DNA of 41,698 nt, taken from assembly GCA_028820845.1 (NCBI GenBank), contig JAPPII010000030.1:1-41698 (forward strand). The letters run 5' to 3'. The stretch's first letter is position 1; each line of letters opens with the position of its first letter. This DNA comes from Candidatus Poribacteria bacterium. Its GTDB lineage: Bacteria > Poribacteria > WGA-4E > WGA-3G. Both the position numbers and the translations under genes were made by a program. The notes under the pieces were generated by a model. The model did not search any database. It was not told the origin of the DNA and was given only the letters and a program-made list of their open reading frames with translations. Below, in pieces: positions 1 to 41,698 of the stretch.

Positions 1-204
1 CGTTTTTAACAAATAGCGATTAGTGAACCGCGAATAGCGAACCGCGAATAGCGAATAGCGAACCGCGATTTAGTTTGAATTTAAGAGGGGTTTCCATCCA
101 TGTTCCCCTATCACAGCGTTTTTAACAAATAGCGATTAGTGAACCGCGAATAGCGAACCGCGAATAGCGAATAGCGAACCGCGATTTAGTTTGAATTTAA
201 GAGG
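1..204. repeat. Tandem 88-bp direct repeat (two copies, 116-bp period)
   Basis: Bases 1-88 and 117-204 appear identical, separated by a 28-bp spacer. Each copy is made of the AATAGCGAACCGCG-type short repeat followed by TTTAGTTTGAATTTAAGAGG. The second copy ends in AAGAGG, 11 bases before the ATG at 216, so it supplies the ribosome-binding site of the surface-protein gene. The first copy probably arose by duplication of this leader. Confidence 0.9.
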
Positions 205-215
205 TATATTTTTTC

Positions 216-3200
216 ATGAAAAACTTAATGACACGAAAAGTCGTCCTCGGCGTGCTGATGACGCTGGTGCTGGGGTTTGGGGGGCAGGGGGTTGTAGAGG
301 CACTAAGTGATCTTAGTCAAGATGGCCTCCCAGATGATCTTACTAATCAAAATGTTGAACTAACTTTGACAACCATTACCGCGCCGCTTAATCAACCTAC
401 TATCAGGGAATCTGTGAATGTGAACGTTAATGGGGGTGGCGCGAATTTCGTAGTTGGTGATAGCACGAGGACTTCGTATACTTGGACAGAAGATGATTCG
501 GACCTGTCAGATGGAACGGACGGAAGCCTAACTATTCCATCGTTGACAATTTCCATTCGGAGCCCTGGTGAAATAACTGTTAGAATCAGCGATACCAGCT
601 CAGTATCTTCAGCAGATCGGCAACCAGAAATAGTTCGGACTTATTACGCAGTGAAAAATCCGCTGGATGTTTCTTTGTCAGATAATATTCGATTCCGTGG
701 CGTAACCAACGGTGTTGGATATCCCTACGATCACCGACAAGATATACAGATTTATGGTGGAGACAGCAGACACAACTTGGTTACTTATACACTCGACAGC
801 AGTTTTAATACAGGTGCTCTCTATGTAAAAGAGGGTAACAACCGTGCAAGATTTGGTGACGACTCTCTTGAAACTTCCAGTGCTGCTCAAGTATGGCTGA
901 GTATGGGTGCCAGAACTGATCTAAATACTGCCCTAACTGCTGGGGGTACTAACTTGGTTACTGTCAGGGTTGAGGGCAACGGGAACGAAACAACCGCTGT
1001 CTATATCTATGGGCGTCCTCGATTGTCCGTGATAGTAAACGAGTCTATTGATGAGGACAGTCCTGATCAGTCCGGTGGTGTGACCGTCCCAAGTGCCTTT
1101 ACTGCTACGGTGAGGGATGAGTCAAGTGACGAAGGGGCAGCAGTCCCGAACGTTCCAGTCAAGTTCGAGGTCAAGGATAAAACCATAACCGGTGGGAGGC
1201 TATTCCAGACGACTGGGACGACTATCGTTGACTCTTTGAATAGGGAAATATCTGAACCAATGCAGGGCGTTAGTACGCTGTACGTGCGAACTGCTCGTGC
1301 AGCATCTCCTAGTGCCATAGTTGATTTCCAACTTGGAACTGCCGGCAGAAAACAGGTAGTTAGTGTGAGTGCTGTAGGTAAGAGCGAAGATGTTCCTGCG
1401 TATGCTAATATCAATGCTGATCGGACGTTAAGGCTAACTGGTCGGCAACGACGAGGCACCACGAACTTATATGATCTGAGGATTGTTGTAGAAGACGATG
1501 GAGAACCCGCGCCGAACGTAGAAGTAAGTTTCTCTGTGGTTAAAGGGAGTATTCCGTCTCAGGTAGCTGCTGACCGTACTGGTGTTGTTCGGGTCGTTTA
1601 TGATTCAATGGGTAAGTCAGATCCTTTGACGATTGTTGCGCGTGCCCCCAAAACAGGTACAGACGTTGATGCCACTGATGTTGAGAAAGTTGAGTTAACC
1701 ATTAACGTCAGCGGGGGCAGCGTAACACCACGGGATAACCAGAATGACAACAACCAAGGCACCGGCAGGGATGCCCTCTCCTTCAACTTGGGAACTTCTA
1801 TCACGGGTAACGAGGGAGACCAGATTACCCTTGAGGCACGGGCAATTGATCGAGATGGACAACGGGCACCGCAAGTGCCGGTCACGTTTACCATCAGCGA
1901 TTCTGATGTAGGTACCCTCTCTGCGACTTCTGTGAATACCAATAGCAACGGTGTCGCGGGGATAACCCTCACCCTCGGCGAGGAAGACGGGAGTATCACG
2001 GCATCTGCGTCCGGATACGACTCGGCAACGGCGACTATCACGATTACACCCGCACCTGCGGGTTTACAGGTCGCTTCGGGGGATAACCAAGACGGGGAAC
2101 CGGGATCAGTGCTTTCTTCTGCCTTCGTGGTCCGGTTTGAAGATACCGAAGGCAACCCGATTTCAGGGGCGGAGGTTACCTTCACAGTCGAAACCGGAGG
2201 CGGCTCGCTCTCAAGTTCAACGGATACTACCGACTCGGATGGAGAGGCGGAGACAACCCTCACGCTCGGCACGCAAGGGATGCGGAATACCGTCCGGGCA
2301 CGCGTGGATTCTACGGCATACCCGAACGTCGGTTCTGCGGTCTTCACGGCAGAGGCGACACGCGGTCCCGAGGCAATTGTCGTCGTCGATGGCGACGATC
2401 AGATTGGACAGGTCGGTAGACTCCTCGATGAAGACCTGAGCGTCCAAGTCGTGGATAGCGACGATAGCGGTGTGTCTGGGGTGCTCGTCCGCTTCCGGGT
2501 TACTGAAGGCAGAGGACGACTCTCTCGCAACAGTGATCGCACGGATCCCGATGGGTATGCCGAGGTCGGGTTCACGCCGACGGCTGACGGTGAAGCGGTC
2601 GTTGAAGCGTATTCGACGGGACTCACTTCGGCATTCTTTACCATCAACACAGGCGAACCCCCCGATGCGATTACGATCGTCTCTGGGAATAACCAGAACG
2701 GTCGCCCCGGGGCTCGCCTCGCCAATCCGCTCGTTGTTGAAGTTATCGATGAAAATGACGATCCTGTTTCAGGGGTCACTGTATCCTTTTCGGTCACCGC
2801 AGGGGGCGGGAGCGTGTCTCCGGCAGCTGCCACGACGAACAGCAGTGGACGGGCACAGACGCGACTGACCCTCGGGGATGACCCCGGTGAGAATACCGTC
2901 CGCGCCAGCGTTGCAGGGGTCTCCCCCGTCTCGTTCAAAGCGACTTCCGGCATGCAGGTGCACCTGAACGCTTCACAACGTCCACCGATGTATTGGATCA
3001 GTAAGGCAGATGGCACGCTGTATCGGCTGGTTGATGATGCGATCGAAAGTTTGGCACCGAACGTCACAGGTATCACGAACATCGCCGTAGATGCGGCAAA
3101 TAACGTCCTGTATCTCAGTGTGCAGACGGGTGAGAACCGCGGTGAGATCCGGCGGGCAAACCTCAACGGGGGCAACGTCCGGACGCTAAAGACGCTCACT

Positions 3201-4439
3201 GCTGTGCCACGCGGGATAACCGTCGACTCTACAGGCGATACGCTCTACTGGGCGAACTCACGCGGGCGTATCCAGAGTATGCCGACGGCAGGGAGCACGA
3301 AACTGACGAATGTGCTGGAGAACCTTCGCAACCCGACGATCGTTGTCTCTAATGGGCATCTGTATTGGACGGAGTCTATTGGTCGGATCCGTCGGATTAG
3401 TCTGACAGACGCACAGCAGACGATCCAGAACATCGCCACGGGTCTCGGTGAACCGTTAGGGCTTTCCATTGCGAAAGGGAAGGTCTATTGGATAGAACGG
3501 GATGCTGATGGGTCTGGTTCTCTGAATCGTTCTAACCTCGACGGGTCTAACGTGCAGGCGTTGAAGACGTTTGCGTCGGGTGTGCCGACCTCGCTTGCCG
3601 TGGACTCGGGTGACAACAAGATTTACTGGACGAAAGGTGCTGGGAAAATCCAACGTTCTAACCTTGCGGGTAAGTTCGTGAGAGACGTTGCGTCTGGGGT
3701 GATGAACCCGACGGGGATTGCCCTGAGTGTTGCGGCGACGGATGGGCAGATGGCGACGACGCAGCCCGGGACTCGGAATACCGAACAAGCGAACAACGCA
3801 CAGTCGACCTACTCACGGTATGACATCAACCGCGACGGTGCGGTGAATAACGCCGATACACGGGCGGTTGCTGCAGCCATCGGACAGAGCGGTGCGGACA
3901 TCGCGAACCCACGCACCGATGTAGACGGCAACGGCATGGTGGATGTGACCGACCTCATCCTCGTCTTGGGGAACCTCGATGACGATGTGGCTGCCCCGAC
4001 GCTTGCGATTGATGTCAAAGCACTTGACATTGATTTCGATCGGGTGCAGGAGCAGGTAGAGGTGTTATTGGCATCGGGTGATGCGTCGATCGCGGCGCAG
4101 CGTGCGTTGCTGTATCTGCAGCACCTGTTAGCATCGGCACGTCCGGATGAAACGGTGTTGTTGGCGAACTATCCGAACCCGTTCAATCCAGAGACGTGGA
4201 TACCGTATCACTTGTCCGAAAGTGCTGATGTGAAAATCAACATCTACGATGCGCAAGGCGTGTTGGTGCGTGCGTTGACCGTGGGTCATCAGTCTGCGGG
4301 ATACTATACATCTCGGAGTCGTGCGGCGTATTGGGATGGTCGGAACGCCTTCGGTGAACGCGTTGCGAGTGGTATCTATTTCTACCAATTGCAGACGGAC
4401 GAAATGTCGCCGCTGCGGAAGATGGTTATTTTGAAGTAG
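216..4439 (+). CDS. Secreted Ig-repeat / YWTD-propeller / dockerin-like protein with C-terminal sorting domain
   Basis: Large secreted protein (1407 aa), probably surface-attached or released. A signal peptide covers residues 1-29. Residues about 270-910 contain several bacterial Ig-like (Big/invasin-type) units; the clearest begin near 535, 613, 717 and 815 and share the pattern GNxQxG..G..L..P..V.V.D..G.PVSGV.V.F.V. Residues about 913-1175 form a YWTD/LDL-receptor-like propeller, with repeats such as VYWIE and IYWTK. Residues about 1201-1257 hold two dockerin-like calcium loops (DINRDGAVNNAD and DVDGNGMVDVTD). The last 90 residues are a FlgD/type IX-style sorting domain (NYPNPFNPETWIPY, then SGIYFYQL and KMVILK). 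Domain roles follow family knowledge: Ig units as stalk, propeller for binding, C-terminus as secretion signal. The substrate is unknown. The 5' third looks more AT-rich and less repetitive than the rest, suggesting a domain swap. Confidence 0.85.
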   Translation: MKNLMTRKVVLGVLMTLVLGFGGQGVVEALSDLSQDGLPDDLTNQNVELTLTTITAPLNQPTIRESVNVNVNGGGANFVVGDSTRTSYTWTEDDSDLSDGTDGSLTIPSLTISIRSPGEITVRISDTSSVSSADRQPEIVRTYYAVKNPLDVSLSDNIRFRGVTNGVGYPYDHRQDIQIYGGDSRHNLVTYTLDSSFNTGALYVKEGNNRARFGDDSLETSSAAQVWLSMGARTDLNTALTAGGTNLVTVRVEGNGNETTAVYIYGRPRLSVIVNESIDEDSPDQSGGVTVPSAFTATVRDESSDEGAAVPNVPVKFEVKDKTITGGRLFQTTGTTIVDSLNREISEPMQGVSTLYVRTARAASPSAIVDFQLGTAGRKQVVSVSAVGKSEDVPAYANINADRTLRLTGRQRRGTTNLYDLRIVVEDDGEPAPNVEVSFSVVKGSIPSQVAADRTGVVRVVYDSMGKSDPLTIVARAPKTGTDVDATDVEKVELTINVSGGSVTPRDNQNDNNQGTGRDALSFNLGTSITGNEGDQITLEARAIDRDGQRAPQVPVTFTISDSDVGTLSATSVNTNSNGVAGITLTLGEEDGSITASASGYDSATATITITPAPAGLQVASGDNQDGEPGSVLSSAFVVRFEDTEGNPISGAEVTFTVETGGGSLSSSTDTTDSDGEAETTLTLGTQGMRNTVRARVDSTAYPNVGSAVFTAEATRGPEAIVVVDGDDQIGQVGRLLDEDLSVQVVDSDDSGVSGVLVRFRVTEGRGRLSRNSDRTDPDGYAEVGFTPTADGEAVVEAYSTGLTSAFFTINTGEPPDAITIVSGNNQNGRPGARLANPLVVEVIDENDDPVSGVTVSFSVTAGGGSVSPAAATTNSSGRAQTRLTLGDDPGENTVRASVAGVSPVSFKATSGMQVHLNASQRPPMYWISKADGTLYRLVDDAIESLAPNVTGITNIAVDAANNVLYLSVQTGENRGEIRRANLNGGNVRTLKTLTAVPRGITVDSTGDTLYWANSRGRIQSMPTAGSTKLTNVLENLRNPTIVVSNGHLYWTESIGRIRRISLTDAQQTIQNIATGLGEPLGLSIAKGKVYWIERDADGSGSLNRSNLDGSNVQALKTFASGVPTSLAVDSGDNKIYWTKGAGKIQRSNLAGKFVRDVASGVMNPTGIALSVAATDGQMATTQPGTRNTEQANNAQSTYSRYDINRDGAVNNADTRAVAAAIGQSGADIANPRTDVDGNGMVDVTDLILVLGNLDDDVAAPTLAIDVKALDIDFDRVQEQVEVLLASGDASIAAQRALLYLQHLLASARPDETVLLANYPNPFNPETWIPYHLSESADVKINIYDAQGVLVRALTVGHQSAGYYTSRSRAAYWDGRNAFGERVASGIYFYQLQTDEMSPLRKMVILK

Positions 4440-4472
4440 CGGATCGCGAACCGCGGATCGCGATCCGCAGTT
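4439..4472. repeat. GCGAACCGCG-type palindromic short repeat
   Basis: Directly after the stop codon at 4437-4439 lies a run of interleaved GCGGATCGCGAACCGCGGATCGC units, related to the AATAGCGAACCGCG repeats elsewhere in the window. No coding role is seen. Confidence 0.6.
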
Positions 4473-4508
4473 ATCAGTACTGAGAACTAAGCGTTGATAC
4501 GCGATAAT

Positions 4509-4614
4509 TATAGTAGATTCCAAAAATAAGTTTACACTACAAGCGAAAACCCATGCTCTGCTGGCGAGGTTTCCTAACCTCGCCACTGTAAAGTTAATTA
4601 TGGGTTCCACTATA
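4509..4614. mobile_element. MITE-like element A (TA-flanked terminal inverted repeats)
   Basis: A 106-bp element whose ends are imperfect inverted repeats of about 27 bp: the left end reads TATAGTAGATTCC and the complement of the right end reads TATAGTGGAACCC. The centre contains the 22-nt palindrome GGCGAGGTTTCCTAACCTCGCC (4563-4584). Ends of this type flanked by TA suggest mobilisation by an IS630/Tc1-mariner-type transposase in trans. No transposase is encoded. Elements B and C have the same design. Confidence 0.65.
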
Positions 4615-4654
4615 AAAAAAGGCGGCATGTCATATAGGTCATGTTGCCTTTTTT
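4614..4654. terminator. Hairpin with flanking A/T runs, probable intrinsic terminator
   Basis: GGCGGCATG at 4621-4629 pairs with CATGTTGCC at 4640-4648 (nine pairs, with G-U wobbles), preceded by an A run and followed by six T. It may end transcription from the surface-protein gene. A near-identical copy with a perfect stem lies at 5683-5719. Confidence 0.6.
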
Positions 4655-4680
4655 GTAAAAAGTGGCAATAGGGCACAAAC

Positions 4681-4889
4681 TATGGTAGATCTTAGAGTTA
4701 TTTATACACTTGGTATTGGCGAGGTTAGGAAACCTCGCCAGCGGCAGCACGTGATGAGTGGGCAGCCACAAGGGCTGCAATGGATAGACACCTTCAGAGA
4801 ACCCCAGAAGAATCAGGCAGCACGCGATGAGTGGGCAGCCACAAGAGCTGCCCCTACAAGATGTGTATTTATTTTTAGGATCCACCATA
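4681..4889. mobile_element. MITE-like element B (TA-flanked terminal inverted repeats)
   Basis: A 209-bp element. The left end TATGGTAGATCTTAG and the complement of the right end TATGGTGGATCCTAA match over about 25 of 32 positions. It contains the palindrome GGCGAGGTTAGGAAACCTCGCC (4718-4739) and two copies of a GGCAGCACGYGATGAGTGGG segment followed by CAGCCACAAG. Open frames through it are short and look non-coding. It begins immediately after the hairpin repeat at 4614-4680. Confidence 0.6.
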
Positions 4890-4914
4890 AATAGCACTGT
4901 AATGTGTTACTTTT

Positions 4915-4974
4915 TTGACTTTTTTTGATATTTCACGGACATTTTCTGATATTTGTTGACTTTTTTTGATATTT
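4915..4974. repeat. AT-rich direct repeat upstream of the HTH gene
   Basis: The 19-mer TTGACTTTTTTTGATATTT occurs at 4915-4933 and 4956-4974 (41-bp offset), with a degenerate copy between them. The second copy supplies a -35 box. This could be an operator array or a bendable AT tract. Confidence 0.6.
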
Positions 4975-4984
4975 TTTGTATACT
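4956..4984 (+). promoter_or_regulatory. Sigma-70-type promoter
   Basis: TTGACT (4956-4961), a 17-base spacer and TATACT (4979-4984). It points toward the small HTH gene at 5128, which would have a leader of about 135 bases. The -35 box lies inside a direct repeat, so the HTH protein or another factor could act here. Confidence 0.55.
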
Positions 4985-5127
4985 TTTAAGTGGCAGCCTT
5001 GATGCTTTGAAAATGGGCATCATCCTCACAGAAACTGCCTCAACCTTAGTATTATATAGTGTATAATTAAATATATTCGGACTTATGAGATTCAGTTTTC
5101 AAAATCGACCCAAAAGGAGGTTTCACC

Positions 5128-5352
5128 ATGCCCAGCAATTCAAAAGGCACTATTTTGACAGCTTGCGAAATGTCTTTTAACGGTGCAAGCAACACTGAAA
5201 TCGCAGCACACTTCAAAGTCACCGATTCAACAGTCTCGCGCTGGCGGAAGAACCCTGTTTGGATCGACTTTGAAAACGAGCTCATCGCCGCCTACAAGGC
5301 AGCAGCACTCAAGAAGCAAAACCCGAATGCGGCTGAGGTGGATAGCGAATAG
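5128..5352 (+). CDS. Small helix-turn-helix DNA-binding protein
   Basis: A 74-residue protein with a consensus ribosome-binding site (AAAGGAGG, 5113-5120) before its ATG. Residues about 20-42 (SNTEIAAHFKVTDSTVSRWRK) look like a resolvase/homeodomain-like HTH, as seen at the N-termini of phage small terminases and insertion-element proteins. The last residues and the stop codon lie in an AATAGCGAACCGCG repeat tract, so the original C-terminus may have been replaced. It stands alone among mobile-looking repeats with no phage genes nearby. It could be a remnant of a longer mobile-element protein or a functional small regulator. The family is not certain. Confidence 0.6.
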   Translation: MPSNSKGTILTACEMSFNGASNTEIAAHFKVTDSTVSRWRKNPVWIDFENELIAAYKAAALKKQNPNAAEVDSE

Positions 5353-5392
5353 CGAATAGCGAACCGCGAACCGCGAATAGCGAACCGCGATT
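5340..5392. repeat. AATAGCGAACCGCG repeat tract
   Basis: A run of AATAGCG and AACCGCG units of the same type as at 1-70 and 117-186. It overlaps the stop codon of the HTH gene. Confidence 0.75.
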
Positions 5393-5439
5393 AAAAAAAA
5401 TATAGCGAAGGAATAGTCGACATCTTCCATCGCTACATT

Positions 5440-5544
5440 TATGGTAAACCTTAGAATTAATTAGACATTCAGCACCGGTGCGGTTAGGAAACCGCACCTA
5501 CCGGGGTAGGGTAAAATGTCTGTTTATTTTTCAGGGTTACCATA
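5440..5544. mobile_element. MITE-like element C (TA-flanked terminal inverted repeats)
   Basis: A 105-bp element. The left end TATGGTAAACCTTAGAATTA and the complement of the right end TATGGTAACCCTGAAAAATA match over most of about 30 bases, continuing into a shared AGACATT. The centre holds the REP-type palindrome GGTGCGGTTAGGAAACCGCACC (5477-5498). It has the same architecture as elements A and B. Confidence 0.65.
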
Positions 5545-5586
5545 GTCAGTTACGCGCATTACGCGCATGGCCCCTGACCACCAGTA

Positions 5587-5607
5587 TTTTAGTTTGAATT
5601 TAAGAGG
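5587..5607. repeat. Third copy of the TTTAGTTTGAATTTAAGAGG leader sequence
   Basis: Positions 5588-5607 repeat the 20 bases found at 69-88 and 185-204 ahead of the surface-protein gene. Here they are followed by an ATG at 5611 that runs only three codons before a stop, so this looks like the leader of a lost gene. The stretch 5353-5837 otherwise holds MITE C, a hairpin and a perfect CAGGACGTCCTG palindrome (5652-5663), with no supported gene. Confidence 0.6.
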
Positions 5608-5682
5608 TTAATGTCATCCTAAAAAGACAAGATGAGTTTATAGCGTCGTCCCAGGACGTCCTGAAAAATATCCAAAGAGAAG

Positions 5683-5719
5683 AAAGGCGGCATGTCATAT
5701 AGGTCATGCCGCCTTTTTT
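5683..5719. terminator. Perfect 9-bp hairpin with T run, duplicate of the 4614-4654 element
   Basis: GGCGGCATG (5686-5694) pairs perfectly with CATGCCGCC (5705-5713), followed by TTTTTT. About 65 bases from here to 5745 match 4614-4680, including the GTAAAAAGTGG segment. A second hairpin based on AGCACAAACT/AGTTTGTGCT follows at about 5735-5762. Confidence 0.65.
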
Positions 5720-5837
5720 GTAAAAAGTGGGCAATAGCACACAAACTAACAGTTTGTGCTACAAATGTAGCATCGAATTTCGATTCTCGACAACCCATAA
5801 CTCATAACCCACCACCCATAACCCACCATTAAAATTC

Positions 5838-5866
5838 TTGACTTTTGGCCGAAAATACGCTATACT
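5838..5866 (+). promoter_or_regulatory. Sigma-70-type promoter of the redoxin-monooxygenase gene
   Basis: TTGACT (5838-5843), a 17-base spacer and TATACT (5861-5866). Transcription would start near 5873. This rules out the in-frame upstream start at 5845 and supports the ATG at 5902. Confidence 0.75.
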
Positions 5867-5901
5867 TTAACCCAGAAAAATCACACAATCGGAGGACATC
5901 T

Positions 5902-7734
5902 ATGAAGCCCTATCTACTCATAATTTTACTGACACTTGCACTGGCATCCACACTACACGCAGCGTCCGAATATACGATCACAAATAGACACCGCGTCATC
6001 GAAGAGACGACCCTGAACGACAACACTGTTCCTGTCGGCACAAAACTGCCCGCTGTGAGTTTCACAACACTCGACGGTAAGACACAGAACTTAGAGATAC
6101 TCACCAAACAGGGAGCCGTCGTTGTCACGTTCCTTGCAACCGAATGTCCCGTCGCGCAACGTTATACAACACGCCTAAAACACCTCCATGCCGAATTTCC
6201 GACACACACCTTCGTTGCTATCTATCCCAATGAAAACGATTCCATAGACGAAGTGAAGGCACACGTCGCGAAGTCGGAATATATGTTCCACATTGTGAAA
6301 GATGCAACAGGCAAGCTTGCACGCATTTTCGGCGCAACAATGACACCGCAGACATTCGTTGTCGATACACAACGCACACTACAATACCGGGGTGCGATTG
6401 ACGATAATCGCTACGAGACGCGGGTCAAACACCACTATCTCCACGATGTCCTCATCGCAACGCGCGACAACGCATCCGTCCCCGTTCAAGAGACGGCTTC
6501 GTTCGGCTGCACGATCCACTTCCCTGAAGCCGCACTCCCCGACGAGGTCACTTATAGCGAACACATCGCCCCGATCCTCCAGAAACAGTGCCAAGCCTGT
6601 CACCGTCAAGGCGAAGTCGCGCCGTTCACACTCGCTGACTATAGCGATGCGAAGGCCTGGGCGACAGAAATCGCAGCGTATACACAGGCACGGCTCATGC
6701 CGCCGTGGAAACCCGCGCCGGGTTATGGGCACTTCAAGAACGAACGCCGTCTCACCGATACCGAGATTGAGATGATTGCGTACTGGGTCGAATCCGGGGC
6801 ACCCGCAGGCGACCTCGATGCTGTGCCACCTGCACCCGAATTTCATGACGATTGGGCACTCGGTGAACCCGACTGGATCGCGGAGATGCCCGTTGAGTAT
6901 GAGATTGAACCGGAAGGCGAGGACGAATATCGGCAGTTCATCATACCGACGAACTTTGAAACGGATATGTACATTCAAGCCGTTGACGTGCAACCCGGCA
7001 ACCGGAAGACCGTCCACCACGTCATCCCTTATCTTGATGTGAATGGCGAGGCGCGTAAACTGGACGCAGAGGACCCGAAACCCGGCTATGTCACAGAAGG
7101 CACGGGCCCTGGGTTTGACACTGTGGGGTCTCTTGGGGGTTGGGCACCTGGGATGACACCGATTGTGTTACCGGAAGGTATCGGCTATCTCTTACCGAAG
7201 GGTGCGGACATCGTTATGCAGGTGCATTACTATCGCACAGGTCACCTCGAACGCGACCGCACGCGCTTGGGGCTCTACTTCTCGAAAACGGAGGAGACGA
7301 CGAAGCTGCGTATCGGTGATGCGACGAACAGCAAATTCGTGGTGCCACCGGGTGCGGATTGGTATGCCGTTCAAGCGCACGAAGACTTCAAGCGGGATGT
7401 CTATCTGTTGGCGACGATGCCCCACATGCATCTCATCGGGCGGGATATGCGTCTGGTCGCGACGACACCGGAAGGTATCCGGCACGATCTGATATGGATT
7501 CAGGATTGGGATTTCAATTGGCAGGACATCTATCACTATCAGGAGCCGTTATTTTTGCCAGCTGGCACGCGTGTGGAATTGGTAGCACATTTTGATAACT
7601 CGGCAGCGAACCCGACGAACCCGAACGACCCACCTGTTCCGGTCGGTTGGGGTGAGAAGACGACGGATGAGATGTGTATTGGGTTTTTGTATTATGTGAA
7701 GGCGAGCGAGTTTTCGCCTGTTTCCCTAAAATAA
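5902..7734 (+). CDS. Redoxin - c-type cytochrome-like - copper monooxygenase-like fusion protein, exported
   Basis: A 610-residue exported protein. The start at 5902 follows GGAGGA (5891-5896) and gives a clean signal peptide (residues 1-20, ending LHA). Residues about 30-180 are a thioredoxin/AhpC-like domain whose motif keeps a single cysteine (TECPVAQ, Cys82). A haem-attachment motif CQACH lies at 230-234, with following text typical of Planctomycetes-type cytochromes. From about 335 to the end it resembles the C-terminal half of copper type II ascorbate-dependent monooxygenases: HH at 372-373, a VHYY motif and HMH at 508-510 are likely copper ligands. The likely role is a periplasmic oxidation using copper, with electrons passed through haem; the substrate is unknown. 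It has its own promoter and no operon partners. The domain calls are fairly sure, the reaction is not. Confidence 0.85.
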   Translation: MKPYLLIILLTLALASTLHAASEYTITNRHRVIEETTLNDNTVPVGTKLPAVSFTTLDGKTQNLEILTKQGAVVVTFLATECPVAQRYTTRLKHLHAEFPTHTFVAIYPNENDSIDEVKAHVAKSEYMFHIVKDATGKLARIFGATMTPQTFVVDTQRTLQYRGAIDDNRYETRVKHHYLHDVLIATRDNASVPVQETASFGCTIHFPEAALPDEVTYSEHIAPILQKQCQACHRQGEVAPFTLADYSDAKAWATEIAAYTQARLMPPWKPAPGYGHFKNERRLTDTEIEMIAYWVESGAPAGDLDAVPPAPEFHDDWALGEPDWIAEMPVEYEIEPEGEDEYRQFIIPTNFETDMYIQAVDVQPGNRKTVHHVIPYLDVNGEARKLDAEDPKPGYVTEGTGPGFDTVGSLGGWAPGMTPIVLPEGIGYLLPKGADIVMQVHYYRTGHLERDRTRLGLYFSKTEETTKLRIGDATNSKFVVPPGADWYAVQAHEDFKRDVYLLATMPHMHLIGRDMRLVATTPEGIRHDLIWIQDWDFNWQDIYHYQEPLFLPAGTRVELVAHFDNSAANPTNPNDPPVPVGWGEKTTDEMCIGFLYYVKASEFSPVSLK

Positions 7735-7745
7735 TAGCTGGCAAG

Positions 7746-7874
7746 GTAGGTGCGGTTTGTAACCGCACCGGTCTTCCGTTTCTCCTAAGATATGTAGGTG
7801 CGGTTTGTAACCGCACCGGTCTTCCGTTTCTCCTAAGATATGTAGGTGCGGTTTGTAACCGCACCGGTCTTCCC
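7746..7874. repeat. Triplicated 48-bp REP unit
   Basis: The unit from 7746 to 7793 repeats at 7794 and again, truncated, at 7842-7874. Each contains the hairpin GGTGCGGTTTGTAACCGCACC followed by a GGTCTTCC tail. The array sits directly upstream of the RAYT transposase and probably consists of its substrate repeats. Confidence 0.9.
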
Positions 7875-7889
7875 CAAGAATAATACCTT

Positions 7890-8363
7890 ATGAACACCCT
7901 CCCGAAATACCGCAGCCATACATTGCGGGCAGGCAGAGCCTCCATACCAGGAGCATACTACCATATCATAATCGTTACACATCAACGAAAGCGCATCCTT
8001 GCAGACGACAACGTAGCGTCAATTATTTTCAGAGCATTTAATTGGTTAGAAGTGGAAAACCGGTTAGAGCGGATATGTATTATGGTGATGCCTGACCATG
8101 TACACACGGTTATTAAACTTGGGGAAGGGCAGACGCTCACCAAGGTTTTGCATTCTATGAAACGGTTTACTGCGCGTGAGATTAATAAATGTTTGTCGCG
8201 GGAGGGGGTTCTTTGGCAAAAAGGTTATAGCGATTGGGGTATTCGGACAGAGGAGGCGTTGAATAACACTATCCGTTATTGCTATATGAATCCTGTAAGA
8301 GAGGGGTTAGTGAGATCGGCGCGGGATTATCCATATTGGTGGTGTAAATTTGAGATGGAATAG
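7890..8363 (+). CDS. REP-associated tyrosine transposase (RAYT, Y1 HUH superfamily)
   Basis: A 157-residue protein of the IS200/RAYT-like transposase family. The N-terminal signature GRASIPGAYYHI (residues 15-26) is typical of RAYTs. The HUH motif is H70-V71-H72 within VMPDHVH, and the probable catalytic tyrosine is Tyr130 in RYCYMNPVREGLV (Tyr132 is the alternative). RAYTs are single-strand DNA nucleases thought to move or maintain REP palindromes. Here the gene is bracketed by three REP units upstream (7746-7874) and two downstream (8385-8467), forming a REPtron. The coding sequence is intact. The same palindromes recur throughout the window, so this protein or a relative is the plausible source. 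Confidence 0.85.
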   Translation: MNTLPKYRSHTLRAGRASIPGAYYHIIIVTHQRKRILADDNVASIIFRAFNWLEVENRLERICIMVMPDHVHTVIKLGEGQTLTKVLHSMKRFTAREINKCLSREGVLWQKGYSDWGIRTEEALNNTIRYCYMNPVREGLVRSARDYPYWWCKFEME

Positions 8364-8384
8364 TTCTGCATTTCACCCTCAGCC

Positions 8385-8467
8385 GGTGCGGTTAGAAACC
8401 GCACCTACTGGGTTTAGGAGAATCTGTCTTCTTTTTAATGGGATCCGGTGCGGTTAGAAACCGCACC
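8385..8467. repeat. Two REP palindromes downstream of the RAYT gene
   Basis: GGTGCGGTTAGAAACCGCACC at 8385-8405 and 8447-8467, each followed by TACTG. These have a GTTAGAAAC core, whereas the upstream copies have GTTTGTAAC, so the two sides of the RAYT gene carry different subtypes. Confidence 0.9.
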
Positions 8468-8503
8468 TACTGAGTCTGGAGGAGCCGTTAAAAAACACCC
8501 ACC

Positions 8504-9739
8504 TCACAATAAAGAAGCGACCGTAACCTTCTCCAAATGTTCCCGCTGCGATTCCCGTAGATCACCCAACACACGCTCACGCGCCGCAGACGATACATCC
8601 AGCGCAAGATGTCCCGCTATGTTTCCCTCCACCGCGTCCACAACCTGCTGCAACGTAATTTCCGCCAACCCACGCGCCGGCAAAAATCCGATCGTGTCCC
8701 CGTCCACCTCATAGATCAGCCGTGCCGCCTTAAACCGTTCGAGACACTGATCCACGATGTCTTCAGAGATACCCGAAAGCGAGGCGACCTGCTCCGGTGG
8801 ACACGCACCGCGCCCCTTAGAGAAGTGTTCCGCGACAATCAGAAACAAAGTAATCACATCCGAAGCGTTAAGGTAGGTGCCACCTACTGACCGAAACCGC
8901 TCCCGCGGAAACGGTGTCGAACGGAAGTGTTGCACCGAATTCGAGACCTCCGCCCCTAACAAGACGACCACCCAGGCCACGTAGGTCCAGATAGCGAAGA
9001 CGACGAGTATCGCCAGCGCACCGTAAATATCGCTGTAGTTTTGCCAGACGGCTTCCAGGTACCGTCCAAATGCCAACCGTGCGGTCTGGAACAGCGTCCC
9101 TGCAACCAACGCCCCCAGCAGCGCTGCATGCCACTTGACAAACGTGTTCGGCATCGCGATGTACATCAAGAAAAGTACACAATAGACTAACACCCACGGG
9201 AAGACATGGGCAAAGACCCAGTTCGTCGCTGTTGAAAAGAACAACCAAATCAGGAGCGGACCAATGGATAACAATGTATAGAAAACCGCGTATTTTTGGA
9301 ACGCTTGTACAATCGGCAGCCGATGCCGTGCCCCCCAGATGTTGTTAAAATGCTGCTCTACGGATATAAAGAGGAGTGTTGAGACGATGAGAAACAAGAG
9401 AAACCCACCGACACCGAGCCCTCCCAGATTTCTGTTGGCAAATCCTGAGAGTTCTGATACAATTTCCTCAGCAGCATACCGCGGGAGGAAGTTGTCCCGG
9501 AGCGCGACGATTAGCGGTGAATTGTCGTCTTCGACGGCACCAAACGTTTTTAAGAGGAACAACGCAACAGCGGATAACGGCACAAGACACAACAGTGTGT
9601 TAAACGCCAGCGAGGATGCTTGCTGCAAACATTTGTGTCCTATAAATTTGTGCCACACAGTCGCTGCCAGCTGCAAAGTAGATCTGCGGGCACCCGTGAC
9701 ATATCCCACATATTTTTCGGAAAGGTTGTTTGTAACCAT
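8504..9739 (-). CDS. YihY/virulence factor BrkB family membrane protein
   Basis: Integral membrane protein (411 aa from ATG 9739). The region following LQQASSLAFNTLLCLVPL carries about six hydrophobic segments with the family's GALAILVVFAIWTYVAWVVVLLGAE motif broken across the last helices. After the membrane domain a C-terminal winged-helix-like region follows (ASDVITLFLIVAEHF to VDAVEG). Members were once called ribonuclease BN, but their actual function is unknown. An in-frame TTG at 9787 would add 16 residues; the ATG at 9739 is preferred because it fits the family and avoids deeper overlap with the divergent methyltransferase gene, whose ATG is at 9744. The two start codons are only four bases apart, so each leader lies within the other gene. 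Confidence 0.85.
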   Translation of the reverse strand: MVTNNLSEKYVGYVTGARRSTLQLAATVWHKFIGHKCLQQASSLAFNTLLCLVPLSAVALFLLKTFGAVEDDNSPLIVALRDNFLPRYAAEEIVSELSGFANRNLGGLGVGGFLLFLIVSTLLFISVEQHFNNIWGARHRLPIVQAFQKYAVFYTLLSIGPLLIWLFFSTATNWVFAHVFPWVLVYCVLFLMYIAMPNTFVKWHAALLGALVAGTLFQTARLAFGRYLEAVWQNYSDIYGALAILVVFAIWTYVAWVVVLLGAEVSNSVQHFRSTPFPRERFRSVGGTYLNASDVITLFLIVAEHFSKGRGACPPEQVASLSGISEDIVDQCLERFKAARLIYEVDGDTIGFLPARGLAEITLQQVVDAVEGNIAGHLALDVSSAARERVLGDLRESQREHLEKVTVASLL

Positions 9740-9743
9740 ATTT

Positions 9744-10445
9744 ATGACAGACTCGAAACCCGACCTGATTTCACGCCTGAAGCGCAAGTTCAGGCAGCAC
9801 CGATTATTGTCCCTCCTTGTTGGATGCCCCTATCCCGCCCCACGCTGGAACCGGTGTGTGAAACGCCTCCTTCGGCAACTCCCTCGTGATGCGAAAATCT
9901 TGGACCTCGGTGCCGGTAGGCACCGCCGTGCCCCGAATGTCATTAACCTCGAAATCGAACCGACTCCGGAAATCGACCTCATCGGCGACGGGCATTTCCT
10001 CCCGTTCAAAGAGAATACCTTCGACGCTGTCATTTCTGAAGCCGTGCTTGAGCACGTCCACTCACCGAACGGCGTTGTTCAGGAGATACACCGTGTGCTG
10101 AAACCCGGTGGCTATGTCTGTGTTGCCGTCCCGTTTCTACAAGGTTACCACGCCTCACCGCACGATTACCAACGCTGGACAGTCTCTGGGATCGTCCAAC
10201 TCTGCGCCGCCTTCACCGAGATCGAAAGTGGGGCATGTGCAGGACCGACTGCGTCCTTACACTGGATTTTTCGGGAGTACATCGGGCTGCTTTTTTCTTT
10301 TGGCAGTCTGCTTCTCGCGAAAGCCATCTCTCTGCTTGTCGGGTGGCTAACGTTCCCGTTTTTGATTTTAGACGCTCTGTTATCTTTACACAAAGATGCC
10401 GACATTTTAGCGTCGGCAGTCTACTTTTTTGGGAAAAAATTGTGA
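9744..10445 (+). CDS. Class I SAM-dependent methyltransferase (type 11)
   Basis: A 233-residue protein. The SAM-binding motif I is ILDLGAG (near residue 50), followed by an acidic residue in INLEIE, the motif around DAVISEAVLEHV, and VLKPGGYVCVAVPF, all classic for Methyltransf_11. The C-terminal third has two hydrophobic stretches that could anchor it to the membrane. The substrate is unknown; relatives act on quinones, lipids or sugars. The ATG at 9744 is chosen because the open frame extends upstream only through the opposite-strand YihY gene. No strong ribosome-binding site is seen. Confidence 0.75.
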   Translation: MTDSKPDLISRLKRKFRQHRLLSLLVGCPYPAPRWNRCVKRLLRQLPRDAKILDLGAGRHRRAPNVINLEIEPTPEIDLIGDGHFLPFKENTFDAVISEAVLEHVHSPNGVVQEIHRVLKPGGYVCVAVPFLQGYHASPHDYQRWTVSGIVQLCAAFTEIESGACAGPTASLHWIFREYIGLLFSFGSLLLAKAISLLVGWLTFPFLILDALLSLHKDADILASAVYFFGKKL

Positions 10446-10489
10446 ATCCGTGCTATCCTTAATTTAGATAGCGAGGGCGAGGTGTCCGA

Positions 10490-10948
10490 TTAATTTCCGT
10501 TTTGCGAGGGGGGTGGCTCATTGAAGGGGATGCCTTTCGCTTCAGCATCAAGGCGACGGCTGTTCCAAGCGGCTATCTCTTGATATGCTTCCGTGCGTCC
10601 TTGCTCAAGCCCTTGCTCAAGCCCTTGCTCAAGCCCTTGCTCAAGCCCTTCCGCCTTCGCATCAGCGGTTATTTTGGCATCATACTTCTCTATTTGGCGT
10701 TTCATCAGGTTCCAAAATAACATCAGTAGTGAACCTCCTACATCCAGTAAGAAAGTGAGAAAAAAGGCGGCAGGGATGGCAGCAGCTATATCGGCAACTA
10801 TAAGCCGGACACGTTGTGAGAACGTACTCACAGCAACCGGGGGTGCAGTGAAAAGATAACCAATGACCGCGAGAAGAAAAATGATAGCGTTCCCCAATCC
10901 AATGTTTTGTGCAAAACTGAAAAGTGAGGGCCGCTGCTTTTCCGCCAC
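10490..10948 (-). CDS. Small membrane protein with C-terminal AWNxRR...EPPP motif (family 1 of 2 in window)
   Basis: A 152-residue protein of unrecognised family. It starts with GTG at 10948, six bases after AAGGAG, and 10 bases after the dsRBD gene ends. Two hydrophobic segments (about residues 15-35 and 50-85) are followed by a charged helix with four perfect GLEQ repeats, encoded by a 12-bp tandem repeat at about 10601-10650. It ends with AWNSRRLDAEAKGIPFNEPPP. The protein at 22051-22497 has the same plan and the same tail. The conserved tail suggests a binding site for a shared partner; no function is known. The GLEQ array may vary in copy number between strains. Confidence 0.7.
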   Translation of the reverse strand: MAEKQRPSLFSFAQNIGLGNAIIFLLAVIGYLFTAPPVAVSTFSQRVRLIVADIAAAIPAAFFLTFLLDVGGSLLMLFWNLMKRQIEKYDAKITADAKAEGLEQGLEQGLEQGLEQGRTEAYQEIAAWNSRRLDAEAKGIPFNEPPPSQNGN

Positions 10949-10958
10949 GGAATGCTCC

Positions 10959-11483
10959 TTATTGAAGCGTGATCTGCTCCTGTTCCGCTGTCTCCAAAAG
11001 GTTGCGGACAATCTCCAATGTCAATTTAGAAAGTTTCTGCGAAAATTCGGCATCCGTGAGTGTCCGATATCGCGTCGGTTGAGATGTCGTAAGCCGTTCA
11101 TTCGCGATTGTCAAAGCACTGGAAACAAGCGATATTGGCACTTCGAGAGCAGTGGGAGTATAGGTCGGAGCGGTGTGAGGGACGGGTAAAGTTACGAGCG
11201 ATTCTGCGGTATCCCCCGCCAAAAAATTTTCCCGTCGCGAATCAATCTCCGCTAACACCTGTTGCGCAGCGATCTGATGGGCAAATTTTTTCGATCCGGG
11301 TACCGGTTCCGGGGTCTCATAAGTCCTATCCCCGTACGCCACCGTTACCTGCCAGCTGGGTGCATCCGCTGGACCGTGCTGGGTTTCGGTATACGTCGGT
11401 TGGCTCAACCCGCGTTCCTGACAATATTGAATCAAAAGTCCTTTATAATTTTCTAAAATCTCGCCGGTAGCCGGATCTGCCAT
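10959..11483 (-). CDS. Stand-alone double-stranded RNA-binding domain protein
   Basis: A 174-residue protein. Residues about 11-82 match a double-stranded RNA-binding motif: NYKGLLIQYCQERGL at the start, WQVTVAYGDRTYE in the middle and the conserved SKKFAHQIAAQQVLAEI helix at the end. In bacteria this domain is normally attached to RNase III; here there is no nuclease domain. The C-terminal half is low in recognisable motifs and ends in a predicted helix. It lies 18 bases downstream of rpsU and 10 bases upstream of a small membrane protein, so it is probably cotranscribed with a ribosomal gene. A role in binding structured RNA or ribosomes is inferred. The start is supported by AGGAG seven bases upstream. 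Confidence 0.75.
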   Translation of the reverse strand: MADPATGEILENYKGLLIQYCQERGLSQPTYTETQHGPADAPSWQVTVAYGDRTYETPEPVPGSKKFAHQIAAQQVLAEIDSRRENFLAGDTAESLVTLPVPHTAPTYTPTALEVPISLVSSALTIANERLTTSQPTRYRTLTDAEFSQKLSKLTLEIVRNLLETAEQEQITLQ

Positions 11484-11501
11484 GCATCGCTCCTGTTTGT
11501 T

Positions 11502-11726
11502 CTAAGATCTAACACTACTGTGCCGGGGACCGCCCATCATTTTGCGGGGTTTGACTTTCCGCTGCCGTTTCATCTCAATTCTGCGGCGTTTTTCGCTCGG
11601 TTTCTCATAGAAACTCCGCTTTTTAATCTCAGTAACAATACCGGCTTTCCCGCACATCTTCTTGAACCGTGCCAATGCCCGATCAAACGTTTCGCTTGGG
11701 TTGACATTTACTTCGACTTGAACCAT
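11502..11726 (-). CDS. rpsU: 30S ribosomal protein bS21
   Basis: A 74-residue basic protein with the bS21 signature: VNPSETFDRALARFKKMCGKAGI, then ERK-like basic text (YEKPSEKRRR) and a Lys/Arg-rich tail. It is part of the small ribosomal subunit near the mRNA exit region. The ATG at 11726 follows GGAGGC, and a strong promoter lies at 11772-11800. It is the first gene of a three-gene minus-strand operon with the dsRBD protein and the small membrane protein. Confidence 0.95.
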   Translation of the reverse strand: MVQVEVNVNPSETFDRALARFKKMCGKAGIVTEIKKRSFYEKPSEKRRRIEMKRQRKVKPRKMMGGPRHSSVRS

Positions 11727-11771
11727 TTTTTTAGCCTCCGTTGGGGTTGGAATTATAAAAACATTTTATAA

Positions 11772-11800
11772 ATTGTATCACATCTGATACGGGATGTCAA
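11772..11800 (-). promoter_or_regulatory. Sigma-70 promoter of the rpsU operon
   Basis: Read on the minus strand: TTGACA (11800-11795), a 17-base spacer and TACAAT (11777-11772). It lies about 45 bases before the rpsU start. Confidence 0.8.
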
Positions 11801-11810
11801 ATTTTTTAAT

Positions 11811-11850
11811 GGCGAATCGCGGTTCGCGAATCGCGGTTCGCGAACCGCTC
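11811..11850. repeat. GCGAATCGCGGTTCGC palindromic tract
   Basis: Repeated GCGAATCGCGGTTCGC units that can fold on themselves, placed between two divergent promoters. Same family as the AATAGCGAACCGCG tracts. Confidence 0.7.
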
Positions 11851-11879
11851 TTGACAATTTCCTCGAACGCCGCTATACT
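11851..11879 (+). promoter_or_regulatory. Sigma-70 promoter of the TauE/SafE gene
   Basis: TTGACA (11851-11856), a 17-base spacer and TATACT (11874-11879), both near consensus. Transcription would begin near 11886, giving a 20-base leader that contains only the ribosome-binding site. Confidence 0.8.
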
Positions 11880-11905
11880 CGTCACACGAAAAAGGAGGCA
11901 GCCCC

Positions 11906-12661
11906 ATCTACGAAATCATCATCCTCTGCTTCGGCGCATGGCTTACCGGTGTCAGCAAAGCTGGGTTCGGTGGTGGCATTGGCATGATTGTCGTCCCGAT
12001 GTTCACACATTTCCGAAGTGCACGAAACGTTATCGGACTCATGCTTCTACTGCTCTTCTCCACCGATGTCTTCTCACTCCGTCACTATTGGAACCGTTGG
12101 CACCGCCAGAGCGTCACACGTTTGATCCTCGGTTCTCTCCTCGGTATCGCCTTAGCAAGTCTGATTCTAAAGGACATCTCCGATTATCACCTCAAGAAGG
12201 TTATTGGTGGGATTGCCTGTCTCTTCGCGCTCCTGGAATTCCTGCGTCCCTACTGGCAACGATGGCTTGGGAACGCCGAACAACACGTCGAATCGGCATT
12301 CCGCTTTAAGACGTGGCAGGGGCTGCTTGCAGGTCTGTTTGCTGGTGCGTTCTCGACACTCGCGCACATGGGTGGACTTGTCGTCGTCATGTATCTCCTC
12401 CCGCAACGTTTAGGGAATACCGCTTTCGTTGCGACCACGACAGCCACCTATTTCCTGCTCAACTTCATCAAAATCCCGTTCTATTATCAGCTCGATCTTT
12501 TCTCGACGGAGATCCTCATTGAAGCCGTCGCGCTTTTACCCTTCATTGCGTTAGGTGTGCTGACCGGCATCGCGTTGAACAACCGTGTTTCGGAGCGGCT
12601 CTTTTCGAGGATTGTCTTATTCTTCCTGTTTGCGACGGGCGCGCATCTGCTTTTGGGTTAA
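11906..12661 (+). CDS. Sulfite exporter TauE/SafE family permease, apparent AUC start
   Basis: Integral membrane protein (251 aa if read from 11906), with the TauE/SafE pattern: an N-terminal half containing GAWLTGVSKAGFGGGIGMI, a central loop, and a second half with GLLAGLFAGAFSTLAHMGG, the internal duplication typical of the family. It probably exports or imports an organosulfur or other small anion. The first ATG in frame is at 11984, but that would delete the first membrane segment and its conserved glycine run. A consensus AGGAGG (11893-11898) lies seven bases before an ATC codon at 11906 that begins IYEIIILCFGAW, and the promoter is just upstream. So the start is either a true AUC or an ATG altered by mutation or sequencing error. 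Confidence 0.8.
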   Translation: MYEIIILCFGAWLTGVSKAGFGGGIGMIVVPMFTHFRSARNVIGLMLLLLFSTDVFSLRHYWNRWHRQSVTRLILGSLLGIALASLILKDISDYHLKKVIGGIACLFALLEFLRPYWQRWLGNAEQHVESAFRFKTWQGLLAGLFAGAFSTLAHMGGLVVVMYLLPQRLGNTAFVATTTATYFLLNFIKIPFYYQLDLFSTEILIEAVALLPFIALGVLTGIALNNRVSERLFSRIVLFFLFATGAHLLLG

Positions 12662-12683
12662 TAGCGAACCGCGAACCGCTATT
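12661..12683. repeat. AATAGCGAACCGCG repeat
   Basis: ATAGCGAACCGCGAACCGCTA follows the TauE stop codon directly, as at several other gene ends in this window. Confidence 0.65.
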
Positions 12684-12695
12684 TGCCAAAAAACA

Positions 12696-12725
12696 TTGCT
12701 GCTATCTAAACCCTTGTGATACACT
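12696..12725 (+). promoter_or_regulatory. Possible sigma-70 promoter of the oxidoreductase gene
   Basis: TTGCTG (12696-12701), an 18-base spacer and TACACT (12720-12725), about 40 bases before the ATG at 12767. A moderate match. Confidence 0.4.
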
Positions 12726-12766
12726 ATAGATATGCTGACCGCCAAAGAAACGAGGTTAAAAAAACA

Positions 12767-13747
12767 ATGACACTGAAATGGGGTGTGCTCGGTGCCGGTA
12801 GCGTCGCACAACGCAGAGCGATGCCTGCCATCAACAAAGCAAAGAACGCCGAACTTCACGCCTTACTCTCTCGTAATACCGACCGCGCAAAACACCTGGC
12901 GGACGAATACGGCGCAACCAACGCCTATACCACCGTCGATGCACTCTTGGCAGATGACGCACTCGATGCGATTTACATTTCAACACCCGTTCACCTACAC
13001 TGCGAACAGGTCGTCGCCGCCGCGGAACGCGGTTTACACGTACTGTGCGATAAACCTATGGCACTCACACCACAAGAGTGTCGAGAGATGGTTGCCGCCT
13101 GTGATGCCAACGGGGTCCACTTACAGGTCTGTTTCCTCTTTCGGTTTCATTCCTGTTTCCAGCAGATCCGGGCGTGGGTAAATGCTGGACGGTTCGGGCA
13201 GATCGTCCACGGACGTATGCCGTTTTTGAAACAGTACGAACTTATGCCAAACGAATGGCGCGCCAAGCCTGAAGAAGGTGGCGGTGGATGCTTTATGGAC
13301 CTCGGACCCCACAGCGTCGATTTGCTCCGCTATCTCATCGGCGAAGTCAACGCCGTCAGCGCGTTCTATAACAGTGCTGTCAACAACGCTGCTGTCGAAG
13401 AGACCGGGGGCATCGTCCTGCACTTTGATAACGGGGCGCAAGCGTTCACAGACCTCAGCTTCTCAGTCCCGCACTGTGACATCGTCTTTGAACTTTACGG
13501 AACAGAAGGCTCCGTCTGGGTCTACAACGACGACGGTTGGAAGATCCGCACCCATTTTGATGGCGAGGCGGAGTTGATCCTGTCTCAGTTTGAAGACCTT
13601 TACCAATACCAGTTTGAGCATTTTGCGGAATGTGTGCAGCAGGGTGTCTCACCCATCACGACTGGGGGTGACGGATTAAGGGCAAACGAGATCTTAGCCG
13701 CGGCGTATCGCGCTGGAAAGATAGGGCAGACGGTTTCTCTAAAGTAA
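12767..13747 (+). CDS. Gfo/Idh/MocA family NAD(P)-dependent oxidoreductase
   Basis: A 326-residue cytosolic enzyme. The N-terminal Rossmann fold opens with WGVLGAGSVAQ. The motif CDKPMALT (about residues 98-105) carries the conserved EKP-type lysine (here DKP), and the C-terminal half includes GGGGCFMDLGPHSVDLLRYL, with the histidine that commonly acts in catalysis. These enzymes oxidise or reduce sugars, inositols and related polyols; the substrate cannot be told. The ATG at 12767 is preferred over an upstream in-frame ATG at 12716 because it opens directly on the nucleotide-binding strand and the upstream stretch overlaps the likely promoter. It ends next to a REP palindrome. Confidence 0.85.
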   Translation: MTLKWGVLGAGSVAQRRAMPAINKAKNAELHALLSRNTDRAKHLADEYGATNAYTTVDALLADDALDAIYISTPVHLHCEQVVAAAERGLHVLCDKPMALTPQECREMVAACDANGVHLQVCFLFRFHSCFQQIRAWVNAGRFGQIVHGRMPFLKQYELMPNEWRAKPEEGGGGCFMDLGPHSVDLLRYLIGEVNAVSAFYNSAVNNAAVEETGGIVLHFDNGAQAFTDLSFSVPHCDIVFELYGTEGSVWVYNDDGWKIRTHFDGEAELILSQFEDLYQYQFEHFAECVQQGVSPITTGGDGLRANEILAAAYRAGKIGQTVSLK

Positions 13748-13750
13748 GTA

Positions 13751-13771
13751 GGTGAGGTTTGTAACCTCGCC
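13751..13771. repeat. REP palindrome
   Basis: GGTGAGGTTTGTAACCTCGCC followed by GTTCTTCC, the same subtype as the repeats upstream of the RAYT gene. It lies three bases after the preceding stop codon and could act as a terminator or RNA stabiliser. Confidence 0.8.
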
Positions 13772-13782
13772 GTTCTTCCCCA

Positions 13783-13990
13783 AATAAAATCGGTGCGGTT
13801 AGAAACCGCACCTACCCATTTTATACGGGAGCTGCTATCCGCTAACAACAGATCCAGATTCTAAGAATAAAATCGGTGCGGTTAGAAACCGCACCTACCC
13901 ATTTTATACGGGAGCTGCTATCCGCTAACAACAGATCCAGATTCTAAGAATAAAATCGGTGCGGTTAGAAACCGCACCTACCTATTTTAT
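13783..13990. repeat. 83-bp tandem repeat, each unit carrying a REP palindrome
   Basis: Units begin at 13783, 13866 and 13949 (83-bp period). Each carries GGTGCGGTTAGAAACCGCACC (the first at 13792-13812) followed by TACC. The third copy degenerates after about 13990. The 13748-14134 stretch holds no gene I can support. Confidence 0.9.
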
Positions 13991-14015
13991 AAGGTAACCG
14001 CTGATCGCTAATAGC

Positions 14016-14094
14016 GACAAAATGACACATATTTCGCTTTATGTGTTTTTTAGAAGACAAATTGTCACGTCAGAAAACATGCCAAATTGTCACG
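14016..14094. promoter_or_regulatory. Repeated CAAATTGTCACG boxes upstream of the sigma-54 promoter
   Basis: CAAATTGTCACG occurs at 14058-14069 and 14083-14094 (25-bp spacing), with a weaker relative ACAAAATGACAC near 14018-14029. They lie 40-120 bases upstream of the -24/-12 promoter, where enhancer-binding activators usually bind. An inverted repeat ACACATA/TATGTGT (14025-14046) is also present. The activator is unknown. Confidence 0.45.
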
Positions 14095-14134
14095 CATCTC
14101 CAGCAATCTATGCCGATATGGCACTTTTACCAAT

Positions 14135-14150
14135 TGGCACGAAAATTGCT
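14135..14150 (+). promoter_or_regulatory. Consensus sigma-54 (-24/-12) promoter ahead of groES
   Basis: TGGCACG (14135-14141), four bases, TTGCT (14146-14150). This matches the RpoN consensus TGGCACGN4TTGCW at every defined position. Transcription would start near 14162, leaving a 163-base leader before groES. Confidence 0.7.
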
Positions 14151-14324
14151 ACTGTTAACAATGGCAGCAGAGATGTTTTTGTCAAATGGGGTTTGCAACG
14201 CGGAATTACCGCACTATTTCTTTTAACTTCATTGGAATATCTCACGCTAACGTGAAACAATATAGAGGCTTTGAAGCCTTAAACCCTAATTTTTTATGCC
14301 AGATACAAGGAGGAATCCACTAAG

Positions 14325-14615
14325 ATGGCACTTGTACCCCTTGGCGATAGAATACTCGTCAAACGTTCAGACAACGATGAACAGACAACCAGCGGTGGGA
14401 TCATTATCCCCGATACCGCTAAGGAAAAACCGCAAGAAGGCGAAGTCGTTGCTGTTGGAAGCGGCAGACTTCTCGACAGTGGCGAACGGCAACCCGTTGA
14501 TGTCGCAGTCGGAGACCTCGTGCTTTTCGCTAAGTACGGCGGCACCGAAGTTACTTATGAAAATGACGAATATCTCATCTTGCGCGAAGATGATATCTTA
14601 GCCAAAGTTAACTAA
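14325..14615 (+). CDS. groES: Co-chaperonin GroES
   Basis: A 96-residue protein with the full GroES pattern: [10 protein letters not shown] at the N-terminus, the mobile loop with [24 protein letters not shown], and [14 protein letters not shown] near the end. It forms the heptameric lid of the GroEL chamber. AAGGAGG precedes the ATG by 11 bases. The groEL gene follows after 18 bases, so the pair is an operon. No CIRCE element is seen upstream; a sigma-54 promoter is present instead. Confidence 0.97.
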
Positions 14616-16259
<1,644 letters not shown>

Positions 16260-16274
16260 ACCCTTCAAATTAAC

Positions 16275-16303
16275 AAAAGGTGCGGTTTTTTACCGCACCT
16301 TTT
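16275..16303 (+). terminator. Intrinsic terminator of groESL
   Basis: AAAAGGTGCGGT (16275-16286) pairs perfectly with ACCGCACCTTTT (16292-16303) around a five-T loop, followed by more T. The stem has the GGTGCGGT sequence of the REP palindromes, so a REP-like unit serves as terminator between convergent genes. Confidence 0.85.
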
Positions 16304-16353
16304 TTCTTTATCTTGTTCATCCTAAAATCCTGATTCTGACAAACACCAACTTG

Positions 16354-17523
16354 TCATAATCCGGAGGGAACTGATTGCTGACTGCTGACCGCTGATAGCC
16401 CTTGTAACAACCGCTCACATTCCTCAAGCACCCGTGCCACTTCGATTGTGTGCATACACGGCGAGGTCCCATCTGGTAATGCCTGACACCCGTATTCAAA
16501 TCCCAAATTCAGACACGGGCTGCACGGTAACTCCGCACAGACGACACCCGCCTTATGACTCCAAGGTCCCCATTGGGCGAAATTCGTCGGACCGTGCAAC
16601 CCAACGACACGGGTACCCGCCGCCGCCGCAAGGTGCATCGGACCGCAGTTCCCGCTGACAACGAGAGTCGCCGCTGCAAAGAGTGCCGCAAGTTGATTAA
16701 CGTCCGTCCGTCCGGCAAGCACTACTGATCGCTGTTTCGTCCACTTTGCAATTTCTTTAGAAACTTCTACCTCTCCCGGCGCACCCGTCAAAACAATTTG
16801 TCCACTGTACCGTGCGACGAGTGTGTTTGCCAAAGTGGCGTAACGTTCCGGGGACCAGCGTCGCCTCGGTTCACCGCGCCTCCCTGCTTCTGGGTGTAGC
16901 ACAAAAAGGGGTTGTTCCAGTGAGATACCCTCTTCTACCAAGGTTTGATGCACCCATGTCTGTTCCACTTCGCTGTACCAGACTTCAAGCCCGAATTCAA
17001 GCGTTGAGCATCCCAATCGTGCTACAAGGTCTAAGAAGTTCCGAACCTCATGCCGTCCGGCGGTGTGTGGCACTGATGTTGTGAAGAGGAAATGGCGATA
17101 TTGCCCGTGCGTCCGAAACCCAATCCGCATCGGGGCACCGCTTGCATAAGCGAGAAGCGCGCTCAATCGGGGCCAATGCTCCAGATCAATTGCCCAGTCG
17201 AAGCCTTCCTGTCGGAGCTGTGCAAACAACTCCCGTTCCGGCGTACGGAAACGGATACGTTTATCAATATACGGGCAGTGTGTCAAATAGTTCAGATTCG
17301 TTGGTGAGGCTAATATCGTGAATTCTGCGTTAGGAAAGGCGTGTCGGACAGCACGGATAGCAGGGATAGCCAGAATTGTATCACCCAATGCAGAGAGTTG
17401 AATGAATAAAATCTTTTTCGGTGTATCAGGTACCAGTGGGCGTGTAGGGAATAATCGGAGTAATAAATTGAGGGGAATGCCGAGATAACGGTCTAAGGAC
17501 TGTTGAAGACGGTTCGACTGCAT
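16354..17523 (-). CDS. Glycosyltransferase family 9 (heptosyltransferase-like)
   Basis: A 389-residue protein. The N-terminal domain opens with KKILFIQLSALGDTILAIPA, the GT9 signature, and the C-terminal domain carries HPEAGRRGEPRRRWSPERYA and SGNCGPMHLAAAAGT, where most members have SGDTGPMH. GT9 enzymes transfer heptose or related sugars to lipopolysaccharide core or other glycans at the inner membrane. A cysteine-rich segment (PCSPCLNLGFEYGC) near the end is common in the family. The last residues (LSAVSSQQSVPSGL) are encoded by a GCTGACTGCTGACCGCTGATAG repeat, suggesting that the original stop was overwritten. It is the last gene of a minus-strand set beginning at 20610, 36 bases after the lipoprotein gene. 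The ribosome-binding site is weak. Confidence 0.85.
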   Translation of the reverse strand: MQSNRLQQSLDRYLGIPLNLLLRLFPTRPLVPDTPKKILFIQLSALGDTILAIPAIRAVRHAFPNAEFTILASPTNLNYLTHCPYIDKRIRFRTPERELFAQLRQEGFDWAIDLEHWPRLSALLAYASGAPMRIGFRTHGQYRHFLFTTSVPHTAGRHEVRNFLDLVARLGCSTLEFGLEVWYSEVEQTWVHQTLVEEGISLEQPLFVLHPEAGRRGEPRRRWSPERYATLANTLVARYSGQIVLTGAPGEVEVSKEIAKWTKQRSVVLAGRTDVNQLAALFAAATLVVSGNCGPMHLAAAAGTRVVGLHGPTNFAQWGPWSHKAGVVCAELPCSPCLNLGFEYGCQALPDGTSPCMHTIEVARVLEECERLLQGLSAVSSQQSVPSGL

Positions 17524-17559
17524 GACCTACAATATCCTAAACATGATTAACACCGCAGA

Positions 17560-18171
17560 CTATGGCGATGCTGTGTCATACCCGTACAATTCGATCTCGG
17601 CGATGTCGGCGAGTGCCGTCGTCGGTCCGGTTATAAAATAGCGGTATCGTCCGCGTCGGATATTGCCGTCAGAGGTCTGCACGTTCTCCCGCCGCATCTG
17701 GACATTCTCACGTCTACGCGCCGCGTCCTCCGTTGTCCGCCGCACTACCACTTTAATACCTGATGTCATAACAACTTTGTTGAAGCGGATGTCGATGATT
17801 GGGTCTTTGTTGCTTCGGCGGTCGTAGATTTTATCCCACTCCCCACGGGAATTAAAGGCGTGAAGTTCAAACTCCTCAAGGTTCGTAGAGTGAATCACAA
17901 TGCGATAGATTGACTTCTTTTCTGGAAGGTAAACAATCGCCTCTGATGGGATGTCGATGTCCGTTCCTGCGCTACCAGACCCCTGCTTGCGTTGGGATTG
18001 ACCAATAGTTTCTGGGTTATCATCAATAAATGCCGGATCGCTTGCCGTTGCCCCCGGCAAGAGGGCGTAGTTCTCGCTCCACTTCTGTCCGAGGGTGCAA
18101 CCCCAGCAGAAACACAATATCCCCAAGAGCATGTATTTGCAAGTGCTGAATCCGTTTAAGTTTCTGCTCAC
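17560..18171 (-). CDS. Putative lipoprotein, discoidin (F5/8-type)-like
   Basis: A 203-residue exported protein. GTG at 18171 is chosen because GGAGG lies six bases upstream and the GTGA overlaps the stop of the preceding gene; an internal ATG at 18132 is less well placed. The N-terminus has a hydrophobic stretch ending FCWGC that could be a lipobox. The rest reads as a beta-sandwich with galactose-binding-like text (IYRIVIHSTNLEEFELHAF, then ADIAEIELYGYD), similar to discoidin domains. A tandem RRENVQ repeat lies around residues 150-165. Translational coupling to the peptidase gene suggests that the two lipoproteins act together at the envelope. The family call is tentative. Confidence 0.6.
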   Translation of the reverse strand: MSRNLNGFSTCKYMLLGILCFCWGCTLGQKWSENYALLPGATASDPAFIDDNPETIGQSQRKQGSGSAGTDIDIPSEAIVYLPEKKSIYRIVIHSTNLEEFELHAFNSRGEWDKIYDRRSNKDPIIDIRFNKVVMTSGIKVVVRRTTEDAARRRENVQMRRENVQTSDGNIRRGRYRYFITGPTTALADIAEIELYGYDTASP

Positions 18172-19157
18172 GGTTGCCTCCGGATTTGACTGTTCATCTC
18201 ATCAATCTGTTTCAGAATGTCCTCTTTTGTGAGTGATCGCACCTTAAACTGTAGTTCCGTAAAGAAGGGCACCAAATCCTCACCCGCTGCTTTACTGAGA
18301 TAATAAACAAGAAAACTCGTCCGCATTTTGCCCTCAAGTCTTTGGTGGAGCGCGTCGGCTTCCATCAACTCGAAAACCTTGATATAAAAATCGTTGCCGT
18401 ACCGTTCGCGCAACTCAGAGACGAGGGTATAAGAATATCTATAGCGCCACTGCGTCAGGGGACCGCCATCGAGGTGGCCACCCCAGTTCTCCAATTGATT
18501 CACACCGTCGAGATCAACCCTTAAATCCCCTTTGAGGCTGTCAAATTTCGGATGTGTTCCACCCTGAGCATATTCTGTCTGAATTAGCACGGCGATGCCT
18601 TCGGAGAACCAGACGGGTAGGAAATAGATATTTGTAAAAGCGTGTGTCAACTCGTGTGCCCGGACGCCGTGCTTCTCATACATCGCCAGCGGAAAATCCA
18701 TCTTAATCCCATTGACAAATTTCAGGTACCGCCCGTTCTGGAATCCGTAGCGATAGTTTGTTGTCGTCGTCGCGGCGAGTCTGGTGCCTTGATAGATGTC
18801 GTGCAACGTCACGTGGATTTTATGCTGCGGTCGGAAACCGAAAAGTCGGTTCATTGCGTCGTAGAGGCTCTCCATATAACCGAGGGCACTCCGAGCGAAC
18901 GACTCACGCTCCTCGGCGGAGTCGAGTTCTGGATGCCCGTACAAATCTTTCGCGAAAGTCAGTGTGTAATGATCGCTCGTACTGTACAGCGCGTCGGGTT
19001 GTCTAATTTCGATTGTTGCATTCGAGGGTCTGAGCATCAGCGAACCGGCATTCCGCTCTTCGAGTATCCGTTTCTCACGACGTTGCTGTGCTTCCTGTAA
19101 CGCCGTACAACCGTTGCCAACAAACGCGGCAATAAACAACACGACCGTAATTCGCAT
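18168..19157 (-). CDS. Exported gluzincin-type metallopeptidase (peptidase MA-like)
   Basis: A 329-residue protein from ATG 19157. An in-frame start at 19301 is rejected because it would be translated through the palindrome at 19171-19190 and lacks an N-terminal signal. From 19157 the protein opens MRITVVLFIAAFVGNGC, a signal peptide with a possible but imperfect lipobox. The zinc motif HELTH is followed by FTNIYFLPVWFSEGIAV, where the glutamate of SEG is the expected third ligand, as in peptidase MA/M1-like gluzincins. It probably cleaves peptides or proteins at the cell surface. It is followed directly by the discoidin-like lipoprotein and preceded by the sulfatase-fold hydrolase. Confidence 0.75.
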   Translation of the reverse strand: MRITVVLFIAAFVGNGCTALQEAQQRREKRILEERNAGSLMLRPSNATIEIRQPDALYSTSDHYTLTFAKDLYGHPELDSAEERESFARSALGYMESLYDAMNRLFGFRPQHKIHVTLHDIYQGTRLAATTTTNYRYGFQNGRYLKFVNGIKMDFPLAMYEKHGVRAHELTHAFTNIYFLPVWFSEGIAVLIQTEYAQGGTHPKFDSLKGDLRVDLDGVNQLENWGGHLDGGPLTQWRYRYSYTLVSELRERYGNDFYIKVFELMEADALHQRLEGKMRTSFLVYYLSKAAGEDLVPFFTELQFKVRSLTKEDILKQIDEMNSQIRRQP

Positions 19158-19170
19158 CCAGACTCGGTAG

Positions 19171-19190
19171 GCACGGTTTCCTAACCGTGC
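19171..19190. repeat. REP-like palindrome (GCACGGTT variant)
   Basis: GCACGGTTTCCTAACCGTGC, an 8-bp stem with a four-base loop, in the 85-base gap between the hydrolase and peptidase genes. Confidence 0.75.
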
Positions 19191-19242
19191 TGGGATCGAG
19201 AAAAAAAGGTTCTGACTATTTCTACGTTTCACGATTCGCCTC

Positions 19243-20610
19243 TCAAAGCGGCACGGCTCTTGATTTATCACCAATCCGCCGCATGGTAATATCTTGGACA
19301 AGCGTTGGGTCAGGTAGCCCTGTTTCAGCGAGTCGGTGTTCCAAGAACGCCTCCATATCGCCTTTCAGGCGTGCAACGACGATGTCCGCTTCCTCAGCAA
19401 GGTTGTAGACCTCGTCCGGATCCTCTTCAAGGTCATAGAGTTCCAAATCCGGCGTGTTGTAAACGGCAGGTGTCCCCCCTGTCTCAACAATCAATTTCCA
19501 TTTTTGCGTCTGCCACCCGCGTTTTTTCATCCAACCGCATTCTGTGAGGTAGATAGCCTCCGTCGTTCCAGCGTCGCTCCCGTTCTCCATCAGGCTCCGC
19601 AGGCTGCTGCCCTCCATGTTTTCACGTTCTGCGATTGCTGTCAACCCCGCATAATCGAGGACCGTCGGCGCAATATCAGTGAGCCGCACGAGACCACCGA
19701 GCCGTTGCCCATCGGAAATAAGCGCGGGACAGTGAACGATTAAGGGAACATGACAGTTGGTCTCATACAACCCATGGTGGTCATACCAGAGTTCGTGTTC
19801 GTCAAGCTCCTCGCCGTGGTCTGCTGTGATGATGAGGAGCGTCTCCTCAAGTTGTCCGCAATCTTGTAGATATCGGAAGAGTTGCGCTAGACAAGCATCC
19901 ATATAAGCAATCGAGGCATCATACTGAGCGTTGACATACCGCCTATCCCGCCAGAGCCGTTTCTTGGCGATGTTTTCTGGATCTGTCGGATCCGGCGTGC
20001 ACATCCACTGTCGGAAGTAGTCCGTAAAGGGTTCATGAGCATAGACAGCGTCCATACTTCGATTGTTCGGATCACATTCGTCACCGCTGTAAAACATCCG
20101 TTCAAACGGGAGCGGCGGCAAATATGGGGTGTGTGGATCCCAGTAGTGCAGAAAAGCGAACCAAGGTTTATCCTGCGCTTGTGCGAGATCCAACAATTCT
20201 ATTGCCGTTTCGTTAACCGCCTCCGCCTTACGAGCGTTCCGATAACTGTTATCCCATTGGTAGCCTCGGTAATGCGTTTCTGGAAAACCTCGCTGAAACC
20301 AACGTCGCAAATTATCCGCAGCGACGGTAAAGTAACCCGCCTCGCGCAACAACTCGGGCACAGTCTTTATATCGTCTGATAAGTCCAACGTCCCACCTTG
20401 TGTGATGATTTGGTGGGACAAGACATCCTTGCCAGTGAATATTGTTGTATGTGCGGGGTGCGTCGGGATGTGCGGACTGATACACTTCTCAAAAAGCGTC
20501 GCTCGTTCCGCAAGCGCGTCGAGATGAGGCGTTGTCAGATTGTGATGCCCGTAGCAACTCATACTCGATGCCCGCAGCGTATCTAATGAGATAAGGATGA
20601 TATTACGCAA
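19243..20610 (-). CDS. Sulfatase-fold hydrolase lacking the formylglycine cysteine/serine
   Basis: A 455-residue protein of the alkaline phosphatase/sulfatase superfamily. Metal-binding motifs are clear: LISLDT at the N-terminus (Asp10) and ADHGEELDEH further on. The sulfatase signature is C/S-x-P-S-R; here the aligned stretch is T50-H51-P52-A53-H54 followed by TTIFTG, so the residue converted to formylglycine is a threonine and the arginine is a histidine. It therefore probably uses Thr50 as a nucleophile like phosphodiesterases or phosphotransferases of the superfamily, or has a changed role. No signal peptide is evident, so it may be cytosolic. The start is TTG at 20610 with GGAGGA nine bases upstream. 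It is the first gene of the 20610-16354 set. Confidence 0.8.
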   Translation of the reverse strand: MRNIILISLDTLRASSMSCYGHHNLTTPHLDALAERATLFEKCISPHIPTHPAHTTIFTGKDVLSHQIITQGGTLDLSDDIKTVPELLREAGYFTVAADNLRRWFQRGFPETHYRGYQWDNSYRNARKAEAVNETAIELLDLAQAQDKPWFAFLHYWDPHTPYLPPLPFERMFYSGDECDPNNRSMDAVYAHEPFTDYFRQWMCTPDPTDPENIAKKRLWRDRRYVNAQYDASIAYMDACLAQLFRYLQDCGQLEETLLIITADHGEELDEHELWYDHHGLYETNCHVPLIVHCPALISDGQRLGGLVRLTDIAPTVLDYAGLTAIAERENMEGSSLRSLMENGSDAGTTEAIYLTECGWMKKRGWQTQKWKLIVETGGTPAVYNTPDLELYDLEEDPDEVYNLAEEADIVVARLKGDMEAFLEHRLAETGLPDPTLVQDITMRRIGDKSRAVPL

Positions 20611-20626
20611 GAACGCTGTTCCTCCA

Positions 20627-20692
20627 ATCGCGAGTCGCGAGTCGCGAACCGCTATTCGCTAATAGCTAATCACGAACTCCTAACCGCTGATG
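20627..20692. repeat. GCGAGTCGCGA / AATAGCTAATCACGAAC degenerate repeat tract
   Basis: CGCGAGTCGCGAGTCGCGAA then CGCTATTCGCTAATAGCTAAT, a diverged copy of the short repeat found elsewhere. It fills the gap between the hydrolase and the aminotransferase genes. Confidence 0.6.
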
Positions 20693-20693
20693 G

Positions 20694-21839
20694 TTAATCG
20701 CCTGCAGCGACCTCCGCTGTTGCGGTCTGTGCCTCACGGATCGCTTCACACAGATAGGTGATCCCTTCGGGGATATCGTCCACGTGGCAATAAGCGTACG
20801 CCAATCGGATCGCTTTCACTGGCGCGTTTGCGTAGTGGAAGGCACTCCCGTTGCTGAAACCGACCCCCTTCTCCGCAGTGAGTTCACGGAGTTTGTCAAG
20901 GTCTGTGGTCTCTGGTAGATCTATCCAGAGGAAGAGTCCGCCTCGCGGGCGGGTCCATGTACAGATGTCGCTCACATGCTTATCAAGTGTCTCCACCACA
21001 GCGCGACATTTCGCGCCTACAGCAGCATTCGTCTTTACAAGATGTGCTTCGAGGTGCTCCATAAAGAATTCGGCAACAATCGCGCTCGCCAGCGCGCTCG
21101 TCCCGCCGTCCCATCGGTTCTGATGGATTTGTCCGTAGTACGGTTCCCGCGCCACGAAATAACCTTGTCGGACCCCTGCGCCTAAGATTTTTGAGAAAGT
21201 GGCGATAAAAATCACACGGTTCGAGGTATCCAGTTTAAAGAGCGAAGCGGGTGTCGGGGTGGATGTAAAGTCGATGTCGCCGTAGCAGTCATCTTCAACA
21301 ATGAGTGTGTCGTATGCCTTAGCCAATTCCAGCATCCGTTTCCGCCGTTCAAGCGAAAGGATCGCACCTGTCGGGTTCTGATGGTTTGAAGTCGTATAGA
21401 TGAACGACGGACGGATATTCTTGCGTTTGAGTGCTTGCAGTTTGGATTCCAGATCGTCCATATCCATACCGTCAATATAGTCCATACCGACACCCTCAAT
21501 ATTGGCTTTGAAATGCCGCATAATCCCCAAGGTACCACTGTAGGTGTATTCCTCTGTTAGCACGGTATCTCCAGGATTGATGAGCGTTCCGAGCACCAAT
21601 TCCAGTGCTTGCATAGAACCGGAGGTGATTGAGATGTTGTCTATCGGCAGTGGGACCCCTTCACGCCGTTCAAACCGCATAGATGCCAGTTCCCGTAGAC
21701 CGCGATAGCCGGATTCACCGGGATAATTAACCAGATCGCCTCCCAACTTACGAAGTGCTTTTGCACTCGCCTCAATTAAACCTTCCGTCGGAAACGTATA
21801 CGGATCCGGACGCCCACCTGTAAAAGCAAAGTCTTTCAT
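20694..21839 (-). CDS. PLP-dependent aminotransferase class I/II (2-aminoadipate aminotransferase-like)
   Basis: A 381-residue fold-type I aminotransferase. It opens FAFTGGRPDPYTFP, has NYPGESGYRGLRE and ITSGSMQALELV in the N-terminal part, SNHQNPTGAILS, VEDDCYGDIDF, and the PLP lysine in ATFSKILGAGVRQGY. This pattern is closest to LysN/MocR-type transaminases that act on 2-aminoadipate, aromatic or branched-chain substrates; the true substrate is unknown. There is no MocR DNA-binding domain. ATG 21839 is chosen over 21869 because AAGGAG lies six bases upstream and the promoter at 21879-21907 would start transcription near 21872. Confidence 0.85.
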   Translation of the reverse strand: MKDFAFTGGRPDPYTFPTEGLIEASAKALRKLGGDLVNYPGESGYRGLRELASMRFERREGVPLPIDNISITSGSMQALELVLGTLINPGDTVLTEEYTYSGTLGIMRHFKANIEGVGMDYIDGMDMDDLESKLQALKRKNIRPSFIYTTSNHQNPTGAILSLERRKRMLELAKAYDTLIVEDDCYGDIDFTSTPTPASLFKLDTSNRVIFIATFSKILGAGVRQGYFVAREPYYGQIHQNRWDGGTSALASAIVAEFFMEHLEAHLVKTNAAVGAKCRAVVETLDKHVSDICTWTRPRGGLFLWIDLPETTDLDKLRELTAEKGVGFSNGSAFHYANAPVKAIRLAYAYCHVDDIPEGITYLCEAIREAQTATAEVAAGD

Positions 21840-21878
21840 AGTATACTCCTTTTTCTCAGCAGATGCCATATAAGCGTA

Positions 21879-21907
21879 ATTATAACAGACTTATGAAAAA
21901 AAAACAA
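21879..21907 (-). promoter_or_regulatory. Sigma-70 promoter of the aminotransferase gene
   Basis: On the minus strand: TTGTTT (21907-21902), 17 bases, TATAAT (21884-21879). Divergent from the plus-strand promoter at 21930. Confidence 0.6.
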
Positions 21908-21929
21908 TAAGGTGAATTCTGATTTTTGA

Positions 21930-21958
21930 TTGCAACAAAGAATCGTCTATGATAAAAT
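21930..21958 (+). promoter_or_regulatory. Sigma-70 promoter of the small membrane protein gene
   Basis: TTGCAA (21930-21935), 17 bases, TAAAAT (21953-21958), about 90 bases upstream of the TTG start at 22051. Confidence 0.55.
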
Positions 21959-22050
21959 AAATGAACGCCATAAGGTGATGTAACTGTAAAACTTGCATTG
22001 GTGCCAAAGTGAGTTCGGTATGAAATAGAATACATAGGTCGGAGGTGCCC

Positions 22051-22497
22051 TTGAAAGCATTTCTGCGAAAACATCGAGAATTTTGGAAAACAGGAAAGAC
22101 AAATTTTGCGCTTACCGTAGGTTTGAGGCTTGGAAGCCTCTTTTTCGGCTATGCTATTTATGAAGAGGTAGGGGCTGGATGGAAAGGATATAAATCGTTC
22201 CGTATCGTGCTAACCGATACATCAGTGTTTATCCCTGTTGGTGGATTAGTCGCTGGTGTTCTAACGCTCATAGGAGATTTAATGATGTTATGGTCAGATA
22301 GATCAGAGAAACGGATTCAAGAAGCCGCTGCCAAAGCCGCTGCCGAAGCTGCTGCCGAAGCCGCTGTCAAAGCTAGAGCCGAAGGCGTTGAGGAAGGCAA
22401 AAAGGAGCTCGCTCAAAAGGTCCTCGCTTGGAACCTTCGTCGAATAGAGGCAGAAAGAAGGAACGAGCCTTTTTACGAACCGCCTCCAACCGAGTAG
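22051..22497 (+). CDS. Small membrane protein with C-terminal AWNxRR...EPPP motif (family 2 of 2 in window)
   Basis: A 148-residue protein, unrecognised family. TTG at 22051 is chosen because GGAGG (22041-22045) precedes it by five bases; a GTG at 22045 overlaps that site. It has hydrophobic segments near residues 20-42 and 60-85, an Ala/Glu-rich predicted coiled coil (AAAKAAAEAAAEAA) and a tail LAWNLRRIEAERRNEPFYEPPPTE broken by few changes from that of the protein at 10490-10948. Both proteins have two membrane segments, a repetitive helix of variable sequence and the fixed tail. The function is unknown; a membrane scaffold is a guess. Confidence 0.7.
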   Translation: MKAFLRKHREFWKTGKTNFALTVGLRLGSLFFGYAIYEEVGAGWKGYKSFRIVLTDTSVFIPVGGLVAGVLTLIGDLMMLWSDRSEKRIQEAAAKAAAEAAAEAAVKARAEGVEEGKKELAQKVLAWNLRRIEAERRNEPFYEPPPTE

Positions 22498-22520
22498 TGT
22501 GTAGCCCGAAAAATACGGAA

Positions 22521-23003
22521 ATGGCAACCCAAAACTCGCTCCGAAATCTCACATTTGAACCGATGTGCTTATCTGACCTACAACAGGTCCTGGACATAGA
22601 AAACGAATGCTTCGAGGACCCATGGAGCGCGACCTATTTTACACTGTCCCTGAAGCGACCGAGATCTTATGATTTTTTTTACGTTGCGCGGTGCGAAGAC
22701 ACCATCCTGGGTTACATCGTGTTCGCTGTTCTCTATGAAGAAGCGCATATTTTAAATATTGCAGTGCCAATTGCCTATCGCGGACAAGGTATCGGCAAAT
22801 ATCTCCTCGCTTCAGCTTTAGAGATGATAGCCGCACACGACGGACGCGAGGTCTTCTTGGAGGTCGCTGTCAATAACTTACCAGCACAATACCTCTACAG
22901 ACAGTTCGGGTTCCGCATCTATGGCACCCGCAAAAACTACTACGGTCGTCATAAGGACGCTTACCTTTTTCGCAAAGGAGCACCAGAAACCGATGCTACT
23001 TAA
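22521..23003 (+). CDS. rimI: Ribosomal protein alanine N-acetyltransferase RimI-like (GNAT)
   Basis: A 160-residue GNAT enzyme. The pattern IENECFEDPWSATYF at the N-terminus, ILNIAVPIAYRGQGIGKYLL (the acetyl-CoA loop) and FLEVAVNNLPAQYLYRQFGF are the RimI signature. It would acetylate the N-terminal alanine of bS18 or other proteins. ATG 22521 is preferred; the open frame upstream runs through the end of the membrane protein gene. The gene starts 23 bases after that stop and overlaps the next gene by 11 bases. Confidence 0.85.
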   Translation: MATQNSLRNLTFEPMCLSDLQQVLDIENECFEDPWSATYFTLSLKRPRSYDFFYVARCEDTILGYIVFAVLYEEAHILNIAVPIAYRGQGIGKYLLASALEMIAAHDGREVFLEVAVNNLPAQYLYRQFGFRIYGTRKNYYGRHKDAYLFRKGAPETDAT

Positions 23004-23772
23004 CATTTTAAGCCAGACCTTTTCAGCCACTGAAACCCTCTCACTCTCAACCCGCCGACAGGAGGCGCGGACGGCTGGCAGGAACGGTTGGCGTATCATT
23101 GAAGAAGAGGTCCACTGGAACCCCGCTGAAACGGCTATTGTCGTCGTTGATATGTGGAACGAACACTGGTCTTGGGGTGCGACAGAGCGCGTAAATGTGA
23201 TGGCACCTCGGATGAACATCGTGCTTGGACGGGCAAGGGAAAGCGGCGTTCATATTATCCATGCACCCTCCGACACAATGGACTTCTACGAGGCGCACCC
23301 GGCGCGCCAATCGGTCTTAGCATTACCACATGCTCAACCGCCACCTGAACGGGAATTACCTGATCCACCCTTGCCTGTTGATGCCTCCGATGGTGGTTCA
23401 GACACCGGCGAAACCGATACCTACAAAGCGTGGCACCGGCAACATCCTGTCATTGAGATTGCTGACGCAGATGCCATCAGTGATAACGGACAAGAGGTCT
23501 ACAATCTTTTTCATCACAAGGGTATTAAGAATATCATCTTCATGGGGGTGCACACCAATATGTGTGTCCTCGGACGCTCTTTTGCGATTAAACAGATGGT
23601 TCGTTGGGGTTTCAATGCCGTTCTTGCACGTGATCTCACAGATGCGATGTATAATCCGTTTAAGCCGCCTTATGTTAGTCACGAAGAAGGCACGCAGCTC
23701 ATCATTGAGTATATTGAGAAATTCTGGTGTCCCACAATCCTCAGTGGTGATTTAACAACTCCGAAAGCCTAA
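22993..23772 (+). CDS. Cysteine hydrolase of the isochorismatase family
   Basis: A 259-residue protein. The catalytic set is visible: aspartate in VVVDMWNEHW (about residue 51) and cysteine in MGVHTNMCVLGRSF (about residue 195). An insertion rich in proline and aspartate around residues 115-145 is longer than in typical members. The family hydrolyses amides or vinyl ethers (nicotinamidase, isochorismatase, N-carbamoyl amidases). ATG 22993 follows AAAGGAG by 11 bases and overlaps the end of rimI; an upstream in-frame start at 22921 lies deeper inside rimI and is less likely. Confidence 0.8.
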   Translation: MLLNILSQTFSATETLSLSTRRQEARTAGRNGWRIIEEEVHWNPAETAIVVVDMWNEHWSWGATERVNVMAPRMNIVLGRARESGVHIIHAPSDTMDFYEAHPARQSVLALPHAQPPPERELPDPPLPVDASDGGSDTGETDTYKAWHRQHPVIEIADADAISDNGQEVYNLFHHKGIKNIIFMGVHTNMCVLGRSFAIKQMVRWGFNAVLARDLTDAMYNPFKPPYVSHEEGTQLIIEYIEKFWCPTILSGDLTTPKA

Positions 23773-23806
23773 TCAACATTCCTTTGAATCTTCCCTTAAA
23801 TAGGTA

Positions 23807-23827
23807 GGTGCGGTTTTTAACCGCACC
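23807..23827. repeat. REP palindrome and decayed repeats between 23773 and 24000
   Basis: GGTGCGGTTTTTAACCGCACC followed by GTTCTTCC, of the same subtype as the repeats upstream of the RAYT gene. The rest of 23773-24000 is low-complexity text made of CTGACCGCTGACAGCCGACCGC and AATACCTACC units. No gene is seen. Confidence 0.8.
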
Positions 23828-23999
23828 GTTCTTCCCAACCTCACCGATTCTCCTTACTCAATCCATTTTCCCAATCATCTTGTAAATCCTGATTCTGATA
23901 AGAAAATAGCTGTTGGCAATTAGCAAATACCTACCACCTATACCCAATACCTACCCGATTACTGACCGCTGACAGCCGACCGCCATATAGTGATTTTAG

Positions 24000-24028
24000 T
24001 TGCAATTTGACGGGAAATGTGGTATCAT
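24000..24028 (+). promoter_or_regulatory. Sigma-70 promoter of the HNH-rnpA-yidDC-jag cluster
   Basis: TTGCAA (24000-24005), 17 bases, TATCAT (24023-24028), about 53 bases before the GTG at 24082. Confidence 0.6.
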
Positions 24029-24081
24029 ACATAAAGAGTTAATGTGGTTAGAACCGATCATTCAAGTTAGAGGAGCTGCAA

Positions 24082-24594
24082 GTGGAAATATCTGTCTTAG
24101 TACTTAATGCAAGTTATGAAGCAATCAACGTTTGCAACCTCCGGCGTGCGATGAAAATGGTTTTCAAAGGCACCGCACAGACGGAAGAAGTCTCTGACCT
24201 TAAGATTCATTCACCCAGTGCTGCAATAAAAGTACCACATGTAATTCGTTTGGTGAACTACGTGCATGTCCCACGGAGTGTCGTCAAATTTTCACGGAAG
24301 AATGTCCTCGTCCGAGATCATTACACGTGTCAGTACTGCTATGGTGAGTTCCCAACAGCACAACTCACGCTCGACCATGTGATACCGATTTCGCGGGGTG
24401 GACAAACGAACTGGGAAAATGTTGTGACGGCGTGCAAGAAATGTAATAATAAAAAAGGAAATAAAATGCTCTACGAGACACAACTCACACTCGCACGCCA
24501 GCCCAAAACACCATCAATATTAACGTATTTACAACTCAACCGTCATTTTCGAGGATGCCATCCGTCGTGGAGAAAATATCTGTATCTCAATTGA
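24082..24594 (+). CDS. HNH endonuclease family protein
   Basis: A 170-residue protein. It starts with GTG at 24082 after AGAGGAG. Residues about 90-135 form an HNH_5-type domain: zinc ligands CQYC and CKKC, and the active-site part LDHVIPISRGGQTNWENVV. The N-terminal text (VLVLNASYEAINVCNLRRAM) is the usual companion of this subfamily, which is widespread in non-mobile contexts and probably has a DNA repair or processing role. It sits three bases upstream of rnpA, where rpmH (bL34) is normally found. Confidence 0.85.
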   Translation: MEISVLVLNASYEAINVCNLRRAMKMVFKGTAQTEEVSDLKIHSPSAAIKVPHVIRLVNYVHVPRSVVKFSRKNVLVRDHYTCQYCYGEFPTAQLTLDHVIPISRGGQTNWENVVTACKKCNNKKGNKMLYETQLTLARQPKTPSILTYLQLNRHFRGCHPSWRKYLYLN

Positions 24595-24597
24595 ATC

Positions 24598-24957
24598 ATG
24601 CCAGATCCGAGAAAACTAAAAAAACGTTCGGAATTCCAGCGTGCCTATCAAGACGGCGGTAAGTATTGGAATCGCTATTTTGTGATATACGTACGACCGA
24701 CAGGCTTCGAGCATTCTCGATTGGGGATAACCGTTAGCAAAAAAGTCGGAAACAGCGTCCAAAGGAATCGGGTTAAAAGATTAATTCGGGAGTCGTTTCG
24801 GCACTTATGTCCTCACCTACAGGCAGCTTATGATATCGTGGTTGTCGGTAGAACTGCAGCGACTCGGCTTAAATGTCAGGAAGCAGCAAACGCGCTCTGT
24901 AGTTTATTCCGAAGAGCCTCTATCTTGAATAGCGCGAATATCACCACAACGCCGTGA
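24598..24957 (+). CDS. rnpA: Ribonuclease P protein component
   Basis: A 119-residue basic protein with the RnpA pattern: KKRSEFQRAYQDGGKYWNR at the N-terminus, LGITVSKKVGNSVQRNRVKR with the RNRVKR motif (56-61), and LIRESFR. It assists the RNase P RNA in tRNA 5' processing. The gene is followed by yidD and yidC as in most bacteria. The ATG is immediately preceded by the HNH gene's end, suggesting coupled translation. Confidence 0.95.
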   Translation: MPDPRKLKKRSEFQRAYQDGGKYWNRYFVIYVRPTGFEHSRLGITVSKKVGNSVQRNRVKRLIRESFRHLCPHLQAAYDIVVVGRTAATRLKCQEAANALCSLFRRASILNSANITTTP

Positions 24958-24977
24958 CGCAGGAACCGAAGTAGCCG

Positions 24978-25274
24978 ATGAGGAACACAGGCGTGTCAGA
25001 CTGTCAGCAGCACTTGGAAGTTATGAATCAATGCGGGCACCAGCAAACGTGCCGCAAAACATATATGGCGGCTGTACTCGTCCAACCGATCCGTTTTTAT
25101 CGCCGTTTCATTTCACCGCTGCTACCCCGTTCATGTCGTTTCTATCCCACATGTTCCCAATACGCACAGCAGGCATTAGAACGTTACGGGACGCTCAAGG
25201 GGACCTGGCTAACTCTTAAACGACTTTCAAAATGTCACCCATATCATCCGGGTGGCTTCGACCCGCTGAAATAG
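24978..25274 (+). CDS. yidD: Membrane protein insertion efficiency factor YidD
   Basis: The C-terminal 70 residues are typical Yid[36 protein letters not shown] and [12 protein letters not shown]. It helps YidC insert membrane proteins. The start is uncertain. ATG 24978 gives 98 residues with an unusual cysteine-containing N-terminal extension; ATG 25023 (GGAAG upstream) or 25065 ([11 protein letters not shown]) would give lengths closer to the family. It lies between rnpA and yidC, as expected. Confidence 0.9.
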
Positions 25275-25344
25275 CGGCGTAGACACGCCACGTCGAAAAC
25301 GGTTGGTCTCAGAAGTACACATAGATGAGGAGTACCTAATTTCA

Positions 25345-27180
25345 ATGGGAGTACGTTATATTCTCGCACTCGTCCTAATGATTGCTGTCATGATTGGATG
25401 GAGCCTGTTTTTCGGTAACCGGTTTGCGCCCGAGCCAGACGAATCCGCAACGACCGAAACAGCCCCATCATCTGATACACGTCAAGTGCCACCCGATGAC
25501 GCGACACAGACGGCACCCGACGGAACCGAGGCATCCGTCGATACAGATCTCTGGACTCCTTTACAGGAAAGCCCGGATGACGCAAAAGTTAGCGTTCACA
25601 CCGATAGGTATAGTGTCGTGTTCAACGAAAAACTTGCAATTGCCAAAGTGTGGGAACTCAATCAGTTTCCAGACCGGACCGTTGACATCGATGAACCCCT
25701 GAACCTGATTCCAGAGAACGCGCTGAGCTGCCTCGCACTTCGCTTCGCAAATGACCAACTGCAACTCGACTTGCTTAATGCTTCATGGCGCGCGGACAAG
25801 CCTGAAATCGATCTCACAGCGGGCGAGGGTGTAGAAACACTCACTTTCCGAACAATCATCGCAGAAAAACTGCAGGTTGCCAAGCAGTTAACTTTCATCC
25901 CTGGCACCTATTTTGTTAATCTGGCAATTACCTTCCAAAATGTCTCTGATGAACCTTTACTTATGGGTGGAAATGAACCGGCGAATGGATATGAACTCCA
26001 ATGGGGACGCGGTATCAACGCCGACCTCCTACCTCACGAAAAGAAAAGTGGGAAACGTGGGCGACGTGGTAAAGAGGGCGCGAAGGTTTACACCGGCGAA
26101 GGGAATCCTGTGCACAAACTTAAAGACGAACAGGCTTTAACGACTGTGCTTTGGGCAGGACTTGATAGTCAGTACTTCAGCGCGCTCATGATCCCTGACC
26201 CGGAAATCGCGGCAACATATAGACTCACAGAGACTCCCAATGCGAGTGCCGGTGCCGATGTCGCTGTCGTCGCACCCACAGAGACAGTTGGGCTCGTTGT
26301 TCCGGGTTTTTATCTTGCATCTCAGCAGAAAGCCAGTCACGAATTCCGGCTCTATGTCGGACCGAAAGACGACAAAATTCTGAAAACGATTGAGGCACCC
26401 AACGCGCCAGAACTATCGCTACATCTTTCCAAAGTGATTGACTTCGGATTCTTTGCCCCCCTTGTTTGGGGCATGCTCTGGCTATTCCAAGGATTTCACG
26501 CCGTCTTCAGAAACTATGGGCTCTCAATTATTCTGTTGACTGCCTTGGTGAAGGTTATCACTTATCCGTTTACCCGCAAGGCGCACGCCTCGATGAAAAA
26601 GATGCAGAAACTCCAACCCGAACTTTTGGAATTGAAGGAGAAATACAGGGACGATCCGCAGAAGCTTAACCGCGCCACAATGCGGCTCTACAAGGAAAAT
26701 GGTGTCAATCCGCTTGGGGGTTGTATCCCGTGGCTTCCACAAATTCCGCTCTTCTTCGCACTCTTTTCGCTCCTTGGCGGCGCAGTAGAACTCCGTGGAG
26801 CACCTTTCCTGCTCTGGATTCAAGACCTTTCCGCACCCGATACTTTGTTTGAATTGCCCTTTACGATTCCGCTGATTGTCACACAGATAGATGCCGTTCG
26901 ACTGCTACCTATCATCAACGGATTAACAACTTGGCTTCAACAGAAATTCGTCGGCAATATGACACCAACAACCGACAATACCCAAATGAAACTGATGCAA
27001 TTCATGCCAATTATCTTTATCTTCATTTTTTACAACTGGGCATCAGGATTTGTATTGTATTGGTTGTGTAACAATGTGTTCACTATAGCACAACAGTATC
27101 TACAGAACCGAAGCGCGACGGACGAAGACCTATCGGGGTCTGCAGATACTAAAAAACGGAACACTTCCAAACGGAAATAG
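25345..27180 (+). CDS. yidC: Membrane protein insertase YidC
   Basis: A 611-residue inner-membrane insertase. ATG 25345 opens directly on the first membrane helix (YILALVLMIAVMIGW); GAGGAG lies 13 bases upstream. An upstream in-frame TTG at 25303 would precede the helix with unneeded charged residues. A Thr/Pro/Asp-rich linker, a large periplasmic domain (about residues 80-350) and the conserved core follow: YGLSIILLTALVKVITYPFT, MQKLQPELLELKEKYRDDPQ, NPLGGCIPWLPQIPLFFALF. The tail is basic (KKRNTSKRK), which fits ribosome contact. The position after rnpA-yidD and before jag is the classical order. Confidence 0.95.
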   Translation: MGVRYILALVLMIAVMIGWSLFFGNRFAPEPDESATTETAPSSDTRQVPPDDATQTAPDGTEASVDTDLWTPLQESPDDAKVSVHTDRYSVVFNEKLAIAKVWELNQFPDRTVDIDEPLNLIPENALSCLALRFANDQLQLDLLNASWRADKPEIDLTAGEGVETLTFRTIIAEKLQVAKQLTFIPGTYFVNLAITFQNVSDEPLLMGGNEPANGYELQWGRGINADLLPHEKKSGKRGRRGKEGAKVYTGEGNPVHKLKDEQALTTVLWAGLDSQYFSALMIPDPEIAATYRLTETPNASAGADVAVVAPTETVGLVVPGFYLASQQKASHEFRLYVGPKDDKILKTIEAPNAPELSLHLSKVIDFGFFAPLVWGMLWLFQGFHAVFRNYGLSIILLTALVKVITYPFTRKAHASMKKMQKLQPELLELKEKYRDDPQKLNRATMRLYKENGVNPLGGCIPWLPQIPLFFALFSLLGGAVELRGAPFLLWIQDLSAPDTLFELPFTIPLIVTQIDAVRLLPIINGLTTWLQQKFVGNMTPTTDNTQMKLMQFMPIIFIFIFYNWASGFVLYWLCNNVFTIAQQYLQNRSATDEDLSGSADTKKRNTSKRK

Positions 27181-27253
27181 ACTTAGTCCATAGTCATACC
27201 CCGCGTCAACGACTTCACTGCCGGAAACGTTTTATACGAGGAGGACTCAACCT

Positions 27254-27874
27254 ATGCAACATTATATTCAAGCTGAAAGCGATACAGTGGAGGAAGCAAT
27301 TGAACAGGCACTCAATGAACTTGAGGCGACTCGCGAGCAGGTTACAATTGACATCATCAGTGAACCCACAAAAGGTATCTTAAATTTCGGCGCGAAACCT
27401 GCCAAAGTCCGAGTAACAATGAAGCAAGATGTCTCTTCGGCACCCGACACGATTCTCAGAGAGTTGCTCAGCCGGATGGGAATTGGTGCCGAAGTGGAAT
27501 CGGATTTCGTTGATGGCAGCACACATCTCAATATCCACACTGACAGTCCTGCCCTCCTCATCGGGAAGCATGGGCAGACGCTTGATGCTATTGAACGCCT
27601 CCTCAATTGCATTGTTAATAAAGCCTCTCTCGTAAAAAGGCGGGTTTTTGTTGACACCGAGGGTTACCGGGAACGCCGAGAAGAACGGCTCGTCGAAATG
27701 GCACACCAAATGGCGGAGCAGGTGAAGTATACCAACCGGGAGGTTGTCTTGGCACCAATGTCGGCGCGTGACCGCCGCATCATCCATGTCGCCTTAAGAG
27801 AGGATGATATTGTATCCACCTATAGTCAAGGCGAGGGAGACATGCGTCGGGTTGTCATCACAACTAATGGTTAA
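27254..27874 (+). CDS. jag: Jag/KhpB RNA-binding protein (Jag-N, KH, R3H)
   Basis: A 206-residue protein with three parts: a Jag-N segment (residues 1-55, with EPTKGILNFGAKPA), a KH domain with the GKHG loop at 104-107, and an R3H domain at the C-terminus ending DIVSTYSQGEGDMRRVVI. Jag/KhpB binds RNA and affects cell division and envelope regulation in other bacteria. GAGGAGG lies upstream of the ATG. It follows yidC by 73 bases. Confidence 0.93.
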   Translation: MQHYIQAESDTVEEAIEQALNELEATREQVTIDIISEPTKGILNFGAKPAKVRVTMKQDVSSAPDTILRELLSRMGIGAEVESDFVDGSTHLNIHTDSPALLIGKHGQTLDAIERLLNCIVNKASLVKRRVFVDTEGYRERREERLVEMAHQMAEQVKYTNREVVLAPMSARDRRIIHVALREDDIVSTYSQGEGDMRRVVITTNG

Positions 27875-27947
27875 TGGTTAATGGTAAAGAAAACGTCGTG
27901 GTAAGGGCGGGTTTTTCTAATAACTAAAGGTTTTAACCAACAACTAC

Positions 27948-27967
27948 AAGCGAACCGCGAACCGCTA
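27948..27967. repeat. AAGCGAACCGCGAACCGCTA repeat
   Basis: A short unit of the AATAGCGAACCGCG family, six bases before the mnmE start. The preceding bases 27871-27940 contain TAATGGTTAATGG-type low-complexity text. Confidence 0.6.
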
Positions 27968-27973
27968 AAAAAG

Positions 27974-29362
27974 ATGAAATTCCACGATACCATCGCAGCC
28001 ATCGCAACAGCACGCGGCGAAGCGGGTATCGGCATTGTCCGAGTCAGTGGACCGCTCGCCCTGCCGATTGCTACCGATTTATTCCGATCTCCGCGGGCTG
28101 TATCTCCCGCACAACTACCGACGCATACGCTTACATACGGACACGTTGTAGATACTAACGCATCCGATGCCGTAATTGATGAAATTTTACTCGGCATCAT
28201 GCACGCGCCAAAAACGTATACCGGAGAAGATATCGTCGAGTTTAATTGTCACGGTGGGATCCTTCCCCTCACGGCTGTATTGGACTTGGTAGTAAAGCAG
28301 GGCGCACGGCTCGCAGAACCGGGTGAATTCACAAAACGCGCTTTCCTTAACGGTAGACTTGACCTTGCACAAGCGGAAGCCGTCGCTGAACTCATCGCCT
28401 CGAAAACGGATCTGAGCCGAAAAATCGCAATAGAAGCACTCGCTGGGAAGCTTTCTGAGACTGTCAATCAATTCAATGACCGACTCGCAGCCCTGCTCGC
28501 AGAGATTGAAGCGTCTGTTGATTTTCCTGAGGAAGACCTTGATTTCATGAAGGTAGAGGCGCAGCTCGAATGTGCCCGCACCGTTCAGACAGACTTAACG
28601 GTGCTTCTTGAAACTGCCGATGAAGGGAGACTCATCTCGGAGGGTGTCAATGTCGCCATATTGGGTAAACCAAATGTCGGAAAATCCAGTTTACTTAATG
28701 CACTCGTTGGAACGGCACGCGCTATCGTTACAGATATCCCTGGCACGACACGCGACACAATTGAAGAGGCTATTAACATCAATGGTATCCCATTGAAACT
28801 TTTTGACACCGCTGGTATTCGACAGACGGATGATATTGTTGAACAACAAGGCGTTCAACGGAGCAAAGCCGTCTTAGACAAGGCAGAATTGTTACTCTTG
28901 ATGTTCGACGCATCGCAACCTTTAAACGATGCCGATAGGGACCTCTTGCAGACAGCACAATCGCAGAAAGCAATTCTTATCTTGAATAAGACAGACCTAC
29001 CGGTTGTGACATCAATGGCTGCATTACTGACGCACTGCCCAAAAAAGCGGATCGTTGAGACAGTGATCCCCCAAGGTAAAGGACTCGAGGCACTAAGGAC
29101 CGCTATCTCTGAGGAACTGCTTGGTGATAAGTTCGTTGTCGGGGAATCGCCGATTGTGACCAACGCACGCCATCAGGACGCACTCAGGCGTGCACACAAT
29201 GGACTCAATTATGCGATAGAGAGTCTCGCGAACGGTATGCCTCCGGAACTCGTTGCTGTCGATTTGCGAATCAGTCTTGATGCCCTGGGCGACATCGTTG
29301 GCAAGACGACAACGGAAGATATTCTCGATAGGATTTTCTCTCAGTTCTGTGTCGGGAAGTAA
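27974..29362 (+). CDS. mnmE: tRNA uridine-5-carboxymethylaminomethyl(34) synthesis GTPase MnmE
   Basis: A 462-residue GTPase. The N-terminal formyl-tetrahydrofolate domain starts DTIAAIATARGEAGIGIVR; the G domain begins near residue 229 with GKPNVGKSSLLN, followed by DIPGTTRDTIEE, DTAGIR and NKTD; the protein ends CVGK, matching the C-x-G-K motif needed for tRNA modification. With MnmG it modifies the wobble uridine of several tRNAs. The ATG has no strong ribosome-binding site because a repeat sits just upstream. Confidence 0.95.
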   Translation: MKFHDTIAAIATARGEAGIGIVRVSGPLALPIATDLFRSPRAVSPAQLPTHTLTYGHVVDTNASDAVIDEILLGIMHAPKTYTGEDIVEFNCHGGILPLTAVLDLVVKQGARLAEPGEFTKRAFLNGRLDLAQAEAVAELIASKTDLSRKIAIEALAGKLSETVNQFNDRLAALLAEIEASVDFPEEDLDFMKVEAQLECARTVQTDLTVLLETADEGRLISEGVNVAILGKPNVGKSSLLNALVGTARAIVTDIPGTTRDTIEEAININGIPLKLFDTAGIRQTDDIVEQQGVQRSKAVLDKAELLLLMFDASQPLNDADRDLLQTAQSQKAILILNKTDLPVVTSMAALLTHCPKKRIVETVIPQGKGLEALRTAISEELLGDKFVVGESPIVTNARHQDALRRAHNGLNYAIESLANGMPPELVAVDLRISLDALGDIVGKTTTEDILDRIFSQFCVGK

Positions 29363-29474
29363 TATTTGTCGAGGCGAAGGAAAAAATGAACTTTTATCGT
29401 GGTATGGTGTGACTGTTCTCTGCGGACGAGTAGAGGACATTGATACTAAACACAATATCACAAAGGAGCTACCC

Positions 29475-29672
29475 ATGTTAGGCGCAAAACAACAGTGGTG
29501 TCCTCGCTGCCAAAGACACGTACAAACAGAGCAGAAACAGTCTCATATTGGCAAACAGAAGAAACTCGTCAAAATTGTTGTTACTTGCGGTAGGTGTCGA
29601 ATAACATTATCAAGCAAAACAACGAGTGCAGCTGCGGTTGAACAGAATCAAAACGCTGCAGCTGAAGAATAG
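29475..29672 (+). CDS. Small zinc-ribbon protein
   Basis: A 65-residue protein starting at ATG 29475, six bases after AAAGGAG. Cysteine pairs WCPRC (Cys9, Cys12) and TCGRC (about 38 and 41) can bind one zinc. The tail is Ala/Gln/Glu-rich and low in complexity. An open frame extends upstream into mnmE but is not used. No function can be named; similar short zinc-ribbons resemble ribosomal-protein or RNA-binding folds. It precedes the UGA-containing thioredoxin gene by 51 bases. Confidence 0.65.
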   Translation: MLGAKQQWCPRCQRHVQTEQKQSHIGKQKKLVKIVVTCGRCRITLSSKTTSAAAVEQNQNAAAEE

Positions 29673-29723
29673 TAATGGAATTTTGGATTAGCGTATTTAT
29701 CTAACACACAAGGAGAGAACATT

Positions 29724-30647
29724 ATGTTTAAGCCCGTTTTTCACTGGACCGCCGCATATCTGACAGGATTCATCGTTCTGTTGTTGATAGTTGGCACAGT
29801 CCCCGCGCTCGTCGCGAGTGAAGAGATTCAGTGGCGTGAATCCGTAGAGGTCACCCTGAAGGAAGCCGAGGAAGCCGACAAACCTATCATGATGGACTTC
29901 TATACCGACTGGTGAGGGTTCTGTAAGCGGCTGGATGCCGAAACGTTTACAGATGCCCGCGTCGTCACCCTCGCGGAAAATTTCATTTCCGTCAAAGTAA
30001 ATCCAGAGGACACAGAACGTCCCATCAATGAGGAGATGCGGAGCCGATACGGAGTCAATGCTTACCCGGCAGTCCTCTTCATCAGTCCAGACGGTGGACT
30101 CATTAAATATCACTCAGGATTCCTACCGCCTGATCAATTTACGCCTGTGATTGAAGATGCCTTGAAGGTGGAGTCTGCGTTCCAAAAGCAGTTGGAAGAA
30201 TTGGAAGCGAAACCGGATGATGGCAAACTCAACGCTGAGGTCGCGCTCATCTATTTGGAACGGAAGCAGTTGGAAAAAGGAGTCCTGTTCAGCGAGAAAG
30301 CGTTTGAACACGATCCGAAAAATAGGTCGAAACTCATCCCGAAATTGCACAACCAGTTGGGACTCACTTACGGCACGCTCCTTGAAACCGCCGGTGCTGA
30401 AAAGTCAGAGGCGTATTTTGAGAAGTCGGTCTCTCACTTCAAGGTGCTTATAGACAAGTATCCGAATAGCGATGTTTATGAACCTGCCCAGTATTACCTC
30501 GGTGTGACCTACGCCATTAAGGAACATTATGAGGACTCGATCGCAGTGCTTGAAAAGTTATCGCACCACGCCAAGGATGCAAACATCAGGCAGAGTGCTG
30601 AGGCAATGCTCGAACGGGTCAAAGATTTGGCAAACGCCGATGAATAG
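29724..30647 (+). CDS. Thioredoxin-like TPR protein with in-frame UGA at the first active-site cysteine (probable selenoprotein)
   Basis: A 307-residue protein if the UGA at 29913-29915 (codon 64) is read as selenocysteine. AAGGAG precedes the ATG. An N-terminal membrane segment (residues 12-32) suggests export or anchoring. The thioredoxin fold then reads KPIMMDFYTDW-UGA-GFCKRLDAETF, where relatives have DWCGWCKR or similar; so the UGA replaces the first cysteine of CxxC, giving UxxC. The frame continues without a break through AYPAVLFISPDG (the cis-proline region) to a TPR-like C-terminus (about residues 150-300). A hairpin follows the UGA at 29921-29952. Without recoding, only a 63-residue fragment would be made. 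A plain nonsense mutation or sequencing error (TGT or TGC to TGA) is the alternative. The rest of the frame shows no decay. Confidence 0.75.
29921..29952 (+). promoter_or_regulatory. Candidate bacterial SECIS hairpin
   Basis: Five bases after the UGA, CTGTAAGCG (29921-29929) can pair with CGTTTACAG (29944-29952) over nine positions with one G-U pair. An alternative fold keeps the outer six pairs and adds CGGC/GCCG (29928-29931 with 29937-29940) around a TGGAT loop with an exposed G. The distance from UGA to the apical loop (about 17-20 bases) is within the range for SelB-binding hairpins. Confidence 0.55.
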
Positions 30648-30653
30648 TTTTTG

Positions 30654-30680
30654 ATAGGCGTGGTCTCAGACCGCGCCTAT
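30654..30680. terminator. Bidirectional hairpin between convergent genes
   Basis: ATAGGCGTGGTCT (30654-30666) pairs with AGACCGCGCCTAT (30668-30680), a 13-pair stem with one G-U pair. It lies between the selenoprotein gene and the stop codon of the pseudouridine synthase gene, which it overlaps. No long T run follows, so it may be a REP-type barrier rather than a classical terminator. Confidence 0.55.
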
Positions 30681-31402
30681 AAACGCAGTAGCTCCGATAC
30701 CTCTTCCGAAGTCAAAAGTCGATGCGCGCCTAATGGCAGATGCCCTAACTTCAAAGTGCCAATCTGTACCCGTTTCAGACGGATGACGGGATGTCTCACG
30801 GCTTTGAACATCATCCGCACCTGTCGTTTTTTCCCTTCATGAATTGTTACCTCAAACGCTGTTGAGTGCCCATCTTTGCTTATTTTCAGTCGTCTGACCT
30901 TTGCCGGTGCCGTTGTTCCACTCGGAATCTTGACCCCTTGACGGAGCTTCTGAATCACGTCGTCGCGCGGCACGCCTTTCACCCACGCGATATAGATTTT
31001 CTCTATCTCATGGCTTGGGTGTAGCAGTCGGTAGGCGAAATCCCCATCGTTCGTGAAGAGTAGCAACCCCTCGGTCTCCAAGTCTAAGCGTCCAACTGGA
31101 TAGATTGTATCCGATAGGTCCCGAACGAGGTCCATAACGGTTGGACGCCCGCGTTGGTCGCTGCGCGTTGTGATACAGCCCGCCGGTTTATTTAGCATTA
31201 AATAGATCTGCTCTTTCAACGGCTCAACGCGTTTGCCTTCAAATTCAACGACATCGGTCTCTGTGTCGATTGGGTGTCCTGGCACCAGAATAGGTTCGCC
31301 GTTAACGCTGACGGCACCAGCAAGAATGCGCTTTTTCACCGCCCGCCGAGAAGCGATACCTGAGGTAGCAATATATTTTTCAAGTCGCATCGTGTCAGTC
31401 AT
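30677..31402 (-). CDS. Pseudouridine synthase, RluB/RsuA family
   Basis: A 241-residue enzyme. An S4 RNA-binding domain opens the protein (LEKYIATSGIASRRAVKKRI), followed by the catalytic domain with LNKPAGCITT, the active-site aspartate in YPVGRLDLETEGLLLFTNDG, and HEGKKRQVRMMFKAVRHPV. It would isomerise a uridine in 23S or 16S rRNA; RluB-type is most likely, but RluE/F or RsuA cannot be excluded. The ATG at 31402 overlaps the previous gene's stop by four bases (ATGA); a second ATG at codon 5 is possible. Confidence 0.9.
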   Translation of the reverse strand: MTDTMRLEKYIATSGIASRRAVKKRILAGAVSVNGEPILVPGHPIDTETDVVEFEGKRVEPLKEQIYLMLNKPAGCITTRSDQRGRPTVMDLVRDLSDTIYPVGRLDLETEGLLLFTNDGDFAYRLLHPSHEIEKIYIAWVKGVPRDDVIQKLRQGVKIPSGTTAPAKVRRLKISKDGHSTAFEVTIHEGKKRQVRMMFKAVRHPVIRLKRVQIGTLKLGHLPLGAHRLLTSEEVSELLRL

Positions 31403-32040
31403 TCTTCTATGTGCCAGCCCTTAGCCATGGCGATGCGTCGCAACCCGCCATCTGGGTTAACAGCGACGGGATGCCCAAACAATTCCAGTTTGTGAGCATC
31501 GGTGTGATGGTTTCCGTAGGCGTAAGAGTGGTTTAAGTTGAACCCGTGTTCAGCGGCGAGTTGTTGGGTGAGTTTGGCTTTGTTTTCGGCATACGGGTGG
31601 AGCCCAATCCGTTGTCCCGTACATCTTCCGTCAACCATCTCCAGTTGGTGTGCGACCATTAGGTCGGTCTGGAAGTATGCATGAAACGGTTGAACGAGAA
31701 AGGACAATGAACCCGACATCAGGATAACCGTCCGTCCTTCGGCGCGATGGTGATATATCAATTTGGAAATGTGAGGTGCTATGCTCGGACGAAGCGTTTC
31801 GGTGAAGCAGCGTCGGGCAATCTCCTGAAGGTGTGTCTGCTCCAAACCGCGAAGGTAAATCTTATTAGGTTTTGCTGCTCGAAGAGATTTAACCTGCAGC
31901 AGATAGGATACCCACGCCAGCAAGTTCGGTATCGGGATCTCACCGTGGCTCAGCAGATACCGCAGGAAAACCTGTTCTGAGGAGAGGCGGATAATCGTGC
32001 CGTCTAAGTCGAAAACAGCACACGTTTTAGTGTCTCTCAT
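31399..32040 (-). CDS. HAD-IB family phosphatase (SerB-like)
   Basis: A 213-residue haloacid dehalogenase-superfamily enzyme. Motif I is FDLDGT (Asp11, Asp13), motif II is LMSGS, and the acidic motif IV is YGNHHTD. Helical cap text (LLAWVSYLLQVKSL) lies between motifs I and II, as in the IB subfamily of phosphoserine-phosphatase-like enzymes. The substrate is a small phosphate ester, possibly phosphoserine or a lipid-linked phosphate. It overlaps pdxJ upstream and the pseudouridine synthase gene downstream by four bases each, so the three are translationally coupled. Confidence 0.85.
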   Translation of the reverse strand: MRDTKTCAVFDLDGTIIRLSSEQVFLRYLLSHGEIPIPNLLAWVSYLLQVKSLRAAKPNKIYLRGLEQTHLQEIARRCFTETLRPSIAPHISKLIYHHRAEGRTVILMSGSLSFLVQPFHAYFQTDLMVAHQLEMVDGRCTGQRIGLHPYAENKAKLTQQLAAEHGFNLNHSYAYGNHHTDAHKLELFGHPVAVNPDGGLRRIAMAKGWHIEE

Positions 32041-32789
32041 GTTATCTGTTGCCCCAGTGCTTGTCGATATGCTTTGACGGCAGCTTCCATCCCGATGTAG
32101 AGTGCATCTGCCATGAGATGATGACCGATAGAGACTTCCTGAAGCCCTGGTAAGTCCTGCATCAACGGCAAATTGTCAAGGTTCAAGTCATGACCGGCAT
32201 TGATCCCAAGCCCTAAATCCATCGCCTTCAGTGCCGCGTTCTTTAGCGATCCGAATTCGTGTTCAACTTCTGTCTCGGTTTTTGCCATGGCGTAAGGCGC
32301 AGTATAGAGTTCAATGCGATCCGCACCGATGTCACGCGTCATCGTTATCTGCTCGACATCCGTTCCACTAAACAGACTGACACGGATACCCGCATCTTTC
32401 AGGGCTGCGATGATCGGTTTCAACGTATCGCCATCTTTGTGAATGTCCCAAACGGTATGGCTTGTTACCTCACCCGCCACAACAGGGACGAGCGTGCACT
32501 GCGTCGGTTTCGTCTGAAGTACCATATCAATGAGGTCAGGTCTCGGATCGCCTTCAATGTTATATTCGATAGCAGGTGATTTTCGGGTGTTGATTTCTAT
32601 TAATCGTTCGGCGATGTCCTGCACGTCTGTTGGTGTGATATGTCGTTGGTCTTCGCGGGGATGCACCGTGATCCCCTGCGCGCCAGCAGCGACGCAAGTA
32701 TCAACTGCAGTGCGTATGTCCGGAATATCGCCACCTCGTGAGTTTCGCAATGTTGCGACTTTGTTTACATTTACACTTAATGCTATCAT
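32037..32789 (-). CDS. pdxJ: Pyridoxine 5'-phosphate synthase
   Basis: A 250-residue TIM-barrel enzyme that condenses 1-deoxy-xylulose 5-phosphate with 3-amino-2-oxopropyl phosphate in the DXP-dependent vitamin B6 pathway. PdxJ signatures are LSVNVNKVATLRNSRGG at the start, GITVHPREDQRHI, and GLGINAGHDLNLDNL near the end. ATG 32789 is chosen: GGAG lies five bases upstream and the protein opens at the usual place. An in-frame GTG at 32888 would translate through the inserted MITE and is rejected. The MITE at 32801-32913 abuts the ribosome-binding site. Confidence 0.93.
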   Translation of the reverse strand: MIALSVNVNKVATLRNSRGGDIPDIRTAVDTCVAAGAQGITVHPREDQRHITPTDVQDIAERLIEINTRKSPAIEYNIEGDPRPDLIDMVLQTKPTQCTLVPVVAGEVTSHTVWDIHKDGDTLKPIIAALKDAGIRVSLFSGTDVEQITMTRDIGADRIELYTAPYAMAKTETEVEHEFGSLKNAALKAMDLGLGINAGHDLNLDNLPLMQDLPGLQEVSIGHHLMADALYIGMEAAVKAYRQALGQQIT

Positions 32790-32800
32790 TTTTTCTCCAT

Positions 32801-32913
32801 CAGGACTTACGCAAAATTGGATCAGAACGCCCATTTTGATATGATGAAGGCACTTTCTATCAGGGTTCGGTGCGGTTAGAAACCGCACCTACCAGGGGAG
32901 TGCGTAAGTCCTG
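32801..32913. mobile_element. MITE with perfect 13-bp TIRs and 5-bp target duplication
   Basis: CAGGACTTACGCA (32801-32813) and its exact complement TGCGTAAGTCCTG (32901-32913) bound a 113-bp non-coding element. The flanks are TCCAT at 32796-32800 and TCCAT at 32914-32918, a clean 5-bp target duplication. Inside, near the right end, is a REP palindrome GGTGCGGTTAGAAACCGCACC (32869-32889). The element separates the nuclease-like gene, whose stop it touches, from pdxJ, whose ribosome-binding site overlaps the target duplication. Confidence 0.9.
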
Positions 32914-32917
32914 TCCA

Positions 32918-33523
32918 TTACGCTTTTTGATTGACCATACTCGTAAGGATACCAAGAATTTTTTCACATTGCGCAATTTGATAGACGGTCAAATCAACGT
33001 ACACAGATTTTTCCGCCAATTTAAGGAATAGCCAGTCTGTCCCTGATGTGACGGCTCCATAAATGCAAGGAATGTTATTTCCTTTTTCTCCGTTAAAGCG
33101 TTGGGCTGCGAGCATCTCGGCAATACACTGTCCGAGTCCGCCGGTCAAATCCTCTTTCTTTGCTTCTACAAGGACGATGACGGGGGCATCTACAAGCAAT
33201 TGCCTTGGAGAGAGGCTTATGAGGAAGTCGCATACACCCGTCAAGCCGTTTTCAGCATCAACATTAAAGTCGATCCCAGAAAAGAGACTGATACTGCCCT
33301 TGCAGTGTTCGCGAAGTTCAAACAACACATCGGCGACAATCAGTTCTGATCGGGCTTTCTCTGTGTTTATAGCAGTGGCTAAGGGCACCTTTTTTTTCAG
33401 TTCCTCTGTAAAATGAGATCTCGGAAGCACTGACTCTATTTTGGAAAAGAGCCCTATAGCCTCAACCGTTTCTAATTGAAATGTCGTACGAACTTCTGCT
33501 AATGTAAAGTTGCTATAAGCCAT
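32918..33523 (-). CDS. PD-(D/E)XK nuclease-like protein
   Basis: A 201-residue protein from ATG 33523, which follows AAAGGAGGGG. The segment VCDFLISLSP then VIVLVEAKKEDLTGGLGQCIAEMLAA has the spacing of a PD-(D/E)XK active site (aspartate, then ExK), followed by the usual glutamine in a helix. Similar proteins of cyanobacteria and related genomes are common and uncharacterised. It could be a DNA repair nuclease or a decayed restriction-like enzyme. It is located 31 bases downstream of the glutamate dehydrogenase gene. Its stop codon lies at the edge of the MITE. Confidence 0.65.
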   Translation of the reverse strand: MAYSNFTLAEVRTTFQLETVEAIGLFSKIESVLPRSHFTEELKKKVPLATAINTEKARSELIVADVLFELREHCKGSISLFSGIDFNVDAENGLTGVCDFLISLSPRQLLVDAPVIVLVEAKKEDLTGGLGQCIAEMLAAQRFNGEKGNNIPCIYGAVTSGTDWLFLKLAEKSVYVDLTVYQIAQCEKILGILTSMVNQKA

Positions 33524-33554
33524 TGTACCCCTCCTTTCGCGAATCACAACGTGA

Positions 33555-34976
33555 TTAAGGAAAAATACCGAGCTGCATATAGGACTTCGCGATTCTGTGG
33601 ATGGCATTGATGAACGCCGCTGTGCGGTAATCCACGTCGTCATTTTTACTTTTGTGTTGCATACGGGTTTCACGTATCTCTTGATAGGCGTTTATCATCG
33701 TATCCTGAAGTCCAGAGTTTACGAGATCTTCTTCATCAGCACCGTGTATTATTTCGAGTTCGTTGTCCGAAAACTGGTAGCCAGTGGCTTTTTCGACGGC
33801 ACGGCGCATTGCGTGTTGTGTCTGGTCCTCAAAACGTTTGCCGAGCCTTCCGAATCGGACGTGTGACAAATTACGGAGCCACTCGAAATAGGAGACCGTC
33901 ACACCACCGGCGTTAAGAAAGGTGTCCGGTATAATCATAATCCCGCGTTCTTGAAGGATTTTATCGGCATCCGGTGTCGTGGGTCCATTCGCAGCTTCTG
34001 CAACAATGGAGGCTTTGATTCGGGGAGCGTTTTCCGCTGTCAGTTGGTTTTCAAGCGCAGCTGGCACGAGGATATCACATTCTAATTCCAGACCGTCGTT
34101 CGGATTCTCAATAGACTGGGCACACGGGTACCCGCGGATTGAACCGGTTTCTTCACGATACATGGCGACTTTTTCTACATCAAAGCCTTGTGGATCATGA
34201 ATACCACCGTTTCGCTCAATAATCCCCGTAACGCGTGCGTCTGCCTCCATCAGAAACTTGGCAGCGTGGGAACCGACATTTCCAAAACCTTGGATGACCA
34301 CGTTTTTCCCGTGTAAACCCGGAGAAAGCCCAAGCTGCTTCATATCCTCTACGATACTGCATGCCTCTTGCAAGCCGAAGACAACACCGCGTCCAGTCGC
34401 CTCTTTCCGACCATGAATCCCGTTTTGTGTGATTGGTTTGCCTGTTACACATGCGATGGCGTTAAGTTTATCGGGTGCCATTGTGATATAAGTATCGAGG
34501 ATCCACGCCATCTCGGTCTCACTCGTCCCGAAGTCCGGTGCGGGGACGTCTATCCCAGGTCCGATGTAGTTCTTCTGAATTAATTCATAGGTATAACGGC
34601 GGGTGATCCGCTCCAATTCGCTTTCCGAATATTCGCGTCGGTCCAGCTGGATACCCCCTTTTGCCCCACCAAACGGCACGTCAACGAGGGCGCACTTGTA
34701 AGTCATCAGTGCCGCAAGTGCCATAATTTCATCTTCGTTGACAAGCGTGCTATAACGGATACCCCCCTTCGTGGGTAGAATATGGTGGCTATGTTCTGCC
34801 CGCCACCCGTGGATAGTTTGAATAGTCCCATCGTCCCGCTTTATCGGGAATGTGAAATGGCAGGAGCTGTTACAAATCTTTATCTGTTCCAAAAGTCCAA
34901 GGGGATATTCGGTGAATTGGGCAGCTTTATCAAAATCCCTATTTACTTTCTGGAAAAATGAGAAACTTTCTGCCAT
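33555..34976 (-). CDS. Glu/Leu/Phe/Val dehydrogenase family protein (glutamate dehydrogenase-like)
   Basis: A 473-residue NAD(P)-dependent amino acid dehydrogenase. The catalytic part includes LPTKGGIRYSTLVNEDE, MTYKCALVDVPFGGAKGG with the catalytic lysine, and VPAPDFGT. The Rossmann half has VVIQGFGNVGSHAAKFL, and EAANGPTTPDAD is conserved in the family. It interconverts glutamate and 2-oxoglutarate plus ammonia most likely, though leucine or valine cannot be excluded. It may be the first gene of a minus-strand set continuing to the nuclease, pdxJ, HAD and pseudouridine synthase genes, although the MITE interrupts the set. Confidence 0.9.
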   Translation of the reverse strand: MAESFSFFQKVNRDFDKAAQFTEYPLGLLEQIKICNSSCHFTFPIKRDDGTIQTIHGWRAEHSHHILPTKGGIRYSTLVNEDEIMALAALMTYKCALVDVPFGGAKGGIQLDRREYSESELERITRRYTYELIQKNYIGPGIDVPAPDFGTSETEMAWILDTYITMAPDKLNAIACVTGKPITQNGIHGRKEATGRGVVFGLQEACSIVEDMKQLGLSPGLHGKNVVIQGFGNVGSHAAKFLMEADARVTGIIERNGGIHDPQGFDVEKVAMYREETGSIRGYPCAQSIENPNDGLELECDILVPAALENQLTAENAPRIKASIVAEAANGPTTPDADKILQERGIMIIPDTFLNAGGVTVSYFEWLRNLSHVRFGRLGKRFEDQTQHAMRRAVEKATGYQFSDNELEIIHGADEEDLVNSGLQDTMINAYQEIRETRMQHKSKNDDVDYRTAAFINAIHRIAKSYMQLGIFP

Positions 34977-35002
34977 GCTACTTCGACCTTAATGTAGTGA
35001 CG

Positions 35003-35090
35003 GGCGAGGCACGGGGACCTCGCCCTACAATAATTTAGACCTGAGATGGCGAGGTACGGAGACCTCACCCTATAGTAGTTTAGATTTCAG
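35003..35090. repeat. Duplicated GGCGAGG palindromic unit
   Basis: Two related units of about 44 bp: GGCGAGGCACGGGGACCTCGCC then TACAATAATTTAGACCTGAG, followed by a diverged copy from about 35047. The palindromic heads resemble the GGCGAGG REP variant. No gene lies between 34977 and 35127. Confidence 0.7.
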
Positions 35091-35127
35091 GGACGTAACA
35101 TGAGACCCTTCACCCTAAAGAACGATT

Positions 35128-35988
35128 TTACCGCTGCCTAATGAATTTCTGGAGTCGCGCGTCTGCTTGAACTTCGCCGACATACATATCGCCCTTTGAA
35201 TCTAACCAGATCCCGTGTGGACATGCGAAAAACTCACCGGGGACGGTACTCCCACGTTCAGAACCCCATTGGGAGACGACTTCACCGTCCAAGGTCATGA
35301 TTGTAACGCGCTGCTCTAATTCGGCGATATAGACAAGATCCTCTTCGTCGATATAGATGGTGTCTGGCTGCCGGAGGTCTCCCCACTCTTCGATGTACTC
35401 TCCATCGAGCGTAAAGAACTGGATCCGGTTGTTCTCACGGTCAGCGACCATAAGTCTATTGCGCGGATCGACTCTGACGCAGTGTGGAAGATCAAATTCC
35501 CCAGGTCCCGTCCCGGGCTGACCCCACGACTTAATCAGTTCACCATCAGGCGAGTATTTATGGACACGGGCATTGCCGTAACCGTCAGTGATATACATTT
35601 CACCATCGGGTCCGATTGCCAGGTCCGTCGGCTTATTGAAGGGTTCTCCGTCTGCGCCGGGTTCATCGGGTGTGCCGAGTGTCATTAGCAGTTCACCTTC
35701 CGGCGTAAACTTCCGCATGACGTGTGTGTCCCGTTCCGTGCAGTAGATGTTATCGTCGGCATCGATAAAAATCCCGTGTGCGTCCTTGAGGATGTTATCA
35801 CCCCAAGAGGTCAGAAAGTTGCCATCGAGGTCGAAGACGACCATCGGGTGTTCGCTCCGACTGTAGACATAAACACGATCCTGTGAGTCAACGGCGACAG
35901 CAGGAACCCAGCCAAATTCCCAACCCTCTGGGAGTGTCCACCAATTTTCTTCTACCGTATACTGATGTGTGCCTTGTCCAAAAACCAT
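35128..35988 (-). CDS. NHL-repeat six-bladed beta-propeller protein
   Basis: A 286-residue protein from ATG 35988, preferred because GGGGGA lies seven bases upstream and the protein then opens at MVFGQGTHQYTVEENW; starts at 36024 and 36051 lack a ribosome-binding site. NHL-type blades recur: VAVDSQDRVYVYSR, IFIDADDNIYCTER, LAIGPDGEMYITDG, VRVDPRNRLMVADR, IYIDEEDLVYIAEL and IWLDSKGDMYVGEV, that is six blades. It resembles the propeller of peptidyl-alpha-hydroxyglycine lyases and of sugar-lactone hydrolases, but ligands are unknown. No signal peptide is seen. It is monocistronic with its own promoter. Confidence 0.85.
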   Translation of the reverse strand: MVFGQGTHQYTVEENWWTLPEGWEFGWVPAVAVDSQDRVYVYSRSEHPMVVFDLDGNFLTSWGDNILKDAHGIFIDADDNIYCTERDTHVMRKFTPEGELLMTLGTPDEPGADGEPFNKPTDLAIGPDGEMYITDGYGNARVHKYSPDGELIKSWGQPGTGPGEFDLPHCVRVDPRNRLMVADRENNRIQFFTLDGEYIEEWGDLRQPDTIYIDEEDLVYIAELEQRVTIMTLDGEVVSQWGSERGSTVPGEFFACPHGIWLDSKGDMYVGEVQADARLQKFIRQR

Positions 35989-36022
35989 AAGTTTTCCCCC
36001 AACTCTAAAAGGATTAGCATTC

Positions 36023-36051
36023 ATTTTAGCAGGTTTATGACAATTTCTCAA
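36023..36051 (-). promoter_or_regulatory. Sigma-70 promoter of the NHL gene
   Basis: On the minus strand: TTGAGA (36051-36046), 17 bases, TAAAAT (36028-36023). Transcription would start near 36016, which fits the ATG at 35988 and excludes upstream starts. The gap 36052-36264 holds no gene I can support. Confidence 0.6.
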
Positions 36052-36270
36052 GTGGAATTTGGTTTTCGTTTACCGCATTTTTATATTCGCTGTCTGCGTG
36101 TGCGCGTAGGTTATGAAAACTGTGGGGAAGTCTGTGGAAAGATGATAGAATACTTCATTGCTACTTCGCTTGAAGGTTATGCTCTCTCGGATATAGGAAA
36201 TCTGTAGCCCGTTGGGGAAAGGGTTGGGCAAATGAAGTATAAATCGGAAGGTTCAGTTAAGGTTCAAAGC

Positions 36271-36297
36271 AAGGGTGCGATTTGACTTCGCACCCTT
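36271..36297. terminator. Intrinsic terminator of the six-gene envelope operon
   Basis: AAGGGTGCGA (36271-36280) pairs perfectly with TCGCACCCTT (36288-36297) around a seven-base loop. It lies 22 bases after the end of the Cys/His-repeat gene (minus strand). Confidence 0.7.
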
Positions 36298-36318
36298 TTG
36301 CCATTTTCTTGGAGATTG

Positions 36319-37821
36319 CTAATGTTTGGCATGATATGCACTCGCTGAGGCGTTACAGGTATAATACGAATGCCCCTTGCCACAGACGGCATCATGGTCA
36401 CCGGCTTTACCCCCGCAACCCGTCCACCCGTGTGCACCACACATCGCTGCATCGTCATCAGCTTCTTCATCAGAGTCATCGTCATCCGAGTCGTCGTCCG
36501 CATCGGAGGCATCATCGTCGTCATCCGAGTCTGGATCTGAATCCGCTTGTGGGGGTGGTGGTGGCGGCGGTGGCGGCGATGGCGGAGCAGCTTTATGCTT
36601 TGAATGTCTCTCCGCTGCATCCGTATTGCACGTATAATATGCATGCCCCGCAGCGCACGTCGCATCATGATCCCCCGCATCCCCACCGCAATCCGTCCAC
36701 CCATGCGCCGGACACGTCGGCTGCTTCTCAGGGAACTTGTGCGTATGTCCCTTACACGTCCAATATCCCGAGGTCCGCTCACACGCATCGCCATTCGCAT
36801 TCGTCGCCGAACACGACGAGACAAACGAATGATCCCCACTCGCAGACTTCGTATGTCCACACTTGCGAACGCCTTCCGAGGAATCGCCACCCTTGTTGTT
36901 GGAATCCGAATCGGAGTCCCCATCCTTGTTGGAATTGGTGTTCCCATCCTTGTTCTGATTAGCACCCGATTGGTCCTTGTTGTTATTAGTCTGCTTTGGC
37001 GGTGCCTGCGGCGGGGCATCCGAGGCGGTATGTGCTTCATGCGCGGCTTTTGCCGTCAAATTACACGTGTAATACGTGTGACCCGCAGGACACGTCGCCG
37101 CATGTGAGACCGTCCCACCGCAACTCGTCCACGCATCCGCACGACAGGCAACCTGCTGGCGGGTAGACCCCTCCGAATCGTCATCTTTGTGCTTCTGCTC
37201 CTGAGAACTTGAATCTCCCGGATTCTGCCCCGGCTCCAGCGGGTCTGGGTTCGGAGCAGCATCCGAGGCGGTATGTGCTTCATGTGCGGCTTTCGCCGTC
37301 AGATTACACGTATAATACGTGTGACCCGCAAGACACGTCCGTTTATGAGCAGTGCCGGTGCCATCGCAGCCCGTCCACCTCGCAGCAGGACACGGACGCG
37401 GCTCCGAAGGATACTTATGCAGATGCGGGGGATCGGCACACAGGATCATCCGCCCCCCACTGACCGTGCACGTCTCCCCCTTGTCATTGCGAGGACACCG
37501 CGCCAGACCATGCCCTAAACCCTCATCGCAGAAATAAAACTGTTCGCTACAAAACTCACAAGACACCCGCAGATGAATCCCCTTTGAACCCACAGCATGA
37601 CCACACGCCAACGTCTCTGCGGATGTCGCTTTATCACAGACCCCGACCCCGTGTTTATCCGACTCTGTGCACGACCAGAAGTGCGTTTTACACACAGCAC
37701 ACTTCACATAGTGCGGTTGACCGATGTTGGGATCCGAGGGCGTGGACTCTGCACCGAAAACACTCGGCAGCACATTCAAAAACAGAACACCGCATAAAAA
37801 TAGAGAAAAAACTTGTTTCAT
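36319..37821 (-). CDS. Exported Cys/His-repeat protein with low-complexity linkers
   Basis: A 500-residue protein with a signal peptide (residues 1-23) and about 30 cysteines; no family recognised. Four copies of a 40-residue module begin at Cys144, Cys226, Cys370 and Cys461. The shared pattern is C-x4-WT-x-CGG-x(3-6)-H-x-A-x-C-x2-GHxYYTCN, then A-x3-H-x2-H. Cys and His could bind zinc, copper or haem, or form disulfides. Separate CxxC and CEFC pairs lie in residues 41-91. Linkers are Ser/Asn/Lys/Asp-rich (271-318), polyproline (415-424) and acidic (427-457). AAGGAG precedes the ATG. It is the last gene of a six-gene operon whose other members are exported or membrane-anchored. A metal-binding or redox surface protein is an inference only. 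Confidence 0.8.
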   Translation of the reverse strand: MKQVFSLFLCGVLFLNVLPSVFGAESTPSDPNIGQPHYVKCAVCKTHFWSCTESDKHGVGVCDKATSAETLACGHAVGSKGIHLRVSCEFCSEQFYFCDEGLGHGLARCPRNDKGETCTVSGGRMILCADPPHLHKYPSEPRPCPAARWTGCDGTGTAHKRTCLAGHTYYTCNLTAKAAHEAHTASDAAPNPDPLEPGQNPGDSSSQEQKHKDDDSEGSTRQQVACRADAWTSCGGTVSHAATCPAGHTYYTCNLTAKAAHEAHTASDAPPQAPPKQTNNNKDQSGANQNKDGNTNSNKDGDSDSDSNNKGGDSSEGVRKCGHTKSASGDHSFVSSCSATNANGDACERTSGYWTCKGHTHKFPEKQPTCPAHGWTDCGGDAGDHDATCAAGHAYYTCNTDAAERHSKHKAAPPSPPPPPPPPPQADSDPDSDDDDDASDADDDSDDDDSDEEADDDAAMCGAHGWTGCGGKAGDHDAVCGKGHSYYTCNASASAYHAKH

Positions 37822-37864
37822 TTCAGAAACTCCTTACTTTTGAAAATCGTGAAAACACCCCACT

Positions 37865-39019
37865 CTATGAGCCCGAACCCGAACCCGAACCGCTGATGTT
37901 ATGAGGCAACCCACATTCCGGACAGATATTCTCCGCGGACACTGACACCCTTGACCAGGTATGTGAACCGTGACGCGCACATTCCCAAACCATCTCATGA
38001 CAGACCTGAATAATCAAACTCCCATCAGATTGCTTCGCCGTCTGACCTACCGAACCACACCGCACGCGTTGACCATGCTTCCCCGGTGAACCGGCTGCGT
38101 ATGTATGCTTCTCCTCACCCTCCGGACAGGGACCCACTATGCGATGATCCGCAGCATGCCGACACGCCGTGACGGTGCCGGCATTCGGGTTTGGACACGT
38201 GAAATATAACCCACCTTCGCATGTCTTACCCGTCGAGTGCCGCGTTTCCGCACATACAACACCGTGATCCCGATAGACCTTCTTGTTTATTTTCACAGCT
38301 TGTTGTGATATAGGATCGGGCGGTATTATCGTGGTATCATCATAAGGTGGTTGGAGCGATTCCATACACCCACGACACGCTTGCGTCTCTGTAGAGGCTT
38401 CCGACTGAGAGGGTGGGTCTATCTCGCGGGTATGATCGGGAAACTTCGAGGCAACATCTATCGGTTTGGCTTCCTCGTCATCGAATATAGGCTTCTCACC
38501 TTCGGGCAACGCCTTTTCCCACGCCGCCAGTTTCTCGTTGACCCTCTCTGCCTGGGTTTGAACCACGGCTGTCTGATCTATCACTTCTGTTTCGAGATCA
38601 TAAGCCCCTTGCTGGAGCTCCTTCAACGTCGCCTGCAAGCCCTTATCCTCAATCGCAGTGTTGATGATCTCCGCAACATTCTTGCCAGCAACGATACCCG
38701 CTGCCGTCTTCGCAGCTATTGCCGTCGCCGCAGTTCCAGATAAAATCGCAGCCGCTACGAGAGCGACATTTCCTAATCTCGCAACTTCCGCAGCCGAAAG
38801 TTTGCCATCTATCTTCTCAATACTCGATTTTGAAGCGGTTAAATCCGTTTTAATCTTCATCAACTTACGGTCTTTCGTGCCGAGATTCGTCACGGCATCT
38901 CGATAGGCTTGCTTTTCAGGGGTTTCTGTGCTCCCACCTTGAGCAAATCCAAGCCGTACAGTGTGCAAGCAAAAGACAAACAACACAAAAGTTGTTAGAA
39001 AAATTGGTCTGTTTTTCAT
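37865..39019 (-). CDS. Exported coiled-coil protein with a hydrophobic Gly/Ala segment and Cys-rich C-terminus
   Basis: A 384-residue protein, unrecognised family. A signal peptide (1-26, ending GFAQ) is followed by a helical part, a hydrophobic Ala/Gly-rich stretch (81-115, LGNVALVAAAILSGTAATA) long enough to cross a membrane, and a second coiled coil (125-165). From residue 205 there are about a dozen cysteines in CxxC and CxxH-like pairs (CRGC, CPEC). The last residues are an SGSGSG repeat encoded by a GGTTCG tandem. The segment matching bases 38496-38892 is identical to part of the gene at 41005-41640. The ATG overlaps the previous stop by four bases and follows GGAGAGG. Confidence 0.75.
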   Translation of the reverse strand: MKNRPIFLTTFVLFVFCLHTVRLGFAQGGSTETPEKQAYRDAVTNLGTKDRKLMKIKTDLTASKSSIEKIDGKLSAAEVARLGNVALVAAAILSGTAATAIAAKTAAGIVAGKNVAEIINTAIEDKGLQATLKELQQGAYDLETEVIDQTAVVQTQAERVNEKLAAWEKALPEGEKPIFDDEEAKPIDVASKFPDHTREIDPPSQSEASTETQACRGCMESLQPPYDDTTIIPPDPISQQAVKINKKVYRDHGVVCAETRHSTGKTCEGGLYFTCPNPNAGTVTACRHAADHRIVGPCPEGEEKHTYAAGSPGKHGQRVRCGSVGQTAKQSDGSLIIQVCHEMVWECARHGSHTWSRVSVSAENICPECGLPHNISGSGSGSGS

Positions 39020-39735
39020 CGTTGCCTCTCCTGCAATTGACCCCGCAGAGCCTCGATCTCTTTTGAGATCGCCTTCTGTTGTTCAAGAAGCTTGATGACT
39101 TCTGTATCCAGTACCTCAGACCTATCTATCTTTGATGTTACCAGGTCCCCTAGTTGTTTCCACTCTTCGAAAAGGGGTGCCTCGCGGCGTTCCTTTTCTT
39201 TTTTCAAAAGCCACTTATCCGTACGGATCGCAGACATTTCTGCCGAGAGCACCTCTTGTTTGCGCTGGAGTTCTTTTGCCTCCTTTAGAAGTTTTCTTGA
39301 CTGAGTAATCTTTGGGTCGCTAACGCGCGTGAGTGCGTTATATTCAACCCTAAGTTGCTGGATTTTCGCCTCAAGTGCTTTGCGTTCTTCAGACGTAAGG
39401 GGATCCAGAGCAACCCCTTCACGCTGTGAACCCGTTCCCGAGGCACTGGGTGCATCAAGGGTGTCGTTCCGTTCGGATGCTGCTTCCCCGGATGTAGGGG
39501 TTTCCATCCCATTTGCTTCATGCGGTTCAGTATGGAAAGTGCCATCCTCATGAAAATGCCCACCTTGTGCGGTCTCATCATCAACTTTCGGTGGGACTTC
39601 GGTATCTTCAACTTCTACGGGTTTGTAGACCTTGATAGGGGCTTGCTCGGAAACTTGCTGGCCTCGCCACACACCAATACCTATTACAATCAACAATACA
39701 ATCAAAATCGGTAGCCAAAGCTTCTTGTTCAACAT
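39016..39735 (-). CDS. N-terminally anchored coiled-coil protein with HxH motif (copy 2)
   Basis: A 239-residue protein, family unknown. A short charged start and one membrane helix (residues 7-24, WLPILIVLLIVIGIGV) suggest a type II anchor with the rest outside the cytoplasm. A histidine cluster GGHFHEDGTFHTEPHE (about 58-73) could bind metal and is a hallmark also seen in the neighbour at 40287. The C-terminal 130 residues are charged helices with coiled-coil periodicity. GGAG lies upstream of the ATG; the end overlaps the next gene by four bases. Confidence 0.7.
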   Translation of the reverse strand: MLNKKLWLPILIVLLIVIGIGVWRGQQVSEQAPIKVYKPVEVEDTEVPPKVDDETAQGGHFHEDGTFHTEPHEANGMETPTSGEAASERNDTLDAPSASGTGSQREGVALDPLTSEERKALEAKIQQLRVEYNALTRVSDPKITQSRKLLKEAKELQRKQEVLSAEMSAIRTDKWLLKKEKERREAPLFEEWKQLGDLVTSKIDRSEVLDTEVIKLLEQQKAISKEIEALRGQLQERQR

Positions 39736-39738
39736 AAC

Positions 39739-40290
39739 TTATCTCCTTTTTGCGTTGAGAAAAATATCCGTTTTGAGTGCTAAGACGACCCGCTCACCTG
39801 CTCCTTCAAGTGTTGCCTGTTTTGACTTGACCTCATCAAGGAGGTTCTCAAGGTCCTCTCCCTTTTCCCAAAGTTCTACTTTCTCTGCCGAGATAATCAC
39901 CTGACTCCCAACAGTAACGGACCCGGCCGAAATTATCACCGCTGTTGCGGTGCCGCCGCTGATATACGTTGCAAACGAAGCACCCGCAATACGAATCAAG
40001 TTAATCAACGAGTTTACCGTGGTCTGATCTATACTCGCTTTATTCTCATCAATATCTTCGCGAACTTTTTCGACCTTCCTAACAGCCTCGTTGTGGTTTC
40101 CAACAGCGTTTCCCAGACTCTCTTCTGATGTCATATACGTCTGATGCAGTTTGTTTGTGGAGAGTTCCTTGTACTTCTCTATCGGGTCATCGTCTTCGCC
40201 TGCTGCTGCCGCAGCGAACAGAAAGGGGCCTGTGAGAAGCAGACACAGCACATAGAACAGACGAACAACGCTCAAATTGTTTCTTTTCAT
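39739..40290 (-). CDS. Exported coiled-coil protein with hydrophobic Gly-rich segment
   Basis: A 183-residue protein. A signal peptide (1-30, ending FAAAAAG) is followed by a coiled coil (residues 45-90), a Gly/Ala/Ser-rich hydrophobic segment (91-130, including IRIAGASFATYISGGTATAV) and a second helix ending VKSKQATLEGAGERVVLALK. The final 15 residues (LKTDIFLNAKRR) match those of the gene at 41005-41640. It follows GGAGG, with a four-base ATGA overlap with the upstream gene. A paralogue of the proteins at 37865 and 41005. Function unknown. Confidence 0.7.
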   Translation of the reverse strand: MKRNNLSVVRLFYVLCLLLTGPFLFAAAAAGEDDDPIEKYKELSTNKLHQTYMTSEESLGNAVGNHNEAVRKVEKVREDIDENKASIDQTTVNSLINLIRIAGASFATYISGGTATAVIISAGSVTVGSQVIISAEKVELWEKGEDLENLLDEVKSKQATLEGAGERVVLALKTDIFLNAKRR

Positions 40291-41000
40291 TGTGTGCCTC
40301 CTTGTGTTTCGGCTTCCGCGGCGCGCTGTTGTTGCTGTTGGGCGCGGTGAAGCTGACGAATTCGACGACGCTCAGCCATAATAGCCATATAATCCTCATG
40401 TTGTCTCTGTAGCTCGTCCATGTGAGCTCTGAAAGCAGCCCATTTCGCTTCCAGTGCCTTTTTCGCCGCTAAATATGCTTCTAGTTCGGCTTCTGTCCGT
40501 TCTGGCATAGCAAGAACTCGCTTATGTTCCGCTATAAGCGCGTCATGCCATGCGTTCCGTGCAAGGAGCTCTTCGGGAGATTCAGGATCCGGAGGAAGAG
40601 GAGGCAGGCGCGGTAGGTCACTAGGGGTGCCCTGCTCCGATGCGGCTTCGGACAGTGCCACCCCAGAGGGATGCGTCTGTTTTTCGGAGAGACCTAAAGG
40701 TGTCGGGGCCGCGGTTTCTACATCCGCCGGCAACTCAACGCCACCAGAAACAGCCGCCCCGGCGGGAGCAGGGGTCTCATGGGAGCCGGTGTGCCACTCG
40801 TCGCCGTGCCAGTGTCCGCTCTCAGCGGTCTCGCCCGGGGGGGGCGGTTTTGAGGCGTTCAGCCTCTCTTGGGTGCGTTGGAGGTCCCGGTCAGCTTGGC
40901 GTTTGACGGTGTTGAGATACAACAGACCACTGGCAACAAAGACCAATACCAACACGAGTGCTGTGAAAATACGATTCTGGGATAACAGTCGATTGAACAT
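40287..41000 (-). CDS. N-terminally anchored coiled-coil protein with HxH motif (copy 1)
   Basis: A 237-residue protein. One membrane helix (about 11-28, FTALVLVLVFVASGLL) is followed by the histidine cluster ESGHWHGDEWHTGSHE (about 60-75), a Pro/Ala-rich linker and a long charged helix ending in poly-glutamine (LHRAQQQQQRAAEAE). It is arranged like the protein at 39016-39735: membrane anchor, His cluster, linker, coiled coil. Each copy follows a signal-peptide coiled-coil gene, so the operon repeats a two-gene unit. GGAG precedes the ATG by seven bases. Function unknown. Confidence 0.7.
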   Translation of the reverse strand: MFNRLLSQNRIFTALVLVLVFVASGLLYLNTVKRQADRDLQRTQERLNASKPPPPGETAESGHWHGDEWHTGSHETPAPAGAAVSGGVELPADVETAAPTPLGLSEKQTHPSGVALSEAASEQGTPSDLPRLPPLPPDPESPEELLARNAWHDALIAEHKRVLAMPERTEAELEAYLAAKKALEAKWAAFRAHMDELQRQHEDYMAIMAERRRIRQLHRAQQQQQRAAEAETQGGTQ

Positions 41001-41004
41001 GCGT

Positions 41005-41640
41005 TTATCTCCTTTTTGCGTTGAGAAAAATATCGGTTTTGAGTTTCAAGACGACCTGCTCATCGTCTCTTTCAAGTGTGACCTGTTTTGACTTAACCTC
41101 TGTGAGCATCAAACCCGCCATCGAATCCCCGAGAAACACCTCGCGATATTCACCTTCGGGCAACGCCTTTTCCCACGCCGCCAGTTTCTCGTTGACCCTC
41201 TCTGCCTGGGTTTGAACCACGGCTGTCTGATCTATCACTTCTGTTTCGAGATCATAAGCCCCTTGCTGGAGCTCCTTCAACGTCGCCTGCAAGCCCTTAT
41301 CCTCAATCGCAGTGTTGATGATCTCCGCAACATTCTTGCCAGCAACGATACCCGCTGCCGTCTTCGCAGCTATTGCCGTCGCCGCAGTTCCAGATAAAAT
41401 CGCAGCCGCTACGAGAGCGACATTTCCTAATCTCGCAACTTCCGCAGCCGAAAGTTTGCCATCTATCTTCTCAATACTCGATTTTGAAGCGGTTAAATCC
41501 GTTTTAATCTTCATCAACTTACGGTCTTTCGTGCCGAGATTCGTCAGAGCCTGGTGATAGGCTGTTTCTTCAGGGGTTTCTGTGCTCCCAACTTGAGCAA
41601 ATCCAAGTTGTACAGTGTGCAAGCAAAAGACAAACAACAC
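41005..41640 (-). CDS. Chimeric coiled-coil protein, 5' end disrupted
   Basis: A 211-residue reading frame from a GTG at 41640. Residues about 10-160 are nearly identical to the protein at 37865-39019, with 397 identical bases (41150-41546 and 38496-38892). The last 40 residues resemble the protein at 39739-40290 (EVKSKQVTLE, LKTDIFLNAKRR). Upstream of 41652 the sequence diverges from the intact paralogue, removing the start of its signal peptide (MKNRPIF in the intact copy). The gene is therefore either 5'-truncated by an insertion or translated from the weak GTG. It would be the first gene of the operon. The window ends 58 bases further on. Confidence 0.65.
   Translation of the reverse strand: MLFVFCLHTVQLGFAQVGSTETPEETAYHQALTNLGTKDRKLMKIKTDLTASKSSIEKIDGKLSAAEVARLGNVALVAAAILSGTAATAIAAKTAAGIVAGKNVAEIINTAIEDKGLQATLKELQQGAYDLETEVIDQTAVVQTQAERVNEKLAAWEKALPEGEYREVFLGDSMAGLMLTEVKSKQVTLERDDEQVVLKLKTDIFLNAKRR
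41150..41546. repeat. 397-bp perfect duplicate of 38496-38892
   Basis: Read base by base, 41150-41546 and 38496-38892 are identical, while both flanks diverge. The identity ends abruptly inside both genes. Such a sharp boundary suggests recent gene conversion or a local duplication. Confidence 0.9.
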
Positions 41641-41652
41641 AAAAGTTGTTAG

Positions 41653-41698
41653 GTAGTGTTTACATTGTGTAAGTTATTGACATTTTTGTTAGGTTTTG
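41653..41698. other. Divergent end upstream of the truncated gene
   Basis: From 41653 the sequence GTAGTGTTTACATTGTGTAAG and onward no longer matches the intact paralogue and has no reading frame continuing from the gene. It may be the end of an inserted element extending beyond the window. Too short to name. Confidence 0.35.

Follow-up and report, generated by a model that had tools for sequence, protein, structure and literature searches.

The thioredoxin-TPR gene at positions 29724–30647 of the window, that is, the whole 41,698-nt stretch of DNA analyzed here from a sponge-associated Poribacteria bacterium (genome of 5.69 Mb, completeness 95.5%), is very probably a selenoprotein gene, in which the UGA at position 29913 would be read as selenocysteine (Sec). 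Sec insertion itself is deduced from sequence comparison, and the reading is very probable because the genome contains the complete Sec machinery and because essentially all related species have the same UGA and the same hairpin. The frame runs from an ATG at 29724 to a TAG at 30645–30647 and is interrupted by a single in-frame TGA (29913–29915), after which 243 codons follow; with the TGA translated as U, the sequence around it reads FYTDW-U-GFCKRLD. As is expected of a bacterial selenoprotein, an in-frame UGA occupies the position of the catalytic Cys in homologues, and the frame runs on beyond it. The original prediction had described the same frame, with UGA at the first CxxC cysteine and 243 open codons after it, and its coordinates were exact. 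The features of the gene are as follows.

29724–30647, plus strand: predicted selenoprotein gene for an exported thioredoxin-like (UGFC) protein with a TPR tail, 307 residues including Sec64; frame open but for one TGA.
29913–29915, plus strand: UGA codon for the predicted Sec64, the first position of UxxC.
29707–29723, plus strand: upstream stretch (acacaaggagagaacattATG) with a putative Shine-Dalgarno-like AAGGAG ahead of the ATG.

At nearly all named Poribacteria loci, the gene lies in the fixed order jag, mnmE, Zn ribbon protein gene, thioredoxin-TPR gene, and rluB (with rluB and a HAD gene on the opposite strand), an arrangement that does not imply function.

Conservation of the UGA codon in Poribacteria

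Of the 73 genomes that represent the order in a search of the phylum, 72 had an orthologue with the in-frame TGA and one, G076, had no detected orthologue; no Cys version of the orthologue was found anywhere in the phylum. The alignment of orthologues that had been proposed as a check showed UGA in all of them and Cys only in distant homologues of other phyla, including a protein from Aminicenantes (L084, codon TGT) and another from Bacteroidota (L085, codon TGC). The motif varied among the orthologues (UGFC, UGWC, UGAC, UGSC, UPSC, UYWC, and UPAC), and the TGA was kept even at 31% identity, in a more distant copy from another family of the class (YTDTUPAC). Several genomes carried two copies of the gene, with TGA in both. 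Second paralogues with TGA were observed in G080, G069, G065, G066, and G070, and the copies in this genus had extra TPR repeats. Separately, a short copy (L083/L093; G062:C50) had a lipoprotein-like signal (LSSGC) and a TGA at UGFC that was soon followed by another TGA, and this copy is possibly degraded or frameshifted.

A sequencing error at the TGA was considered and rejected, because independent assemblies carry it: it was present in another MAG from this species, at 99% identity, and in 70 further genomes of the order. The dN/dS values were 0.07–0.27 both upstream and downstream of the UGA (ten comparisons, one value being undefined because of dS saturation). Because they are well below 1 on both sides, the whole frame is selected as coding sequence.

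Sec-to-Cys swaps are common in other selenoprotein families; here, all the orthologues recovered have kept the predicted Sec, the most divergent of them at about 31–37% identity. We regard the chances that this phylum-specific thioredoxin-TPR family depends on selenocysteine as about even; if it does, the periplasmic reaction of the protein would need a selenol. In any case, the family poses the question of why an exported thioredoxin retains Sec in every species.

Selenocysteine machinery and other selenoproteins of the genome

The genome contained selA (519 bits), selB (351 bits), and selD (363 bits), as well as selC, which directly adjoins selB and was recognized both by the Rfam tRNA-Sec model (78 bits) and by ARAGORN, as tRNA-SeC with the anticodon TCA [tRNA-Sec(UCA)]. 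The absence of selB and selC from the genome had been named in advance as the outcome that would speak against a selenoprotein, and it did not occur. Together with the conservation of UGA in the orthologues, the presence of all four genes supports the proposal that this lineage encodes selenocysteine, the use of which is documented here across the sampled Poribacteria order. Among the relatives, selB was above the cut-off in 53 of 60, and selD carried one TGA in all 54 in which it was found. In this genome, too, selD is interrupted by an in-frame TGA, a feature of many Sec-decoding bacteria; the gene (L020) is located at G000:C123:5786–6709, and the TGA reads CAGUASK. In the class-level relatives G051 and G055, neither selB nor selD was matched at the applied thresholds, and a thioredoxin-TPR orthologue was likewise not found at E 1e−15. 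A search of the genome for YbbB/SelU (selenouridine) found no match, so the selD there is not explained by the selenouridine trait.

A peroxiredoxin family search of the genome found at least five peroxiredoxin-like (AhpC-TSA-type) genes with TGA at the catalytic site (FTGGU, FGTGU, WUPFC, TUANC, and WUPNS). Two of them, L109 and L110, are adjacent (G000:C5:38650–39468), and each has a TGA at the catalytic position (FYPKDFTGGU and FYPRDFGTGU), while the AhpC-TSA-like genes L112, L114, and L115 (G000:C31, C99, and C11) have the in-frame TGA in GVWUPFC, TGTUANC, and GTWUPNS, respectively. A further AhpC-TSA-like candidate lies at C22:94723–95055. Counting SelD, the thioredoxin-TPR protein, and the five or more genes of the peroxiredoxin type, the genome looks rich in selenoproteins. 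When a covariance model of the SECIS described below was run on the genome, the thioredoxin-TPR gene was the sole match, suggesting that the other selenoproteins probably use different hairpins.

A conserved predicted SECIS hairpin downstream of the UGA

The following RNA features were recognized around the UGA.

29928–29940, plus strand: conserved SECIS apical hairpin CGGC-UGGAU-GCCG, the loop of which begins 16 nt after the UGA.
29912–29950, plus strand: possible lower stem enclosing the UGA (29912–29916 with 29946–29950), tentative; 100% paired in the RNAalifold consensus, with one-sided G-U/G-C changes only.
29921–29952, plus strand: 9-bp hairpin of the original prediction (29921–29929 with 29944–29952), with 9/9 pairs here and poorly conserved.

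Codons 69–73 formed the strongest window of synonymous constraint in the gene (40 orthologues). In the stretch CGG-CTG-GAT-GCC after the TGA, the codons of R69 (CGG), L70 (CTG), and D71 (GAT) were invariant wherever the residue was conserved, and that of A72 was GCC in 93%, compared with a median top-codon share of 0.56 at conserved 4–6-fold sites. All four pairs of the apical stem could form in 43 of the 45 TGA-containing sequences and three of the four in the other two. The sole exceptions at codons 69 and 72 were paired, with CGG changed to CAG together with GCC to GCT, which turns a G-C pair into A-U. Because this compensatory change was confined to one clade (three sequences) and was probably one event, the covariation is thin, and the score for pairs with both sides changed was equalled by 129 of 500 shuffles. 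The main statistical support for the predicted SECIS is thus the synonymous freeze, not covariation. Across its members, the family nevertheless provides naturally occurring SECIS variants, one compensatory pair among them.

The bSECIS model describes an apical loop of 3–9 nt with a G within its first two positions, an upper stem of 4–16 bp, a distance of 16–37 nt from the UGA, and an MFE of −7.5 or lower (PMC13188914). The apical hairpin agrees with this model, with a 5-nt loop (UGGAU, G second), a 4-bp stem, a distance of 16 nt, and −19.9 kcal/mol for the forced structure. When the window sequence was folded by itself, the longer helix gave the lowest energy and the apical stem was disfavored (P 0.05–0.20; 1.2 kcal/mol worse when forced), and in many orthologues the apical stem was fully formed (P about 1). 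The 66-nt stretch folded with z = −2.36. The search of Rfam around the UGA matched no SECIS family, which is not evidence against a SECIS, since bacterial SECIS elements vary widely (PMC13188914).

The hairpin originally proposed as the SECIS, at 29921–29952, is indeed present, and a SECIS does appear to lie close by, but the conserved core is 29928–29940. Among 47 distinct stretches (45 with TGA and two Cys homologues), only a minority had all nine pairs of the 9-bp helix and the rest had three to eight; the Cys homologue L084 kept eight of nine. The CGGC-UGGAU-GCCG hairpin, in contrast, was absent from the Cys homologues.

Could the UGA instead be a true stop, leaving a pseudogene, or a first product that ends at 29913 and a second that is initiated anew at an internal ATG such as that at 30036? 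A 203-aa ORF does start at 30036, and it is the one that a pipeline without Sec decoding would call. Such a split, though, would divide the thioredoxin domain right at the catalytic motif. It also fits poorly with the retention of both the TGA and the reading frame in 72 of 73 genomes, with the low dN/dS before and after the codon, and with the additional nucleotide-level constraint directly past it; we consider it very improbable. Still more remote is decoding of UGA as one of the standard amino acids, Trp or Gly, either genome-wide or by nonspecific readthrough. Reassignment of UGA is known in other bacteria, but TGA terminates 10 of the 30 likely genes in the window, so the codon also serves as a stop here; TGG or GGN never occurred at the position in the orthologues; and the UGA aligns with a catalytic Cys in a genome that has both tRNA-Sec and SelB.

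Domain architecture and relation to known proteins

The predicted protein is divided as follows.

29724–29819, plus strand: signal peptide spanning roughly residues 1–32, which is probably cleaved off.
29829–30089, plus strand: Thioredoxin_7/DsbD-gamma-like domain (PF13899; AF2 model matching DsbD gamma and DsbH).
30213–30644, plus strand: C-terminal TPR-like helical repeats (helices 167–305), based on the AF2 model, a fold match, and TPR families in 29/29 members.

The Pfam families PF13899, PF13098, PF03190, and PF00085 were matched over residues 31–161, and the scores of PF13899 (52.5 bits) and PF13098 (49.9 bits) against a gathering cut-off of 27 place the domain in the Thioredoxin_7/Thioredoxin_2 superfamily. 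In the AF2 model (mean pLDDT 89), the thioredoxin domain matched DsbD gamma (1vrs_D; Z 15.0, rmsd 2.3 over 111) and DsbH (2ju5; Z 15.4), and the C-terminal part matched the TPR domain of YbgF (2xev; Z 13.3, rmsd 1.7 over 122 residues). The TPR profile was weak in the window copy (18.3 bits, below the cut-off of 27), and TPR_2 matched 29/29 orthologues (best E 7e−10), which identifies the family as TPR proteins. The thioredoxin and TPR assignments of the original prediction therefore held, whereas its anchored N-terminus reads better as a cleavable signal peptide: the model has a helix at residues 9–24 with low pLDDT around it, and the orthologues have AxA-like sites of the AHA/ARA type in their signal peptides. 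These sites make secretion to the periplasm probable.

Thioredoxin-like selenoproteins with UxxC are already known (PMC13188914, PMC1088965), as had been noted at the outset, and those listed include a "thiol:disulfide interchange protein" (PF13098) and Trx (PF00085) (PMC13188914). The Poribacteria protein resembles them in its catalytic UxxC within a thioredoxin fold, its downstream bSECIS, and its matches to PF13098 and PF00085, but differs in combining a DsbD-gamma/Thioredoxin_7-like domain with a TPR tail. The best NCBIfam match was to the C-terminal domain of TsoB (NF045694), a rhodanese/DsbD fusion-like selenoprotein, with residues 10–143 aligned to model positions 434–568; the score of 79 bits is far under the cut-off of 805, and the Poribacteria protein has neither the rhodanese nor the DsbD membrane domain. 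The Trx7/PDZ (seleno)protein model NF041199 also describes a Thioredoxin_7-type domain in a selenoprotein, but scored 20 bits (cut-off 300) and has CxxU and PDZ instead of UxxC and TPR. DsbD gamma and DsbH (PDB 1vrs, 2fwe, and 2ju5) resemble the thioredoxin domain in both fold and sequence, but they have Cys and no TPR tail, and DsbD gamma belongs to a membrane protein; the whole-protein DsbD model NF001419 (membrane electron-transport plus gamma, cut-off 330) gave 56.7 bits, in the gamma region only.

The Aminicenantes homologue L084 is laid out in the same way, with the site FYTDW-x-xxC-KRL in a thioredoxin domain that TPR repeats follow, but it shares 31% identity, uses a TGT Cys codon, and lacks the hairpin. 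The combination with a TPR tail is accordingly less distinctive than had been proposed. No whole-protein model in NCBIfam covers the thioredoxin-TPR selenoprotein, which was found in this analysis only in Poribacteria and is a new subfamily of the DsbD-gamma/Thioredoxin_7-type UxxC selenoproteins. A literature search, with most subscription journals outside its scope, returned nothing on Poribacteria selenoproteins, and an earlier mention may exist. The nearest paper was a sponge metagenome study in which SelA and SelB co-occurred in most symbiont bins (PMC5649159).

Proposed mechanism and function

A ribosome reaching the UGA at 29913 would meet the SECIS hairpin just downstream, where SelB with Sec-tRNA-Sec would be recruited and selenocysteine inserted. 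The product, of 307 residues, would be exported; its thioredoxin fold, similar to that of DsbD gamma, would carry the redox site U-G-F-C, and its TPR tail may pick partner proteins. The DsbD-type protein of the same genome (L089), which carries Cys (WCAAC), would be the likeliest electron donor. The most likely role is that of a periplasmic selenol-disulfide reductase, which we hold with roughly even confidence and in which the redox direction is inferred. A selenoprotein with another activity is a possible though less favored reading: UGFC may serve in oxidation or isomerization, in the handling of peroxide or metals, or as a redox switch carried by a TPR scaffold, since redox direction cannot be told from sequence and the motif varies. 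Set against this, the nearest folds and profiles, DsbD gamma and DsbH, are both reductive, and a DsbD is encoded in the genome.

Whichever activity the selenoprotein has, standard gene calling would truncate the thioredoxin-TPR family. Elsewhere in the window, the neighboring genes at 37865–39019 and 41005–41640 (minus strand) share a long identical stretch, suggesting recent duplication, and the pair lies beside Cys/His-rich, secreted-looking genes at 36319–41000.
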